The notes beneath the pieces are model-generated. The model saw nothing but the letters and a program-made list of their open reading frames with translations. It was not told where the DNA came from and did not search any database. DNA of 64,000 bases from Streptomyces sp. DG1A-41 (lineage in GTDB: Bacteria; Actinomycetota; Actinomycetes; Streptomycetales; Streptomycetaceae), in NCBI RefSeq assembly GCF_037055355.1, contig NZ_CP146350.1, positions 8,083,001 through 8,147,000 on the forward strand, given 5' to 3'. Positions 1 through 64,000 of this stretch are shown one piece after another. The position numbers and the translations under genes were made by a program. Within the stretch, counting starts at the first letter, position 1; every line of letters begins with the position of its first letter.

Positions 1-289
1 CTGCCGTCGGCTCGGGCCGCGTCTGGTCCGGTCGGCTACCGACCGGGGCCCCAGCGGGCCATCGGGGTGAGCGTCGATCCCGGTCCGGTCCGCTGTCGGC
101 CCGGGTGGCACCTGGCAATGAGCGGTTCTGGACCCGGCCCTCAGCAGGGCATCCGAGCGAGCGTCGATCCGGCCCTGTCCGACGCCGACCCGGGCCGGAC
201 CTGGTCCGGTCGGCTCCCGAACGGCGCCTCAGCGGGGCGCCCGGGCACGTGCCCGTTCCGGGTGCGGTCGGCCGCCGGCCCGGGCCTGT
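1..289. repeat. Degenerate ~89-bp tandem repeat, at least three units
   Basis: Units begin near 23, 112 and 201. Anchors recur at constant spacing: CTGGTCCGGTCGGCT at 23 and 201; GCGTCGATCC at 71 and 161; a CAGCRGGSC element at 52, 142 and 230. Bases 1-22 match the end of a unit one period earlier, so the array runs past the left window edge. Similarity fades after about 290. Bases 290-420 hold no gene I can support. The stretch lies downstream of the decarboxylase stop and is GC-rich like its surroundings. Confidence 0.7.
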
Positions 290-420
290 TACCCGGTCGG
301 TCCGCACCCGGTGCCGCTGTGGCGTCGGCGTGGCCAAGGAGGGCTGCCACAGGCCGGCAATTCCCGGCCGGGACCCGGGAATCGGACTCGGCCGGGCGTC
401 AAGTCGTCGCCGCCGCGGGC

Positions 421-2805
421 TCAACCCACCGACTCGGCGCCCTCCGGGGCGCTTCGCTGTGCCGGTGCCGTTGCGGCATCGGCGCGCTCGGGTGTGTCCG
501 GGCGGAGGCACTCGATCAGGTAGTCGCCGGTGTCGGGGTCGCGGACCACTCCGTGGGTCTCGCTGCCGAAGCCGGGGAAGCGGCGGTCGAAGGACTCCAG
601 CGCGGACAGGTACCGCAGGAGCGGGCCGTCCGCGGCGCCGACGCTCTCGCCCGGCATGAGGACGGGGATGCCGGGCGGTGTGACGGTGACCATGGCGGCG
701 GCGACCCGGCCGGGCGCGTCGCTCAGACGGATCCGTTCCGTACCGCCGCGGATCAGGCGCTGGTAGCACAGCTGGGGCGGGACGACAGGCTCCGGCAGCT
801 GCCGGAAGGCGGTGTCGAGGAGCTCGACCAGGCGGAGCTCGCGCAGATGGTCGTGCATCTCCTGGCACAGCTCGCGCAGGCTCCGCCCGGAGTAGCGCCG
901 CGGGTGCCCCGCGACCAGCGCGGGCAGCACCCGGTCGAGAGGTGCGTCGCCGTCGTAGAGGTCCTTGAAGTCCATGAGGGCGTCCAGCAGCGTGCCCCAC
1001 TTGCCCTTGGTGATGCCCATGGAGAACAGCACCAGCGTGGTGTAGCTGTCGGTCTTCTCCACGACGATGCCCCGCGTCCCCAGATACGCGGTGAGCACCC
1101 GCGCGGGAATGCCCCAGTCCGACACCTCACCCGTGGCGCTGATCCCCGGGCAGGTCAGGGTGACCTTGATCGGGTCGAGCATGCAGTAGCCGTCGGCCAG
1201 CCCCGGGAAGCCGTGCCAGTCCGCGCCGGGCTCCAGATGCCAGCAGGACGGCTCGGTCCGCAGCAGGTCCGCCGGTGCCTCGTCGAAGGGCAGGCGCGCC
1301 CCGCTCTCCGGGTCGGTCACCTCGCCCGGCTGCCACACCCCGAAGAACCACGGCGGCCGGTCCCCGGCGGCCTCGATCCGCCGCCCGATGCGCACCACCT
1401 CCTGCCGGAACCGAACCGCCTCGGTCACCGCCTCGTCGACCAGCCAGTGCCCCTGCGGACCGTCCATCATCGCCGTGGCCACGTCCAGCGAGGCGATCAT
1501 CGGGTACAGCGGCGACGTGGTGCCGTGCATCATCAGGGCCTCGTTGAACCGCTCGTGCTCCACCGGCGCCCTGGGCGCGGGCCTGACGTGCACCATGGCG
1601 CTCTGCGACAGCGCCGCCAGCAGCTTGTGCGTGGACTGCGTCGCGAAGACCGTCGGCCGGTCGGGCCCGGGGAAGCTCTGCTCGTCCACCGACATGCCGT
1701 AGCGCCCGGCGTACAGCGGGTGGAAGCGGGCGTAGGCGAACCACGCCTCGTCGAAGTGCACCCGGGGCGTGCCGACGGCGAAGGCCCGGGCCGCCGCCAC
1801 CGCGTCGTAACACAGCCCGTCGTACGTGGAGTTGGTGAACACCGCGTACTGCGCGCGCGATGACACGGCGTCCCTCGTCAACGGACTCGCGGCGATCCGC
1901 GCCGCCACCGAATCCGCCGCGATCTCGGCCGGCGGCAGCGGTCCCGCGAGGCCGTAGCCGTTGCGGGTGGGGACCAGGTACACCGGCCGGGCGCCGGAGA
2001 CGACCAGGCCGTGCAGGACCGACTTGTGGCAGTTGCGGTCCACCAGGGCGATCTCGTCGCGGGTCACGCTGAAGTGGCCGACCACCCGGTTGCAGGTGGA
2101 GTCGCCGTGCAGCACGAAGTACGTGTGGTCGGAGCCGAAGACCCGCGCGGCGTTGCGCTCGGCCTCGCCGATCGGCCCGGTGTGCTCGAACAGCGAGCCG
2201 AGCTCCTCGACCGAGATCGACAGGTCGCTGCGCAGCAGCCGCTCCCCGAAGTAGTCGTGGAACGCCCGGCCCACGGGCGACTTCAGGAAGGCGACGCCAC
2301 CCGAGTGCGCGGGCGTGTGCCACGAGTACTCGTGCGCGTCGTCGAAGCGGCGCAGCGCCTTGAAGAACGGCGGCAGCAGGGCGTCCTGGTAGCCGCGCGC
2401 GGCGGTGGTGATCCGCCCCGCGATGAACGCCGGCGTGTCCTCCAGCGGCCACACGTAGCCCACCACCGACTGCGACACCCACAACGGCAGGTCGCGCAGC
2501 CCCTCGTCCGCCATGACCAGGAACACCGGAAGGTTCTGGAAGCGGCGCCCGATCCGCCGCAGCACCGCCGCACCGCCCGGTTCACCGCCGGCCCCCGGCC
2601 CGGGCGGAAGATCCCAGGCGACCACCGCGGCGGCGAGACCGGCCTCGGTCCTGAGCACCGCCTCGGCGTCGGCGACGTTCACCACCCACCGGACCTGTAA
2701 GCCGCGCCCGCGGATCCCCTCGACGATCCTCGCCAGCTGCCCGGCGGCCGCGCCCCCGCCCTCCGGCCCCTCCGCCACCGCCACCAGAACCGTGCTGTCG
2801 GCCAT
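421..2805 (-). CDS. Orn/Lys/Arg decarboxylase, PLP-dependent (fold III)
   Basis: Predicted cytoplasmic amino-acid decarboxylase of 794 aa that would convert ornithine, lysine or arginine to the polyamine and CO2. The N-terminal ~150 residues fit the wing domain. The PLP-binding lysine is about Lys394 in the motif STHKLLAALSQSA. An HFDEAWFAY stretch precedes it, as in the AdiA/CadA/SpeF family, and the length is slightly above the usual 710-760 aa. I chose the ATG at 2805 because a GGGAGGGGG ribosome site sits five bases upstream; an extension to 2895 has no such site. Leu36 is encoded by TTA, which implies bldA-tRNA dependence. Substrate preference cannot be read from sequence. Confidence 0.9.
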   Translation of the reverse strand: MADSTVLVAVAEGPEGGGAAAGQLARIVEGIRGRGLQVRWVVNVADAEAVLRTEAGLAAAVVAWDLPPGPGAGGEPGGAAVLRRIGRRFQNLPVFLVMADEGLRDLPLWVSQSVVGYVWPLEDTPAFIAGRITTAARGYQDALLPPFFKALRRFDDAHEYSWHTPAHSGGVAFLKSPVGRAFHDYFGERLLRSDLSISVEELGSLFEHTGPIGEAERNAARVFGSDHTYFVLHGDSTCNRVVGHFSVTRDEIALVDRNCHKSVLHGLVVSGARPVYLVPTRNGYGLAGPLPPAEIAADSVAARIAASPLTRDAVSSRAQYAVFTNSTYDGLCYDAVAAARAFAVGTPRVHFDEAWFAYARFHPLYAGRYGMSVDEQSFPGPDRPTVFATQSTHKLLAALSQSAMVHVRPAPRAPVEHERFNEALMMHGTTSPLYPMIASLDVATAMMDGPQGHWLVDEAVTEAVRFRQEVVRIGRRIEAAGDRPPWFFGVWQPGEVTDPESGARLPFDEAPADLLRTEPSCWHLEPGADWHGFPGLADGYCMLDPIKVTLTCPGISATGEVSDWGIPARVLTAYLGTRGIVVEKTDSYTTLVLFSMGITKGKWGTLLDALMDFKDLYDGDAPLDRVLPALVAGHPRRYSGRSLRELCQEMHDHLRELRLVELLDTAFRQLPEPVVPPQLCYQRLIRGGTERIRLSDAPGRVAAAMVTVTPPGIPVLMPGESVGAADGPLLRYLSALESFDRRFPGFGSETHGVVRDPDTGDYLIECLRPDTPERADAATAPAQRSAPEGAESVG

Positions 2806-3089
2806 GTCGCCCCCTCCCGGTGGCCCCGCGCCACCCTCACGCCACAGTCTTCGCGGGCCTGCGCGTGTGATCGGTCGACGGGAGCGCCAAACCACCCCAT
2901 CGGGTCACGGCATGGACCGCACCTTGACGTGTCACGCCCGCACACCCGGCATCCCGTCGGAGTACCTGATCAACCGTCTTGCAGATGATTCACCTGATCG
3001 CGGCCCATGCCGATCTTCCGCGGCGTCGTTAGGTGAAGTGATCCCGGCCGAACCGGCCGGGACCGATCCAGTGGAAGGAACCGACAGAG

Positions 3090-3467
3090 ATGTACGGCAC
3101 GCGACGTATCGCGGTAGTGGCCTCGATCGTGGGGATGCTGATGGCTGTTCCCGCCGGCATGGCCACGGCCCAGGCCGGGGACGGCGACGCGGGGGCGGGC
3201 GGTGTGCTGTCCAACCTCTCCGGCAGGAACTCCTCAGGCCACGCCAACCTCTGCGGCAGCGGCAAGGTGGCACTGTTCAAGGAGCGCACCTGTGTGACCG
3301 AGGACGACGGCAAGGGCGGCGGCGACCAGGCGGGCCCGAGCGGCGGTGCCCTGTCCAACCTCCTCATGGCCCGCAACGCCTCCGGCCACAGCAACAACTG
3401 CGGCAACGAGACGGTTGCGGTGTTCAGCAAGACCACCTGCGTGACCAAGGACCGCTCCGGCCACTGA
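3090..3467 (+). CDS. Small secreted protein with two Cys-pair modules
   Basis: 125 aa. Residues 1-27 form a signal peptide (basic start, hydrophobic core, AxA-like site after MATAQA). The mature part has two copies of a module, SGHANLCGSGKVALF..TCV and SGHSNNCGNETVAVF..TCV, each with two Cys about 14 residues apart, separated by a Gly-rich linker. The two Cys and the CGNxTV string recall chaplins faintly, but the chaplin GLLNPAFGN core is missing, so I do not call it one. Ribosome site GGAAGGA lies 10 bases before ATG. Likely exported and disulfide-bonded; function unknown. Confidence 0.75.
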   Translation: MYGTRRIAVVASIVGMLMAVPAGMATAQAGDGDAGAGGVLSNLSGRNSSGHANLCGSGKVALFKERTCVTEDDGKGGGDQAGPSGGALSNLLMARNASGHSNNCGNETVAVFSKTTCVTKDRSGH

Positions 3468-3501
3468 CGGCCGCACCGATTCAGTGAGGAGAGGGGCCTC
3501 G

Positions 3502-4681
3502 ATGTCGTCGAATTCCTTATGTGTGGGCGTGGTAGCGCCATTGACAGGTCGACTGGCCCCTCTCGGGTCACCGTTGTCCCATGTACTGCGCAGGCTCGCG
3601 CCCCTGCTCGCGCACGTCCGCAACGGCGGCCGGCGCCACGACGTGACCGTCGCCGTGCGCGACAGCCGCTCGGACCCCGACGCGGCCCGGCAGGCCGTAC
3701 GGGACCTGGCCGACGCCGAGGGGGCCAACCTCGTGCTCACCATGGCCGGGACCCAGGTCCTGCCCGCCGTCACCGACGCCTGCGAGAAGGCCGGGGCCCC
3801 CTGTGTGTCGACCACGTTCCCGTGGCAGGCGTACGTCGACGCACGTGGTGCCGAGCCGGGCCACCGCTTCCGGTGGACATACCACTTCGCGTGGGGACTG
3901 GACGACATCGCCGCCGTCTTCGCCGACCTGTGGGATCACGTCGACGACTCAGGCCCCGTCGGGTGCCTGTGGAACGACGACGTGCAAGGCCGGCTGCTGC
4001 GCCACGACCGGTACGGCTTCGCCCCGGTGACGTCCCCGCGCGGGCACACCCTGGTCGACCTCGGCGCCTACCGGGAACCGGCCGGCGGCTTCCACGCCCA
4101 GGTCGGGCGGCTGCGCGGGCACGGCGCCGACCTCGTCACCAGCGCCGCCACCGCCACCGACCTCGCCCTCTTCCACCGCCAGGCCAGGGAGGCGGGGCTG
4201 CGTCCGCGGCTGATCACCTGCTCGCGCTGGCTGACCTACCCGCACACCCACACCACCCCCGCCCCCGACGTCCACGGCGAACTCGCCGACGCGCGCGTGG
4301 CCACCCTCGTCTACTGGAGCCCCGGCCATCCCTACCGCTCCAGCCTGGACGGCATTACCTGCGCCGAACTCGCCCACGCCTACCGGCAGGCCACCGGCGC
4401 CGCCTGGCTCCAGCCCCTCGGCCTCGCCCACGCCCTGGTGGAGATTGCCCACCACGCCCTCACCGTCGCGGCCGACCCCACCGACCGGGCGTCCGTCGCG
4501 CAGGCCCTCGCCGGCACGACCCTCGACACCATCGCCGGCACCCTCGACTGGACCTGCGGACCGACTCCCAACATCGCCCTGCTGCCGCTGGTCGGCGGGC
4601 AGTGGCAGCCCGGCCCGGGCGGTCCGCGCCTCGCCGTCGTCAGCAACTCGGCGCTCCCGGGCGTCCCGCTCACCGGGGAGC

Positions 4682-4698
<17 letters not shown>
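3502..4698 (+). CDS. Type-I periplasmic-binding-fold protein lacking a signal peptide
   Basis: 398 aa resembling branched-chain-amino-acid binding proteins (Peripla_BP_6): N-terminal GVVAPLTGRLAPLG strand-loop, then alternating lobes with a DxARQAVRDL helix and a VLTMAGTQVLPA segment. No hydrophobic signal sequence or lipobox is present, so the product is probably cytoplasmic, perhaps a ligand sensor. ATG 3502 follows GGAGAGGGG by six bases; a GTG at 3484 is the in-frame alternative. Codon 6 is TTA (3517-3519), implying bldA-dependent translation. No permease or ATPase genes adjoin it. The stop overlaps the convergent UvrA-like gene by 17 bases. Confidence 0.75.
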
Positions 4699-6987
<2,289 letters not shown>

Positions 6988-6997
6988 GCCGCCGACG

Positions 6998-8626
6998 CTA
7001 GGCGGGAAACCCGACAGCCTCTGGCGTGATTTCCTTGAGTTTTCCGTCCTCCAGCAGCAGCCAGCGCGTGATGCCGATCGATTCCAGGAACGGCAGGTCG
7101 TGACTGGCCACGATCAACGCCCCCTCGTAGGACTCCAGGGCCGTGGTCAGCTGCCGCACGCTCGCCATGTCGAGGTTGTTGGTCGGCTCGTCCAGCATGA
7201 GCAGCTGCGGCGCGGGCTCGGCCAGCATCAGCGCGGCCAGCGCCGCCCGGAAGCGTTCGCCGCCCGACAGGGTCGCCGCCTTCTGGTCGGCCCGGGCACC
7301 CCGGAACAGGAAGCGGGCCAGGCGTGCCCGGACCCGGTTGTTGGTGGCGCCCGGCGCGAACCGGGCCACGTTCTCGGCGACGGTCAGCTCCCCGTCGAGG
7401 ACGTCGAGCCGCTGCGGCAGGAACCGCAGGGGGACGTGCACCTGAACCTCGCCCGACTCCGGTTCGAGCTCACCGGTGATCGTGCGCAGCAGCGTGGTCT
7501 TGCCCGCGCCGTTGCGCCCGATCAACGCGACCCGCTCGGGACCGCGCAGATCCAAGCCGCCCGTCACCCGGGTGCCGTACCGGAGCCCGAGATCCTGGAG
7601 GGCCAGGACGGTTCGCCCCGGCGGCACGGCCGTGTACGGCAGGTCGACGCGGATCTCGTCGTCGTCCCGTACGGCGTCCACCGCCTCGTCCAGCCGCTCC
7701 TTGGCCTCGGCGAGCTTCTCCTCGTGCATGATCCGGTGCTTGCCCGCGGACTCCTGTGCCGCGCGCTTGCGCGCCCCCATGACGATCTTCGGCTCGCGCT
7801 TCTGGTCCCACATCTTCTGCCCGTAGCGCTTGCGACGGGCCAGCTTGACCTGTGCGTCGGTCAGTTCGCGCTTCTGCTTGCGGAAGTCGGCCTCGGCGAC
7901 GCGCACCATGCGCTCGGCCGCCTCCTGTTCGATCGCGAGAGCCTCCTCGTAGGCGGAGTGGTTGCCGCCGTACCAGGTGATCCCGCCGGAGCGCAGGTCC
8001 GCGATCTGGTCGACGAGGTCCAGCAGTTCCCGGTCGTGGCTGACGACGACCATCACGCCCGACCAGGACTCGACGGCCGCGTATAGCCGCCTGCGCGCGT
8101 ACAGGTCGAGGTTGTTGGTCGGCTCGTCCAGCAGCAGCACGTCGGGCCGGCTCAGCAGTAGTGCGGCCAGTCGCAGCAGCACCGACTCGCCGCCCGACAC
8201 CTCGCCGATCGTGCGGTCCAACTCGACGTGCCCGAGACCGAGTTCGCCGAGGGTGGCCAGGGCGCGCTCCTCCACGTCCCAGTCGTCGCCGACGGTCTCG
8301 AAGTGGGCCTCGGACACGTCACCCGCCTCGATGGCGTGCAGCGCGGCCCGCCGGTCGGCGATCCCGAGCGCCTCGTCGACGCTCAGGGTGGTGTCGAGCG
8401 TGACGTTCTGCGGGAGGTACCCGACCTCGCCGGCCACGCGGACGGTGCCGTCGGCCGGGGCGAGTTGACCGGCGATCAGCTTCAGCAGGGTCGATTTTCC
8501 CGACCCGTTGACGCCGACCAGGCCGGTCCGGCCCGGGCCGAAGGCGACGTCGAGGTCCCCGAAGACGGGGGTGCCGTCGGGCCAGGTGAAGGCGAGGGAG
8601 GTGACGGTGATGGAAGAAGTAGGCAT
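6998..8626 (-). CDS. ABC-F family ATPase (ribosome-associated, possible antibiotic protection)
   Basis: 542 aa with two ATPase domains and no membrane segments. Domain 1 has Walker A GVNGSGKST and signature VSGGES; domain 2 has GRNGAGKTT and LSGGERFR. They are joined by a charged linker rich in Lys, Arg and Glu (about residues 230-310), the ABC-F interdomain linker that reaches into the ribosome. ABC-F proteins act on stalled ribosomes, and several protect against lincosamides, pleuromutilins or macrolides. Start ATG 8626 has GAAAGAGG upstream. A ~218-nt structured leader and the downstream UvrA-like ATPase gene support a drug-response role; the actual drug is unknown. Confidence 0.9.
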   Translation of the reverse strand: MPTSSITVTSLAFTWPDGTPVFGDLDVAFGPGRTGLVGVNGSGKSTLLKLIAGQLAPADGTVRVAGEVGYLPQNVTLDTTLSVDEALGIADRRAALHAIEAGDVSEAHFETVGDDWDVEERALATLGELGLGHVELDRTIGEVSGGESVLLRLAALLLSRPDVLLLDEPTNNLDLYARRRLYAAVESWSGVMVVVSHDRELLDLVDQIADLRSGGITWYGGNHSAYEEALAIEQEAAERMVRVAEADFRKQKRELTDAQVKLARRKRYGQKMWDQKREPKIVMGARKRAAQESAGKHRIMHEEKLAEAKERLDEAVDAVRDDDEIRVDLPYTAVPPGRTVLALQDLGLRYGTRVTGGLDLRGPERVALIGRNGAGKTTLLRTITGELEPESGEVQVHVPLRFLPQRLDVLDGELTVAENVARFAPGATNNRVRARLARFLFRGARADQKAATLSGGERFRAALAALMLAEPAPQLLMLDEPTNNLDMASVRQLTTALESYEGALIVASHDLPFLESIGITRWLLLEDGKLKEITPEAVGFPA

Positions 8627-8880
8627 GCGGGCCTCTTTCGCGGTTGCTTGATGCGGTCAGGGGCAAACGCGTGTCGAGACACCTGCGACCAGGGAGGAGG
8701 GCTCCGGGGGCAGAGATAACGCCCTGTACCGGAGGACGGCTCGAACGCCGAGGTCGCACGCAGCGCACACCACCTGATGTGGGTGACGCGGTGTCTCAGG
8801 ACCTCAGACGAGCAACGTCCTTCTCCAATCGGCGGCAACAGGACGCTGTACAACGTACGAGGGGGCGTCGGGCCTGTCAA
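8627..8880 (-). promoter_or_regulatory. Promoter and long structured leader of the ABC-F gene
   Basis: On the minus strand TTGACA (8880-8875), a 17-base spacer and TACGTT (8857-8852) form a strong vegetative-type promoter. Transcription would start near 8845, leaving about 218 nt before the ATG. Within it are GGAG followed seven bases later by TTG CTC GTC TGA (8815-8804), a possible three-codon leader peptide; a hairpin pairing 8702-8711 with 8721-8734; and a GAGGTC/GACCTC pair. This layout is typical of ribosome-mediated attenuation of ABC-F genes. The promoter is well supported; the attenuator is inference. Confidence 0.6.
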
Positions 8881-8923
8881 CGAATTAGCGTGAGCCCCGA
8901 TCTTCCCTCCCAGAGGAGGCCTC

Positions 8924-9577
8924 GTGCCCAACGGCCCGCTCTCGCTGCCTGCCCGGCTCTGCCTGCTGGCGTGGGGCACCGCGCGGCCGGCGGGCACCGG
9001 CACCGCCCGTCTGTCCGGCCCGGTACGGGCCGGTGCCCTCACCGAGCTGGCCCGGCGCGGCCTGCTCGTCGACGACGACGGCATCGCCACGCCGGTCGAC
9101 CTGGACTCCGGCACCGGTGACGCGGTCCTCGACGGGCTGCTGGAACTCGTCCGTGAATCGTGCCCGCACCCCTGGCGGACCTGGGTGACGCTGAGGTCTC
9201 GGGTGACCCTGGACGCGGTACGGGAGCAGCTGGTGGCCGAGGGGTATCTGCGGGCGGAGAAGAAGCGGGTCCTCGGGGTGTTCCCGTCCGTGGAGTACGC
9301 GCTGGAGCGCTTCACCGCCGTGGAGGCGCTGCGGGCGGACACCCGTCAGGTCCTCCGGGGGCCGCTGCCGGTCGCCGAGGTCTCCGAGCGGGACGCGGCG
9401 GTCGTGGCCCTGGCCGCCTCGGCGGAACTGCTCCCCCGGGAAGACGTCCGCGCCCACGAGCAGCGCCTGCGGGAACTGGCGGAGCGTGCCGCGGCGTCGG
9501 CGCCCGGGCTCAGGGAGGTCGTCCGCGAGATCCGTACGGCGCTGGCCGCGACGGTGACGGCGACCGCCCCGCCCTGA
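8924..9577 (+). CDS. GPP34 (GOLPH3/Vps74-like) family protein
   Basis: 217 aa. The opening LPARLCLLAWG, the alternating helices, LARRGLLVDDDG, a VLDGLLELV segment, and RRVLGVFP-like KKRVLGVFPSVEY near residue 115 fit the bacterial GPP34 family, whose eukaryotic members bind phosphatidylinositol-4-phosphate. The bacterial role is not established; many actinomycetes carry several copies. GTG 8924 is chosen because AGAGGAGG lies about six bases upstream. It is transcribed away from the ABC-F leader. Cytoplasmic or peripheral-membrane location is likely, as there is no signal peptide. Confidence 0.75.
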   Translation: MPNGPLSLPARLCLLAWGTARPAGTGTARLSGPVRAGALTELARRGLLVDDDGIATPVDLDSGTGDAVLDGLLELVRESCPHPWRTWVTLRSRVTLDAVREQLVAEGYLRAEKKRVLGVFPSVEYALERFTAVEALRADTRQVLRGPLPVAEVSERDAAVVALAASAELLPREDVRAHEQRLRELAERAAASAPGLREVVREIRTALAATVTATAPP

Positions 9578-9639
9578 TCCACGTCCACGTCGGATTCCTG
9601 CCAGCCGGCCCCGGGCCGCCGCTGGCTGGGTTGCCCGCA

Positions 9640-10463
9640 TGACGCACCAGACCGACCGAGCTCTGGCCTTCCGCGCCTGCACGTCCCCGGGACCCCGCTG
9701 GTCCTGCCCAACGCCTGGGAAGCGGTGAGCGCGCGTCGCGTCGAGGACGCGGGTGCCGCCGCGGTGGCGACGACCAGCGCCGGGCTCGTCCGGGCGCTCG
9801 GCGCGCCGGACGGTGAGCGGGCGGACCGCGCCACGGCCCTCGCCGCCGTCGCCCGGATCGCCGAGGCCGTGTCCGTCCCGGTCACGGCGGACATCGAGAG
9901 CGGCTACGCCGAGGGCACCGAGGGCGTCGCCGGTGCCGTCCGCGCGGTCCTCGCCGCGGGAGCGGTGGGGGTGAACATCGAGGACGCGCTGTACGGCGCG
10001 GGAGCGGGCGATCCGCTGCGGGACGTCGGCGAGCAGGCCGAGCGGATCGCCGCCGTCCGCGAGGCGTCCGACGCGGCGGGCGTGCCCCTGTTGTCAACCC
10101 ACCGACACCATCCTGAGCGGCGCCGGGGGAATGGACCTCCCCCTGGAGCGGGCCGCCGCCTTCCGCACCGCCGGTGCCGACGGGATCTTCGTCCCCGGGG
10201 CCGTCGACCCGGGGATCGTCAAGGAGCTGGTGGACGGCGTCGACGGGCCGCTGAACGTCATGGCCGGGCCCGGCGCACCGACGGTCGCCGAGCTGGCCGC
10301 CCTGGGCGTCGCCCCGGTCAGCACGGGTTCGGGAATCGCCCAGGCCGCCCACGCTCTGGTCCGCCGGGCGGCACGGGAGCTGCTGGACACGGGGACGTAC
10401 CGGTCACCGGCGGACGGACTCGACTACGGCGAGGTCAACGCCCTGTCGGAGAGGCGACGTCAG
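9640..10463 (+). pseudogene. Isocitrate lyase/PEP-mutase family gene, frame-disrupted
   Basis: The reconstructed product starts with MTHQTDRALAFR at ATG 9640 and contains ATTSAGLVRALGAPDG, TADIESGYAEG, GVNIEDALYG and, after a break, DGIFVPGAVDPG. All belong to the ICL/PEP-mutase TIM-barrel family (C-C bond lyases or mutases). Lesion 1 is a missing C near 9677. Lesion 2 at about 10092-10102 removes roughly five bases exactly where the family carries its conserved NARTD segment. With at least two lesions, one at the active site, it is more likely decayed than misread, though sequencing error is not excluded. The end is set just before the convergent ssgD-like stop. Confidence 0.75.
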
Positions 10464-10464
10464 T

Positions 10465-10881
10465 TCAGCACGCGTCCCGCATCAGCTCCGCCAGGCCGTG
10501 GTCCAGATCCAGCTGGAGGTGCTCCAGGCCGATCGGCACCAGCTCGCTCGTGGCCTCCAGGAACCGGCGTACCTCGCCGGAGCGGACGTGCACGACGGCG
10601 GTGCCCTCGGGGGCGTGGAACTCCAGCACCGTGCGGTCGTACCCGTACGGCCGCACCCGCACGTCGCCGTGGCCCTCGGCGTTCCTGAGGCCCGCGGCGA
10701 GCAGCTCGCGGGAGAAGGTCCAGCAGACCTCGACGCCCTCAAGCGTGGCCGGGGCGGGGAAGGTCATGCGGACGGCGAACGGATCACGTCGGTCGTAGTG
10801 GAGCGTCGCGGGAATGCTCGGCATACGCGGCGCGGCGGCGACGAGGCGGGCCTCCACGGGCTGCTCGATGACGATGGACAA
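10465..10881 (-). CDS. ssgD: SsgA-like sporulation/cell-wall protein, SsgD-like
   Basis: 138 aa, the length of the Streptomyces SsgA-like protein family. Typical features are the IPATLHYDRRDPFAV strand pair, the VCWTFSRELLAAGL segment and the RSGEVRRFLEATSELVPIG end. SALPs guide peptidoglycan remodelling during sporulation-specific division; SsgD has been linked to wall integrity. The TTG at 10881 is used because GGGAGC lies about eight bases upstream and the family begins here; longer in-frame extensions (to 11100) are out of family. Assignment to SsgD rests on the neighbourhood (next to UvrA-like and ABC-F genes as I remember it in S. coelicolor), so family is sure but paralogue less so. 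Confidence 0.8.
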   Translation of the reverse strand: MSIVIEQPVEARLVAAAPRMPSIPATLHYDRRDPFAVRMTFPAPATLEGVEVCWTFSRELLAAGLRNAEGHGDVRVRPYGYDRTVLEFHAPEGTAVVHVRSGEVRRFLEATSELVPIGLEHLQLDLDHGLAELMRDAC

Positions 10882-11089
10882 CGCCTTGCTCCCTTGTGAC
10901 GGCTGGACGGGACACTTCCGGGCGGTGAGGCCGGGCACTGGAAGAGACGACGGAATCAGCCAATCCGTGCACACGAAGTGCGAGTGACCTCTGTCACCGC
11001 GTTCATGCACCAGAGTGACATGGCTCTCCTCGTGTGCCCCGCAGCGCAGTTGTGGCGCCCAACGGCCCCAGGGGCACGGGCGAGGCCAT

Positions 11090-11119
11090 CTGGACGGCAC
11101 CCGGGCGGTGGGCTAGCTT
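11090..11119 (+). promoter_or_regulatory. Promoter of a probably leaderless beta-propeller gene
   Basis: CTGGAC (11090-11095), an 18-base spacer and TAGCTT (11114-11119) fit a vegetative promoter. The ATG at 11128 is only eight bases past the -10, so transcription would begin at or next to the start codon. No ribosome site precedes the ATG, which agrees with a leaderless mRNA. Confidence 0.5.
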
Positions 11120-11127
11120 CGCCGGCC

Positions 11128-12249
11128 ATGAGGCGCTTGGGGACCACGCGACCGACGGGACCGACGGGACGAACACGGGGCAGGGTGACCGGAGTGGCGG
11201 CGGGCGCGGCGGCACTGGTCGCACTGGCGGCCCTGACCGCCGTACCGGCGCAGGCGCACGAGCCGGAGCGCCGGGTGCCGCACTGGGAGCTCAAGGACAC
11301 CGGCACCCCGGAGGTACGGTTCCGCGGCCTGGCCGCCGTCAGCCGGAACACCGCCTGGCTCGCCGGGACCGGAGGCACCGTCATGCGCACCACCGACGGC
11401 GGCACGACCTGGCGGAACGTCTCGCCCCCGGGTGCGGCGGAGTTGCAGTTCCGGGATGTCGAGGCGTTCGACGCGCGCCGGGCCGTGGTCCTGGCCATCG
11501 GCGAGGGCGAGGCGTCCCGCGTGTACCGCACCGACGACGGCGGGGCGACCTGGACGGAGACCTTCCGCAACACCGATCCGAAGGCCTTCTACGACTGCCT
11601 CGCCTTCTTCGACCACCGCCACGGCCTCGCGATGAGCGACCCGGTGGACGGGAAGTTCCGCATCCTGTCGACCCGTGACGGCGGCCGCACCTGGAAGGTG
11701 CTGCCGGACGAGGGTATGCCGGCCGCGCAGGAGGGCGAGGCCGGATTCGCCGCGAGCGGCCAGTGCCTGGTCACCTCCGGGCCGAAGGACGTCTGGCTCG
11801 CCACCGGCGGGGCCGCACGCGCGCGCGTGCTTCACTCCGCCGACCGGGGACGCACCTGGACGGCCGGCGACACACTCCTCCCGGCGGGCGGCCCGGCCCG
11901 CGGCGTCTTCGCGCTGGCCTTCCGCGACCGCACCCACGGACTCGCCGTCGGCGGCGACTTCACCCCCGGCCGGCCCTCGCCCGACGCCGCCGCGCGCACC
12001 GGCGACGGCGGCCGCACCTGGCGCCCCGCCGCCGCACCCCCGCCCGCCTACCGCTCCGGCGTCGCCTGGCTCCCGCACCGCCGCACCGCCGCCCTCGCCG
12101 TCGGTCCCACCGGCACCGACCTCACCACGGACGGCGGCCACACCTGGCGCACGGTCGACACCGGCTCCTACGACACCGTCGACTGCCCCCCGGACCAAGG
12201 GTGCTGGGCCGCCGGTGAAAAGGGGCGGGTTGCCCGCCTGGAGCATTGA
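11128..12249 (+). CDS. Secreted BNR/Ycf48-like beta-propeller protein
   Basis: 373 aa. An Arg-rich N-terminus and hydrophobic stretch (about residues 18-35) ending in VPAQAHE form a signal peptide. The mature protein repeats blade motifs such as TTDGGTTWRNV, RTDDGGATWTE, STRDGGRTWKV, SADRGRTWTAG, RTGDGGRTWRP and TTDGGHTWRTV, i.e. six Asp-box (BNR) blades. This is the fold of Ycf48/HCF136-like proteins and sialidase-type propellers, but sialidase catalytic residues are not evident. Extracellular role unknown. It is transcribed from its own leaderless-type promoter and is divergent from the ssgD-like gene. Confidence 0.8.
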   Translation: MRRLGTTRPTGPTGRTRGRVTGVAAGAAALVALAALTAVPAQAHEPERRVPHWELKDTGTPEVRFRGLAAVSRNTAWLAGTGGTVMRTTDGGTTWRNVSPPGAAELQFRDVEAFDARRAVVLAIGEGEASRVYRTDDGGATWTETFRNTDPKAFYDCLAFFDHRHGLAMSDPVDGKFRILSTRDGGRTWKVLPDEGMPAAQEGEAGFAASGQCLVTSGPKDVWLATGGAARARVLHSADRGRTWTAGDTLLPAGGPARGVFALAFRDRTHGLAVGGDFTPGRPSPDAAARTGDGGRTWRPAAAPPPAYRSGVAWLPHRRTAALAVGPTGTDLTTDGGHTWRTVDTGSYDTVDCPPDQGCWAAGEKGRVARLEH

Positions 12250-12318
12250 GCGCGCGGTACGCCCTGATTGTTGGCAGTGTGGGTACTCGTTCACTGAGTT
12301 GAAAGGAAGTGAGCGGTC

Positions 12319-12642
12319 ATGCCACGCGGTTCGAGCTCCAAGCGGGAGCGCCAGTACGAGCACATCAAGAAGAGTGCGCAGGACCGGGGCGAGAGCACCG
12401 GCCGCGCCAAGGAGATCGCCGGGCGGACGGTGAACAAGGAACGCGCCCGCTCCGGCGAGTCGAAGACGGCCAGCCGCACCTCCACCAAGGACATGTCGTC
12501 CGGCAAGCGCGGCGGCCAGCGGTCCGGCCAGGGCTCCCAGGGCCCCACCTACGACCAGCTGTACCAGGAGGCCAAGCGCCGCGGCGTCGAAGGCCGTTCC
12601 AACATGAACAAGAGCCAGCTCCAGCGCGCGCTGGGCAAGTGA
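12319..12642 (+). CDS. Small basic protein with Rho-N/SAP-like C-terminus
   Basis: 107 aa, highly charged (KRERQYEHIKKSAQDRGEST, then Ser/Gly/Lys-rich), with a C-terminal helix-turn-helix-like piece TYDQLYQEAKRRGVEGRSNM followed by NKSQLQRALG. That piece resembles the Rho N-terminal/SAP nucleic-acid-binding helix pair. Similar Streptomyces proteins are often labelled plasmid stabilisation proteins without evidence. The GGAAG sequence 11 bases before ATG is an adequate ribosome site. Probably nucleic-acid-associated; function not known. Confidence 0.75.
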   Translation: MPRGSSSKRERQYEHIKKSAQDRGESTGRAKEIAGRTVNKERARSGESKTASRTSTKDMSSGKRGGQRSGQGSQGPTYDQLYQEAKRRGVEGRSNMNKSQLQRALGK

Positions 12643-12725
12643 GCCGCACGAGCCCGTCGGGACTCCCGGGTCCCGCCGGCCTTCGCGCGGACCCGGGCCC
12701 GGCAGCCCATAGGCTCAGAGGCACC

Positions 12726-13418
12726 ATGACGACCGTACGCACCCCCGAGGACTGGCCCGCCACCGAGGAACAGGCCCGCGCAGTCCAGGACGAACTCCGC
12801 GAACGCGTGATCCTCGACGAACCGGGGCCGCCGCCCGGAACGGGTCATGTGACGGGGGTCGACGTCGCGTACGACGACGAACGGGACGTCGTCGCGGCGG
12901 CCGCGGTCGTGCTGGACGCGTCGAGTCTCGGCGTCGTCGCCGAGGCCACCGCGGTGGGCCGGGTCTCCTTCCCCTACGTGCCCGGACTGCTCGCCTTCCG
13001 CGAGGTCCCCACGGTCCTCGCCGCCCTCGACGCCCTGCCGTGCCCGCCCGGCCTGGTGGTCTGCGACGGCTACGGCCTTGCCCACCCCCGCCGCTTCGGC
13101 CTCGCGAGCCACCTCGGCGTCCTGACAGGCCTGCCCACGATCGGCGTCGCCAAGAACCCGTTCACCTTCGCCTACGACGACCCGGACACCCCGCGCGGCA
13201 GCACCTCCGCGCTGCTCGCCGGCTCCGAGGAGGTCGGCCGCGCCCTGCGCACGCGCGACGGCGTCAAGCCGGTCTTCGTCTCCGTCGGCCACCGCGTGAC
13301 CCTGGCGAACGCCTGCGCCCACACCCTCGCGCTGACCCCCGAGTACCGCCTCCCGGAGACCACGCGCAGGGCGGACGCGCTGTGCCGGAAGGCGCTGCGG
13401 GAGACCTATTCCGCCTGA
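12726..13418 (+). CDS. nfi: Endonuclease V (deoxyinosine 3' endonuclease)
   Basis: 230 aa. Endonuclease V cleaves the second phosphodiester bond 3' to deoxyinosine (or inosine in RNA). Family marks: GVDVAYDD with the catalytic Asp, FPYVPGLLAFREVP, VVCDGYGLAHPRRFGLASHL with the second metal-binding Asp, and IGVAKNPF. Length is normal (about 220-230). ATG 12726 follows TAGGCT (12710-12715) by ten bases and has no clear ribosome site, so it may be leaderless. The 3' end overlaps the convergent small gene by 13 bases. Confidence 0.92.
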   Translation: MTTVRTPEDWPATEEQARAVQDELRERVILDEPGPPPGTGHVTGVDVAYDDERDVVAAAAVVLDASSLGVVAEATAVGRVSFPYVPGLLAFREVPTVLAALDALPCPPGLVVCDGYGLAHPRRFGLASHLGVLTGLPTIGVAKNPFTFAYDDPDTPRGSTSALLAGSEEVGRALRTRDGVKPVFVSVGHRVTLANACAHTLALTPEYRLPETTRRADALCRKALRETYSA

Positions 13419-13600
13419 TCGGCCACGCTCCAGCGGCCCACCTCGCGGTACTCCGAGTCGTAGATGACCGACCCGTCCCCGGGCCGGAGCGCGTAGTGGC
13501 GCAGATTGCCGCCCCAGTACCTGAGGATCCGGCCCAGCTCGCCCGCCGGGTCCTCGGTCAACGCCGCGTCGTCCATGGTGACTTCGAGAAGGAACTTCAT
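13406..13600 (-). CDS. Conserved small hypothetical protein
   Basis: 64 aa beginning MKFLLEVTMDDAAL and ending in EYREVGRWSVADQAE. The MKFLLEV strand followed by a helix (LGRILRYWGGNL) and two strands suggests a compact alpha/beta fold; no known motif was identified. No signal peptide or membrane segment. A perfect AT-rich inverted repeat lies three bases upstream of the ATG, over the place of the ribosome site, so expression is probably repressed by a palindrome-binding regulator. Confidence 0.7.
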   Translation of the reverse strand: MKFLLEVTMDDAALTEDPAGELGRILRYWGGNLRHYALRPGDGSVIYDSEYREVGRWSVADQAE

Positions 13601-13603
13601 GCC

Positions 13604-13621
13604 TTCAATGGTTTCATTGAA
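13604..13621 (-). promoter_or_regulatory. AT-rich palindromic operator candidate
   Basis: TTCAATG-GTTT-CATTGAA is a perfect 7-bp inverted repeat with a 4-bp centre, three bases before the start of the 64-aa gene. Such an AT-rich 18-mer stands out against the GC-rich surroundings and has the size of MarR- or HxlR-type operators. The binding protein is unknown. Confidence 0.5.
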
Positions 13622-13779
13622 CCCCTTCTTGGCACTTTCCGAGCTGTCGCCAGGAGCGGTCGGCGGAAAGCCTCAAGCCGGGGGGCGGGGGCTGCCCAGG
13701 GCGGGCCGGCAGATCTGAGTACCGGCTCTGAGTACCTGTACGGATGCCCGCCCCCAACCCGGTCGGCAGGCTGGGGCGC

Positions 13780-13926
13780 ATGACAACGCACCGCGCCCCC
13801 AAGCCTGTTGCCGGCCCGACCCAGACCGTCGAGCGGGCCGTCACCATAGGGCTGATCCTCGCCGTGCTGGCGGGCCTCGGCTGGATCGCCGGGATGATCT
13901 ACACGATCGCCGAGTGGCCGCTGTAG
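13780..13926 (+). CDS. Single-pass small membrane protein
   Basis: 48 aa from ATG 13780 (or 60 aa from ATG 13744). One transmembrane helix, AVTIGLILAVLAGLGWIAGM, spans most of the C-terminal half. The upstream region holds a direct repeat CTGAGTACC about 15 bases apart (near 13714 and 13729), which may be a regulator site or chance. No function can be given; short one-helix proteins of this type are common in Streptomyces. Confidence 0.6.
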   Translation: MTTHRAPKPVAGPTQTVERAVTIGLILAVLAGLGWIAGMIYTIAEWPL

Positions 13927-13950
13927 GACCTTCGCGCCGCAGCAGACCCT

Positions 13951-15126
13951 TCAGCGGGTCGACGCGACGCGGAAGCGGATGCCCGCCGCGCGCAGCCGGT
14001 CGATCAGCGCGTCGCCCATCGCCACCGCCGTGGTGACCTGACCCGCCGTCTCCGGAAGGTCGTCGAAGGCCAGGCACAACGCCGACTCGGCGAGCATCTT
14101 CGCCGTCTCGTCGTAGCCGGGATCGCCGCCCGAGACCTCCGTGTACACCCGCCTGCTGCTGCCCTCGCCCACGAAGCGCAGGGAGAACCAGCTCTTCGCC
14201 CGCTTCTCGGGGCTCGGCCCGTCCCCGGGCTTGAGCCGACCGGACAACCAGCGCCGCGCCGGCGGCACCTGGGCCGCCGCCACCAGGGCGCCGACGGCCG
14301 CGACACCGCCCACCGCGACGGGCAGGTGCCGGACGGCCGCGTACTGCCGGTAGCGGAAGTCGGGGCCGTACCGGTCGAGGGCCGACGCAGACCGCCGCAC
14401 GATCTGCGGGTCGATGGTCGGCATCGGCAGCGCCCACGCGCCGACCTCCTTGGCGAACCGCGGCGCACCCGTCGGCGCCGACGCCCGCCGGCCCACCAGC
14501 CGCGGTTCGTGCCGCCGCCGGTCCCGCGCGGCCGCCGCCATCTCCCGCTGCCGCGCGAACTGGTTGAGGGCGGAGGCGAAGGTCCCGCCCGAGAACGCCG
14601 CGTCGGCGGTGACGAAGCCCTCCACGGTCAGCGGCACGTCCTCGGGCAGCTGCCGCACGGTGAAGTACACGCCCAGGTCGTGCGGGATCGAGTCGAACCC
14701 GGCGGCGTGCACCAGCCGTGCCCCCGTCTCACGTGCGCGTGCGTCGTGCCGGACGTACATCAGGTCCACGAACTCGGGCTCGCCGCAGAGGTCGAGGTAG
14801 TCGGTCCCGGTGTCCGCGCAGGCGGCGACGAGTTCCTCGCCGTACGTCACGTACGGGCCGACCGTCGTGGCCACCACACGCGCCTGCTCGGCGAGGGCGC
14901 GCACCGAGGCCGGATCGGAGACGTCCGCCCGCAGCACCCCGACCTCCGCGCCGCCGAGCCGCTCCCGCAGCCGCTCCAGCTTCTCCGCGTCGCGGCCCGC
15001 GATCGCCCAGCGCAGCCCCTCGGGCGCGTGGGCCGCGAGGTACTCCGCGGTGAGCGCCCCGGCGAAACTCGTGGCTCCGAAGAGCACGATGTCGTACGGA
15101 CGGTCCGTCCTGCTTTGCCTGCTCAT
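13951..15126 (-). CDS. Saccharopine-dehydrogenase-like NAD(P)-binding oxidoreductase
   Basis: 391 aa. N-terminal Rossmann motif IVLFGATSFAGALTAEYLA, then DVSDPASVRALAEQARVV and TTVGPYVTYGEELV, which are hallmarks of the family containing saccharopine dehydrogenase and mycobacterial trans-acting enoyl reductase (Rv2953 type). A hydrophobic stretch around residues 275-290 suggests membrane association, common in this group. It probably reduces an unsaturated acyl or polyketide intermediate; no polyketide synthase is nearby, so the substrate is unknown. GAGAGGTGTC precedes ATG 15126. It is divergent from the YjbR gene. Confidence 0.8.
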   Translation of the reverse strand: MSRQSRTDRPYDIVLFGATSFAGALTAEYLAAHAPEGLRWAIAGRDAEKLERLRERLGGAEVGVLRADVSDPASVRALAEQARVVATTVGPYVTYGEELVAACADTGTDYLDLCGEPEFVDLMYVRHDARARETGARLVHAAGFDSIPHDLGVYFTVRQLPEDVPLTVEGFVTADAAFSGGTFASALNQFARQREMAAAARDRRRHEPRLVGRRASAPTGAPRFAKEVGAWALPMPTIDPQIVRRSASALDRYGPDFRYRQYAAVRHLPVAVGGVAAVGALVAAAQVPPARRWLSGRLKPGDGPSPEKRAKSWFSLRFVGEGSSRRVYTEVSGGDPGYDETAKMLAESALCLAFDDLPETAGQVTTAVAMGDALIDRLRAAGIRFRVASTR

Positions 15127-15217
15127 GACACCTCTCGGTCGTGCAGCCCGTGCCGCTGTCGGTGGCCGAGGCTAGCGTGAGGAGTGCGGAGCCCGACGAC
15201 GAGCCCGGAGGACCACG

Positions 15218-15598
15218 ATGGCCGTGCCCAGGAATGCCCTGAAGAAGTGGGAAAGAGTGCGCGCGTTCGCGCTGGGGCTGCCGGGTGCCGTCGAGGAGTT
15301 CCCCTGGGGCGAGTCCGTCGCGAAGGTCAACAAGAAGGTGTTCGTCTTCCTCGGCGTCGAGGACGGCAGTTACCCCCTGGGTGTGACGGTGAAGCTCAGG
15401 GACGCGACGGCCCACGCGCACGCACTGGCCTGCCCCGGCGCCGAGCCCGCCGGATACGGCCTGGGCAGGGCGGGCTGGGTGAGCATCCCCCTGGAGCGGC
15501 AGGGCGCCCCGGCCGCGGAGGTGCTCTGCGACTGGGTGGAGGAGAGCTACCGGGTGATCGCGCCGAAGCGGCTGATAGGGGAGCTGGACGGAAGCTGA
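15218..15598 (+). CDS. MmcQ/YjbR family protein
   Basis: 126 aa. The pattern [44 protein letters not shown] and GWVSIPLE is that of MmcQ/YjbR proteins, which have a CyaY-like DNA-binding fold. Precise role not established. Ribosome site GGAGG lies six bases before ATG 15218, and a TAGCGT -10-like element at 15174-15179 could drive it. Cytoplasmic, no membrane segments. Confidence 0.8.
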
Positions 15599-15613
15599 CC
15601 TCGTCCGGCAGAT

Positions 15614-15667
15614 TGCTAAGCGCTTGCTCGTTCAGGTCTTGTGCCGAGTGGAACGCGTTCTTAGCAT
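15614..15667 (+). promoter_or_regulatory. Promoter with TetR/acyl-CoA-type operator candidates for the fatty-acid operon
   Basis: TTGTGC (15639-15644), a 17-base spacer and TAGCAT (15662-15667) make a good vegetative promoter for the CoA-transferase gene. TGCTAAGCGCTTGCTCG at 15614-15630 has the AAGCGCTTG core seen in operators of TetR-family acyl-CoA regulators. A perfect 10-bp palindrome GAACGCGTTC (15651-15660) lies inside the spacer and is a second operator candidate. The regulators are not identified. Confidence 0.5.
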
Positions 15668-15708
15668 CACCGGTGTTACATCAGTTGTGTCACAGCACTG
15701 GGGGCTGG

Positions 15709-16854
15709 ATGACCACGGCAAGGACGCCAGGACAGGGGCCGCTCACCGGCGTGCGCGTCGTCGAGCTGGCCGGCATCGGGCCCGGCCCGTTCGCCGCCAT
15801 GCTCCTGGCCGACCTCGGCGCCGACGTCGTGCGCGTGGACCGCCCGGGCGGCCCAGGCCTCGCGATCGACCCGGCGTACGACGTCACCAACCGCAACAAG
15901 CGCTCGGTGGTCGTCGACCTGAAGTCCCCGGACGGCCCCGCCCGCGTGCTCGACCTCGCCGCCCGCGCCGACATCCTGGTCGAGGGCTACCGGCCCGGCG
16001 TCGCCGAGCGCCTCGGCGTGGGACCCGAGCCGTGCCACGCCCGCAACCCGGCCCTCGTCTACGGCCGGATGACCGGCTGGGGCCAGGACGGCCCGCTCGC
16101 CGACCGCGCCGGACACGACATCGCGTACATCGCCCCCACCGGCACCCTCGGCATGATCGGCCGGCCGGACGAGCCGCCGTCGGTCCCGGCCAACCTGCTC
16201 GGCGACTACGCGGGCGGCTCCCTCTACCTCGTCGTCGGCGTCCTCGCCGCCCTGCACCACGCGCGCGCGACCGGCACCGGCCAGGTCGTCGACGCCGCCA
16301 TCGTCGACGGCGTCTGTCACCTCGCCACGATGATCCACGGCATGCTCGCCGCCGGCGGCTGGCAGGACCGCCGCGGCGCCAACCTCCTGGACGGCGGCTG
16401 CCCCTACTACGGGACGTACGAGACGGCCGACGGCCGGCACATGGCCGTCGGCGCCCTGGAGCCGCGGTTCTACGAGGAGTTCCTCGCCCTCCTCGGCGTC
16501 GAGGACCAGGCCGCCGCCCGCAAGGACGTCACCCGGTGGGGCGAACTGCGCGAACAGATCGCCGCCCGCTTCAAGACCCGGACCAGGGACGAGTGGACGG
16601 CCCTCTTCGACGGCTCCGACGCGTGCGTGGCGCCCGTGCTGTCGCTGCGCGAGGCCCCGCACCATCCGCACCTGTCCGCCCGCGGCACCTTCACCGACCA
16701 CGGCGGCATCACTCAGCCGGCCCCGGCCCCCCGCTTCTCCGCGACCCCGACCTCCGTCCGCACCGGCCCGGCCCGGCCGGGCGCCGACACGGCGGACGTC
16801 GCCCGGGACTGGGACCTCCCCGGGCTCCTACCGTCGTCCCGCCCCCCTCAGTGA
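15709..16854 (+). CDS. Family III CoA transferase / alpha-methylacyl-CoA racemase-like
   Basis: 381 aa. The N-terminus [20 protein letters not shown] plus [11 protein letters not shown] is the CoA-binding start of family III CoA-transferases. [30 protein letters not shown] and [20 protein letters not shown] carry the conserved residues, including the Asp after GH used in AMACR catalysis. It most resembles alpha-methylacyl-CoA racemase, which epimerises 2-methyl-branched acyl-CoAs before beta-oxidation. That fits the thiolase and FadB-like genes directly downstream. Start ATG 15709 has GGGGCTGG next to it. Confidence 0.85.
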
Positions 16855-16865
16855 AAGGCCTCCTC

Positions 16866-18080
16866 GTGAGCACCGAAGCGTATGTGTACGACGCGATCCG
16901 CACTCCGCGCGGGCGCGGCAAGGCAGGCGGCGCCCTGCACGGCACCAAGCCCATCGACCTGGTCGTCGGACTCATCCACGAGATCCGCGCCCGCTTCCCG
17001 GACCTGGACCCTGCCGCCGTCGACGACATCGTGCTCGGCGTCGTCGGGCCGGTCGGTGACCAGGGCTCCGACATCGCCAGGATCGCCGCCATCGCCGCGG
17101 GGCTGCCCGACACGGTGGCCGGCGTGCAGGAGAACCGCTTCTGTGCCTCGGGCCTGGAGGCCGTCAACCTGGCCGCCGCCAAGGTCCGTTCCGGCTGGGA
17201 GGACCTCGTCCTCGCGGGCGGCGTCGAGTCGATGTCGCGGGTGCCGATGGCCTCCGACGGCGGTGCCTGGTTCAACGACCCGATGACCAACCTCCAGGTC
17301 AACTTCGTGCCGCAGGGCATCGGCGCCGACCTCATCGCCACCATCGAGGGCTTCTCGCGGCGGGACGTCGACGAGTACGCGGCCCTCTCCCAGGAGCGGG
17401 CGGCCACGGCCTGGAAGGAGGGGCGCTTCGACAAGTCCGTCGTCCCGGTCAAGGACCGCAGCGGCCTCGTCGTCCTCGACCACGACGAGCACATGCGCCC
17501 CGGCACCACCGCCGACTCCCTCGCCAAGCTGAAGCCGTCCTTCGCGGACATCGGGGAACTCGGCGGCTTCGACGCGGTCGCGCTCCAGCAGTACCACTGG
17601 GTGGAGGAGATCGACCACGTCCACCACGCGGGCAACTCCTCCGGCATCGTCGACGGCGCCTCGCTCGTCGCGATCGGCTCCAAGGAGGTCGGTGAGCGCT
17701 ACGGCCTCACGCCCCGCGCGCGGATCGTCTCCGCCGCCGTGTCCGGCTCCGAGCCCACCATCATGCTCACCGGCCCCGCACCCGCCACCCGCAAGGCCCT
17801 CGCCAAGGCCGGACTCACCATCGACGACATCGACCTCGTCGAGATCAACGAAGCGTTCGCGGCGGTCGTGCTCCGCTTCGTGAAGGACATGGACCTGTCC
17901 CTGAACAAGGTCAACGTCAACGGCGGCGCGATCGCGCTCGGCCACCCCCTCGGCGCGACCGGCGCCATGATCCTCGGCACGCTCGTCGACGAACTGGAGC
18001 GCCAGGACAAGCGCTACGGCCTCGCCACGCTGTGCGTCGGCGGCGGCATGGGCGTCGCGACCATCGTCGAGCGCATCTGA
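16866..18080 (+). CDS. Acetyl-CoA C-acyltransferase (thiolase, FadA-like)
   Basis: 404 aa thiolase that cleaves 3-ketoacyl-CoA with CoA in beta-oxidation. Catalytic Cys lies in [14 protein letters not shown]; the C-terminal [13 protein letters not shown] (His) and LCVGGGMG (Cys) motifs are intact. GTG 16866 is preceded by AAAGG at seven bases; an upstream GTG at 16851 overlaps the preceding stop. It follows the CoA-transferase gene by 11 bases and precedes the FadB-like gene by 33, so the three form one operon. Confidence 0.92.
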
Positions 18081-18113
18081 CCACCTCCCGACGGATCACA
18101 CGGAGCACTCCAC

Positions 18114-20294
18114 ATGAGCACTGAGTCCACCACCATCCGCTGGGAACAGGACCGCACCGGCCTCGTCACCCTCGTTCTCGACGACCCGGACCAGTCCGCG
18201 AACACCATGAACCAGGCGTTCCGCGACTCCCTCGCCGTCGTCACCGACCGCCTGGAGGCCGAGAAGGACACCATCCGGGGCATCATCATCACCTCCGCGA
18301 AGAAGACCTTCTTCGCCGGCGGCGACCTGCGCGACCTGATCCGGGTCACGCCCGAGACGGCCCAGGAGCTGTTCGACGGCGGCATGGCGATCAAGCGGAA
18401 CCTGCGCCGCATCGAGACCCTCGGCAAGCCGGTCGTCGCCGCCCTCAACGGCGCCGCTCTGGGCGGCGGTTACGAGATCGCCCTGGCCTGCCACCACCGC
18501 GTCGCCCTCGATGCGCCCGGCTCCAAGATCGGCTGCCCCGAGGTCACCCTCGGCCTGCTGCCCGGAGGCGGCGGAGTCGTCCGCACCGTCCGCCTGCTCG
18601 GCATCGCCGACGCCCTGCTGAAGGTCCTCCTCCAGGGCACCCAGTACAGCCCGCGCCGCGCCCTGGAGAACGGCCTCGTCGACGACGTGGCCGAAACCCA
18701 GGAGGAACTCCTCGAAAAGGCCCGCGCCTTCATCGACGCCCACCCCGAGTCGCAGCAGCCCTGGGACAAGCCGGGGTACAAGATCCCGGGCGGCACCCCG
18801 GCCAACCCCAAGTTCGCGGCGAACCTGCCCGCCTTCCCGGCCACCCTGCGCAAGCAGACGAACGGCGCTCCCTACCCGGCCCCGCGCAACATCCTCGCGG
18901 CCGCCGTCGAGGGCTCCCAGGTCGACTTCGAGACCGCCCAGGTCATCGAGGCCCGCTACTTCGTGGAACTGGCCGCGGGCCAGACCTCGAAGAACATGAT
19001 CCAGACCTTCTTCTTCGACCTCCAGGCCGTCAACTCCGGCGTCAGCCGCCCCCAGGGCATCGAGCCCCGCCAGGTCCGCAAGGCCGCCGTCCTCGGCGCC
19101 GGGATGATGGGCGCCGGCATCGCCTACTCCTGTGCCCGCGCCGGCATCGACGTCGTCCTGAAGGACGTCTCCCTGGAGGCGGCCGTCAAGGGCAAGGGCT
19201 ACTCCGAGAAGCTGTGCGCCAAGGCCGTCGCCAAGGGCCGCACGACGCAGGAGAAATCCGACGCGCTGCTCGCTCGCATCACCCCCACCGCCGAGGTGCG
19301 GGACCTGGCGGGCTGCGACGCCGTCATCGAGGCCGTCTTCGAGGACACGTCCCTCAAGCACAAGGTGTTCCAGGAGGTCCAGCACGTCGTGGCGCCCGAC
19401 GCGCTGCTGTGCTCCAACACCTCCACCCTGCCCATCACCGCGCTCGCAGAAGGCGTGGAGCGCCAGGCCGACTTCATCGGACTGCACTTCTTCTCGCCGG
19501 TCGACAAGATGCCGCTCGTCGAGATCATCAAGGGTGAGCGCACGGGGCAGGAGGCCCTGGCCCGCGCCTTCGACCTGGTCCGGCAGATCAACAAGACGCC
19601 GATCGTCGTCAACGACTCGCGCGGCTTCTTCACCTCCCGCGTCATCGGGCACTTCATCAACGAGGGCGTCGCCATGGTCGGAGAGGGCATCGAGCCCGCG
19701 TCGGTCGAACAGGCCGCCGCCCAGGCGGGCTACCCGGCGAAGGTGCTGTCCCTGATGGACGAGCTGACGCTGACCCTGCCCCGAAAGATCCGGGCCGAGA
19801 CGAAGCGAGCCGTGGAGGAGGCGGGCGGCACCTGGACGCCCCACCCCGCCGAGGCCGTCGTCGACCGCATGGTCGACGAGTTCGGCCGCACGGGCCGCAG
19901 CGGCGGCGCCGGCTTCTACGACTACGGCGAGGACGGCAAGCGCGCCGGACTCTGGCCGGGCCTGCGCGAGCACTTCACGAAGCCCGGGTACCGGATCCCG
20001 TTCAAGGACATGCAGGAGCGCATGCTCTTCTCCGAGGCTCTGGACACCGTCCGGCTGCTGGAGGAGGGCGTGCTGACCTCCGTGGCCGACGCCAACATCG
20101 GCTCCGTCTTCGGCATCGGCTTCCCGGGCTGGACGGGTGGCGTGCTCCAGTACATCAACGGCTACGAGGGTGGCCTGCCCGGCTTCGTGGCACGCGCGCG
20201 TGAACTCGCCGAGCGCTACGGCGACCGGTTCACGCCGCCCGCACTGCTGGTGGAGAAGGCGGAGAAGGGGGAGCGGTTCGGCGACTCAGCCTGA
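18114..20294 (+). CDS. Bifunctional enoyl-CoA hydratase / 3-hydroxyacyl-CoA dehydrogenase (FadB-like)
   Basis: 726 aa. Residues 1-200 form a crotonase domain with the oxyanion segment FFAGGDLRDL and ALGGGYEIALACHHR. From about residue 320 a Rossmann domain (AVLGAGMMGAGIAYSCARAG) starts the NAD-dependent 3-hydroxyacyl-CoA dehydrogenase, with HFFSPVDKMPLVEI and DSRGFFTSR typical of the family, then the duplicated C-terminal helical domain. With the upstream thiolase it gives a trifunctional beta-oxidation complex. The stop overlaps the convergent MerR gene by nine bases. Confidence 0.95.
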   Translation: MSTESTTIRWEQDRTGLVTLVLDDPDQSANTMNQAFRDSLAVVTDRLEAEKDTIRGIIITSAKKTFFAGGDLRDLIRVTPETAQELFDGGMAIKRNLRRIETLGKPVVAALNGAALGGGYEIALACHHRVALDAPGSKIGCPEVTLGLLPGGGGVVRTVRLLGIADALLKVLLQGTQYSPRRALENGLVDDVAETQEELLEKARAFIDAHPESQQPWDKPGYKIPGGTPANPKFAANLPAFPATLRKQTNGAPYPAPRNILAAAVEGSQVDFETAQVIEARYFVELAAGQTSKNMIQTFFFDLQAVNSGVSRPQGIEPRQVRKAAVLGAGMMGAGIAYSCARAGIDVVLKDVSLEAAVKGKGYSEKLCAKAVAKGRTTQEKSDALLARITPTAEVRDLAGCDAVIEAVFEDTSLKHKVFQEVQHVVAPDALLCSNTSTLPITALAEGVERQADFIGLHFFSPVDKMPLVEIIKGERTGQEALARAFDLVRQINKTPIVVNDSRGFFTSRVIGHFINEGVAMVGEGIEPASVEQAAAQAGYPAKVLSLMDELTLTLPRKIRAETKRAVEEAGGTWTPHPAEAVVDRMVDEFGRTGRSGGAGFYDYGEDGKRAGLWPGLREHFTKPGYRIPFKDMQERMLFSEALDTVRLLEEGVLTSVADANIGSVFGIGFPGWTGGVLQYINGYEGGLPGFVARARELAERYGDRFTPPALLVEKAEKGERFGDSA

Positions 20295-21164
20295 TCCTTG
20301 CGATGGCTCGGTGAGCCACTCGCCCAGCTCTTCCTTCAGCGACCGCTGAAAGGCGGTGAGGAGCGACTGCACCACCAAGGGGTGCATGTGCGCCGACAGG
20401 GACCGCACGTCCCGGGCGTCACGCTCCGCCACCTCGCCGCGGAAGAGCTGGGAGAGTTCACGGGCCGCGGCGCGCGCGTGTTCGATGAGAACCTTGCGCG
20501 CCGCGAAGATCGCCTCCGGGGAGAGCGGCACGTCGAGCAGTCCGACACCCAGCCGAAGCAGACCGAGATCGGCTTCGTACCCGCCGTCCGCGGGCCGGAG
20601 CAGACCGGGATCGGCTTCGTGGTCGCCGTCCGCGGGCCGGAGCAGACCGGGATCGGCTTCGTGGTCGCCGTCCGCGGGCCGGAGCAGACCGGGATCGGCT
20701 TCGTGGTCGCCGTCCGCGGGCCGGAGCAGACCGGGATCGGCTTCGTGGTCGCCGTCCGCCGGCCGGAGCACGCCCATCGCGATCAGCCGCTCGACGTCCT
20801 CGTCGCCGAGTGGCCGTCCGGCCCGCCGCTCCAGCTCCTCCCGCGTGACCGTCTCGACGGTGTCCGGCGCCCAGGAGGCCACCACCGCCCGGTGCACGGC
20901 GAGGTCGCGGGCGCTCAGGTCCGGCGGCAACCGGCGCAGATAGCGCTCTATGCCCGCCAGTGTCATGCCCTGGTGCTGCAACTCCTCGATCAGCGCCAGC
21001 CGGGCCAGATGCTCCCGGCCGTAGTGCCCCACGCGCCGGGGGCCGAGCACCGGCGGCGGCAGGAGCCCCTTCGTGCCGTAGAAACGGACCGTGCGCACCG
21101 TGACACCGGCCCGGGCCGCCAGTTCGTCGATCGTGAGGGTCGGTTCCTCGGTGTCGGTCGTCAT
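20286..21164 (-). CDS. MerR-family regulator with internal 14-residue tandem repeats
   Basis: 292 aa. Residues about 10-78 are a MerR winged-helix domain (TIDELAARAGVTVRTVRFYG, then GREHLARLALIEELQ). Residues 132-201 are five copies of a 14-residue unit LLRPADGDHEADPG, the last degenerate, encoded by 42-bp DNA repeats. A C-terminal all-helical region (residues 205-292) resembles the effector half of larger MerR proteins. The start codon follows GATACT by seven bases, so the mRNA is probably leaderless. It is convergent with the fatty-acid operon and may control it or itself; the ligand is unknown. Confidence 0.88.
   Translation of the reverse strand: MTTDTEEPTLTIDELAARAGVTVRTVRFYGTKGLLPPPVLGPRRVGHYGREHLARLALIEELQHQGMTLAGIERYLRRLPPDLSARDLAVHRAVVASWAPDTVETVTREELERRAGRPLGDEDVERLIAMGVLRPADGDHEADPGLLRPADGDHEADPGLLRPADGDHEADPGLLRPADGDHEADPGLLRPADGGYEADLGLLRLGVGLLDVPLSPEAIFAARKVLIEHARAAARELSQLFRGEVAERDARDVRSLSAHMHPLVVQSLLTAFQRSLKEELGEWLTEPSQGSG
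20561..20770. repeat. 42-bp minisatellite, five copies, inside the MerR gene
   Basis: Units start at 20561, 20603, 20645, 20687 and 20729. The middle copies are identical or nearly so (each opens GACCGGGATCGGCTTCGTGG), while the first and last are slightly diverged. The 42-bp period keeps the reading frame, so copy number could change without breaking the protein. Confidence 0.95.
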
Positions 21165-21433
21165 GTGCAGCAGTATCGCTGTCTCACCAGTGCTGTGAAA
21201 CCTCGTCCACATCTCCTCATGACCATGCGGTGAACCTCGGATGGCGACTGTGCCTACCGCTGGTGGATCTTGTAAGAAGTGACGCTCTGTGACGTCGGTC
21301 ACCGTATGCAAGAGGACCGGTATGGGAAGGTGCTGGCTTGGTCTGTGCCGCGTCACAAGGGTGGTACGGGCCACTGCACTGTACGGACCCCGGGCCCACG
21401 ACGTCCGGGGCGATCCAGAGAGTGGAACCACCC

Positions 21434-22900
21434 GTGAGCAAGGACGCCGTGAACACGGCTGCGGCCACGCCGCGTACCGATGCGGCCCAGGTGCCCGCGG
21501 ACGCGGGTGACGCCGGCTACAGCAAGGACCTCAAGGCCCGCCACGTCAACATGATCGCCATCGGCGGGGCCATCGGCACCGGCCTCTTCCTCGGCGCCGG
21601 CGGCCGCCTCCACAACGCGGGCCCGGCGCTGGCGATCGCCTACCTGGTCTGCGGCATCTTCGCCTTCTTCGTGGTCAGGGCCCTCGGCGAGCTCGTCCTC
21701 TACCGCCCCTCCTCGGGCTCCTTCGTGTCGTACGCGCGCGAGTTCCTCGGCGAGAAGGGCGCCTACGTCGCCGGCTGGATGTACTTCCTGAACTGGTCGA
21801 CCACCGGCATCGCCGACATCACCGCGATCGCGCTCTACACGCACTACTGGAGCATGTTCACCGACATCCCGCAGTGGGTGCTCGCGCTGATCGCCCTCGC
21901 GGTGGTGCTGGCCGTGAACCTGATCTCGGTGAAGATCTTCGGCGAGATGGAGTTCTGGTTCGCGATCATCAAGGTCGCGACGCTCGTCGGCTTCATGTTC
22001 ATCGGCATCTTCCTGCTCGCCACCCAGCACGAGGTCGGCGGCCAGACGCCCGGCCTGAGTGTCATCACCGACAACGGCGGCGTCTTCCCGCACGGCATGA
22101 TGCCCGTCGTCCTCGTCATGCAGGGCGTGATCTTCGCGTACGCCGCGCTGGAGCTGGTCGGTGTCGCCGCGGGCGAGACCGCCGAGCCGGAGAAGGTCGT
22201 CCCGCGCGCGGTGAACTCGATCATGTGGCGGGTCGGCCTCTTCTACGTCGGCTCGGTCGTCCTGCTGGCCCTGCTCCTGCCCGGCTCGGTCTACTCGGCC
22301 GACCAGAGCCCCTTCGTCACGGTGCTGTCGAAGATCGGCGTCCCGGCGGCGGGCGACGTGATGAACCTGGTCGTGCTGACCGCCGCGATGTCCTCGCTGA
22401 ACTCGGGCCTGTACTCCACGGGCCGCATCCTGCGGTCGATGGCGATGGCCGGCTCCGCACCGAAGTTCACCGCCCGCATGAACCGCAGCCAGGTCCCCTA
22501 CGGCGGCATCCTGCTGACCTGCGCGGTGTGCGTGCTCGGCGTCGGCCTGAACTTCCTCGTGCCGGCCCAGGCCTTCGAGATCGTGCTGAACGTCGCCTCC
22601 CTCGGCATCATCAGCACCTGGGTGATCATCATGATCTGCCACCTGGTCTTCGTCCGCCGCGCCAAGGAGGGCCTGGTCAACCGGCCCTCCTTCCGCCTCC
22701 CCGGCAGCCCGGTCACGGAGATCACCACGATCGCCTTCCTGCTGGCCTGCCTCGGCATGATGTGGAACGACCCGGAGGTCGGCCGCAAGACGCTGCTGCT
22801 CATCCCGGTGATCGCGGCCATGCTGGTCGCGGGCTGGTTCGGCATCCGCCGCCGGGTGTCGCAGACGGCCGACCAGGAGCTGTCGCAGCTCACGAAGTAG
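21434..22900 (+). CDS. Amino-acid permease (APC superfamily, AnsP/GabP-like)
   Basis: 488 aa with about 12 transmembrane helices. After a polar 40-residue N-terminus come KARHVNMIAIGGAIGTGLFL, the substrate-backbone loop of the APC fold, and FVSYAREFLGEKGAYVAGWM, typical of amino-acid:H+ symporters for asparagine, GABA or arginine. ALELVGVAAGETAEPEK is the conserved TM6 loop. GTG 21434 is taken as start because longer extensions are polar and unlike the family, although the ribosome site is weak. Upstream lie GTGAC half-sites (21279, 21289) and GTCAC (21298). Arginase is 0.5 kb away, so an arginine-related substrate is possible. Confidence 0.9.
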   Translation: MSKDAVNTAAATPRTDAAQVPADAGDAGYSKDLKARHVNMIAIGGAIGTGLFLGAGGRLHNAGPALAIAYLVCGIFAFFVVRALGELVLYRPSSGSFVSYAREFLGEKGAYVAGWMYFLNWSTTGIADITAIALYTHYWSMFTDIPQWVLALIALAVVLAVNLISVKIFGEMEFWFAIIKVATLVGFMFIGIFLLATQHEVGGQTPGLSVITDNGGVFPHGMMPVVLVMQGVIFAYAALELVGVAAGETAEPEKVVPRAVNSIMWRVGLFYVGSVVLLALLLPGSVYSADQSPFVTVLSKIGVPAAGDVMNLVVLTAAMSSLNSGLYSTGRILRSMAMAGSAPKFTARMNRSQVPYGGILLTCAVCVLGVGLNFLVPAQAFEIVLNVASLGIISTWVIIMICHLVFVRRAKEGLVNRPSFRLPGSPVTEITTIAFLLACLGMMWNDPEVGRKTLLLIPVIAAMLVAGWFGIRRRVSQTADQELSQLTK

Positions 22901-22909
22901 CGGGCCGGG

Positions 22910-22924
22910 GCCACTGTCAGTGGC
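22910..22924. promoter_or_regulatory. 15-bp palindrome before the macrodomain gene
   Basis: GCCACTG-T-CAGTGGC is a perfect 7-bp inverted repeat with a one-base centre, 18 bases upstream of the macrodomain start and nine after the permease stop. The single-base centre suits a DNA operator better than an RNA hairpin. The binding protein is unknown. Confidence 0.4.
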
Positions 22925-22942
22925 AGGGCCTGCGGTGGCGTC

Positions 22943-23422
22943 ATGTCGGGGATCAGGTATGTCCGGGGTGACGCCACCGTTCCATCCGTGAAGGGCGTCA
23001 AGGTCATCGCCCATGTCTGCAACGACCTCGGGGGCTGGGGCAAGGGCTTCGTCCTGGCGATATCGCGCCGCTGGCCCGAGCCGGAGGCGGCGTGCCGGGC
23101 GTGGCACCGAGACCGCGCGGCGAACGACTTCGGGCTGGGCGCGGTGCAGCTCGTAAGGGTCGAGCCGTACGCGTGGGTGGCCAACATGATCGGCCAGTGC
23201 GGCACCAGGACCGGCAGCAAGGGCGCCCCCGTCCGCTACGAGGCGATCGACACGGCGCTGGAGACCCTGGCCGAGCGGGCCGGCGACCTGGGCGCGACCG
23301 TCCACATGCCCCGCATCGGCTGCGGTCTCGCCGGCGGCAAGTGGTCCCGGGTCGAACCGCTGATCGAGGAGCGGCTGATACGGCGGGGGATACAGGCGAC
23401 GGTGTACGACCAAGGGGACTGA
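22943..23422 (+). CDS. Macrodomain protein (TARG1/Poa1-like ADP-ribose binding or hydrolase)
   Basis: 159 aa, a single macrodomain. Diagnostic pieces: RYVRGDATVP at the start, AHVCNDLGGWGKGFVLAI (phosphate/ribose loop) and MPRIGCGLAGGKWSRVEPLI. The GCGLAGG loop is that of the ALC1-like class, which includes TARG1 and Poa1 and removes ADP-ribose from glutamate or dephosphorylates ADP-ribose-1''-phosphate. No toxin-like partner gene is adjacent, so a DarTG-type pair is not supported here. ATG 22943 has no strong ribosome site. Confidence 0.88.
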   Translation: MSGIRYVRGDATVPSVKGVKVIAHVCNDLGGWGKGFVLAISRRWPEPEAACRAWHRDRAANDFGLGAVQLVRVEPYAWVANMIGQCGTRTGSKGAPVRYEAIDTALETLAERAGDLGATVHMPRIGCGLAGGKWSRVEPLIEERLIRRGIQATVYDQGD

Positions 23423-23433
23423 CCGGCCCCGGC

Positions 23434-24327
23434 TCAGTCCTGGCCGTCCCTGTCGAACGCCCTCACCAGACAGTCGCAGAGGAGCTGCGCGATCGTCCCG
23501 TCGGGATCCAGCCGGGGATTGAAGATCGCCACGTCGAGGCCGACGGCGCCGCCGCCGGTCAGGGCCGTGCGCAGGACGGTCTCCAGCTCCTGCCAGGTCA
23601 GGCCGTCCGGGAGCCGGTAGTCGACGGCGGGCATCACCGCGTCGTCCAGCACGTCGACGTCGAGGTGGATCCAGTACCCGGTGCCCGCGCCGTCGCCGGT
23701 CAGCAGTCCGACCGCGCGCCGGGCCGCCTCGCCCGCTCCCAGGGCGCGCACGGTGTCCAGCTCCAGCGCGTGCAGCGCGGACGGCAGCGGCTGCATCCCG
23801 TACCCCGCGGACTCCTCGGCGTCCCGGAACCCCAGCGCGACGACGTCCTCGTCCCGTACCAGCGGGCCCCGGCCCTCCAGGTCGGCCAGCACGCGCGGGC
23901 CGCGCCCGGTGGCGAGGGCGAGTTCCATGGAGGCCACCTCACCGGCCGGCTCCGCCGACGGCTGGTAGAAGTCGGTGTGCCCGTCGAGGAACAGCAGACC
24001 GTGCCGGCCCCGGCGGCGCAGCGCGAGCAGGTTGCCGAGCAGCACGCTGCAATCGCCGCCCAGTACGACGGGGAACCGGCCGTCGTCGAGGACACGGCCG
24101 ACGGTGTCGGCCAGTGCCGTGGAGTATGCGGCGATGCCACGGGGGTTCAGGACTCCGGTGTCCGGGTCCCGCTCCGGGTCGTACGGGGGCGGTTCGACCC
24201 GCCCCGCACGCACCGCACCCAGCCCTTCGGCCAGCCCTACCCCGAGCAACGCGTCCGACAACTGCTCGACGCCGGTCGGCCGCAGCCCCAGCACGGACGG
24301 CGCCTCGATGATCGCCAGGTTCCGCAC
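23434..24327 (-). CDS. Arginase-family ureohydrolase
   Basis: 297 aa. Mn-binding motifs are all present: VVLGGDCSVLLGN, FLDGHTDFY (the DxHxD site) and WIHLDVDVLDD (DVD). The GGDCS and HLDVDVLD forms point to arginase or a close relative that releases urea from arginine, rather than agmatinase; formiminoglutamase is less likely. GTG 24327 has AAGGAG seven bases upstream. Upstream DNA carries a 22-bp direct repeat and an 11-bp inverted repeat that look like a control region. Cytoplasmic. Confidence 0.88.
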   Translation of the reverse strand: MRNLAIIEAPSVLGLRPTGVEQLSDALLGVGLAEGLGAVRAGRVEPPPYDPERDPDTGVLNPRGIAAYSTALADTVGRVLDDGRFPVVLGGDCSVLLGNLLALRRRGRHGLLFLDGHTDFYQPSAEPAGEVASMELALATGRGPRVLADLEGRGPLVRDEDVVALGFRDAEESAGYGMQPLPSALHALELDTVRALGAGEAARRAVGLLTGDGAGTGYWIHLDVDVLDDAVMPAVDYRLPDGLTWQELETVLRTALTGGGAVGLDVAIFNPRLDPDGTIAQLLCDCLVRAFDRDGQD

Positions 24328-24363
24328 GTCCGGCTCCTTCGTCAGCAGCGCTGTTCACGTCGC

Positions 24364-24415
24364 CGGGCCCATACGGCCAGTGCGTCGGGCCCATACGGCC
24401 AGTGCGTATGGGCCC
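24364..24415 (-). promoter_or_regulatory. Duplicated 22-bp element with 11-bp inverted repeat upstream of arginase
   Basis: A 22-bp sequence beginning CGGGCCCATACGGCC occurs twice in exact tandem (24364-24385 and 24386-24407). The second copy's GGGCCCATACG (24387-24397) pairs perfectly with CGTATGGGCCC (24405-24415) across a 7-base spacer. It sits 37-88 bases upstream of the arginase start and about 150 bases after the M1 peptidase stop on the same strand. It could be an operator for arginase or a transcript hairpin ending the peptidase mRNA. Confidence 0.6.
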
Positions 24416-24562
24416 ACCGTAGACCGGCGGACGCCGTTCAGCAGGCCTGGTGCCTGCGCGACTGTGCGGGCGCTGCGCAGCTCGGCGCGACGAGGTGCCG
24501 CCGCGCCCACCCGTGCCGCCCCGAGCGGCACGACTGCCCGCAGCCAGGCGGAACGGGGCACC

Positions 24563-26101
24563 TCAGTGCACGTGCTCCCCGTGCTCCGCATGGTCCGAAC
24601 CCTCACCCGCGTGCTCGTGCACCCCGTTCGTCGCCGCGATCTTCTTCCACGACTTCGGCTGTGCCACCGCGCCGCCGGTTTTCGCCACCGCAGCGGCCCG
24701 GGCCGCCGGCGCCCCCGGCTTCGACGGCTGGTACAGCCATGTGTCGAACAGGGCGGCCAGGGGCTTGCCCGACACCTCCTCGGCGTACCGCTGGAAGTCG
24801 GCGACCGACGCGTTGCCGTGGGCGTACTTCTGCGGCCAGCCCCTGAGGATCGTGAAGAACGCCTCGTCGCCGATCTCGTTGCGCAGCGCCTGGACGGCCA
24901 GCGCGCCCCGGTCGTACACCGCGATGTGGAACTGGTTGTCCGGCCCCGGGTCCCCGGGCCTCACCGTCCAGAACGGGTCGTCGGCGGGGTGCGAGGCGTA
25001 CACGTAGTCGGCGAGTTCCTGCGCCGTGCCCTCGCCCTCGTGCTCGGACCACAGCCACTGCGCGTAACGCGCGAAGCCCTCGTTGATCCAGATGTCCTTC
25101 CAGCGCTTGAGCGACACGTCGTCCCCGTACCACTGGTGCGCCAGCTCGTGTACCACGACGGACACGTTCGACCCGTTCGCGAACTGCCGCGGGCTGTAGT
25201 ACGGCCGGGTCTGGGTCTCCAGCGCGTACCCCGTGGTGGTGTTCGGCACGTACCCGCCGAGCGCGTTGTAGGGGTACGGCCCGAAGTAGCCGGTGAGCCA
25301 GTCGGCGATCTCCCCGGTCCGTTCGATGCTCGCCCGTGCCGCGCCGGCGTGGCCGCCCAGGTCCTTGCTGTAGGCGTTGAGGACCGGGATGCCGCTCTCG
25401 GTCGTGCCGGTCGTGATGTCGAACCTGCCGACCGCGAGCGTGGCGAGGTACGTGGCCTGCGGCTTGTCGGAGCGCCAGTTCCAGCGGGTCCAGCCCAGGC
25501 GTGAACTCGTCGATTGGAGCGTGCCGTTGGAGATGGCCTGCGTGCCGTCCGGGACCAGCACGGACACGTCGTAGGTCGCCTTGTCGAGCGGGTGGTCGTT
25601 GCTCGGGAACCACCACGCCGCCGCCTCGGGCTCGTTCGCCGCGACGCCGCCGTCCGGGGTGCGGTGCCAGCTGGTGAAGCCGTACGCCTTCTCCGACGAC
25701 GGCACGCCGCGGTAGCGCACGACGACCGTGACGGGCGTGCCCTTGGCCAGCGGGGTCTTCGGCGTGATCTCCAGCTCGTGCTCGCCCGACGTCCGGAACG
25801 ACGCCTTGGTGCCGTTGACGCGCACCTCCCCGACGTCGAGCAGGAAGTCCAGGTTGAAGCTGGACAGGTCCTGCGTGGTGCGGGCCACGAGGGTCGCCGT
25901 GCCCTCGAGTTCGTCCGTGGCCGGCTGGTACTTCAGCCTGAGGTCGTAGTGGGAGACGTCGTATCCGCCGTTGCCGTAGGCCGGGTAGTAGGGGTCACCG
26001 ATACCCGGTGCGCCGGGGGAGCGGGGCGCGGCCGATGCCGGGATCGCCAGCAGGAGAACGGTCGCGGCCAGGGCTCCCGGCGCGATGATTCTGCGGTGCA
26101 C
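24563..26101 (-). CDS. Secreted M1-family zinc aminopeptidase with His-rich tail
   Basis: 512 aa. Signal peptide: RRIIAPGALAATVLLLAIPA then ASAAP. The mature protein has the M1 beta-sandwich N-domain and a catalytic domain with HELAHQWYG (HExxH at about residues 318-322) and the third zinc ligand in NEGFARY, 18 residues later. The usual exopeptidase GxMEN loop is replaced by a less clear GYALETQT segment, where Glu may play the same part. The last 20 residues contain six His, a probable metal-binding tail. GTG 26101 has GGAG upstream. Exported; probably trims peptides outside the cell. Confidence 0.9.
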   Translation of the reverse strand: MHRRIIAPGALAATVLLLAIPASAAPRSPGAPGIGDPYYPAYGNGGYDVSHYDLRLKYQPATDELEGTATLVARTTQDLSSFNLDFLLDVGEVRVNGTKASFRTSGEHELEITPKTPLAKGTPVTVVVRYRGVPSSEKAYGFTSWHRTPDGGVAANEPEAAAWWFPSNDHPLDKATYDVSVLVPDGTQAISNGTLQSTSSRLGWTRWNWRSDKPQATYLATLAVGRFDITTGTTESGIPVLNAYSKDLGGHAGAARASIERTGEIADWLTGYFGPYPYNALGGYVPNTTTGYALETQTRPYYSPRQFANGSNVSVVVHELAHQWYGDDVSLKRWKDIWINEGFARYAQWLWSEHEGEGTAQELADYVYASHPADDPFWTVRPGDPGPDNQFHIAVYDRGALAVQALRNEIGDEAFFTILRGWPQKYAHGNASVADFQRYAEEVSGKPLAALFDTWLYQPSKPGAPAARAAAVAKTGGAVAQPKSWKKIAATNGVHEHAGEGSDHAEHGEHVH

Positions 26102-26266
26102 GCGAAACTCCAAGTCGTAGGGTCCCGAAGTCTGTCCGGAGCCTATTGGCTCCCTGTGCCCCCGATCATGTCCATGGCCCCTGCTGTCACACGATCGCCA
26201 TTCGGCCGACATGAGACACCGGACCCAGGGGGGTAACCGGGACACGCCGGTCCGTCAGGTGCCCTC

Positions 26267-26295
26267 TTCTGAACGGGAGTTCCCCGATGTAGCGT
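26267..26295 (+). promoter_or_regulatory. Leaderless-type promoter of the S15 peptidase gene
   Basis: TTCTGA (26267-26272), a 17-base spacer and TAGCGT (26290-26295). The ATG at 26303 is seven bases beyond, so transcription probably starts at the start codon. No ribosome site is visible. Confidence 0.5.
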
Positions 26296-26302
26296 CCGCC
26301 GC

Positions 26303-28258
26303 ATGCCGAAACGCACGCGCTTCACGACCTGGAGACCGCTCGCGACAGCGGCCACGGCCGCCCTGTTGGCCACGCTGCTCACCCCGGCCGCGGCGGACGC
26401 CGCCCCGCGCGAGAGCCGTCCCGTCCACTCGTACGACAACGCCATCCGCGAGGCCGTCTGGGTGGACACCGGACTCGACGGCGACCGCGACGGACAGGCC
26501 GACCGGGTCGCCGTGGACATCGTCCGCCCCCGCGAACCCGCCCTACAGGGCCGCAAGGTCCCCGTCATCATGGACGCCAGCCCGTACTACTCCTGCTGCG
26601 GGCGCGGCAACGAGAGCCAGAAGAAGACGTACGACGCGAACGGCGCCGTCACGCAGATGCCGCTGTACTACGACAACTACTTCGTGCCCCGCGGCTACGC
26701 CTTCGTCGGTGTCGACCTGGCCGGGACCAATCGCTCCGACGGTTGCGTCGACGTCGGCGGCCGCTCCGACATCCAGTCCGCGAAGGCCGTCGTCGACTGG
26801 CTCAACGGCCGCGCCAAGGCCTACACGACCCGCACCGGCACCACCCGCGCCAAGGCGGCCTGGACCAACGGCAAGACCGGCATGATCGGCAAGAGCTGGG
26901 ACGGCACCATCGCCAACGGCGTCGCCGCGACCGGCGTCGAGGGCCTGAAGACCATCGTCCCGATCAGCGCCATCTCCTCCTGGTACGACTACTACTTCCA
27001 GCAGGGCGCCCCGCTCTACGACTCCGGCCCCGACTGGCTCTCGAACTACGTCAACAGCCCCGACGCCCGCGCCAAGTGCGGAGCCGTGCAGCAGAGGCTC
27101 GTCGACGGCGCCCCGCGCACCGGCGACTGGACCCCGCTGTGGACCGAGCGCGACTACGTCAGGGCCGCGCGGAAGGTCAAGGCCAGCGTCTTCCTCGTGC
27201 ACGGCACGCAGGACCTCAACGTGCGGATGAAGCACGTCGGGCAGTGGTGGGACGCCCTCGCCAAGAACGGCGTCGAGCGCAAGATCTGGCTCTCCCGGAC
27301 CGGCCACGTCGACCCCTTCGACTTCCGCCGCGCCACCTGGGTCGACACCCTCCACCGCTGGTTCGACCACGAACTCATGGGCTACGACAACGGCATCGAC
27401 CGCGAACCCATGGCCGACATCGAACGCCGGCCCGACCAGTGGACCACCTCGAAGACCTGGCCGCCCAACGGCACCCGGGCCGCCACCCTGCGCCCCGACC
27501 GGGGCGCCCAGGCAGGCGTCGGCACCCTCGGCCTGCACCGCGGGCACGGCACCGCGACCTTCACCGACGACCCGAAGCTGAGCGAGACCGACTGGGCAGC
27601 GCAGATCGACAAGCCGACACCGGAGAAGGCCGGTTTCGTCACCGGGACTCTCACCCGCGACCTGCGCCTGTCCGGCTCCGCCGAAATCACCGTCACCGCG
27701 ACGCCCTCCACCCCGACGGCCCACCTCTCCGCCGTGCTCGTGGACATCGGCCCCGCCACCATCCGCGACTACGCCGACGCTGGCGAGGGCATCACCACCC
27801 TCACCGACCGCACCTGCTGGGGCGCGAGCACCGCCGGCGACAGCTCCTGCTTCAAGGAGACGAAGGCGAAGACCGCCGACGTCGACTACACGATCGTCAG
27901 CCGCGGCTGGGCCGACCTGGGCAACCACGCCTCCGACCTGACGGGCGCCCCGCTCACCCCGGGCAAGCGGTACACGATCACCCTCGACCTGGCGGCGACC
28001 GACCACGTCGTCCCCGAGGGCCACCGCCTGGCGCTGATCGTCGCGGGCACCGACAAGGGCTTCATCGACCCTCCCGCGGACACCCCCGAACTCACCGTCG
28101 ACTTGTCCCGCACCTCGGCCCGTGTCCCGTTCGTCGGCGGAGCCGCCGCGTTCGCCCGCGCCACCACGGGCACCGTGTCCGCCACACCTGACGCCACCCT
28201 GCTGGACGGCGTACGGGATCCGCGCGCCACTCACCGCGTCCCGGAGGGAGGCCAGTGA
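26303..28258 (+). CDS. Secreted Xaa-Pro dipeptidyl-peptidase (S15 family)
   Basis: 651 aa. Signal peptide ([20 protein letters not shown], cleavage near ADAAP). An alpha/beta-hydrolase domain carries the nucleophile Ser198 in GKSWDGT; the His is in TGHVDPFD and an Asp lies in HGTQDLNV. The C-terminal ~200 residues form the jelly-roll domain of X-Pro dipeptidyl-peptidases and cocaine-esterase-like enzymes. It removes Xaa-Pro dipeptides from proline-rich peptides. The stop overlaps the M14 gene by four bases (GTGA), so the two are translationally coupled. Confidence 0.9.
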
Positions 28259-29550
28259 CCCGCGACACGACCCGCGTCCGCGCCCTGATCCTGACCGCCG
28301 CGGCGCTCGCAGCATCCCTGCTCGCCGTCCCGGCCCGGGCCGCCTCCGACTCCCCGCCCCGCACCGGCTTCGAGCAGACCAATGGTGCCCGCTGGACCAC
28401 CCAGCCCGAGGAACAGGACTTCCTCGAAGCCGTCGACCGGTCGAGCAGCCACGTCTCCATGACCCGCTTCGGTACGACGAAGCAGGACCGCCCGCTCCGA
28501 CTGGTACGGATCGGCACCCGGCCGACCCCCAACAAGGTGCTGCTGGTGTGCGCCCAGCACGGCGACGAACCCGCCGGCCGCGAAGCCTGTCTGACCACCG
28601 TCCGCGACCTCGCGTTCGCCCGTGACAGCGGCACCCGGCGCTTCCTCGAGCGCACCACCGTCCTCGTCGTGCCCACCGCCAACCCCGACGGCCGGGCCGC
28701 CGACACCCGGGGCAACAGCGACGGCGTCGACATCAACCGCGACCACCTCGCGCTCCGGACCGCCGAAGGCCGGGCGCTCGCGAAGCTCATCCGCGACCAG
28801 CGCCCCGACCTCGTCTACGACCTGCACGAGTACGGCGCCACACCCCCGTACTACGACAAGGACCTCTTCGACCTGTGGCCGCGCAACCTCAACACCCACG
28901 AGGCGGTCCACGACGAGGCGAAGACCCTCTCCGAGGCGTACGTACGCCCCGCGGCGCAGCGGGCCGGCCACTCGACCGGCACCTATGGCATCTGGACCGA
29001 CCCCGAGACCGGCGAGCCGGTCAAACAGGTCGCGGGAGACGGTCAGGAGCGCATTTTGCGCAATATGTCCGGTATTAAACACGGGATCGGCCTGCTCATC
29101 GAGAGCCGCGTGGACCCGCTCACCGATGCCGAGAAGGCGGACGAGGCGCTGAACAACCGCCGCCGGGTCACCTCGCAACTGGACGCCCTCAAGGGCCTGT
29201 TCGGATATGCCGACCAGCGCCGCGGTGCGGTCGAGGCGGCGACGGGCAGGGCCCGGCTTGCGGGATACGCCGCCGCCGGTCCCGTCTACGTCGGCGGCGC
29301 GGACAACGACGCGCCCGAAGCGGCCGAGGTGATCCAGAGCCCGCCCTGCGGCTACCGGCTCACGGCCGCGCAGTACGCCGAGGTGGGAGACGAACTCGCG
29401 CTGCACGGCGTGCGCGTGCGCCGGGACGCCGAGGGCGTGCTCGTGCCCCTGCGCCAGTCCCTGCGGGCGCTCGTGCCGCTGCTGCTCGACGAGCGCGGAC
29501 CGTATCACCTGACCGCAGGAAAGCCGGAAACGCCATGTCGAGGAGGGTGA
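28255..29550 (+). CDS. Secreted M14-family zinc carboxypeptidase
   Basis: 431 aa. Signal peptide [20 protein letters not shown]. Zinc site HGDE (His102 and Glu105) in [18 protein letters not shown], then NPDGR and [11 protein letters not shown], which bind the substrate carboxylate in M14 enzymes, DLHEYG with the third zinc ligand, and LLIESR with the probable catalytic Glu. The layout is closest to the succinylglutamate desuccinylase-like or gamma-D-Glu branch of M14. GTG 28255 overlaps the S15 stop. Probably works with the M1 and S15 enzymes on extracellular peptides. Confidence 0.85.
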
Positions 29551-29579
29551 AATTGCGCCACACGTGGTAGGGGCGTTAC

Positions 29580-29598
29580 GGAGGACTTACGGTCCTCC
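29580..29598 (+). promoter_or_regulatory. 7-bp inverted repeat before the BCCT transporter
   Basis: GGAGGAC-TTACG-GTCCTCC is a perfect 7-bp inverted repeat with a five-base loop, 26 bases upstream of the BCCT start and 30 after the M14 stop. There is no U-tract, so it may be an operator or 5' mRNA hairpin rather than a terminator. Confidence 0.45.
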
Positions 29599-29623
29599 TA
29601 CGTCCCGATGAAAGGTGCCGCCT

Positions 29624-31348
29624 GTGACGCACGACCGACCAAGTGAGAGCGATCGCCAAGAGGGGGCCGCGCTTCCGGGTTCGGAAGCGGGCCTCCCCGG
29701 TCAGGAACGTCCCAAAACCGACCGAATTGTCTTCGGGGTCACGGCCGTGCTCACCCTCGCCTTCGTGGTCTGGGGAGCCGCGGCGACCGACTCGCTCGAA
29801 GACGTCTCCACCAGCATGCTCAGCGGGCTGATGCACAACGGCGGCTGGGCGTTCATGCTCGCCGCCTCCGCCTTCGTCGTGTTCGCCCTCTGGCTCGCGG
29901 CCAGCCGCTACGGTCGGATCCGCCTCGGGGCCGAGGGCGAGGAACCCGAGTTCCGCACGGTGTCCTGGGTCGCGATGATGTTCAGCGCCGGCATGGGCAT
30001 CGGCCTGATGTTCTACGGCGTGAGCGAACCGTTGTCGCACTACTCGACGCCCCCGCCGGGCAGCGACCCGGCCGACTCCGGTGAGCGCATGGAGACGGCC
30101 ATGGCCACCACCCTGTTCCACTGGACGCTCCACCCCTGGGCGATCTACGCCGTGGTGGGCCTCGCCATCGCCTACAGCACCTTCCGCAGGCGCCGCCGCC
30201 AGACCATCAGCGCCGTGTTCACGCCGCTGATCGGCAAGAAGCACGCGAACGGCGCCGTCGGCCGCGTCATCGACATCCTCGCGATCGTCGCGACCGTCTT
30301 CGGTTCCGCCGCGTCCCTGGGGCTCGGCGCGCTTCAGATCGGTTCCGGTGTGCAGGAGCTGGACTGGATGGACAAGGTGAGCACCGGGCTGCTCGTCACG
30401 ATCATCGCGGTGCTGACCCTGGCCTTCGTCGCGTCCGCGGTCTCGGGCGTGGAGCGCGGAATCCAGTGGCTGTCCAACACGAACATGGTGCTGGCGCTGG
30501 TGCTCGCCCTGTTCGTGTTCGTGGCGGGTCCGACCATCATCGTCCTCGACCTCCTGCCCACGTCCGTCTTCGCCTACCTCGGCGACCTGCCCCAGCTGGC
30601 CGGCCGTACGGAGGCCAGCGGCGGGGAGGGTGTCGCGGACTGGCTGAGCAGCTGGACCGTCTTCTACTGGGCGTGGTGGATCTCCTGGACGCCGTTCGTG
30701 GGCATGTTCATCGCCCGCATCAGCCGGGGCCGCACGATCCGGCAGTTCGTCGGCGGCGTCATCCTGGTGCCCAGCACGGTCAGCCTGATCTGGTTCGCGA
30801 TCTTCGGCGGCTCGGCGATGAAGATGCAGGAGCAGGGCCGACTCGGCAAGGAGGCGACCCCGGAGGGCCAGCTCTTCGCCGTGCTCCAGCAGTTCCCCAT
30901 CGCCACCGCCACGAGCCTGCTCGTGATGATCCTCGTCGGCATCTTCTTCGTGTCCGGCGCCGACGCGGCGTCGATCGTCATGGGCACCCTGTCGCAGAAG
31001 GGCGCGCTCGAACCGGGCCGTATGGTCGTGGTGTTCTGGGGCGTCGTCACCGGCGCGGTGGCCGCGATCATGCTCCTGGTCGGCAGCGGGAAGGGCGACG
31101 CGCTGACGGGCCTGCAGAACCTCACGATCCTCGCGGCGGCCCCGTTCGTCGTCGTGATGATCTTCATGTGCGTGGCCCTCATGCGCGACCTGCGCCGCGA
31201 CCCGGTGATGGTGCGCGAGCAGATGGGCTCCGAGGCCGTGGAACTGGCCGTCATCGAAGGCCACAAGAAGTACGACGGCGACTTCGAGCTCCGCGTCGGC
31301 CCGGGCCGCGGCCCGGACGTCGAGGGCGACCCCATCGGCAAGCACTGA
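29624..31348 (+). CDS. BCCT-family transporter (glycine betaine/choline/carnitine type)
   Basis: 574 aa with 12 predicted transmembrane helices. Family motifs: GMGIGLMFYGVSEP in the sodium/substrate region, TLFHWTLHPWAIYA, and WAWWISWTPFVGMFIARISR, whose Trp box binds quaternary ammonium groups. GMG in TM3 supports Na+-coupled betaine uptake. The C-terminal ~50 residues are charged and could be an osmosensing tail, though shorter than in BetP. GTG 29624 has AAAGG eight bases upstream (GTG 29615 is an alternative). A strong hairpin terminator follows. Expected role: compatible-solute uptake under osmotic stress. Confidence 0.93.
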   Translation: MTHDRPSESDRQEGAALPGSEAGLPGQERPKTDRIVFGVTAVLTLAFVVWGAAATDSLEDVSTSMLSGLMHNGGWAFMLAASAFVVFALWLAASRYGRIRLGAEGEEPEFRTVSWVAMMFSAGMGIGLMFYGVSEPLSHYSTPPPGSDPADSGERMETAMATTLFHWTLHPWAIYAVVGLAIAYSTFRRRRRQTISAVFTPLIGKKHANGAVGRVIDILAIVATVFGSAASLGLGALQIGSGVQELDWMDKVSTGLLVTIIAVLTLAFVASAVSGVERGIQWLSNTNMVLALVLALFVFVAGPTIIVLDLLPTSVFAYLGDLPQLAGRTEASGGEGVADWLSSWTVFYWAWWISWTPFVGMFIARISRGRTIRQFVGGVILVPSTVSLIWFAIFGGSAMKMQEQGRLGKEATPEGQLFAVLQQFPIATATSLLVMILVGIFFVSGADAASIVMGTLSQKGALEPGRMVVVFWGVVTGAVAAIMLLVGSGKGDALTGLQNLTILAAAPFVVVMIFMCVALMRDLRRDPVMVREQMGSEAVELAVIEGHKKYDGDFELRVGPGRGPDVEGDPIGKH

Positions 31349-31384
31349 CCAACGCGACTCGGCCGCTTCAGCCGGCCCCTTGAC

Positions 31385-31422
31385 CTCGACGCCCTCGGCC
31401 GACATCGGCCGGGGGCGTCGAG
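31385..31422 (+). terminator. Hairpin terminator after the BCCT gene
   Basis: An 18-bp stem, CTCGACGCCC... pairing with ...GGGCGTCGAG with a single G:U pair and the two-base top CA. It begins 37 bases after the BCCT stop. There is no U-tract, as is common in Streptomyces. Confidence 0.75.
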
Positions 31423-31902
31423 CGTGCGGGCTGGGGCTGTTGGGGGTCGGCCTGGCCGAGGCGTCTCTGGCCGGGGTGTTACGGGCGGGTGTCCCGGGCG
31501 TCTTCGGCTGAGGGCCGGGGCTTGCGGATCGAGGTGTCTTCAGCCGGGGGGCGGGGGCATGGGGCCTCCCGGCTGGGGCGTCATGGCCCTGGCGGAGGCC
31601 CCCACCCGGGCAGCGAACTGCTCACGGACGCCACCGAGCGGGCACTGCGGATGATCGTCCTCGGCACCCGGCTGCCGCTGGTCCCCGACCGGGCTCTCGG
31701 CGGTGATCACCAGATCCGCGTCGGCCGGGCGGACGTCCAAGCGTGGGCCGGGGCGCTGGGCCTGCCGACGGGGGCTTCGGCCGGGGCTGTTGGAACCGGC
31801 GCCCGGTGCGTCTCCAACCGGGCACGTCGCAGGCGGGTGCCCCGGGCCTCTCCCGCCGAGGTCGCGCGGGCGGTCCGGGTGGTTGCAGCCGGCCGGGACG
31901 GC
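31423..31902. other. 480-bp region without a supportable gene
   Basis: Between the BCCT terminator and the convergent D-amino-acid oxidase stop. It is GC-rich and contains loose repeats of GGCCGGGGC-like words (for example near 31466, 31514 and 31766), similar in character to the left-edge repeats. A plus-frame stretch at about 31615-31745 (LLTDATERALRMIVLGTRLP) looks protein-like but has no start, ribosome site or recognisable family, so it may be a gene remnant. Confidence 0.5.
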
Positions 31903-32850
31903 TCAGTCCAGCAGCCGAGCCGCCTCCTCCGCGCAGCCCCAGGCCACCGTCACACCGGCGCCGCCGTGGCCGTAGTTGTGGATCAGGAGTCGGCCGTCCG
32001 GCAGGGCGTCGCGCTCCAGGCGTACCGCGGGGCGGGTGGGGCGCAGTCCGACCCGGTGTTCCAGGACGCGCGCCCCGGCGATCTCCGGCCGCAGCGCCGC
32101 GCAGCGGCGGATGATCGCCTCGGCGGTCGCGGGGTCGGGTGCCGGCGACCACGCGTCCTCCTCCGCCGTACCGCCGAGGACGAGCCCACCCGGCTGCGGG
32201 AACATGTACGCGTACTCCCCGGCCGCGTCGGTGGAGACCAGCCAGGTGTCGATCCCCGGGTTCTCCACGACGACCAGTTGCCCGCGCACGGGCCGCACGG
32301 ACGGATCCGGCACCAGCTCCCGCGCGGCGAGCCCCGTGCAGTTGATCACGACCGGCGCGTCGGCCTCCGCGAACCCGGCCACCGTACGAGCCTCGACCAC
32401 ACCGCCCGCCGCGGCGAACCGCTCCCGCAGCCACGCCAGATGAGCCGGCATGTCGATGAGCGGCAACCGCGCCCGGACGCCGTACCCCGCGTACTCCCCG
32501 GCCGTGGCCGCCCGCAGCTCCGGTACCCGGTCCGCCAGCCACCCGTCGACCTCGTCGAGACGTGTCTCGCCCAGTACCCCTTCGACCATGCGTACACCGC
32601 TCGCCCCGGGCCCCGCGGCCAGCTCCTCGTAGACCTCCAGCGACCGCAGCGCCCACACCCGCGCCAGTGCGACCGGCTCGATCCGGTACGGCCACCACAG
32701 CGCACCCGCGACCGCTGAGGTGGTCGCCTCGACGGGGTCCCGCGTCCACACCCGGACCCGCCGCCCCCGCTCGGCGAGTAGCACCGCGGTCGTCAGCCCG
32801 ATTACCCCGCCACCGACCACCACGATCTCGTCACTGCGCTCACCAGCCAT
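31903..32850 (-). CDS. D-amino-acid oxidase (FAD-dependent)
   Basis: 315 aa. N-terminal FAD motif EIVVVGGGVIGLTTAVLLAE; SAVAGALWWPYR and VINCTGLAARELV of the DAO family; the substrate-binding RVGLRPTRPAVRLE with its conserved Arg; and the C-terminal HNYGHGGAGVTVAWGCA. It oxidises D-amino acids to keto acids with release of H2O2 and ammonia. ATG 32850 follows TACGGT by six bases, so it is probably leaderless. Cytoplasmic; it could recycle D-amino acids from wall turnover or from peptides released by the nearby peptidases. Confidence 0.9.
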   Translation of the reverse strand: MAGERSDEIVVVGGGVIGLTTAVLLAERGRRVRVWTRDPVEATTSAVAGALWWPYRIEPVALARVWALRSLEVYEELAAGPGASGVRMVEGVLGETRLDEVDGWLADRVPELRAATAGEYAGYGVRARLPLIDMPAHLAWLRERFAAAGGVVEARTVAGFAEADAPVVINCTGLAARELVPDPSVRPVRGQLVVVENPGIDTWLVSTDAAGEYAYMFPQPGGLVLGGTAEEDAWSPAPDPATAEAIIRRCAALRPEIAGARVLEHRVGLRPTRPAVRLERDALPDGRLLIHNYGHGGAGVTVAWGCAEEAARLLD

Positions 32851-32916
32851 GCCGGGACCGTAGCGGAATGTGTCATGCCGTGCTCACATCACGCGCAGTG
32901 TGGGGATACTCACACC

Positions 32917-33939
32917 ATGTGTGCCGAGTACACGCCCTTCGGCCTGGCACCCGCGATGCGGGCCGGCGGAGTCCTCACAGACGGTGGTTACCAGCTCCAC
33001 CGGGACTTCCTGGACTTCATCGTCGACGGACGCCCGCTGCTGTTCCAGCTCTCCGACCTCGACGCGGTCTCCCCGCTCGCCTCCGACGTACCGCCCTCGA
33101 TCTTCACCGCGCAGGTCCGCAGCCTGCTCCTGGAGAGCGCGCCACCGCTGCCCGGCGGCCGGTACGTCGTCTACGGCTGCCCCGAGTGCGAGGACCTGGC
33201 CTGCGGCGCCGTCACTGCGGTCATCCGCCGGGACGGCGAGGACTTCATCTGGCGGGACTTCGCCTGGCAGACCGACGAACACGCCGACCTGGAGCTCAAC
33301 GGCTACCACGGCATCGGCCCGTTCCGCTTCCGCGGCGCCGAGTACCGCGCGGCACTGAGCGCCCTGCTGAACGGCTCCGCCCCGGACACCCGCCGCCGCG
33401 TCCTGCTGATCGGCGCCCGCGTCGCCGTCCTGGCCAAGCTCGCCGCGGCGTTGCGCACCATCGGTGTCGGCGCCGACATCGCCCACGACGCCGACCACGT
33501 GCCCGCCGACGAGCTGCGCGGTTACGGCGCCGTCGCCTTCGGCCGCGGGACAGACGAGCGGGAACGTGCCGCCGTCCGTCGTGCCTTCGAACGCGCAGAG
33601 GTCCCCGTCGCGTACGTCGACGGCCTCGCCCCGATCGTCCCCCTCCTCGTCGCCCAGATCGAACACGCCCTGGACCGCAGCCCATTGGAGCAGCGCCGCC
33701 TCACCGGCCTGACCGCCGCCGCCGGCGAGGCCGGTGTCGAGGTCACCTCCGCCTGCCGGGTCACCCTCACCGCGTACCGCCTCGACCGGCTCTCCCGTAC
33801 CCACACCCACGAGATCTTCGACGGCGTCCTGGAACCGGGCCACCACCGCGTCGCCCTCGACCCCAAGGCGGTGAAGGGGCAGTCCTTCCTGGTGGCGCGC
33901 GCCGCCACCAGCGTGCTGGTGACGGCCGTGACACCCTGA
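32917..33939 (+). CDS. Conserved two-part protein of unknown function
   Basis: 340 aa. The N-terminal half has a GYQLHRDFLDFIVDG start and a Cys-containing GCPECEDLACGAVT segment that could hold a metal. The C-terminal half begins RRVLLIGARVAVLAKLAAAL, a Rossmann- or receiver-like strand-loop-helix, and continues through GYGAVAFGRGTDERERAAV. No catalytic signature is recognised; relatives are sometimes labelled oxidoreductases without support. ATG 32917 lies six bases after GATACT (32905-32910), i.e. a leaderless start. Divergent from the D-amino-acid oxidase. Confidence 0.7.
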   Translation: MCAEYTPFGLAPAMRAGGVLTDGGYQLHRDFLDFIVDGRPLLFQLSDLDAVSPLASDVPPSIFTAQVRSLLLESAPPLPGGRYVVYGCPECEDLACGAVTAVIRRDGEDFIWRDFAWQTDEHADLELNGYHGIGPFRFRGAEYRAALSALLNGSAPDTRRRVLLIGARVAVLAKLAAALRTIGVGADIAHDADHVPADELRGYGAVAFGRGTDERERAAVRRAFERAEVPVAYVDGLAPIVPLLVAQIEHALDRSPLEQRRLTGLTAAAGEAGVEVTSACRVTLTAYRLDRLSRTHTHEIFDGVLEPGHHRVALDPKAVKGQSFLVARAATSVLVTAVTP

Positions 33940-33985
33940 AACCCGGCCGCTCACCGCCCAGGACGGCGGTTAGGATCGCGACCTG

Positions 33986-35626
33986 ATGACTGCCACCCTC
34001 GTCGCCAAGAATCTCGCCGCCGGCCACGGCGACCGGGCCCTGTTCACCGGACTCGACCTCGTCGTCGCGCCCGGCGACGTGATCGGCCTGGTCGGAGCCA
34101 ATGGCGCCGGCAAGTCCACCCTGCTCAGGATGCTGGCCGGACTCACCGCCCCCGAGCAGGGCGAGCTGCGCCTGTCCCCGCCGACCGCCACCGTCGGCCA
34201 TCTGCCCCAGGAGCCGGACCGCCGCCCCGGCGAGACCGTACGGGCGTTCCTGGCCCGCCGCACCGGCGTCGCCGAGGCCCAGCGGACCATGGACGAGGCC
34301 ACCCAGGCCCTGGTCGACGGGGCGCCCGGCGCCGACGACGCCTACGCCACGAGCCTGGAGCGCTGGCTCGCACTCGGCGGCGCCGACCTCGACGGACGCG
34401 CCGAGGAGGTCGCCGACTCCCTGGGCCTCGCGGTCGACCTGGACCAGCTGATGACGTCGCTGTCCGGCGGCCAGGCCGCCCGCGCCGGCCTCGCCTCCCT
34501 GCTCCTGTCCCGCTACGACGTCTTCCTCCTCGACGAGCCCACCAACGACCTCGACCTGGACGGCCTGGAGCGCCTCGAACGCTTCGTGAGCGGCCTGCGC
34601 GCCGGGACGGTCGTCGTCAGCCACGACCGCGAGTTCCTCACCCGCACCGTCACCAAGGTCCTCGAACTCGACCTCGCCCAGCGGCAGATCAACCTCTACG
34701 GCGGTGGCTACGAGGCCTACCTGGAGGAGCGGGACGTCGCGCGCAGGCACGCCCGCGACGAGTTCGAGGAGTACGCCGACAAGAAGGCGGCCCTCCAGGA
34801 CCGCGCGCAGATGCAGCGCTCCTGGATGGACAAGGGCGTGAAGAACGCGCGCCGCAAGGCGGGCAACGACAACGACAAGATCGGCCGCAAGTTCCGTAGC
34901 GAGGCCAGCGAGAAACAGGCCGCGAAGGCCCGGCAGACCCAGCGCATGATCGAACGGCTGGACGTCGTCGAGGAGCCCCGCAAGGAGTGGGAACTGCGCA
35001 TGGAGATCGCGTCGGCCCCGCGCTCGGGCGCCGTCGTGGCGACCCTGCGGGACGCCGAGGTGCGCCGCGGCGGCTTCGTCCTCGGCCCGGTCTCCCTCCG
35101 GATCGACTGGGCGGACCGGGTGGCGGTGACGGGCGCGAACGGCGCCGGCAAGTCCACCCTGCTCGCCGCCCTGCTCGGCCGCGTCCCGCTCGACGCCGGG
35201 CACGCGGCTCTCGGCTCGGGCGTCCTGCTCGGCGAGGTCGACCAGGCCCGCAAGCTGTTCCACGGCCAGGAGCCCCTGATGGACGCCTTCCGCGAGGCCG
35301 TCCCGGACACCGAACCGGCCGAAATCCGCACCCTCCTGGCCAAGTTCGGCCTCAAGTCGGACCACGTCCTGCGCCCCGCGGCGACCCTCTCACCGGGCGA
35401 GCGCACCAGAGCGGCCCTGGCGCTGCTCCAGGGCCGCGGTGTCAACCTCCTGGTCCTCGACGAGCCGACCAACCACCTCGACCTGCCCGCCATCGAGCAG
35501 CTGGAATCGGCCCTCGACTCCTACGAGGGCACCCTCCTGCTGGTCACCCACGACCGCCGCATGCTCGACGCCGTACGCGTCACACGCCGCCTGGAGGTGG
35601 CGGACGGCAAGGTGACCGAGCGCTAA
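33986..35626 (+). CDS. ABC-F family ATPase, second copy
   Basis: 546 aa with tandem ATPase domains. Walker A motifs GLVGANGAGKSTLL and VTGANGAGKSTLL; signatures LSGGQAARA and LSPGERTRA; Walker B LDEPTNDLDL and LDEPTNHLDL. The charged interdomain linker (about residues 240-330) is rich in Lys, Arg and Glu. Unlike the ABC-F at 6998-8626 it has no long leader: TAGGAT (33971-33976) lies nine bases before the ATG. A housekeeping translation factor role is likely. It overlaps the convergent glycolipid-binding gene by four bases. Confidence 0.93.
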   Translation: MTATLVAKNLAAGHGDRALFTGLDLVVAPGDVIGLVGANGAGKSTLLRMLAGLTAPEQGELRLSPPTATVGHLPQEPDRRPGETVRAFLARRTGVAEAQRTMDEATQALVDGAPGADDAYATSLERWLALGGADLDGRAEEVADSLGLAVDLDQLMTSLSGGQAARAGLASLLLSRYDVFLLDEPTNDLDLDGLERLERFVSGLRAGTVVVSHDREFLTRTVTKVLELDLAQRQINLYGGGYEAYLEERDVARRHARDEFEEYADKKAALQDRAQMQRSWMDKGVKNARRKAGNDNDKIGRKFRSEASEKQAAKARQTQRMIERLDVVEEPRKEWELRMEIASAPRSGAVVATLRDAEVRRGGFVLGPVSLRIDWADRVAVTGANGAGKSTLLAALLGRVPLDAGHAALGSGVLLGEVDQARKLFHGQEPLMDAFREAVPDTEPAEIRTLLAKFGLKSDHVLRPAATLSPGERTRAALALLQGRGVNLLVLDEPTNHLDLPAIEQLESALDSYEGTLLLVTHDRRMLDAVRVTRRLEVADGKVTER

Positions 35627-36180
35627 CGAACCGCCAGACGGGTGGCCAGTGAGGGGTACTCCACGACGTACCCCTCCTCGTCGAACTCCAGGTCGCTGCG
35701 GAAGTCGCCGGAGGCGTACCGGACCCGCCCGGGGCCGAGATGCGTGTAGGTCTGCCGGGACGGCCGCACCGTCAGGTCCGGCACCGACACCCAGGCCATC
35801 AGCAGTTCCAGCTCGCCCGGCCCGCGATGGAGCCCGTGCCGGAGCACCGGCATGGTGTTGGTGAGCGGGCACAGCCCGAGATCACAGTCGAGGGCTCCGT
35901 CGACGTCCGGGAGGCGCTCGCCGTCCGCGGTCCATCCGCCCCCGCCGTCGTGCCGCAGATCGAGCGTGCGGCTGCCGTCGGCGGACTCGGCCGTCACCCG
36001 CAGTCGACGGGTGACGAACCCGTCGGCCGTGTCGAGGTCGTACGTGATCCAGTAGGGCTCCGGATCGGTCCCGACGGCCCGCCCGCGCGCCCGCAGCACG
36101 CCGTCCCCGAGCTGGACCCAGGCGGTCTCGAACCCCCGGCTCGCGAAGACTTCCCAGGTGATGACACGCGCAGCAGACAT
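35623..36180 (-). CDS. Putative glycolipid-binding family protein (DUF1089-like)
   Basis: 185 aa. Strand-rich sequence starting ITWEVFASRGFETAWVQLG, with GLCPLTNTMPVLRHGL and the C-terminal DLEFDEEGYVVEYPSLATR, which fit the putative glycolipid-binding family. No signal peptide or membrane helix. Function is not established. ATG 36180 lies six bases after TAGAGT, so the transcript is probably leaderless; an in-frame GTG three codons upstream is the alternative. Tail-to-tail with the second ABC-F gene. Confidence 0.75.
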   Translation of the reverse strand: MSAARVITWEVFASRGFETAWVQLGDGVLRARGRAVGTDPEPYWITYDLDTADGFVTRRLRVTAESADGSRTLDLRHDGGGGWTADGERLPDVDGALDCDLGLCPLTNTMPVLRHGLHRGPGELELLMAWVSVPDLTVRPSRQTYTHLGPGRVRYASGDFRSDLEFDEEGYVVEYPSLATRLAVR

Positions 36181-36193
36181 ATAGCCCACTCTA

Positions 36194-36227
36194 GATCTGG
36201 AAGGGGGCGAAGCTCCCCTTCCAGATC
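36194..36227 (-). terminator. 13-bp hairpin terminator after tex
   Basis: GATCTGGAAGGGG (36194-36206) pairs perfectly with CCCCTTCCAGATC (36215-36227) around an eight-base loop. It is 61 bases past the Tex stop on the minus strand and directly upstream of the -10 of the glycolipid-binding gene, so it should insulate the two. Confidence 0.8.
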
Positions 36228-36288
36228 AGGGGCGCGGGGAACTGCGCGACCAGCCACAACGGACCCGCAGCTCCCCACAGCCGAACCA

Positions 36289-38679
36289 TCAACGCTTGCC
36301 GTTCTTGGGGTCGACCAAGCCCGCGCGGCGCAGCGCATCCGCCATCGCGCTGTTGGCAGGCGCAGGCGCAGCCGCCTGGCGCGAACCGGCGCCACCGCCA
36401 CGGCGCGCGGCACCGCCGCCCTGCCGCTGCTGCGGCGGACGCCCGCCGCGCTGCCGGCGCTCGCCGGAGCCGCCCTGCCCCTGCGGGGCCGCCTCGTCGT
36501 CCAGGCGCAGCGTCAGCGAGATCCGCTTGCGCGGGATGTCGACGTCGAGGACCTTCACCTTGACGATGTCCCCGGGCTTCACCACGTCCCGCGGGTCCTT
36601 GACGAACGTCTTCGACATCGCGGAGACGTGCACCAGACCGTCCTGGTGGACACCGACGTCCACGAACGCGCCGAACGCGGCCACGTTCGTCACGACACCC
36701 TCAAGGACCATCCCGGCCGACAGGTCGGAGATCTTTTCCACGCCCTCCTTGAAGGCGGCCGTCTTGAAGGCCGGACGCGGGTCGCGGCCGGGCTTCTCCA
36801 GTTCCTTGAGGATGTCGCTGACCGTCGGCAGACCGAACGTCTCGTCCACGAAGTCCTGCGGCTTCAGCGAGCGCAGCACGGCGGTGTTGCCGATGAGGCC
36901 CGCGACCTCCTGCCCGGCGGTCTTCACCATGCGCCGGACCACCGGGTACGCCTCCGGGTGCACGCTGGACGCGTCCAGCGGGTCGTCACCGCCGCGGATC
37001 CGCAGGAAGCCCGCGCACTGCTCGTACGCCTTCGGGCCCAGCCGCGCCACCTTCTTCAGCTCACCACGGGACTTGAACGGCCCGTTGGCGTCCCGGTGCG
37101 CCACGATGTTCTCGGCGAGCCCGGAGGTGATGCCGGAGACCCGGGCGAGAAGCGGGGCCGACGCCGTGTTGACGTCCACGCCCACGCCGTTCACACAGTC
37201 CTCCACCACCGCGTCCAGCGAACGCGACAGCTTCACCTCGGACAGGTCGTGCTGGTACTGGCCGACACCGATCGACTTCGGGTCGATCTTCACCAGCTCG
37301 GCCAGCGGGTCCTGGAGCCGCCGGGCGATCGACACGGCGCCGCGCAGCGACACGTCCATGTCGGGCAGCTCCTGCGAGGCGAAGGCGGACGCCGAGTACA
37401 CGGACGCGCCGGCCTCGGACACCATCACCTTCGTGAGGTTCAACTCCGAGTGTTTGGCGATCAGTTCCCCGGCGAGCTTGTCGGTCTCGCGGGACGCCGT
37501 GCCGTTGCCGATGGCGATCAGCTCGACCGCGTGCTCCTTCGCCAGCCGGGCCAGCTCGGCGATGGCCTCGTCCCACCGGTTGGCCGGGACGTGGGGATGG
37601 ATGACGTCCGTGGCGACGACCTTGCCGGTGGCGTCGACGACGGCGACCTTCACACCCGTACGGAAGCCGGGGTCGAGGCCGAGCGTCGCGCGCGTGCCCG
37701 CCGGGGCGGCGAGCAGCAGGTCGCGCAGGTTCGCCGCGAAGACCCGCACCGCCTCGTCCTCGGCGGCCGTGCGCAACCGCAGCCGCAGGTCGATGCCGAG
37801 GTGCACCAGGATGCGGGTGCGCCAGGCCCAACGGACCGTGTCCAGCAGCCACTTGTCGCCGGGGCGGCCCCGGTCGGCGATCCCGAACCGGTGCGCGACC
37901 ATCCCCTCGTACGACGACGGGCCGTCCGTCGGCTCCTCGGGCTCCAGGACGAGGTCGAGGACTTCCTCCTTCTCGCCGCGCAGCATCGCCAGGATGCGGT
38001 GCGAGGGCAGCTCGGTGAACGGCTCGGCGAACTCGAAGTAGTCGGCGAACTTCGCGCCCGCCTCCTCCTTGCCCTCCCGCACCTTGGCGGCCAGCCGCCC
38101 GCGCACCCACATGCGCTCGCGCAGCTCGCCGATCAGGTCGGCGTCCTCCGAGAACCGCTCGGTGAGGATCGCCCGGGCGCCGTCGAGGGCCGTCTGCGGG
38201 TCGGCCACGCCCTTGTCGGCGTCGACGAACGCGGCGGCCGCGGCGAGGGGCTCGACGGACGGATCGCCGAGCAGCCCCTCCGCCAGCGGCTCGAGACCGG
38301 CCTCACGGGCGATCTGCGCCTTGGTGCGCCGCTTGGGCTTGTACGGGAGGTAGATGTCCTCCAGGCGCGCCTTGGTCTCCGCGCCCCGGATCCGGGCCTC
38401 CAGCTCCTCGGTGAGCTTGCCCTGCTCGCGCACCGACTCCAGGATCGCCGCGCGCCGCTCCTCCAGTTCCCGCAGATAGCGCAGCCGCTCCTCGATCGTG
38501 CGCAGCTGCGCATCGTCGAGCATCTCGGTCGCTTCTTTGCGGTAGCGGGCGATGAAGGGCACCGTAGAACCGCTGTCGAGCAGTTCCACGGCAGCCCTGA
38601 CCTGCCGCTCCCGTACGCCGAGCTCCTCGGCGATCCTGCCTTCGATGGACCCTACTTCGAGGGACCCGGGTGTCGTCAC
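36289..38679 (-). CDS. tex: Tex-family transcription accessory/RNA-binding protein
   Basis: 796 aa. The N-terminal Tex HTH region ([32 protein letters not shown]) is followed by a YqgF/RNase-H-like domain ([20 protein letters not shown]), helix-hairpin-helix segments ([20 protein letters not shown]) and an S1 RNA-binding domain at about 650-720 ([19 protein letters not shown]). The last ~60 residues are a Gly/Arg/Gln-rich disordered tail. Tex binds nucleic acid and the transcription machinery and affects expression of many genes. GTG 38679 is used; its ribosome site is weak. Confidence 0.95.
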
Positions 38680-38780
38680 GATCCCGTACCGCCTTCTCCA
38701 CTGAGGTTGCGCGGCAATTGTGGCAGGTGACACCGACACTCGGGGTCAGGGCGGCACCCGGCAGGTCGGGACGGCCTTTG

Positions 38781-38912
38781 TCAGACCCTGCGGCTGCGGG
38801 TGGAGGACGAAGCGCCGCCGAAGAGCCGGGCCAAGGCCCGGAAGGGCAGCGTCACGACAGTGGCGATGGCGCCGCCGATCTGGCGCAGCACGTCTGCAAT
38901 GGCACGAAGCAC
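38781..38912 (-). CDS. LPFR-motif small protein
   Basis: 43 aa. GTG 38912 is preceded by AAAGGGG at about six bases. The sequence LRAIADVLRQIGGAIATVV is followed by TLPFRALARLFGGAS, giving an amphipathic helix and the LPFR motif after which short Streptomyces proteins of this type are named. It ends in an Arg-rich SSTRSRRV. Likely membrane-surface associated. Function unknown. It lies between the SCO6745-like gene and tex on the same strand. Confidence 0.75.
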   Translation of the reverse strand: MLRAIADVLRQIGGAIATVVTLPFRALARLFGGASSSTRSRRV

Positions 38913-39027
38913 GTGATTCCCCTTTCTCGTTCCCGACCGCGGCGGCCGGGAGAGACCGGGTACCTCACCAAGGCCTCACCATGCGTCACGGTCGAACGCA
39001 CATGCCCGGCCCGGTGCGCATCAGGGC

Positions 39028-39055
39028 TCGCCGTAAGGCCGTGCGGCCCTGGCGA
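39028..39055 (-). terminator. Compound hairpin after the SCO6745-like gene
   Basis: TCGCC (39028-39032) pairs with GGCGA (39051-39055), and inside it GGCCG pairs with CGGCC around TG. It abuts the stop codon of the minus-strand gene. Two short stems separated by small bulges make a plausible but not strong terminator. Confidence 0.4.
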
Positions 39056-39925
39056 TCAGCGCTTGCCGAGCAGATCCGCCGGAAAGGCCCCCGCCGCGAG
39101 CGCCGCCTGCGCGAACGCCGCTCCCAGCTCGGTCAGCCGGGCCACCCCTTCCGGGCCCAGGTACTCGTACGGGGCCCGGTCCAGGCGGTCCGTCTCCTGC
39201 TCGATCTCCTCGCGCAGGGCGACACCGCGCTCGGTGAGCTCGCCGGTCGCGTCCAGCAGCCCGCGCTCACGCAACCGGTCCGTCGCCGCGTCCCAGTCCT
39301 CCTGGCTCCAGCCCCGGGTGCCGAAGACCCACTTCGGTGTCATGCCCCTGCCTGTCGCCGTGTGGGTCACCATGGCCTCCAGCCCGTCCAGCCCGGCGGA
39401 CATCAGCACGGCCAGATGCCCGTCGCCCCGGTGCTCGCGCAGCAGGGTCGCCGCATGCCAGTACGCGAGGTGCGGCTCCTCGGGGACGGGCAGGTCGGCA
39501 TGGGCGGCGTACAGCGGCCTCGCCCCGCGCGAGCAGGCTTCGGCGGCGCGCAGCGCGAGACGTGAGGCCTCGGTCATCTCCGCCGATACCAGGGCCCCTT
39601 CGCCCAGCAGGCGGCGCAGTGTCGCGTCGACCGCACGCGCGCGTGCCGCCAGCACCTGACCGGGTGTCGCGGCCTCCCACACCGCCGGCACGTGCCGGGC
39701 CACGAGCTCGTACTTGTAGTTGTAGAAGGCCGCCGCCACCGCCCCGGCCCCGACCGGCCCGAGGGCGGCGGCCCGCACGGCGAAGTTCACGGCGTGGGGA
39801 CGGGTGATCCCGGCAGCACCCAGTTCCCGCCCCAGATCGGGCGAGAAGTAGTGCGTCGCGTGCAGGGTGTTGAGCACGTTCTGGCAGCGTCGGCCGGCGA
39901 GCGGCTGGAGGGCGGCAGTCGTCAT
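39056..39925 (-). CDS. SCO6745-family helix-turn-helix protein
   Basis: 289 aa, mostly helical. It begins LAGRRCQNVLNTLHATHYFS and has GPVGAGAVAAAFYNYKYELV, HLAYWHAATLLREHRGDGH and SQEDWDAATDRLRERGLLDA followed by LTERGVALREEIE, a winged-helix-like pattern. This matches the SCO6745 family of actinobacterial proteins as I recall it; the function is not known. The start lies seven bases after TAACCT, so the transcript is probably leaderless, and a TACCAA/TTGGTA palindrome overlaps that promoter. Confidence 0.8.
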   Translation of the reverse strand: MTTAALQPLAGRRCQNVLNTLHATHYFSPDLGRELGAAGITRPHAVNFAVRAAALGPVGAGAVAAAFYNYKYELVARHVPAVWEAATPGQVLAARARAVDATLRRLLGEGALVSAEMTEASRLALRAAEACSRGARPLYAAHADLPVPEEPHLAYWHAATLLREHRGDGHLAVLMSAGLDGLEAMVTHTATGRGMTPKWVFGTRGWSQEDWDAATDRLRERGLLDATGELTERGVALREEIEQETDRLDRAPYEYLGPEGVARLTELGAAFAQAALAAGAFPADLLGKR

Positions 39926-39936
39926 GCCGGGCAGGT

Positions 39937-39952
39937 TACCAACCGCTTGGTA
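39937..39952 (-). promoter_or_regulatory. TetR/MarR-type operator candidate over the SCO6745-like promoter
   Basis: TACCAA-CCGC-TTGGTA is a perfect 6-bp inverted repeat with a four-base centre. On the minus strand it overlaps the -10 TAACCT of the leaderless gene starting at 39925, so binding would block transcription. The decayed regulator gene next to it could once have been the partner. Confidence 0.5.
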
Positions 39953-40039
39953 TGGCTTCTGCGGCAGCGCCCCTCATGGCAGAAAGGGTGGGGAACTCGT
40001 CATTGCGGCCACACTCCGGGCCCGCGAAGAAGCGACGGC

Positions 40040-40885
40040 ATGGGCCAACGCACCGTTCCCGACCTCCTCTTGGCGCGCAGAGTCTCGACGTCACCGGCCC
40101 CGTGGAGGTCTTCGCGGGCGCGGAACTGCTCTCCCCGGGCGCGTAGCGGATCCGCACGGCCTCCCTTGGACGGCGCTCCCGTACGGACCACCAGCGGCCT
40201 GACTCTCGTACCCGACGAGTCCCTGGCCACCGCCCCCGACCCGGACATCCTCCCCGTCCCCGGCGGAACGGGCAGCCTGCGGACCGACCCGCGCCTGGGT
40301 GCGCCAGCACGGGCCGCGCCCCGCACGGCTGGTCTCCGTGTGCACTGGCGCGGCCGTGCTCGCGGCCTGCTGGACGGCCGCCGGGCCACGACCCACTGGG
40401 CGTACTGCGACCGGCTCGCCCGTGACCACCCGGCCGTCGAGATCGCCCCCGACCCCGTCTGCGTACGCGACGGGCACATCGCCACGCCGGCCGGTGTCAC
40501 CGCCGGCATCGACCTCGCCCTCGCCCTGGCCGAGGAGGATCTGGGCCGGGACGCCGCCCTCACCATCGCCCGCCACCTGGTCGTGTTCCTGCGCCGGCCC
40601 GGGAACCAGGCCCAGTTCAGCGCCCAGCTCGCGGCCCAGACCGCCCACCGCGAGCCCCTGAGGGAGGTCCAGCGCTTCATCACCGAACACCCCGACGCCG
40701 ACCTCTCCGTCGAGGCCCTCGCCGCCCGCGCCCGGCTGTCACCCCGCCAACTTCGCCCGCCCCTTCCGGTCCGATACCGGTATGACGCCGGGCCGGTACG
40801 TGGACCGGATCCGTGCCTGCTGGAGGGCACCGCCGACGGCACCGAGGAGATCTCACGCACCAGCGGCTACGGCACCCCGCAAGTA
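40040..40885 (+). pseudogene. GlxA-type AraC regulator (DJ-1 domain plus HTH), multiply broken
   Basis: Fragments in different frames reconstruct a GlxA/FtrA-like transcription factor: SLDVTGPVEVFAGAELLSPG, RTTSGLTLVPDESLATAP, a GPRPARLVSVCTGAAVLAA nucleophile-elbow region, LDGRRATTHWAYCDRL, and the AraC part HREPLREVQRFITEHPDADL then SVEALAARARLSPR. Lesions: a shift near 40078, a TAG at 40144-40146 where Tyr is expected, an extra T near 40168, shifts near 40300 and 40375, and further ones around 40748-40830. It cannot give a functional product. Confidence 0.85.
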
Positions 40886-41090
40886 CGTCACCGCGGCCGG
40901 CGTCTCGGCATCGCCATGGGACTGGCCCTGCTCGGCCGCATCGCGGGCAACGACCACGCACAGATGGTCCAGCTCGCCACCGAGTACGACCCGCAGCCGC
41001 CCTACGACGCCGGATCATCCGAGAAGGCGCCCGCGCACCTCGTCGAACTGCTCCGGTCGCACGCCGACGTCATCCTGCCCTGGGCACGCT
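40886..41090 (+). pseudogene. 3' remnant of a DJ-1/PfpI family gene
   Basis: Reading across one more frame break gives KYVTAAGVSA, then GLALLGRIAGNDHAQMVQLA, TEYDPQPPYDAGSSEKAP and HLVELLRSHADVILP. This is the C-terminal third of stand-alone DJ-1/PfpI amidotransferase-like proteins that commonly adjoin GlxA-type regulators. The first two thirds are missing, so a deletion has joined the regulator remnant to this one. It runs into the 3' end of the convergent enoyl-CoA hydratase gene. Confidence 0.75.
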
Positions 41091-41825
41091 CCAGCCGAAC
41101 CGCGGCTGCCTGCGCTCCAGGAACGCGGCCACGCCCTCCGCGGTGTCGCCGCTCTCGCGTGCCCGCGCGGCCCAGTAGGCGTCGCGGTCCGTGCGCCCGT
41201 TCGCGAATTCCTTGGCCGCGGCCTGCGTCAGCTGCGAACGGGACACCAGAACCCGGGTGAACTCGGCGAGCCGCTTGTCCAGTTGACCCTCGGGCAGCAC
41301 CTCGTCGGCCAGCCCGGTGCGCAGCGCCCGCTCCGCGTCGATCAGTTCGCCGGAGAACAGCAGGTACTTGGCGGTGGCCGGCCCGACCAGGGCCACCAGC
41401 CGCCTGGTCGAGGACGCCGGATACACGATGCCGAGCTTCGCCGGCGTCACACCGAACAGCGCCCCCTCCTCGGCGAACCGCAGATCACAGGCCGCCGCCA
41501 GCTGCGCCCCGCCGCCCACGCAGTGCCCGCGCACCGCCGCCAGCGTCGGCTTCGGGAACGCGGCGAGTGCCTCCTCGGCCTCCACGGCCAGCCGCTGCGC
41601 CTCCTCCGGCGAGCCCCGCAGCGTCGAGATGTCGGCCCCCGCGCAGAACGTGCCGCCCTCGCCGGTGAGTACCAGCGCCCGCACGGCCGGATCGCCCGCG
41701 AGTCCCTCCAGCAGCGGCGGCAGGGAGCGCCACATCGCGGCCGTCATGGCGTTGCGCTTCTCGGGATGGCGGATGACGACCGTCGCGACCGAGTCGGTCA
41801 CGCTGTACAGCAGCTGCGGCTCCAT
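41070..41825 (-). CDS. Enoyl-CoA hydratase/isomerase family protein
   Basis: 251 aa crotonase. HPEKRNAMTAAMW, GGTFCAGADISTL (first oxyanion-hole strand), VRGHCVGGGAQLAAACDLRF (second) and FGVTPAKLGIVYPA are intact. The Glu of classical hydratases is not clear at the second catalytic position, so isomerase or another crotonase activity is possible. The start codon ATG 41825 follows TAGCAT by seven bases, with TTGTAC 16 bases further upstream: a leaderless promoter. Probably acts in fatty-acid or branched-acid breakdown. Confidence 0.88.
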   Translation of the reverse strand: MEPQLLYSVTDSVATVVIRHPEKRNAMTAAMWRSLPPLLEGLAGDPAVRALVLTGEGGTFCAGADISTLRGSPEEAQRLAVEAEEALAAFPKPTLAAVRGHCVGGGAQLAAACDLRFAEEGALFGVTPAKLGIVYPASSTRRLVALVGPATAKYLLFSGELIDAERALRTGLADEVLPEGQLDKRLAEFTRVLVSRSQLTQAAAKEFANGRTDRDAYWAARARESGDTAEGVAAFLERRQPRFGWSVPRAG

Positions 41826-42007
41826 GCGCCGGATGCTATCCGGATGCCAAACCCGTACAACCCGAATAGTTCGCCGAGATGGCACAACAAGGGCAGGACC
41901 AGTCCCACAACTGACCGTGTCATACGCCAACGGTCAGAAGCGTTCGATAGTCGCTGACTTCTGGTCAGTCCTGAGGTAAGGAGCGCATCGTTACCAACAC
42001 TCAGGGT

Positions 42008-42550
42008 GTGGCGACAATCGAGCGCGAGGGTGGCGACCGGACGATGGACAGCGACGGGCGTGGGTTCGGCCCACGCCCAGAGGGCGGCGCGGCGCCCCTC
42101 GGCCCCGGGCCCGCGGATCCGCTGCCGTACGAAGGGGTCTGGCGGTTCACCGCACCGGCGGTCGACGCCTCGGTGCCGCAGGCGCGGCACGCCGTACGGG
42201 ACCTGCTGCTGCGCCAAGGGGTGCCGGTCTCGGACGACCTGGCCCAGGGGCTGCTGCTGATCGTCTCGGAGCTGGTGACGAACGCCGTGAAGCACGCGGC
42301 GGTGCTCTCACCGACGATCGCCGTCGAGCTGGCCGTCGGTGCCGAGTGGCTGCGCGTGTCCGTGGAGGACAACCACCCGTACCGGCCGACAGCCCTGGAG
42401 ACCGATCACGGCCGGACCGGCGGTCGCGGACTGCTGCTGGTGCGCGAGATCACCCGGGAGGCGGGCGGTGTGTGCGAGGTCGACCACACCGCGAGTGGCG
42501 GCAAGGTGATCTGGGCCACCCTGCCGCTCAAACCCGCGCGCTTCACCTAG
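42008..42550 (+). CDS. HATPase_c anti-sigma-factor-like kinase (RsbW/SpoIIAB type)
   Basis: 180 aa from GTG 42008 (or 168 aa from ATG 42044). After a disordered Pro/Gly-rich N-terminus comes one GHKL ATPase domain: N-box LLLIVSELVTNAVKHAA, VSVEDNHPYRP and GGRGLLLVREITRE. Such single-domain proteins in Streptomyces act as anti-sigma or anti-anti-sigma switch kinases. No partner sigma or STAS gene is adjacent. AAGGAG lies at about 41980, which would suit a start near 41990 although no standard start codon is there, so the N-terminus is uncertain. Confidence 0.82.
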   Translation: MATIEREGGDRTMDSDGRGFGPRPEGGAAPLGPGPADPLPYEGVWRFTAPAVDASVPQARHAVRDLLLRQGVPVSDDLAQGLLLIVSELVTNAVKHAAVLSPTIAVELAVGAEWLRVSVEDNHPYRPTALETDHGRTGGRGLLLVREITREAGGVCEVDHTASGGKVIWATLPLKPARFT

Positions 42551-42552
42551 GC

Positions 42553-42568
42553 CGGCTCTTCAGAGCCG
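42553..42568. terminator. Short bidirectional hairpin between HATPase and idi
   Basis: CGGCTCT-TC-AGAGCCG, a 7-bp palindromic stem between two convergent stop codons (42550 and 42572). The two-base top will open to a four-base loop. Plausible shared terminator. Confidence 0.5.
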
Positions 42569-42571
42569 TCG

Positions 42572-43165
42572 TCACCAGCCGGCGGACGTGCCGGTCAGCT
42601 CCCTGATCGCCGGCCGGGCCGCGTCCAGGACGGTCATGAACCAGGACGAGAAGGTGTCCTTGGCGTGCCGCTCCGCCAGTTCGGGCGGGGTCACGAACGC
42701 CGTCGACGCGACCTCCTCCGGATCCGGCCGCAGCACGGCCTGCACCATCCCGACGAAGAGGTGGTTGTACTCCTGCTCCACCAGACCGGACTCCGGGTCC
42801 GGGTGGTTGTAGCGGACCGTGCCCGCCTCGGCCAGCAGGGACGGGGAGGCGCCGAGCTCCTCGTAGGTCCGACGCGCCGCCGCCGCGAAGGGCGCCTCGC
42901 CGGGGTAGGGGTGGCCGCAGCAGGTGTTCGACCACACACCGGGGGAGTGGTACTTGCCCAGCGCCCGCTGCTGGAGCAGCAGCCGGCCGTACTCGTCGAA
43001 GAGGAACACGGAGAACGCGCGGTGCAACTGCCCGGGCGGCTGGTGGGCGGCGAGCTTCTCCGCGGTGCCGATCGTCACGCCGTCCTCGTCGACCAGTTCC
43101 AGCAAAATCGCGTCTGCGGTGCCGTTCGACGGGCTGTGCGTCGCGGTGGCAGGTGTGATCGGCAT
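42572..43165 (-). CDS. idi: Isopentenyl-diphosphate delta-isomerase, type I
   Basis: 197 aa Nudix-fold enzyme interconverting IPP and DMAPP. Motifs: LHRAFSVFLFDEYGRLLLQQ, WSNTCCGHPYPGE with the catalytic Cys, RRTYEELGA (Nudix-like Glu pair), and EYNHLFVG with the second catalytic Glu region. I chose the second ATG (43165) because GAAGG lies six bases upstream; the ATG at 43171 touches it. It lies 10 kb upstream of the hopanoid/MEP operon, which needs its products, but is not part of that transcript. Confidence 0.95.
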   Translation of the reverse strand: MPITPATATHSPSNGTADAILLELVDEDGVTIGTAEKLAAHQPPGQLHRAFSVFLFDEYGRLLLQQRALGKYHSPGVWSNTCCGHPYPGEAPFAAAARRTYEELGASPSLLAEAGTVRYNHPDPESGLVEQEYNHLFVGMVQAVLRPDPEEVASTAFVTPPELAERHAKDTFSSWFMTVLDAARPAIRELTGTSAGW

Positions 43166-43171
43166 ACCCAT

Positions 43172-43474
43172 CCTTCACATCGGTCTTCGCGCCCCAAGTC
43201 TGCCGTACGAATCCGGCACTCCCGGCACTTCGCGAGCGCCCGCATGTCCCGCGCGGCGGCGCGGAGCGCGGACGGCGCCGCTCGGACCCGGAAGAGGGGC
43301 CCAGTGGGTGATCGTGCCCGGCACCGTGGACCGAAAATCGTCCCTGGCGGTGCGGTGAGAGCCAGGACGGGGGCGCGCGCCGGAGGGCTTGATTCCCCGG
43401 CGCACTCCCAGCGCGATGCGCCCCACCAGCGCCATCAGCGCCACCAGCCCCAGAAGCCTCAGGAGTGGGCGGCG
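43172..43474. other. 303-bp gap, no supportable gene
   Basis: Lies between the CDF stop and idi start, both on the minus strand. An open frame at 43175-43444 (minus) begins MALMALVGRIALGVRRG, which looks like the tail of a membrane helix, but it has no ribosome site and low-complexity Arg/Pro-rich sequence follows. It may be a remnant; I see no clear promoter hexamers. Confidence 0.4.
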
Positions 43475-44413
43475 TCAGTGGCAGAGGCGCGCCTCGTGCT
43501 CCCGGTGTCCGCCCGGCTCCAGCTGAAAGGTGCAGTGCTCCACGTCGAAGTGGCCGCCGAGACAGTCCTGGAGCTCGTGGAGCATCTTCTCGTGGCCTAT
43601 CGCGCTCAGCACCTCCGAGCTGACGACCACGTGCGCCGACAGCACCGGCATGCCGGAGGTGATCGTCCAGGCGTGCAGATCGTGAACGTCTTCCACCCCG
43701 TCGGTCGCCAGGATGTGGGCTCGCACCTCCGCCATGTCGACGCCCTTGGGCGCCGCCTCCAGCAGGACGTTCAGGGTCTCGCGCAGCAGCTTCACCGTGC
43801 GCGGCACGATCATCAGCGCGATGACGAGGGAGGCGATCGGGTCGGCGGCCTGCCAGCCGGTGAGCATGATCACAAGGGCCGAGACGATCACCGTGACCGA
43901 ACCCAGGGCGTCCGCCGCCACCTCGAGGAACGCGCCGCGCACGTTCAGGCTCTCCTTCTGGCCGCGCATCAGCAGCGCCAGCGACATCATGTTGGCGACC
44001 AGGCCGATGGCACCGAACATGACAGCGAGGTGGCCCTGGGTGTCCGCCGGTGTGACGAAGCGCTGGACCGACTCGTACAGGACGTACCCGCCGACCCCGA
44101 GCAGCAGCAGACAGTTGGCCAGGGCGGCGAGGATCTCGGCGCGGGCGTAGCCGAAGGTGGCCCGGTCGCTGGGCGGGCGGTTCGCGAAGCGGATCGCGAG
44201 CAGCGCCATGCCCAGGCCCAGAGCGTCCGTCGCCATGTGCGCCGAGTCCGCGACGAGGGCGAGCGAGTCGGCGAGCACCCCGCCGACGATCTGGACGACC
44301 ACCACGCCGAGCGTGATCGCCAGCGCGACCCGCAGCCTGCCGCGGTACGCCGAGGTCGCCGTACCGCCGGCCGGCGCGCCGTGCGCGTGCCCGTGATCGT
44401 GGCCAGCCCCCAT
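43475..44413 (-). CDS. Cation diffusion facilitator (Zn/Co/Cd exporter)
   Basis: 312 aa. His-rich N-terminus GAGHDHGHAHG, six transmembrane helices, metal site residues in LADSLALVADSAHMATDALG (HxxxD) and GAFLEVAADALGS (DxxxD type), and a C-terminal cytoplasmic ferredoxin-like domain (DGVEDVHDLHAWTITSG) with a His/Glu-rich end. CDF proteins export Zn2+ or related ions in exchange for protons. ATG 44413 has GGAGG nine bases upstream. The HDHGHAH loop favours zinc. Confidence 0.93.
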   Translation of the reverse strand: MGAGHDHGHAHGAPAGGTATSAYRGRLRVALAITLGVVVVQIVGGVLADSLALVADSAHMATDALGLGMALLAIRFANRPPSDRATFGYARAEILAALANCLLLLGVGGYVLYESVQRFVTPADTQGHLAVMFGAIGLVANMMSLALLMRGQKESLNVRGAFLEVAADALGSVTVIVSALVIMLTGWQAADPIASLVIALMIVPRTVKLLRETLNVLLEAAPKGVDMAEVRAHILATDGVEDVHDLHAWTITSGMPVLSAHVVVSSEVLSAIGHEKMLHELQDCLGGHFDVEHCTFQLEPGGHREHEARLCH

Positions 44414-44510
44414 GAAAGTCATCCTCCGGTGTTCGCGTGATCGTGCTCGGGCACCCCAGTGAACTACGGGGAGGGGGTATGTGCAACGCGGCACTGAACA
44501 CCGTTGTCAT

Positions 44511-44549
44511 GTGCCCTGACCTGCGGAAACCACGCCCAGGTCAGGGCAC
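44511..44549 (-). terminator. 13-bp hairpin terminator after galE
   Basis: GTGCCCTGACCTG (44511-44523) pairs perfectly with CAGGTCAGGGCAC (44537-44549), loop of 13 bases. It begins 11 bases beyond the galE stop on the minus strand and separates galE from the CDF gene. Confidence 0.8.
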
Positions 44550-44559
44550 CCTCAGTGGC

Positions 44560-45531
44560 TCAGGAGCCGTGGTGCAGGAGCCAGCCCCGCCACGCCGACT
44601 CGGCCATCTCGCGCACTGCGCGCCGCGCGGTCCAGCCGAGTTCCCCGGCCGCCCGGGACGCCGAAGCGACGGCCCGCGGGGCGTCCCCGGGGCGGCGGCC
44701 CTCGACGAGCGGTGGCCGGCGGTCGCCGGTGGCCTCGCCGATGACCGAGATGAGCTCGCGCACCGAGACGCCCTCGCCCCGGCCGATGTTGACCGTCAGA
44801 TTGCCCACGACGCCCCCGTCGGCGAGCCGCCGGGCCGCCGCGAGATGCGCCTCGGCCAGATCGGCGACGTGAACGTAGTCACGGACGCAGGTGCCGTCCT
44901 GGGTGGGGTAGTCGTCACCGAAGATCCTGGGCGCCTCGTCGCGCGTCAGCCGGTCGAAGACCATCGGGACGATGTTGAAGACGCCCGTGTCGGCCAGTTC
45001 CGGCGCGGCGGCGCCCGCCACGTTGAAATAGCGCAGACATACGGTGGAGATCCCGTGCGCGCGGCCCGCCGCCCGCACCAGCCGCTCCCCGGCGAGCTTG
45101 GTCTCGCCGTACGGGTTCACCGGCGCACAGGGCGTGTCCTCCGTGATGAGGTCCACACCCGGGTCGCCGTACACCGCCGCTGACGACGAGAACACGAAGT
45201 GCTCGATCCCGGCCCCGGCGACCGCGCCCAGGAGGGTCACGAGACCGCCGACGTTCTCCCGGTAGTACCGCGTCGGCTGCGCGACGGACTCGGCGACCTG
45301 CTTGCGCGCCGCGAGATGCACCACACCGGTCACGCCGTGCTCGGCGAACACGCGCTTCAGCAGGTCACCGTCGAGCGACGAGCCCTCGATGAGCGGTACG
45401 TCCGCCGGAAGCCGCGCGGGCACCCCGGCCGAGAGGTCGTCCAGGGCGAGGACCCGCTCCCCGGCCTCGTTCATGGCCCTGGCCACGTGGGCCCCGATGT
45501 AGCCGGCCCCGCCGGTGATCAGCCAAGTCAT
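44560..45531 (-). CDS. galE: UDP-glucose 4-epimerase
   Basis: 323 aa extended short-chain dehydrogenase. NAD motif WLITGGAGYIGAHVARAM; VVHLAARKQVAESV; Ser-x-x SSSAAVYGD; active-site YGETK (Tyr and Lys); LRYFNVAGA; GTCVRDYVHVADLAEAH. It interconverts UDP-glucose and UDP-galactose. ATG 45531 follows TAGGGT by eight bases, so it may be leaderless. It is divergent from the polymer operon, and UDP-galactose could be a donor for the glycosyltransferase there; this link is inference. Confidence 0.93.
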   Translation of the reverse strand: MTWLITGGAGYIGAHVARAMNEAGERVLALDDLSAGVPARLPADVPLIEGSSLDGDLLKRVFAEHGVTGVVHLAARKQVAESVAQPTRYYRENVGGLVTLLGAVAGAGIEHFVFSSSAAVYGDPGVDLITEDTPCAPVNPYGETKLAGERLVRAAGRAHGISTVCLRYFNVAGAAAPELADTGVFNIVPMVFDRLTRDEAPRIFGDDYPTQDGTCVRDYVHVADLAEAHLAAARRLADGGVVGNLTVNIGRGEGVSVRELISVIGEATGDRRPPLVEGRRPGDAPRAVASASRAAGELGWTARRAVREMAESAWRGWLLHHGS

Positions 45532-45811
45532 GGTCGCCCACCCTATGCGGCTATGGCACAACCCCTGCGCGATGTCCCCGATGTCCGGTCTGGGGGACGC
45601 GGTTTGTGGCGCGGGCCCCGAATCCACGATGATGATCGCGGCAAAGGCTTGTGCAAACCACGTTGATCGATCTGCCAAACAGGCGGTGAACGCGGCCCTC
45701 CCGGCATCCGATAGCCTCTGCCGACACGCCGCCCGGGAGCTTTCCGGCGCGGGCGCCCCCACCATGTAGAGCCCTGGCGCGGACGCGTCGGTACCCAGGG
45801 AGTGAATTCGG

Positions 45812-47615
45812 TTGTCGACCGCCATCCTCACCGGTCAGCCGGTCCCCGGATCGTCGATCGAGGGCGATCTGCGGTCCCTCGGCTTCGACGTGCGGGTCGC
45901 GGCCGACGCAGCCGAGGCCGAGACCCTGCTCGCCGGGGTGCCGGGCGGGGAGCGGGTCGCCCTGGTCGACGCCCGGTTCGTGGGCCATGTGCACGCGCTG
46001 CGCCTCGGCCTCACCGACCCCCGCTTCCCGCTCGCCGCCATCCCGGGCGCCGTCACCGCACAGGCCAGGCCGCCAGGCCCTGACCCGGGCGATGGCCCGC
46101 GAGAACTCCACGGGCGGCGGCACCACCCTCGTCGACAGCCTCGCCGACCGCATTCTCACCGCCCTGGACGCCGACGGAGCCGACGTGCACCGCCCCGAGC
46201 TGGGCAGTCTCGTCGCCACCGTCCCCGCCGACCCACAGGCCCGCAACGAGGCACGGCAGGCGGTGACGGCCGTCGACGACGAGGCCGTACGCCTGAAGTC
46301 GGCCGTGAAGTCCCGCGACGGCTTCTTCACCACCTACTGCGTCAGCCCGTATTCCCGTTACCTCGCCCGCTGGTGCGCCCGCCGTGGCCTGACCCCCAAC
46401 CAGGTCACCACCGCCTCGCTGCTCACCGCCCTCATAGCGGCGGCCTGCGCGGCCACCGGCACCCGCGGCGGCTTCGTCGCGGCCGGCGTCCTGCTGATCG
46501 CGTCCTTCGTGCTGGACTGCACCGACGGCCAGCTCGCCCGCTACTCCCTGCAGTACTCCACGCTCGGCGCCTGGCTCGACGCCACCTTCGACCGGGCCAA
46601 GGAGTACGCCTACTACGCCGGTCTCGCTCTCGGTGCCGCCCGCGGCGGCGACGACGTATGGGCCCTCGCCCTCGGCGCCATGGTCCTGCAGACGTGCCGC
46701 CATGTCGTGGACTTCTCCTTCAACGAGGCCAACCACGACGCCACCGCCAACACCAGCCCCACCGCCGCCCTCTCCGACAAGCTCGACAGCGTCGGCTGGA
46801 CGGTCTGGGTGCGCCGCATGATCGTCCTGCCCATCGGCGAACGCTGGGCCATGATCGCTGTGCTCACGGCGGCCACGACCCCGCGCATCACCTTCTACGC
46901 CCTGCTCATCGGCTGCGCCTTCGCGGCGACCTACACCACGGCGGGCCGCGTGCTGCGGTCGCTGACGCGGAAGGCGCGGCGTACCGACCGGGCGGCGCGG
47001 GCACTGGCGGACCTGACGGACAGCGGGCCGGTCGCCGAGGCGCTCGCGGGGCTGCTGCGCAAGCTGCCCGCCAAGCCACCTTTCGGTGCCCGGTTCCTCG
47101 TCGCCCTGCCCGGCGCTGCTCTCGTGGTCCTCGCGGCAGCCCTCGAGCCGTACGGCAGCGCCCTGCCTGTCGCGGCAGCCGCCCTCTACGTGCTCACCTC
47201 GGCCGCCGCCGTCACCCTGCCCCTCAAAGGCGCCCTCGACTGGCTGATCCCCCCGTTCCTCCGCGCCGCGGAATACTGCACCGTCCTGATCCTGGCGGCC
47301 CACGCGGACGTGAACGGAGCCCTTCCTGCGGCTTTCGGGCTGGTGTCCGCGGTCGCCTACCATCACTACGACACGGTGTACCGCATCCGCGGCAACGCCG
47401 GAGCGCCCCCGGCCTGGCTGGTGCGTTCCATCGGGGGGCACGAAGGACGGACCCTGCTCGTCACCGTCCTCGCCGCGCTGCTCACCGCCTCGCAGTTCAC
47501 GGTCGCGCTCACGGCTCTCGCCGTGGCCGTGGCCCTGGTGGTGCTCGTCGAGAGCATCCGCTTCTGGGTGTCCGCAGGGGCACCCGCCGTACACGATGAA
47601 GGAGAACCCGCATGA
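45812..47615 (+). pseudogene. CDP-alcohol phosphatidyltransferase (with DUF5941-like C-terminus), one frameshift
   Basis: TTG 45812 (GGGAG upstream) opens a frame of ~85 residues resembling a nucleotidyltransferase-like N-domain. A net +1 shift near 46070-46073 moves into the frame holding the rest. That part has the complete CDP-alcohol transferase motif DCTDGQLAR...G..LDATFD and about ten membrane helices, the last several in a C-terminal membrane domain. The second frame ends in an ATGA overlap with the next gene, the expected operon geometry, so the shift is probably a sequence error or very recent. Proposed role: transfer of a phospho-alcohol from a CDP-activated donor, first gene of the polymer operon. 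Confidence 0.8.
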
Positions 47616-48364
47616 TCGGCCTCGTGCTGGCGGCCGGCGCCGGACGGCGTCTGCGCCCCTACACCGACAGCCTTCCCAAGGCGCTGGTGCCGGTGGGGCC
47701 CGCGGGCATAGAGGGCGAACCGACGGTTCTCGACCTGACCCTCGCCAACTTCGCCGAGGTCGGCCTCACCGAGGCCGCGGTCATCGTCGGCTACCGCAAG
47801 GAGGCCGTGTACGCGCGCAAGGAAGCGCTGGAGAAGAAGTACGGGCTCAAGCTCACCCTCATCGACAACGACAAGGCCGAGGAGTGGAACAACGCCTACT
47901 CCCTGTGGTGCGGCCGTGACGCCCTCAAGGACGGCGTGATCCTCGCCAACGGCGACACCGTCCACCCGGTCTCCGTCGAGAAGACGCTGCTCGCCGCGCG
48001 CGGCGACGGCAAGAAGATCATCCTCGCCCTGGACACCGTGAAGGACCTGGCCGACGAGGAGATGAAGGTCGTCGTCGACCCCGCCAAGGGCATGACGAAG
48101 ATCACCAAGCTGATGGAACCCGCCGAGGCCACCGGCGAGTACATCGGCGTCACCCTCATCGAGGGCGACGCGGCCCCCGAACTGGCCGACGCGCTCAAGA
48201 CCGTGTGGGAGACCGACCCGCAGCAGTTCTACGAGCACGGCTACCAGGAGCTGGTGAACCGCGGCTTCCGTATCGACGTGGCTCCGATCGGCGACGTCAA
48301 GTGGGTGGAGATCGACAACCACGACGATCTCGCCCGTGGACGGGAGATCGCATGCCAGTACTGA
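47612..48364 (+). CDS. Nucleotidyltransferase (sugar-1-phosphate / phospho-polyol cytidylyltransferase type)
   Basis: 250 aa, single GT-A-like NTP-transferase domain. LVLAAGAGRRLRPYTDSLPK carries the GxGxRL...PK nucleotide loop; ILANGDTVHPV gives the metal-binding Asp; KWVEIDNHDDLARG closes the site. Its closest types activate sugars, phosphocholine or inositol/glycerol phosphates with CTP or UTP. The flanking CDP-alcohol transferases and the glycerol-1-phosphate-dehydrogenase-like enzyme suggest CTP and a polyol phosphate as substrates. It overlaps the gene before by four bases and the next by 13. Confidence 0.85.
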   Translation: MIGLVLAAGAGRRLRPYTDSLPKALVPVGPAGIEGEPTVLDLTLANFAEVGLTEAAVIVGYRKEAVYARKEALEKKYGLKLTLIDNDKAEEWNNAYSLWCGRDALKDGVILANGDTVHPVSVEKTLLAARGDGKKIILALDTVKDLADEEMKVVVDPAKGMTKITKLMEPAEATGEYIGVTLIEGDAAPELADALKTVWETDPQQFYEHGYQELVNRGFRIDVAPIGDVKWVEIDNHDDLARGREIACQY

Positions 48365-49413
48365 CCCGGCTCATCCCCTCGCCGCTGGTCGTGGACATCC
48401 GCCCGGGTGCCCTCGACGACCTGGCGTGCGTCCTCGCCGACGAGCGCATCTCGCACTCCGGCCGCCTCGCCGTCGCGGTCAGCGGCGGCTCCGGCGCCAA
48501 GCTGCGCGAGCGCATCTCGCCCGGCATGCCCGGCGCCACCTGGTACGAGGTCGGCGGCGGCACCCTCGACGACGCGGTCCGGCTGGCGAGCGACATAAAG
48601 GCCGGCCACTACGACGCGGTCGTGGGCCTCGGCGGCGGCAAGATCATCGACTGCGCCAAGTTCGCCGCGGCACGCGTCGGCCTGCCCCTGGTCGCCGTGC
48701 CCACGAACCTCGCGCACGACGGCCTGTGCTCGCCGGTCGCCACCCTCGACAACGACGCGGGCCGCGGCTCCTACGGCGTGCCGAACCCGATCGCGGTCGT
48801 CATCGACCTGGACATCATCCGCGAGGCCCCGGTCCGCTTCGTCCGCGCCGGCATCGGCGACGCCGTCTCCAACATCTCGGCGATCGCCGACTGGGAGCTG
48901 GCGGGCCGCGTCAAGGGCGAGCGGATCGACGGACTCGCCGCGGCCATGGCCCGCCAGGCCGGTGAGGCCGTACTGCGGCACCCGGGCGGTATCGGGGACA
49001 ACAACTTCCTCCAGGTACTGGCCGAGGCGCTGGTCCTCAGCGGCATCGCCATGTCGGTGTCGGGCGACTCGCGGCCGTCCTCCGGGGCGTGCCACGAGAT
49101 CAACCACGCCTTCGACCTGCTCTACCCGAAGCGGGCCGCCGCCCACGGCGAGCAGTGCGGTCTCGGCGCGGCCTTCGCGATGTGGCTGCGCGGGGCGCAC
49201 GAGGAGTCGGCGTACATGGCCGAGGTGCTGCGCCGGCACGGGCTGCCCGTGCTGCCGGACGAGATCGGCTTCACGACGGACGAGTTCGTCAAGGCCGTCG
49301 AGTTCGCCCCGGAGACCCGGCCCGGCCGCTACACCATCCTCGAACACCTCGACCTGAACACCGAACAGATCAAGGACACCTACGCCGACTATGTCAAGGC
49401 CATCGGTAGCTGA
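48352..49413 (+). CDS. Glycerol-1-phosphate dehydrogenase-like enzyme (EgsA/AraM family)
   Basis: 353 aa in the iron-dependent alcohol dehydrogenase superfamily. GLGGGKIIDCAKFAA binds NAD(P); TNLAHDGLCSPVATL has the conserved Asp of the G1PDH branch; SGACHEINHAFDLLY and AAHGEQCGLG supply the metal-binding His residues. Family members reduce dihydroxyacetone phosphate to sn-glycerol-1-phosphate, the archaeal enantiomer, also known from AraM of Bacillus. ATG 48352 overlaps the nucleotidyltransferase end by 13 bases and the following gene starts 23 bases inside this one. Close relatives with other products (glycerol or 3-dehydroquinate-like) are less likely. Confidence 0.85.
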   Translation: MPVLTRLIPSPLVVDIRPGALDDLACVLADERISHSGRLAVAVSGGSGAKLRERISPGMPGATWYEVGGGTLDDAVRLASDIKAGHYDAVVGLGGGKIIDCAKFAAARVGLPLVAVPTNLAHDGLCSPVATLDNDAGRGSYGVPNPIAVVIDLDIIREAPVRFVRAGIGDAVSNISAIADWELAGRVKGERIDGLAAAMARQAGEAVLRHPGGIGDNNFLQVLAEALVLSGIAMSVSGDSRPSSGACHEINHAFDLLYPKRAAAHGEQCGLGAAFAMWLRGAHEESAYMAEVLRRHGLPVLPDEIGFTTDEFVKAVEFAPETRPGRYTILEHLDLNTEQIKDTYADYVKAIGS

Positions 49414-50170
49414 ACTCCGCCCCGTCGTTCACCCCGCGGGGGTGAAGGACCGGCGCAGCGGTGAGCACTGGATGGGACGCCTCTACATGCGTGAGGTGTC
49501 CCTGCGGGTCGACCGCTACCTGGTCAACACCCGGGTCACGCCCAACCAGCTCACCTACCTGATGACCGTCTTCGGTGTGCTCGCGGCCCCGGCACTTCTC
49601 GTGCCGGGGATCCCGGGCGCCGTGCTCGGCGTCGTCATGGTCCAGATGTACCTCCTGCTGGACTGCGTCGACGGCGAGATCGCGCGCTGGAAGAAGCAGT
49701 ACTCCCTCAACGGCGTCTACCTGGACCGTGTCGGCGCCTACCTCACCGACGCCGCGGTGCTCGTCGGCTTCGGCCTGCGCGCCGCCGACTTGTGGGGCAG
49801 CGGCCGGATCGACTGGCTGTGGGCCTTCCTCGGCACCCTGGCCGCCCTCGGCGCCATCCTGATCAAGGCCGAGACCGACCTCGTCGGTGTCGCCCGGCAC
49901 CAGGCAGGGAAGCCGCCGGTCAAGGAGGCTGCCGCCGAGATGCGCTCGTCCGGCATGGCACTGGCCCGCAGGGCCGCCGCCGCGCTCAAGTTCCACCGGC
50001 TGATCCTCGGCATCGAGGCGTCCCTGCTGATCCTGGTCCTGGCGATAGTCGACCACGCCCGCGGCGACCTGTTCTTCTCCCGGCTCGGCGTCGCGGTGCT
50101 GGCCGGCATCGCGCTGGTGCAGACCCTGCTGCACCTCGTGTCCATCCTCGCTTCGAGCAGGCTGAAGTGA
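49391..50170 (+). CDS. CDP-alcohol phosphatidyltransferase, second copy, variant motif
   Basis: 259 aa integral membrane protein with about six helices. The motif reads LDCVDGEIAR...NGVYLDRVGAY: the first three Asp are present, but the fourth (expected three residues after LD-R-V-G) is Ala. The fourth Asp is regarded as the catalytic base, so this copy either uses another residue, belongs to a variant subfamily, or is regulatory. It starts inside the previous gene, showing translational coupling. Likely inserts a phospho-alcohol from a CDP donor into a lipid or growing polymer. Confidence 0.85.
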   Translation: MSRPSVAELRPVVHPAGVKDRRSGEHWMGRLYMREVSLRVDRYLVNTRVTPNQLTYLMTVFGVLAAPALLVPGIPGAVLGVVMVQMYLLLDCVDGEIARWKKQYSLNGVYLDRVGAYLTDAAVLVGFGLRAADLWGSGRIDWLWAFLGTLAALGAILIKAETDLVGVARHQAGKPPVKEAAAEMRSSGMALARRAAAALKFHRLILGIEASLLILVLAIVDHARGDLFFSRLGVAVLAGIALVQTLLHLVSILASSRLK

Positions 50171-50175
50171 GCGGC

Positions 50176-51048
50176 ATGAAGGTCGGCGCCGTCATCATCA
50201 CCATGGGCAACCGCCCCGACGAACTGCGCGCCCTGCTCGACTCCGTGGCCAAGCAGGACGGCGACCCCGTCGAGGTGGTCGTCGTCGGCAACGGCTCGCC
50301 CGTCCCGGACGTCCCCGAGGGCGTCCGCACGATCGAGCTGCCCGAGAACCTCGGCATCCCCGGCGGCCGCAACGTCGGCATCGAGGCCTTCGGCCCCGCC
50401 GGCCGGGACGTCGACATCCTGCTGTTCCTCGACGACGACGGCCTGCTGGCCGGCCACGACACCGCAGAGCTGTGCCGCAAGGCCTTCGATGCCGACCCGA
50501 AGCTCGGCATCATCAGCTTCCGCATAGCCGACCCGGACACCGGCGTCACCCAGCGCCGGCACGTGCCCCGGCTGCGCGCCGCCGACCCGATGCGCTCCTC
50601 CCGGGTCACCACCTTCCTCGGCGGCGCCAACGCCGTCCGCACCCGGGTCTTCGCCGACGTCGGCGGACTTCCGGACGAGTTCTTCTACGCACACGAGGAA
50701 ACCGACCTGGCATGGCGGGCCCTCGACGCGGGCTGGATGATCGACTACCGGTCCGACATGGTGCTGTACCACCCGACGACCGCTCCCTCGCGGCACGCGG
50801 TCTACCACCGCATGGTCGCCCGCAACCGCGTCTGGCTCGCCCGCCGCAACCTCCCCGCGCTCCTCGTCCCCGTCTACCTCGGCGTGTGGCTGCTGCTCAC
50901 CCTCGTACGCCGTCCCTCCCGCTCCGCCCTGCGCGCCTGGTTCGGCGGATTCCGCGAAGGCTGGACCACCTCGTGCGGACGCCGCCTGCCTATGAAGTGG
51001 CGTACGGTGTGGCGGCTGACCCGACTGGGCCGGCCCCCCGTCATCTGA
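50176..51048 (+). CDS. Family 2 glycosyltransferase
   Basis: 290 aa. GT-A fold: VGAVIITMGNRPDELRALLD, NLGIPGGRNVGIEA, LLFLDDDGLL (DxD metal site), then FLGGANAVRTRVFADVGGLP and FFYAHEETDLAWRALDAGW (the ED acceptor-side motif). A hydrophobic helix near residues 238-255 may anchor it to the membrane. ATG 50176 is taken; a GTG at 50167 overlaps the previous stop (GTGA) and is an equal alternative. It probably adds a sugar to the lipid or polymer made by the operon. Confidence 0.9.
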   Translation: MKVGAVIITMGNRPDELRALLDSVAKQDGDPVEVVVVGNGSPVPDVPEGVRTIELPENLGIPGGRNVGIEAFGPAGRDVDILLFLDDDGLLAGHDTAELCRKAFDADPKLGIISFRIADPDTGVTQRRHVPRLRAADPMRSSRVTTFLGGANAVRTRVFADVGGLPDEFFYAHEETDLAWRALDAGWMIDYRSDMVLYHPTTAPSRHAVYHRMVARNRVWLARRNLPALLVPVYLGVWLLLTLVRRPSRSALRAWFGGFREGWTTSCGRRLPMKWRTVWRLTRLGRPPVI

Positions 51049-51153
51049 CAAGCTCGTATCCGGGAATATCCGGGAGCCCCCGGGCCGTACCCTGGCCCCC
51101 GGCTCATGCAGGCCCGGACAGGCCGCGCATCTCGAAGACGAAAGTTTCCACTA

Positions 51154-52083
51154 GTGAGTGAGACAACGCACGACGCCCCGGTCGCGGTGAGCGCGCCCGC
51201 GGCGCCCGACGAGGGCCTCACGGCGCAGGAACTCGCCGCCAAGCACGGGCTGAGCGTGAGCGGCGCCCGGCCGTCCCTCATCGAGTACGTCCGTCAGCTC
51301 TGGGACCGGCGGCACTTCATCCTCGCCTTCTCCCGCGCGAAGCTGACCGCCCAGTACAGCCAGGCCAAGCTCGGCCAGCTGTGGCAGGTGGCCACACCGC
51401 TGCTGAACGCGGCCGTCTACTTCTTCATCTTCGGCCTGCTCCTGGAGGCCGACCGGGGCATGTCCCGCGAGGTGTACATCCCGTTCCTGGTCACGGGCGT
51501 CTTCGTGTTCACCTTCACGCAGAGCTCGGTGATGGCGGGCGTGCGCGCGATCTCCGGCAACCTCGGTCTGGTCCGCGCCCTGCACTTCCCGCGTGCCTCG
51601 CTGCCGATCTCCTTCGCGCTCCAGCAGCTCCAGCAGCTGCTGTTCTCGATGATCGTGCTGTTCGCCATCGCGGTCGGCTTCGGCCACTACCCGGACCTGT
51701 CCTGGCTGCTGATCGTGCCGGTGCTCGCCCTCCAGTTCTGCTTCAACACCGGCCTCGCGCTGATCATGGCCCGGGCGGGCTCCAAGACCCCGGACCTCGC
51801 GCAGCTGATGCCGTTCGTGATGCGGACGTGGATGTACGCGTCCGGGGTGATGTTCTCCATCCCGATCTTCCTCGCGGACAAGCCGGCCTGGATGGCGAAC
51901 GTCCTGCAGTGGAACCCGGCCGCGATCTACATGGACCTGACGCGCTTCGCCCTCATCGACGACTACGACCAGAAGTACCTGCCCGACCACGTGTGGGCGG
52001 CCGCGGGCGGCTGGGCCGTGCTGTTCGCCCTGGGCGGCTTCGTGTACTTCTGGAAGGCGGAGGAGAGGTACGGCCGTGGCTGA
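51154..52083 (+). CDS. ABC-2 type polysaccharide/teichoic-acid exporter permease (TagG/RfbD-like)
   Basis: 309 aa. A ~45-residue cytoplasmic N-tail is followed by LIEYVRQLWDRRHFILAFSR and TAQYSQAKLGQLWQVATPLL, the entry to ABC-2 permeases of the TagG/Wzm class, and six transmembrane helices. QWNPAAIYMDLTRFALIDDY is typical of the family's last periplasmic segment. GTG 51154 has a weak ribosome site. The stop overlaps the ATPase start by eight bases. It forms the channel for export of the operon's product. Confidence 0.9.
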   Translation: MSETTHDAPVAVSAPAAPDEGLTAQELAAKHGLSVSGARPSLIEYVRQLWDRRHFILAFSRAKLTAQYSQAKLGQLWQVATPLLNAAVYFFIFGLLLEADRGMSREVYIPFLVTGVFVFTFTQSSVMAGVRAISGNLGLVRALHFPRASLPISFALQQLQQLLFSMIVLFAIAVGFGHYPDLSWLLIVPVLALQFCFNTGLALIMARAGSKTPDLAQLMPFVMRTWMYASGVMFSIPIFLADKPAWMANVLQWNPAAIYMDLTRFALIDDYDQKYLPDHVWAAAGGWAVLFALGGFVYFWKAEERYGRG

Positions 52084-52864
52084 GCAGAAGCAGGACGAAC
52101 GGATCCCCACGGTCGTCGCGGACGACCTGCACATCGTCTACCGCGTCAACGGCGCCAAGACCGGCAAGGGCAGCGCCACCGCCGCCCTCAGCCGCATCCT
52201 GAAGCGGGGCTCCGACGACGCGGCGCGGGGCGTGCGCAAAGTGCACGCCGTACGAGGCGTCTCCTTCGTGGCGTACCGCGGCGAGGCCATCGGCCTGATC
52301 GGCTCCAACGGCTCCGGCAAGTCGACCCTGCTGCGCGCCATCGCCGGCCTGCTGCCCGCCGAGCAGGGCAAGGTCTACACCGACGGCCAGCCCTCGCTGC
52401 TGGGCGTCAACGCGGCCCTGATGAACGACCTCACCGGCGAACGGAACGTCATATTGGGCGGGCTCGCCATGGGCATGTCCCGGGAGGAGATCAAGGAGCG
52501 CTACCAGGACATCGTCGACTTCTCCGGCATCAACGAGAAGGGCGACTTCATCACCCTGCCCATGCGCACCTACTCCTCCGGCATGGCGGCCCGTCTCCGC
52601 TTCTCCATCGCAGCGGCCAAGGACCACGACGTCCTGATGATCGACGAGGCCCTCGCCACCGGCGACCGCAAGTTCCAGAAGCGCTCCGAGGACCGCATCC
52701 GGGAGCTGCGCAAGGAAGCGGGCACCGTGTTTCTGGTCAGTCACAACAACAAGTCGATCCGCGACACCTGCAACCGCGTCCTGTGGCTGGAACGCGGCGA
52801 GCTGCGGATGGACGGCCCGACCGACGAGGTGCTCAAGGAGTACGAGAAGTTCACCGGAAAGTAG
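52076..52864 (+). CDS. ABC exporter ATPase (TagH/RfbE-like)
   Basis: 262 aa. Walker A GLIGSNGSGKSTLLRAIAGL, an RTYSSGMAARLRFSIA signature (degenerate ABC signature typical of polymer exporters), Walker B DVLMIDEALATGD and the switch His in FLVSHNNKS. Lacks the C-terminal substrate-binding extension of long Wzt proteins, so substrate choice is not set by such a domain. Pairs with the upstream permease. Followed by a strong terminator that ends the operon. Confidence 0.93.
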   Translation: MAEQKQDERIPTVVADDLHIVYRVNGAKTGKGSATAALSRILKRGSDDAARGVRKVHAVRGVSFVAYRGEAIGLIGSNGSGKSTLLRAIAGLLPAEQGKVYTDGQPSLLGVNAALMNDLTGERNVILGGLAMGMSREEIKERYQDIVDFSGINEKGDFITLPMRTYSSGMAARLRFSIAAAKDHDVLMIDEALATGDRKFQKRSEDRIRELRKEAGTVFLVSHNNKSIRDTCNRVLWLERGELRMDGPTDEVLKEYEKFTGK

Positions 52865-52877
52865 ACCGGCTCGGCCA

Positions 52878-52908
52878 GGGCCCCGCCGGAACTGTTCCGG
52901 CGGGGCCC
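52878..52908 (+). terminator. 14-bp hairpin terminator ending the polymer operon
   Basis: GGGCCCCGCCGGAA pairs perfectly with TTCCGGCGGGGCCC around CTG. It begins 14 bases after the ATPase stop. No U-tract. Confidence 0.88.
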
Positions 52909-53009
52909 CGCGTCTGCAAAAGAAGCGTCAACTCCAGCCCTTTCCAGGAATCTTGGGGTCAATCGGTGTGTTCTCGTGATGTGCGGGACACCCTGGCGAA
53001 CCACGATGC

Positions 53010-53063
53010 GTTGTACAACGTAAGCTGTACCGGGTCCCGAAACACGGCAATCAGGGCGATAAT
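53010..53063 (+). promoter_or_regulatory. Candidate promoter/operator region of the hopanoid operon
   Basis: GTTGTACAAC (53010-53019) is a perfect 10-bp palindrome. GATAAT (53058-53063) is the best -10 match in the gap, though no good -35 stands 17-18 bases before it; TAGTGT near 53118 is an alternative. The 52909-53163 stretch otherwise holds only a possible 31-codon ORF (ATG 53062 to TGA 53157). Confidence 0.35.
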
Positions 53064-53163
53064 GCGCGACATCGCTCGTCGCGCCGTCGTGCTGACGGCC
53101 GGGCGGCGTGTCCGAAATAGTGTGTATTGGGTCGGCAGTGTAGAACGGGAGATGTGACGGCAA

Positions 53164-53229
53164 TGGCTACGGAAACTCCCCAGCTCCACGCAGCACGTGC
53201 CGTCCTCGCGCCGGGCAGCCGGCGGTGAC
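53164..53229 (+). CDS. Possible 21-residue upstream ORF coupled to hpnC
   Basis: ATG 53164 to TGA 53229 encodes MATETPQLHAARAVLAPGSR plus one Arg. GGGAG lies 11 bases upstream. Its stop overlaps the hpnC GTG by four bases (GTGA), the same coupling geometry used elsewhere in the operon. It may be a translated leader, or this may be chance; there is no other support. Confidence 0.3.
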
Positions 53230-54126
53230 GGGAACCGGCACGGCGCGCGCCCTCGATCCGGAGCGCGGCACACTCGGCAAGGCCGCGGGCGAGAACTTCC
53301 CGGTGGCTCCGTTCTTCCTGCCCAGGGCCTGGCGCACCGACCTCATGGCGGTCTACGGCTTCGCCCGCCTCGTCGACGACATCGGCGACGGCGACCTGGC
53401 CCCCGGCGGGGCCGACGCCCGCCTGCTCGGTGTCTCACCGCAGCAGGCCGAGGACCGGCTGGTTTTGCTGGACGCCTTCGAGGCCGACCTGCGCAGGGTC
53501 TTCGACTCGGCCCCGCGCCATCCCCTGCTGCGCCGCCTCCAGCCGACCGTCCGCCGCCGCTGCCTGACCCCCGAGCCGTTCCTCGGCCTGATCGCCGCCA
53601 ACCGCCAGGACCAGCTGGTCGGCCGGTACGAGACCTACGACGACCTCCTCGCCTACTGCGAGCTCTCCGCCAACCCCGTCGGCCGTCTCGTCCTCGCCGT
53701 CACCGGCACCTCGACGCCCGAGCGGATCCGCCGCTCCGACATGATCTGCACCGCCCTCCAGGTCGTCGAGCACCTCCAGGACGTGGCCGAGGACCTCGGC
53801 CGCGACCGCGTTTACCTGCCCGCCGCCGACATGAAACGCTTCCACGTCCAGGAGGCGGACCTCGCCACGAAATCCGCCGGTGCGTCGGTCCGTGCGCTGA
53901 TTGCGTACGAAGCGCAAAGGGCCCTGGATCTCCTGAATGAAGGCGCCCCCCTCGTGGGTAGCGTCCACGGCAGGCTGAAGCTGCTGCTCGCAGGGTTCGT
54001 GGCGGGGGAAGGGCGGCCGTCCGCGCGATCGCCGCCGCCGATTACGACGTACTTCCCGGCCCGCCCAAGCCCGGCAAGGTCCAGTTGCTGCGTGAGGTGG
54101 GCGTGACTCTGCGAGGAGAGGGGTGA
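53225..54126 (+). CDS. hpnC: HpnC, squalene-synthase-like hydroxysqualene synthase, 3' frameshift
   Basis: About 300 aa when repaired. In the HpnCDE route HpnD makes presqualene diphosphate from two FPP, HpnC converts it to hydroxysqualene and HpnE reduces that to squalene. Asp-rich motif YGFARLVDDIGDG, CELSANPVGRLVLAVTG and VVEHLQDVAEDLGRDRVYLP are intact. As sequenced the frame shifts at a G run (54004-54008): one G is missing, the tail becomes unrelated and ends at 54106. Restoring it yields AVRAIAAADYDVLPGPPKPG and a stop at 54126 that overlaps hpnD by four bases. That geometry argues for a sequence error or recent mutation. Confidence 0.9.
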
Positions 54127-55073
54127 TCCGGACCGTGGAGTCGGAACCACACGCGTCCCCACCGGTACTCGCCGCCTACAGCTACTGCGAGGCCGTCACC
54201 GGGCGGCAGGCCCGTAACTTCGCCTACGGCATCCGGCTGCTGCCGACGCCCCAGCGCCGTGCGATGTCGGCGCTGTACGCGTTCTCGCGGCGGGTCGACG
54301 ACATCGGCGACGGTGCGCTCGCCGACGACGTCAAGGTGGCCAGACTGGAGGAGACCCGGACGCTGCTCACCCGGATCCGCGAGGGCGAGGTGGGGGAGGA
54401 CGACAACGACCCGGTCGCCGTCGCCCTCACGCACGCCGCCGGGCACTTCCCGATCCCGCTCGGCGGCCTGGACGAGCTCATCGACGGCGTCCTGATGGAC
54501 GTACGCGGCGAGACCTACGAGACGTGGGACGACCTGAAGGTCTACTGCCGCTGTGTGGCGGGGTCCATCGGGCGCCTCTCGCTCGGTGTGTTCGGCACCG
54601 AGCCGGGGGCGCGCGGCGTCGAGCGTGCGCCCGAGTATGCCGACACGCTCGGGCTGGCGCTCCAGCTCACCAACATCCTCAGGGACATCCGCGAGGACGC
54701 CGTGGACGGGCGTACCTATCTGCCCGCCGACGACCTCGCCAAGTTCGGCTGCTCGGCCGGCTTCAGCGGGCCGCGGCCACCGGAGGGCTCCGACTTCGCG
54801 GGCCTCGTGCACTTCGAAGTGCGACGGGCCCGCGCTCTTTTCGCCGAGGGCTACCGGCTGCTCCCCATGCTCGACCGGCGCAGCGGCGCCTGCGTCGCCG
54901 CCATGGCCGGCATCTACCGCCGCCTCCTCGACCGCATCGAGCGCGACCCGGAGGCCGTGCTGCGCGGCCGCGTCACCCTGCCCGGCCGGGAGAAGGCCTA
55001 TGTCGCCGTGCGCGGCCTGTCCGGCCTCGACGCCCGTCATGTGAGCCGACGGACCGTCAGGAGGCGTGCGTGA
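54123..55073 (+). CDS. hpnD: HpnD, presqualene diphosphate synthase
   Basis: 316 aa trans-isoprenyl synthase of the squalene/phytoene synthase family. First Asp-rich motif YAFSRRVDDIGDGA, CRCVAGSIGRLSLGVFG and second Asp-rich motif LTNILRDIREDAVDGRTYLP are complete. It condenses two farnesyl diphosphates head to head. GTG 54123 overlaps the repaired hpnC stop, and the hpnD stop overlaps the next ORF (GTGA), so translation is coupled in both directions. Confidence 0.95.
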   Translation: MIRTVESEPHASPPVLAAYSYCEAVTGRQARNFAYGIRLLPTPQRRAMSALYAFSRRVDDIGDGALADDVKVARLEETRTLLTRIREGEVGEDDNDPVAVALTHAAGHFPIPLGGLDELIDGVLMDVRGETYETWDDLKVYCRCVAGSIGRLSLGVFGTEPGARGVERAPEYADTLGLALQLTNILRDIREDAVDGRTYLPADDLAKFGCSAGFSGPRPPEGSDFAGLVHFEVRRARALFAEGYRLLPMLDRRSGACVAAMAGIYRRLLDRIERDPEAVLRGRVTLPGREKAYVAVRGLSGLDARHVSRRTVRRRA

Positions 55074-55561
55074 CGAACGAACCGGTCCAGAAAGATGCCA
55101 CCGGCGACCGGGCTCACACCCGCCGCGCGGGTGCGGTCCTGCGCTGCCGGGCAGCGTCGGAGAGCGCGGTACCGCGCGCCCCGCGAGCCCGCCACGAGGC
55201 CGGGCCGGTGTTCTCCCTGGCCCGCCGACGCGGGCGCGTCGCGGTCGTCGGCGCCGGGCCGGGCGGACCTGCTCGCGTGGCCGTGGCGGCTGAGTGTGGG
55301 CACGACGCCTCGCGGGTGCGCTGTGAGACGGAGTCGGTGTTCTTGCTCGTCTGTCGGCGCAGGCGTGTTGCTGTCGCCGGAGCGGACGGTTCCGTTCGCG
55401 TGGCCGTGGCGGCCGAGTGTGGGCACGACGGCCCTCTCGGGCACACCGTCGGAGACAAGTGGCGGGCAACCCTCCGGGGTAGGGCGGCGTCCCTGACGGA
55501 GACGGTCGGTCGCGTACCGTCCGAGCTGTACGGCCACCGCGCAGGGGAGGGTGCACGATGA
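55070..55561 (+). CDS. Unknown repeat-containing ORF coupled between hpnD and hpnE
   Basis: 163 aa. GTG 55070 overlaps the hpnD stop (GTGA) and its TGA overlaps the hpnE ATG (ATGA), strong evidence that it is translated. It is Arg/Ala/Val-rich with RVAVAAECGHD occurring twice and several Cys. The ends share a theme: GDRAHTRRAGAVLRCRAAS near the start and GDKWRATLRGRAASLTETVG near the end. The last ~40 residues look like a short Streptomyces family I vaguely recall (perhaps DUF6380); unverified. The middle appears to be an expansion by DNA repeats. No signal peptide or catalytic motif. S. coelicolor also has a small unknown gene at this position, from memory. Confidence 0.65.
   Translation: MTNEPVQKDATGDRAHTRRAGAVLRCRAASESAVPRAPRARHEAGPVFSLARRRGRVAVVGAGPGGPARVAVAAECGHDASRVRCETESVFLLVCRRRRVAVAGADGSVRVAVAAECGHDGPLGHTVGDKWRATLRGRAASLTETVGRVPSELYGHRAGEGAR
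55206..55430. repeat. Two degenerate ~125-bp direct repeats inside the hpnD-hpnE ORF
   Basis: Copy 1 is 55206-55307 and copy 2 is 55335-55430. Both open CGGTGTTCT and close with a 34-base block starting CGCGTGGCCGTGGCGGC and ending GTGTGGGCACGACG (55274-55307 and 55397-55430) that differs at one base. The centres are more diverged, with a 6-base length difference. The copies are in frame with each other. Confidence 0.75.
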
Positions 55562-56970
55562 CCCACGGCACGGGATCCCGGGGACCGGTCGCGGACGGGC
55601 GGCACACCGTCGTGGTGGGCGGCGGGCTCGCCGGCGTCACCACCGCGCTCGCGCTCGCCGACGCCGGCGTGCGCGTCACCCTGCTGGAGGGCAGGCCGAG
55701 ACTCGGCGGCCTGGCCTTCTCCTTCCAGCGCGGCGAACTGACCGTCGACAACGGACAGCACGTGTACCTGCGCTGCTGCACTGCCTACCGCTGGTTCCTC
55801 GACCGTATCGAGGGCGCGGCGCTGGCTCCGCTCCAGGACCGGCTCGACGTGCCCGTCCTGGACGTCACTCGGCCCGCGGGGCGGCGGCTCGGCAGGCTGC
55901 GGCGCGACGCGCTGCCCGTGCCCCTGCACCTGGGCCGCAGTCTCGCCACCTATCCGCACCTGCCGCTCGCCGACCGGGCCAAGGTGGGCCGGGCCGCGCT
56001 CGCGCTCAAGGGGCTCGACCTCGCCGATCCGGCCCTGGACACGCGGGACTTCGGCAGCTGGCTGGCCGCGCACGGCCAGTCGAAGCGCGCCATCGAGGCC
56101 CTGTGGGACCTGGTCGGGGTCGCCACCCTCAACGCGGTCGCGGGCGACGCATCCCTGGGGCTCGCCGCGATGGTGTTCAAGACCGGTCTGCTGTCCGACC
56201 CGGGCGCGGCCGACATCGGCTGGGCGCGCGTCCCGCTCGGCGACCTGCACGACCGGCTGACCCGCAAGGCGCTCGCCTCCGCGGGCGTCCGTACCGAGGT
56301 CCGTACACGCGTCACCTCCGTCTCCCACGACGGGAACGGCGGGTGGAGCGTCCAGGTTCCCGGCGAGACGCTTCAGGCGGACGCGGTGGTGCTCGCCGTA
56401 CCGCAGCGCGAGGCGCACGACCTGCTGCCCGCGGGCGCCCTCGACGCGCCCGAACGGCTCCTGGAGATCGGCACCGCGCCCATCCTCAACGTCCATGTGG
56501 TGTACGACCGCAAGGTGCTCGGGCGGCCGTTCTTCACCGCCCTCGGCACCCCGGTGCAGTGGGTCTTCGACCGGACCGAGGCGTCCGGGCTGCACCAGGG
56601 GCAGTACCTCGCCCTGTCCCAGTCGGCGGCCCAGGACGAGATCGACGAGCCCGTGGCCGTGCTGCGCGAGCGGTACCTGCCCGAGCTGGAGCGGCTGCTG
56701 CCGCTGACCCGGGGTGCCGAAGTGAAGGACTTCTTCGTCACCCGGGAGCGCACCGCGACGTTCGCTCCCACCCCCGGCGTCGGGCGCCTCAGGCCCGGCG
56801 CCCGCACCAAGGCATCCGGCCTCTACCTGGCCGGAGCGTGGACCGCCACCGGGTGGCCCGCGACCATGGAGAGTGCGGTCCGCAGTGGTGTGAGCGCGGC
56901 GGACGCCGTGCTGGGCGCCCTGGGCCGGCCCCGCCCGCAGCACCTCTTCGAGTTCGAGGAGGCGGCGTGA
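55558..56970 (+). CDS. hpnE: HpnE, hydroxysqualene dehydroxylase (FAD-dependent)
   Basis: 470 aa amine-oxidase/phytoene-desaturase-like flavoprotein. FAD motif VVVGGGLAGVTTALALADAG with ARPRLGG-type second glycine loop (GRPRLGGLAFSF), DNGQHVYLRCC, and the C-terminal LYLAGAWTATGWPATMESAV that closes the FAD site. It reduces hydroxysqualene to squalene. ATG 55558 overlaps the upstream ORF stop; the next gene's first possible start overlaps this stop (TGATG). Confidence 0.95.
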   Translation: MTHGTGSRGPVADGRHTVVVGGGLAGVTTALALADAGVRVTLLEGRPRLGGLAFSFQRGELTVDNGQHVYLRCCTAYRWFLDRIEGAALAPLQDRLDVPVLDVTRPAGRRLGRLRRDALPVPLHLGRSLATYPHLPLADRAKVGRAALALKGLDLADPALDTRDFGSWLAAHGQSKRAIEALWDLVGVATLNAVAGDASLGLAAMVFKTGLLSDPGAADIGWARVPLGDLHDRLTRKALASAGVRTEVRTRVTSVSHDGNGGWSVQVPGETLQADAVVLAVPQREAHDLLPAGALDAPERLLEIGTAPILNVHVVYDRKVLGRPFFTALGTPVQWVFDRTEASGLHQGQYLALSQSAAQDEIDEPVAVLRERYLPELERLLPLTRGAEVKDFFVTRERTATFAPTPGVGRLRPGARTKASGLYLAGAWTATGWPATMESAVRSGVSAADAVLGALGRPRPQHLFEFEEAA

Positions 56971-57035
56971 TGCTCGCTCAACACAGCGCGGCAGGCGGCC
57001 CCCGCACCCCCGGTACCGCAACAAGAGGAGAGACT

Positions 57036-58103
57036 GTGCCCACTGTGCCCCCGGCCTCGAAGACTGCCGAGGCGGTGGACGTGACCGCGCTGCTGGAGCG
57101 CGGCCGGACCCTGGCCACTCCGGTACTGCGGGCGGCCATCGACCGCCTGGCACCTCCCATGGACACTGTTGCCGCCTACCACTTCGGATGGATCGACGCC
57201 CAGGGCCGGCCCGCGGCGGGGGACGGCGGCAAGGCCGTACGCCCCGCCCTCGCGGTGCTGTCCGCCGAGGTCATGTCAGCCGCCCCCGAGACCGGCATCC
57301 CCGGCGCCGTCGCCGTGGAACTCGTCCACAACTTCTCCCTCCTCCACGACGACCTCATGGACGGCGACGAACAGCGCCGCCACCGCGACACGGTCTGGAA
57401 GGTGCACGGCCCCGCACAGGCCATCCTGGTCGGCGACGCCCTGTTCGCCCTCGCGGGCGAAGTACTTCTCGAACTCGGCACCGTCGAGGCCGGCCGCGCC
57501 GCCCGCCGCCTGACCACCGCCACCCGTGCCCTGATCGACGGTCAGGCCCAGGACATCTCCTACGAGCACCGCGACCGCGTCACCGTCGAGGAGTGCCTGG
57601 AGATGGAAGGCAACAAGACAGGCGCCCTGCTCGCCTGCGCCAGCTCCATCGGTGCCGTCCTCGGCGGCGCCGACGACCGCACCGCCGACACGCTGGAGAA
57701 GTACGGCTACCACCTGGGCCTCGCCTTCCAGGCCGTCGACGACCTCCTCGGCATCTGGGGCGACCCGGTCTCCACCGGCAAGCAGACCTGGAGCGACCTG
57801 CGCCAGCGCAAGAAGTCCCTGCCGGTCGTGGCCGCGCTCGCGGCGGGCGGGTCCGCCTCCGAACGGCTCGGCGAACTCCTCGCCGCCGACGCCAAGAGCA
57901 GTGACTTCGAGAACTTCTCCGAGGAGGAGTTCGCGGCCCGGGCCGCCCTCATCGAGGAGGCGGGCGGCCGCGAGTGGACCGCCGACGAGGCACGCCGTCA
58001 GCACACCATCGCCATCGAAGCCCTCGACGCCGTCGACATGCCCGACCGGGTGCGGGAGCAGTTCACGGCGCTCGCGGACTTCGTCGTCGTACGAAAGAGA
58101 TGA
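57036..58103 (+). CDS. Polyprenyl diphosphate synthase (FPP/GGPP type)
   Basis: 355 aa trans-isoprenyl diphosphate synthase. First Asp-rich motif VELVHNFSLLHDDLMDGDEQ with DDxxD, GGKAVRPAL for IPP binding, and second motif LAFQAVDDLLGIWGD. GTG 57036 is preferred because AGAGGAGAG lies just upstream; ATG 56970, overlapping the hpnE stop, would add 22 residues of low complexity. In this operon it should supply FPP for squalene formation; product chain length cannot be fixed from sequence. Confidence 0.92.
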   Translation: MPTVPPASKTAEAVDVTALLERGRTLATPVLRAAIDRLAPPMDTVAAYHFGWIDAQGRPAAGDGGKAVRPALAVLSAEVMSAAPETGIPGAVAVELVHNFSLLHDDLMDGDEQRRHRDTVWKVHGPAQAILVGDALFALAGEVLLELGTVEAGRAARRLTTATRALIDGQAQDISYEHRDRVTVEECLEMEGNKTGALLACASSIGAVLGGADDRTADTLEKYGYHLGLAFQAVDDLLGIWGDPVSTGKQTWSDLRQRKKSLPVVAALAAGGSASERLGELLAADAKSSDFENFSEEEFAARAALIEEAGGREWTADEARRQHTIAIEALDAVDMPDRVREQFTALADFVVVRKR

Positions 58104-58136
58104 TCACTATCGGTCGAATAGCCCTCGCGTAGTCGC

Positions 58137-58172
58137 CGGCCGGTGCCGCGAGACACCACGGAGCACCGGCCG
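58137..58172 (+). other. Intra-operon hairpin between the prenyl synthase and shc
   Basis: CGGCCGGTGC pairs perfectly with GCACCGGCCG across 16 bases. It sits 34 bases after the prenyl-synthase stop and 53 bases before shc, in the longest gap of the operon. It may be an attenuator or an mRNA-processing/stability hairpin that sets shc expression apart. Confidence 0.55.
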
Positions 58173-58225
58173 ACGGCGGACCCACAGCAGCTGCACACCT
58201 TGCACCACTGCACGAAGGGGAAGCC

Positions 58226-60262
58226 ATGACAGCGACGACCGACGGAAGCACCGGGGCCCTGCCGCCCCGCGCCGCCGCGGCCAGCGAAACCGACACCGAC
58301 ACCCCCGTGGCGGCCGGGGTACCAGAAGCCGCCGCCCGCGCCGTGCAGCGCGCCACGGACTTCCTGCTCTCGCGCCAGGACGCCCAGGGCTGGTGGAAGG
58401 GCGACCTCGAGACCAACGTCACGATGGACGCCGAGGACCTGATGCTCCGCCAGTTCCTGGGCATCCGCGACGAGAGGATCACGCAGGCCGCCTCCCTCTT
58501 CATCCGCGGCGAGCAGCGCGAGGACGGCACCTGGGCCACCTTCTACGGCGGCCCCGGCGAACTCTCCGCCACCATCGAGGCCTACGTCGCCCTCCGCCTG
58601 GCCGGCGACGAGCCCGGCGCACCGCACATGGCCAAGGCCTCCGCCTGGATCCGCGAGCAGGGCGGCATCGCCGCCGCCCGGGTTTTCACCCGGATCTGGC
58701 TGGCCCTGTTCGGCTGGTGGAAGTGGGAGGACCTGCCCGAACTTCCCCCGGAGCTCATCTACTTCCCGAAGTGGATGCCGCTCAACATCTACGACTTCGG
58801 CTGCTGGGCCCGGCAGACCATCGTCCCGCTGACGATCGTCTCCGCGAAGCGGCCGGTACGCCCCGCGCCCTTCCCGCTGGACGAGCTGCACACCGACCCG
58901 GCCCACCCGAACCCCGCCAAGCCCCTTGCCCCGGCGTTCAGTTGGGACGGCGCCTTCCAGCGCATGGACAAGGGCCTGCACGCCCTGCGGAAGGTCGCGC
59001 CGCGCCGGCTGCGCAGAGCCGCGATGAACAGCGCCGCCCGCTGGATCATCGAGCGGCAGGAGAACGACGGCTGCTGGGGCGGCATCCAGCCCCCGGCCGT
59101 GTACTCGATCATCGCCCTGCACCTGCTCGGCTACGACCTCCAGCACCCCGTGATGCGCGAGGGGCTCGCGTCGCTGGACCGGTTCGCCGTGTGGCGCGAG
59201 GACGGGGCCCGGATGATCGAGGCCTGCCAGTCGCCGGTGTGGGACACCTGCCTGGCCGCGATCGCGTTGGTCGACGCCGGACTGCCCGCCGACCACCCGC
59301 AGTTGGTGAAGGCCGCGGACTGGATGCTGGGCGAGGAGATCGTCCGGCCCGGTGACTGGTCGGTGCAGAGGCCCGGACTGCCCCCCGGGGGCTGGGCGTT
59401 CGAGTTCCACAACGACAACTACCCCGACATCGACGACACCGCCGAGGTGATCCTGGCGCTGCGCCGGATCGCCCACCACGACCCGGCGCGGGCCGACAAG
59501 GCCGTCGGGCGCGGAGTGCGCTGGACGCTCGGCATGCAGTCGAAGAACGGCGCGTGGGCCGCCTTCGACGTCGACAACACCAGCCCGTTCCCGAACCGGC
59601 TGCCGTTCTGCGACTTCGGCGAGGTCATCGACCCGCCCTCCGCCGACGTCACCGCCCACGTCGTCGAGATGCTCGCGGTGGAGGGCCTCGCCCACGACCC
59701 GCGCACCCGGCGCGGCATCGAGTGGCTGCTGGCCGAACAGGAGCCTGACGGCTCGTGGTTCGGGCGCTGGGGCGTCAACTACGTCTACGGCACCGGGTCC
59801 GTCGTACCCGCCCTGGTCGCCGCGGGCATCCCCGCCGCGCACCCGGCGATCCGCCGGGCCGTGACCTGGCTGGAGTCGGTCCAGAACGACGACGGCGGCT
59901 GGGGCGAGGACCTGCGCTCATACAAGTACGTCAAGGAGTGGAGCGGCAGGGGGGCCTCGACCGCCTCCCAGACGGCGTGGGCCCTGATGGCCCTGCTCGC
60001 GGCGGGGGAGCGGGACTCCAAGGCCGTCGAACGCGGCATCGAGTGGCTCGCCGCCACCCAGCGGGAGGACGGTTCCTGGGACGAGCCGTACTTCACGGGG
60101 ACGGGCTTCCCGTGGGACTTCTCGATCAACTACCACCTCTACCGGCAGGTGTTCCCGCTCACCGCGCTCGGCCGGTACCTGCACGGAGAGCCCTTCGCCG
60201 ACCTGCAACAAGGCGGCGGGGCGGCCGGGATGCCGCTCGCCGAGGCCAAGGGAGCTGAATGA
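58226..60262 (+). CDS. shc: Squalene-hopene cyclase
   Basis: 678 aa, membrane-associated class II triterpene cyclase converting squalene to hopene/hopanol. The protonating DxDD motif is Asp401-x-Asp403-Asp404 in YPDIDDTAEV. Several QW repeats are visible: QDAQGWWKGD, QENDGCWGGI, QSKNGAWAAF, QEPDGSWFGRWG, QNDDGGWGED and QREDGSWDEP. A disordered N-terminus of ~30 residues precedes the first helix. GAAGGGGAAG precedes ATG 58226. The stop overlaps hpnG by four bases (ATGA). Confidence 0.97.
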   Translation: MTATTDGSTGALPPRAAAASETDTDTPVAAGVPEAAARAVQRATDFLLSRQDAQGWWKGDLETNVTMDAEDLMLRQFLGIRDERITQAASLFIRGEQREDGTWATFYGGPGELSATIEAYVALRLAGDEPGAPHMAKASAWIREQGGIAAARVFTRIWLALFGWWKWEDLPELPPELIYFPKWMPLNIYDFGCWARQTIVPLTIVSAKRPVRPAPFPLDELHTDPAHPNPAKPLAPAFSWDGAFQRMDKGLHALRKVAPRRLRRAAMNSAARWIIERQENDGCWGGIQPPAVYSIIALHLLGYDLQHPVMREGLASLDRFAVWREDGARMIEACQSPVWDTCLAAIALVDAGLPADHPQLVKAADWMLGEEIVRPGDWSVQRPGLPPGGWAFEFHNDNYPDIDDTAEVILALRRIAHHDPARADKAVGRGVRWTLGMQSKNGAWAAFDVDNTSPFPNRLPFCDFGEVIDPPSADVTAHVVEMLAVEGLAHDPRTRRGIEWLLAEQEPDGSWFGRWGVNYVYGTGSVVPALVAAGIPAAHPAIRRAVTWLESVQNDDGGWGEDLRSYKYVKEWSGRGASTASQTAWALMALLAAGERDSKAVERGIEWLAATQREDGSWDEPYFTGTGFPWDFSINYHLYRQVFPLTALGRYLHGEPFADLQQGGGAAGMPLAEAKGAE

Positions 60263-60900
60263 GCACGCAGCCCGCTCCGGCCCCGCTGCTGATCGCCTGC
60301 GCGCTCGGCATCGAGCAGCTCGCCCTGCGCGCGGGGGACCGTGGCGGCGCCGGCGGGCCGGTCACCGTGCTGCGGACCGGCATGGGGCCGGCGGCGGCCG
60401 AGCGGTCCGTCACCCGGATGCTCGCCGACCCGGCCCTGCGCGACGCCGCCGTCCTGGCCACCGGCTTCTGCGCGGGGCTCGCGCCCGGCATGCACCCCGG
60501 TGACCTGGTCGTCGCCGAGGAGACCCGCGACCCGCGCGGTGCGACCGCGTGCGTCGGGACCGACCTGCTGGTCAAGGAGCTGGCCCGCGCGGTGCCCGGG
60601 CGGACCGTGCACACCGGGCCGCTCACCGGCTCCGACCACGTCGTGCGCGGTCACGAACGGTCCGATCTGCGCGCGACCGGCGCGATCGCGGTCGACATGG
60701 AGTCGGCGGCCACGCTTCTGAGCGCCGTGCGCGGGGGCGAGCGCCCGGTTGCGGCCGTCCGGGTGGTCGTGGACGCTCCAGAACATGAACTCGTCCGGAT
60801 CGGCACGGTGCGCGGTGGAATATCGGCTTTCCGTGTCCTTCGTTCCGTCCTTCCCGCTTTCTTCGAATGGCACCGTTCCTTGCTGCTCCCCAGGAGGTGA
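60259..60900 (+). CDS. hpnG: HpnG, adenosylhopane nucleosidase
   Basis: 213 aa of the purine-nucleoside-phosphorylase/MTAN fold. LIACALGIEQLALRAG, VLRTGMGPAAAERSV (phosphate/ribose loop), GFCAGLAPGMHPGDLVVAEE and AVDMESAATLLSAV with the ribose-binding Glu. It removes adenine from adenosylhopane made by HpnH, giving ribosylhopane. Coupled to shc by ATGA; hpnH starts five bases downstream. Confidence 0.92.
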   Translation: MSTQPAPAPLLIACALGIEQLALRAGDRGGAGGPVTVLRTGMGPAAAERSVTRMLADPALRDAAVLATGFCAGLAPGMHPGDLVVAEETRDPRGATACVGTDLLVKELARAVPGRTVHTGPLTGSDHVVRGHERSDLRATGAIAVDMESAATLLSAVRGGERPVAAVRVVVDAPEHELVRIGTVRGGISAFRVLRSVLPAFFEWHRSLLLPRR

Positions 60901-60905
60901 GCCAG

Positions 60906-61928
60906 ATGGCCATGCCGCTCCGACAGTCCATCAAGGTCGCTACGTACTTGGCTGAACAGAAGCTTCGCCGGCGGGACAAGTTCCCGCTCATCGTCGAGCT
61001 GGAGCCGCTGTACGCCTGCAACCTCAAGTGCGAGGGGTGCGGCAAGATCCAGCACCCGGCCGGGGTGCTCAAGCAGCGGATGCCGGTCGCCCAGGCCGTG
61101 GGGGCGGTGCTGGAGTCCGGTGCCCCCATGGTGTCCATCGCAGGTGGCGAGCCGCTGATGCACCCGCAGATCGACGAGATCGTGCGTCAGCTGGTGGCCA
61201 AGCGGAAGTACGTTTTCCTGTGCACCAACGCCCTGCTCCTGCGCAAGAAGATGGACAAGTTCAAGCCCTCCCCGTACTTCGCCTTCGCGGTGCACATCGA
61301 CGGGCTGCGGGAGCGGCACGACGAGTCGGTGGCGAAGGAGGGTGTGTTCGACGAGGCGGTGGAGGCCATCAAGGAGGCCAAGCGGCGCGGCTTCCGGGTG
61401 ACCACCAACTCGACCTTCTTCAACACCGACACCCCGCAGACCATCATCGAGGTGCTTAACTTCCTCAACGACGACCTCCAGGTCGACGAGATGATGATCT
61501 CGCCCGCCTACGCCTACGAGAAGGCCCCCGACCAGGAGCACTTCCTGGGCGTGGAGCAGACCCGCGAGCTGTTCAAGAAAGCCTTCGCGGGCGGCAACCG
61601 GCGGCGCTGGCGGCTCAATCACTCGCCGCTCTTCCTGGACTTCCTGGAGGGCAAGGTCGACTTCCCGTGCACCGCCTGGGCGATCCCGAACTACTCGCTC
61701 TTCGGCTGGCAGCGCCCCTGCTACCTGATGAGCGACGGCTACGTGCCGACGTACCGGGAGCTGGTCGAGGACACCGACTGGGACAAGTACGGCCGCGGCA
61801 AGGACCCGCGCTGCGCCAACTGCATGGCGCACTGCGGTTACGAGCCCACCGCCGTCCTCGCCACCATGGGGTCGCTGAAGGAGTCCCTGCGCGCCATGCG
61901 CGAGACGGTCTCCGGAAACCGGGAGTGA
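60906..61928 (+). CDS. hpnH: HpnH, radical SAM adenosylhopane synthase
   Basis: 340 aa. The iron-sulfur cluster motif is Cys38-x3-Cys42-x2-Cys45 in [26 protein letters not shown] and [14 protein letters not shown] follow as in HpnH. A C-terminal Cys cluster ([12 protein letters not shown]) may bind a further metal site. It adds the 5'-deoxyadenosyl radical to diploptene to give adenosylhopane. ATG 60906 has AGGAGG eight bases upstream. Confidence 0.96.
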
Positions 61929-61932
61929 CGCC

Positions 61933-63090
61933 ATGACCTCCGTCCCGCTGGGCGTTCCCGAGGTACCGGTCCGGCCGATCGCGCAGCGGCGCGTCTCGCG
62001 CCGGATCCAGGTCGGTCCGGTGGCGGTCGGGGGCGGGGCCCCGGTGTCGGTGCAGTCGATGACGACGACCCGTACGTCGGACATCGGCGCCACCTTGCAG
62101 CAGATCGCCGAACTCACCGCGTCCGGCTGCCAGATCGTCCGGGTCGCCTGCCCGACCCAGGACGACGCGGACGCGCTCGCGACCATCGCGCGCAAGTCGC
62201 AGATCCCGGTGATCGCGGACATCCACTTCCAGCCGAAGTACGTCTTCGCGGCCATCGAGGCGGGCTGCGCCGCCGTGCGCGTCAACCCCGGCAACATCAA
62301 GCAGTTCGACGACCGGGTCAAGGAGATCGCGCAGGCCGCCAAGGACCACGGCACCCCGATCCGGATCGGCGTCAACGCCGGGTCGCTGGACCGGCGGCTG
62401 CTGACGAAGTACGGCAAGGCGACCCCCGAGGCGCTCGTGGAGAGCGCGCTGTGGGAGGCGTCCCTGTTTGAGGAGCACGACTTCCGGGACATCAAGATCT
62501 CCGTCAAGCACAACGACCCGGTCGTGATGATCGAGGCGTACCGGCAGCTCGCCGAGCAGTGCGACTACCCGCTGCACCTGGGCGTGACGGAGGCCGGTCC
62601 GGCGTTCCAGGGCACGATCAAGTCGGCGGTGGCCTTCGGCGCGCTGCTGTCGCGGGGCATCGGCGACACCATCCGGGTGTCGCTGTCGGCGCCGCCGGCC
62701 GAGGAGGTCAAGGTCGGCAATCAGATCCTTGAGTCGCTGGGGCTGAGGCAGCGGCGGCTGGAGATCGTGTCCTGCCCGTCGTGCGGACGTGCGCAGGTCG
62801 ACGTCTACAAGCTCGCCGACGAGGTCACGGCCGGACTCGAGGGCATGGAAGTGCCGTTGCGGGTCGCCGTCATGGGGTGTGTGGTCAACGGACCCGGCGA
62901 GGCGCGGGAGGCCGACCTGGGGGTGGCCTCCGGCAACGGCAAGGGGCAGATCTTCGTCAAGGGCGAGGTCATCAAGACCGTCCCCGAGTCCAAGATCGTC
63001 GAGACGCTGATCGAAGAGGCGATGAAGCTCGCCGAGCAGATGGAGCAGGACGGCGTGGGGTCGGGGGAGCCGGCCGTCACCGTGAGTTGA
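61933..63090 (+). CDS. ispG: IspG, 4-hydroxy-3-methylbut-2-enyl diphosphate synthase
   Basis: 385 aa. Penultimate MEP-pathway enzyme, reducing MEcPP to HMBPP with a [4Fe-4S] cluster. TIM-barrel part: [32 protein letters not shown] and [14 protein letters not shown]. Cluster ligands Cys281, Cys284 (SCPSCGR) and Cys316 ([12 protein letters not shown]), with the Glu four residues on as the fourth ligand. It starts four bases after hpnH, so precursor supply is tied to hopanoid synthesis. Streptomyces usually have a second ispG elsewhere. Confidence 0.97.
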
Positions 63091-63118
63091 AAAGCACGGA
63101 ACCGAAGGGGGCCCGAGC

Positions 63119-64000
63119 GTGACGATTCTGGAGAGCATCCGGGGACCACGCGACCTGAAGGCGCTGTCCGAGGCGGAACTCGACGAACTGTCCGACGAGA
63201 TCAGGGAGTTCCTGGTGCACGCGGTCGCCAGGACCGGGGGCCATCTGGGGCCCAACCTGGGGGTGGTGGAGCTCACCGTCGCCCTGCACCGGGTCTTCGA
63301 GTCGCCGGTCGACCGCATCCTGTGGGACACCGGCCACCAGAGCTACGTCCACAAACTGCTGACCGGACGCCAGGACTTCTCCAAGCTGCGCGGCAAGGGC
63401 GGCCTGTCCGGCTACCCCTCGCGCGAGGAGTCCGAGCACGACGTCATCGAGAACAGCCACGCCTCCACCTCGCTCGGCTGGGCCGACGGGCTCGCCAAGG
63501 CCTGCCAGGTGCGCGGGGAGAAGGGACATGTCGTCGCGGTGATCGGCGACGGAGCCCTGACCGGCGGCATGGCCTGGGAGGCGCTGAACAACATCGCGGC
63601 CGCCAAGAACCGGCCGCTGATCATCGTCGTCAACGACAACGAACGCTCCTACGCCCCGACCATAGGCGGTCTCGCCAACCACCTCGCGACGCTGCGCACG
63701 ACCGACGGCTACGAGCGGGTCCTGGCCTGGGGCAAGGACGTGCTCCAGGCCACGCCCCTGGTCGGCAACACCCTCTACGAGGCCCTGCACGGCGCGAAGA
63801 AGGGCTTCAAGGACGCGTTCGCCCCGCAGGGCCTGTTCGAGGACCTGGGCCTGAAGTACGTCGGCCCGATCGACGGGCACGACATCGGTGCCGTGGAGTC
63901 CGCGCTGCGGCGCGCCAAACGCTTCCACGGACCGGTCCTCGTCCACTGCCTCACGGAGAAGGGCCGCGGCTACGAACCGGCCCTCGCCCACGAGGAGGAC
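63119..64000 (+). CDS. dxs: 1-deoxy-D-xylulose-5-phosphate synthase, 5' part (runs off window)
   Basis: 294 codons present of an expected ~640. First enzyme of the MEP pathway, joining pyruvate and glyceraldehyde-3-phosphate with thiamine diphosphate. Visible motifs: [46 protein letters not shown] and the TPP motif [18 protein letters not shown] with NDNERSY. GTG 63119 has AAGGGGG eight bases upstream and lies 28 bases after ispG. Continues past the right edge without a stop. Confidence 0.97.

Follow-up and report, generated by a model that had tools for sequence, protein, structure and literature searches.

A putative sn-glycerol-1-phosphate route to CDP-glycerol encoded by a seven-gene operon of Streptomyces

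The use of sn-glycerol-1-phosphate (G1P) or sn-glycerol-3-phosphate (G3P) is the classic divide between archaeal and bacterial lipids. Poly(glycerol phosphate) wall teichoic acid of Bacillus and Staphylococcus is made by the GpsA/TagD/TagB/TagF/TagGH pathway. EgsA (archaeal) and AraM (B. subtilis) are G1P dehydrogenases (G1PDH), and in B. subtilis AraM works with PcrB. In the pneumococcal Gtp1-3 capsule module, a reductase and a nucleotidyltransferase generate CDP-2-glycerol for a surface polymer. The premise of the original prediction for the Streptomyces operon described here, that bacterial teichoic acids use G3P, holds for wall teichoic acid but not for lipoteichoic acid, which has sn-glycerol-1-phosphate units derived from phosphatidylglycerol. 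As lipoteichoic acid already contains G1P units, the novelty of the operon would lie in a CDP-activated, cytoplasmic G1P route.

Gene content and conservation of the operon

All seven predicted genes were found in the expected order on the + strand, at 45812–52864 of the window (the whole 64,000-nt stretch analysed), next to a divergent galE:

44560–45528, − strand: GalE, divergent neighbour (TIGR01179, 308 bits, above the cut-off of 262.3)
45812–46063, + strand: N-terminal piece of CDP-AP1, in a frame that differs from the rest of the gene in the window
45987–47615, + strand: CDP-AP1, CDP-alcohol phosphotransferase with C-terminal DUF5941 (PF01066, 8.7e-10; PF19365, 4.2e-93)
47612–48364, + strand: NT, LicC/IPCT/PntC-like nucleotidyltransferase, proposed CTP:glycerol-1-phosphate cytidylyltransferase
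48352–49413, + strand: sn-glycerol-1-phosphate dehydrogenase-like protein of the EgsA/AraM kind (NF002022, 1.2e-72)
49391–50170, + strand: CDP-AP2, second CDP-alcohol phosphotransferase-like protein (PF01066, 8.1e-08)
50176–51048, + strand: GT2 family glycosyltransferase (PF00535, 2.9e-12)
51106–52083, + strand: TagG/Wzm-type ABC permease (PF01061)
52076–52864, + strand: TagH-type ABC ATPase (NF010066 TagH, 4.9e-55; 186.7 bits, cut-off 320)

The description of these genes as packed and mostly overlapping is borne out by the coordinates: four of the six junctions overlap (CDP-AP1/NT, 4 nt; NT/dehydrogenase, 13 nt; dehydrogenase/CDP-AP2, 23 nt; TagG/TagH, 8 nt), with gaps of 5 nt (CDP-AP2/GT2) and 57 nt (GT2/TagG) at the others. 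The predicted families were also matched (CDP-OH_P_transf twice, NTP_transferase, Fe-ADH_2, Glycos_transf_2, ABC2_membrane and ABC_tran). The dehydrogenase gave a high-scoring match in all 61 Streptomyces genomes searched, and of 80 named Streptomyces loci, selected for having the best NT matches, 76 carry the complete seven-gene set; the cluster is thus not a chance arrangement. In the four sister-genus loci read, a TagF gene diverges from the same seven genes, occupying the position of galE.

The first gene, originally taken for a plain CDP-alcohol transferase, does belong to that family, but is split between frames in the window and fused to DUF5941. About 84 N-terminal residues are in frame from 45812 (81–99% identity of the 45812–46063 piece to the protein N-terminus in the relatives shown), and the remainder lies in another frame, with homology from about 46068. 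Both parts fall within the main orf in 78 of 83 relatives (exceptions: three loci outside the genus, L088 and L114) and share a single frame in the two nearest genomes read, and the shift is probably a sequencing error. In one relative (L049), DUF5941 is encoded by a gene of its own (213 aa). The CDP-AP1 motif (DxxDGxxAR..GxxxDxxxD) is intact, and the nearest solved structures are AF2299 and IPCT-DIPPS; a structure model of CDP-AP1 with DUF5941 (mean pLDDT 57) was set aside. CDP-AP2 departs from the full motif, with the fourth (last) Asp replaced by Ala in the window; this position is His in 12/12 matches from outside the genus and in 20/20 loci of a second set.

The dehydrogenase and nucleotidyltransferase

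Among the models listed, the best for the dehydrogenase is archaeal G1PDH (NF002022; 244.8 bits, 154 bits more than the 90.5 obtained with the glycerol dehydrogenase model), although this is below the NCBIfam equivalog cut-off of 413. Scores elsewhere (261 and 253 in loci L057 and L053, 219 in Cytobacillus, 196 in N. vulgaris and 114 in the distant L062) likewise do not reach 413. Solved G1PDHs head the list of PDB matches, and alignment with them shows that the D/H/H metal-ligand positions and the DG..SP motif are kept. Among 26 aligned dehydrogenases, the metal-ligand Asp position is conserved in 25 (Glu in L059), both His positions in all, and DG..SP in 24 (DG..SS in the distant L062 and in L175).

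LicC, IPCT and PntC are the closest solved relatives of NT by sequence and are among the best by fold, with the cytidylyltransferase PntC as the best structural match, in a fold that is also common to sugar-1-phosphate enzymes. NT adjoins the dehydrogenase in 18 of 20 stretches from outside the genus. In two distant G1PDH neighbourhoods outside Actinomycetes (plasmid records), no nucleotidyltransferase was found in the gene tables, which are incomplete; a Prevotella stretch from the same type of record is unannotated.

In a sample of 296 genomes of the class, 73 (‘pair genomes’) carry NT or the dehydrogenase and 71 of these carry both, as raw genome counts that ignore kinship, like all co-occurrence counts given here. 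Two are unpaired: G142 has just the dehydrogenase and G155 just NT, and in both the gene is at a contig end. One distant genome (G322; 76 bits) was excluded from the core, reducing the listed G1PDH genomes from 73 to 72.

Association with TagF and competing readings

The genome carrying the operon has four TagF (PF04464) matches over cut-off at 3.50–3.52 Mb, 4.6 Mb from the operon, together with a paralogous TagGH pair to which the operon permease and ATPase are 69% (283 residues) and 84% (255 residues) identical, respectively. No match to TIGR01518 (TagD) in this genome exceeds the cut-off of 165.4 (two hits, 37.2 and 35.9 bits, the former an HldE-type protein), and no TagD-like match was found there at E 1e-15.

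Across the class, TagF was identified in 70/73 pair genomes (missing from G156, G218 and G301) versus 46/223 without the pair and, in the family outside the genus, in 48/49 NT-positive versus 0/2 NT-negative genomes. TagF lies ~4 kb from NT in five genomes of the family, from two sister genera (G354, G380, G357, G372 and G382), and 3.4–5.5 kb from the dehydrogenase in at least three genomes of two other families, a lower bound from comparing 45 dehydrogenase places (44 outside the genus plus that of the operon) with 56 listed TagF places. In G126, one of five pair genomes that have TagF but give no CDP-AP2 match, NT, G1PDH, TagGH, TagF, an LCP ligase and GDPD are found together, in a stretch with no CDP-AP motif. 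Genes for IspD or IspD-SDR (CDP-ribitol-like) are present as well in some relatives.

There was no TagD-like match at E 1e-15 in 61 of the 70 pair genomes with TagF. The idea that TagD and the pair strictly exclude each other was considered and rejected: it holds at 100 bits (0/73 pair genomes versus 22/223 others), a line chosen after the list was seen, but fails at E 1e-15 (9/73 versus 32/223). Exclusion is not claimed, since nine Streptomyces genomes carry the pair plus a small TagD-like match of 62–68 bits (four of the nine were read); by eye, six weak matches that were read resemble small TagD-like proteins. The pair is absent from 46 of 116 TagF genomes, 26 of which also have no TagD-like match, implying a third source of CDP-glycerol or another donor for TagF.

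On balance, these sequence comparisons favour an operon that makes and uses G1P-derived CDP-glycerol for a teichoic-acid-type wall polymer. From its family, the dehydrogenase would reduce DHAP to G1P; NT, judging by its fold and fixed partnership, would convert G1P and CTP to CDP-glycerol of that configuration. Linkage and co-occurrence suggest that the main users would be TagF-type glycerophosphotransferases encoded elsewhere in the genome. CDP-AP1, CDP-AP2 and GT2 might, as a guess, act on the lipid carrier to assemble a linkage unit, a primer or a side unit, and TagGH likely exports the polymer. The pair is accordingly proposed to replace G3P and TagD, yielding CDP-glycerol for TagF. The predicted path from DHAP through G1P and CDP-glycerol to transfer and export thus gains support from family, fold and co-occurrence, qualified by the dehydrogenase score below the equivalog cut-off. 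Of the two products originally envisaged, a surface glycan or a lipid, a wall teichoic-acid-type polymer is favoured over a lipid because TagF, LCP ligase, GDPD and TagGH are neighbours in relatives and the genome has no GGGPS/PcrB match.

CDP-glycerol made from G1P by the pair could instead be consumed by the two CDP-APs of the operon only, so that TagGH would export a G1P-containing phosphoglycolipid or lipid-linked oligosaccharide and not a teichoic acid. CDP-AP enzymes reside in the membrane and act on lipids or polyols, and the nearest solved structures (AF2299, IPCT-DIPPS and phosphatidylinositol-phosphate synthases), the CDP-AP2 match in 66/73 pair genomes, the three pair genomes missing TagF and the remoteness of TagF from this operon all fit. 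However, TagF is kept in five of the seven pair genomes with no CDP-AP2 match, CDP-AP2 is present in 35 genomes without the pair, and the TagF, LCP and GDPD neighbours in relatives also make this rather unlikely. It is unlikely, too, that NT activates another phospho-alcohol (phosphocholine, inositol phosphate or a phosphonate), with the dehydrogenase acting on a related substrate: annotation of NT in S. fungicidicus as phosphocholine cytidylyltransferase family, its closeness to LicC, IPCT and PntC folds and the resemblance of the CDP-APs to DIPPS and archaetidylinositol-phosphate synthases are set against the G1PDH-like enzyme as fixed partner in 71/73 genomes, the association with TagF, and the lack of a choline kinase, an inositol-phosphate synthase and any phosphonate gene among those of the operon.

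Matches to hpnC, hpnD and hpnE in the same stretch in 77/80 named Streptomyces loci, with hopanoid genes directly downstream of the operon, could suggest addition of a glycerophospho head group to hopanoids. This appears very improbable, as hpn genes are near the operon only in the genus loci read (none in 20 stretches from outside the genus, of up to 19 kb) and the context is one of TagGH and TagF. A role of the dehydrogenase in providing G1P to prenylglyceryl ethers, whether archaeal-type or PcrB-type, in keeping with the G1PDH family and with the AraM–PcrB partnership, is scarcely credible and was rejected: the neighbour of the dehydrogenase is a nucleotidyltransferase, and GGGPS/PcrB (PF01884) gave 0 matches in the genome, with 7/14 control genomes positive.

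Significance and comparison with known systems

Under the favoured wall-polymer reading, a genus-wide operon in major antibiotic producers appears to route G1P into a bacterial wall polymer. If so, an archaeal-type route would stand in for the step by which bacteria, in the textbook scheme, obtain activated glycerol phosphate, and would account for CDP-glycerol synthesis in many actinobacteria without TagD, the configuration of their teichoic acids would become predictable, and genes annotated as phosphocholine cytidylyltransferase family, iron-containing alcohol dehydrogenase and DUF5941 would gain a function. A broader and decidedly tentative proposal from the same genomic evidence is that Streptomyces and many other actinobacteria may make sn-1 wall teichoic acids from G1P that is CDP-activated by the pair in place of TagD, with TagF using the mirror-image donor and a CDP-AP lineage without the fourth Asp acting in the same pathway.

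Features shared with the Bacillus/Staphylococcus poly(glycerol phosphate) pathway are the proposed donor, CDP-glycerol, a genome that encodes TagF-type polymerases, a probable TagGH-type exporter and, in some relatives, LCP ligases close by; here, however, a G1PDH-like enzyme and a LicC-type NT replace G3P and TagD in glycerol activation, and the operon holds two CDP-AP proteins. The dehydrogenase resembles EgsA and AraM in its best family model, D/H/H positions and DG..SP motif, but differs in its cytidylyltransferase-like partner, the lack of a GGGPS/PcrB match in the genome and a score below equivalog level. Cytidylyltransferase plus CDP-AP chemistry is shared with IPCT-DIPPS (Archaeoglobus, Thermococcales), whose halves NT and both CDP-APs resemble, although in the operon these are separate genes, with a dehydrogenase partner and an exporter and without an inositol-phosphate gene. 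Pneumococcal Gtp1-3 likewise combines a reductase and a nucleotidyltransferase, and its CDP-glycerol, also of an unusual kind, goes into a surface polymer, but it derives from glycerol-2-phosphate rather than the glycerol-1-phosphate proposed here.

Operon layout and conservation

The window belongs to a 9.0-Mb genome assembled as a single contig. The original prediction gave a list of seven genes, which, with its coordinates, was correct according to gene and family calls:

45812-52864, + strand: CDP-AP1 (first CDP-alcohol phosphotransferase-like protein, with DUF5941), NT (LicC/IPCT/PntC-like nucleotidyltransferase), G1PDH (sn-glycerol-1-phosphate dehydrogenase-like protein), CDP-AP2 (second CDP-alcohol phosphotransferase-like protein), GT2 (glycosyltransferase), TagG (permease) and TagH (ATPase)

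Genes overlap at four of the six junctions, and the operon is flanked in the window by divergent galE upstream and the hopanoid genes hpnC, hpnD and hpnE downstream. A high-scoring dehydrogenase is present in 61/61 genus genomes and NT in 59/61 family genomes, while 76 of the 80 named Streptomyces loci, picked as best NT matches, carry the complete seven-gene set (TagH is the absentee in the other four). Twenty stretches surrounding the dehydrogenase were read outside the genus, some ending at a contig end: NT adjoins the dehydrogenase in 18 (L059 and the distant L062 have none within the stretch), and TagG and TagH matches occur together in 11.

CDP-AP1 is broken in the window, with the N-terminal ~84 residues in a different frame from the remainder (shift at 46064-46067). 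Both parts lie within the main ORF in 78 of 83 relatives and share a single frame in the two nearest genomes read; the protein is 605 aa in a named record. A second frame shift affects hpnC (window 54001-54031), which is continuous in three relatives, and the presence of two shifts within 8 kb suggests that both are sequence errors in this assembly. DUF5941 is a separate gene in locus L049 (11059-11697), so CDP-AP1 of Streptomyces is a fusion with it; no Pfam model matched the 318-aa protein found at the corresponding position in L046 (6421-7374).

Dehydrogenase and CDP-AP2 motifs

The top NCBIfam model for the dehydrogenase is archaeal G1P (sn-glycerol-1-phosphate) dehydrogenase (244.8 bits, below the cut-off of 413), which scores 253 and 261 with two operon relatives and 196 and 219 with two other bacterial proteins; the glycerol dehydrogenase model gives 90.5 bits. 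The best solved-structure matches are G1P dehydrogenases. Among 26 aligned sequences, an Asp (25/26; Glu in L059) and two His (both 26/26), aligned with the metal-binding residues of this family, are retained, as is a DG..SP motif in 24 (exceptions L062, L175; DG..SS). Family membership points to G1P as the probable product.

The DxxDGxxAR..GxxxDxxxD motif is complete in CDP-AP1, while CDP-AP2 (window 49391-50170) is missing the fourth Asp, replaced by Ala in most Streptomyces. Rows labelled as the genus in the first set of matches end in Ala (116) or His (4), the latter comprising three genus genomes (L029, L030, L033) and a duplicate of a locus from outside the genus (L042). His occupies this position in 12/12 non-genus matches of the first set, all 20 loci of the second and 4/4 sister-genus loci. 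The last motif Asp probably serves as base in the CDP-alcohol phosphotransferase superfamily, and CDP-AP2 would therefore have either another base or another role.

Linkage to TagF and possible sources of CDP-polyol

A single sample of 296 genomes of the class (raw counts, relatedness ignored) shows the dehydrogenase and NT (the pair) together in 71 of the 73 genomes having either, and in the two unpaired genomes the gene sits at a contig end. TagF-type PF04464 (CDP-glycerol glycerophosphotransferase) was found in 70/73 pair-group genomes vs 46/223 of the remainder, uncorrected for relatedness. Within the family, 48 of 51 non-genus genomes have TagF; those without it are the NT-negative G367 and G370, where the search covered NT and TagF only, and the NT-positive G364 (chance estimate for the overlap of NT and TagF absence 0.0024, no tree correction).

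By coordinates, TagF lies ~4 kb from NT in five genomes of two genera (G354, G380, G357, G372, G382). In four of these (L178, L179, L180, L182) a TagF-like gene adjoins CDP-AP1 on the opposite strand, and CDP-AP1, NT, G1PDH, CDP-AP2, GT2, TagG and TagH follow in this order, divergent from it. Among the matches listed, at least three genomes from two further families (G126, G109, G095) have a TagF gene within 3.4-5.5 kb of the dehydrogenase, and in G066 the distance is 20.9 kb. The window's own genome has four TagF genes, located at 3.50-3.52 Mb and separated from the operon by 4.6 Mb. Next to them stand paralogues of the window's TagGH and GalE (L171, 6439-10377; ~3.52 Mb), with 84% identity for the ATPase and 69% each for the permease and GalE.

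Five pair genomes (G126, G153, G166, G254, G295) have TagF and lack a CDP-AP2 match at E 1e-20, which favours TagF over CDP-AP2 as the enzyme that generally uses the product. Four of the five were read in part, with TagF inside the stretch only in G126 (L181), where NT, G1PDH, TagGH, TagF, LCP and GDPD are clustered and no CDP-AP motif was found. Several families turn up repeatedly around CDP-AP2 or the pair (approximate gene calls from a simple script, Pfam on representatives only), among them LCP (LytR-CpsA-Psr) ligases, UDP-glucose dehydrogenase, GDPD, another GT2 and a divergent TagF-like protein. Of twenty loci with CDP-AP2 and without the pair, two have a CDP-ribitol-like IspD-SDR fusion (L152, 12288-13796; L167, 2-1174), and nine carry a different nucleotidyltransferase:

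L149, L150, L154, L155, L160, L161, L162, L164, L166: other NT, 24-29% identical to the window NT, no G1PDH

The CDP-AP2/GT2 module may thus draw on different CDP-polyol sources.

The pair could replace glycerol-3-phosphate and TagD (glycerol-3-phosphate cytidylyltransferase) in CDP-glycerol supply, and 61 of the 70 TagF-bearing pair-group genomes gave no TagD-like match at E 1e-15. Two groups of genomes speak against simple replacement: the 46 with TagF and no pair (20 with a TagD-like match, 26 without) and nine Streptomyces genomes with both the pair and a TagD-like match (62-68 bits). Six weak matches inspected by eye, four in these nine genomes and two in other genera, look TagD-like. The four from Streptomyces (L183, L184, L185, L186) are small proteins of 62-68 bits with a GDDW motif. 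At 100 bits, a threshold chosen post hoc and with relatedness ignored, TagD and the pair do not overlap (0/73 vs 22/223).

Proposed pathway

The dehydrogenase, judged by its family, would likely convert DHAP to G1P, from which NT would likely form CDP-glycerol with CTP, as its fold, fixed pairing and link to TagF indicate. Linkage supports use of CDP-glycerol for a putative TagF-made polymer, likely exported via TagGH and, by analogy, attached by LCP. Genomic context strongly suggests that the operon is a conserved, coherent putative variant of teichoic acid synthesis.
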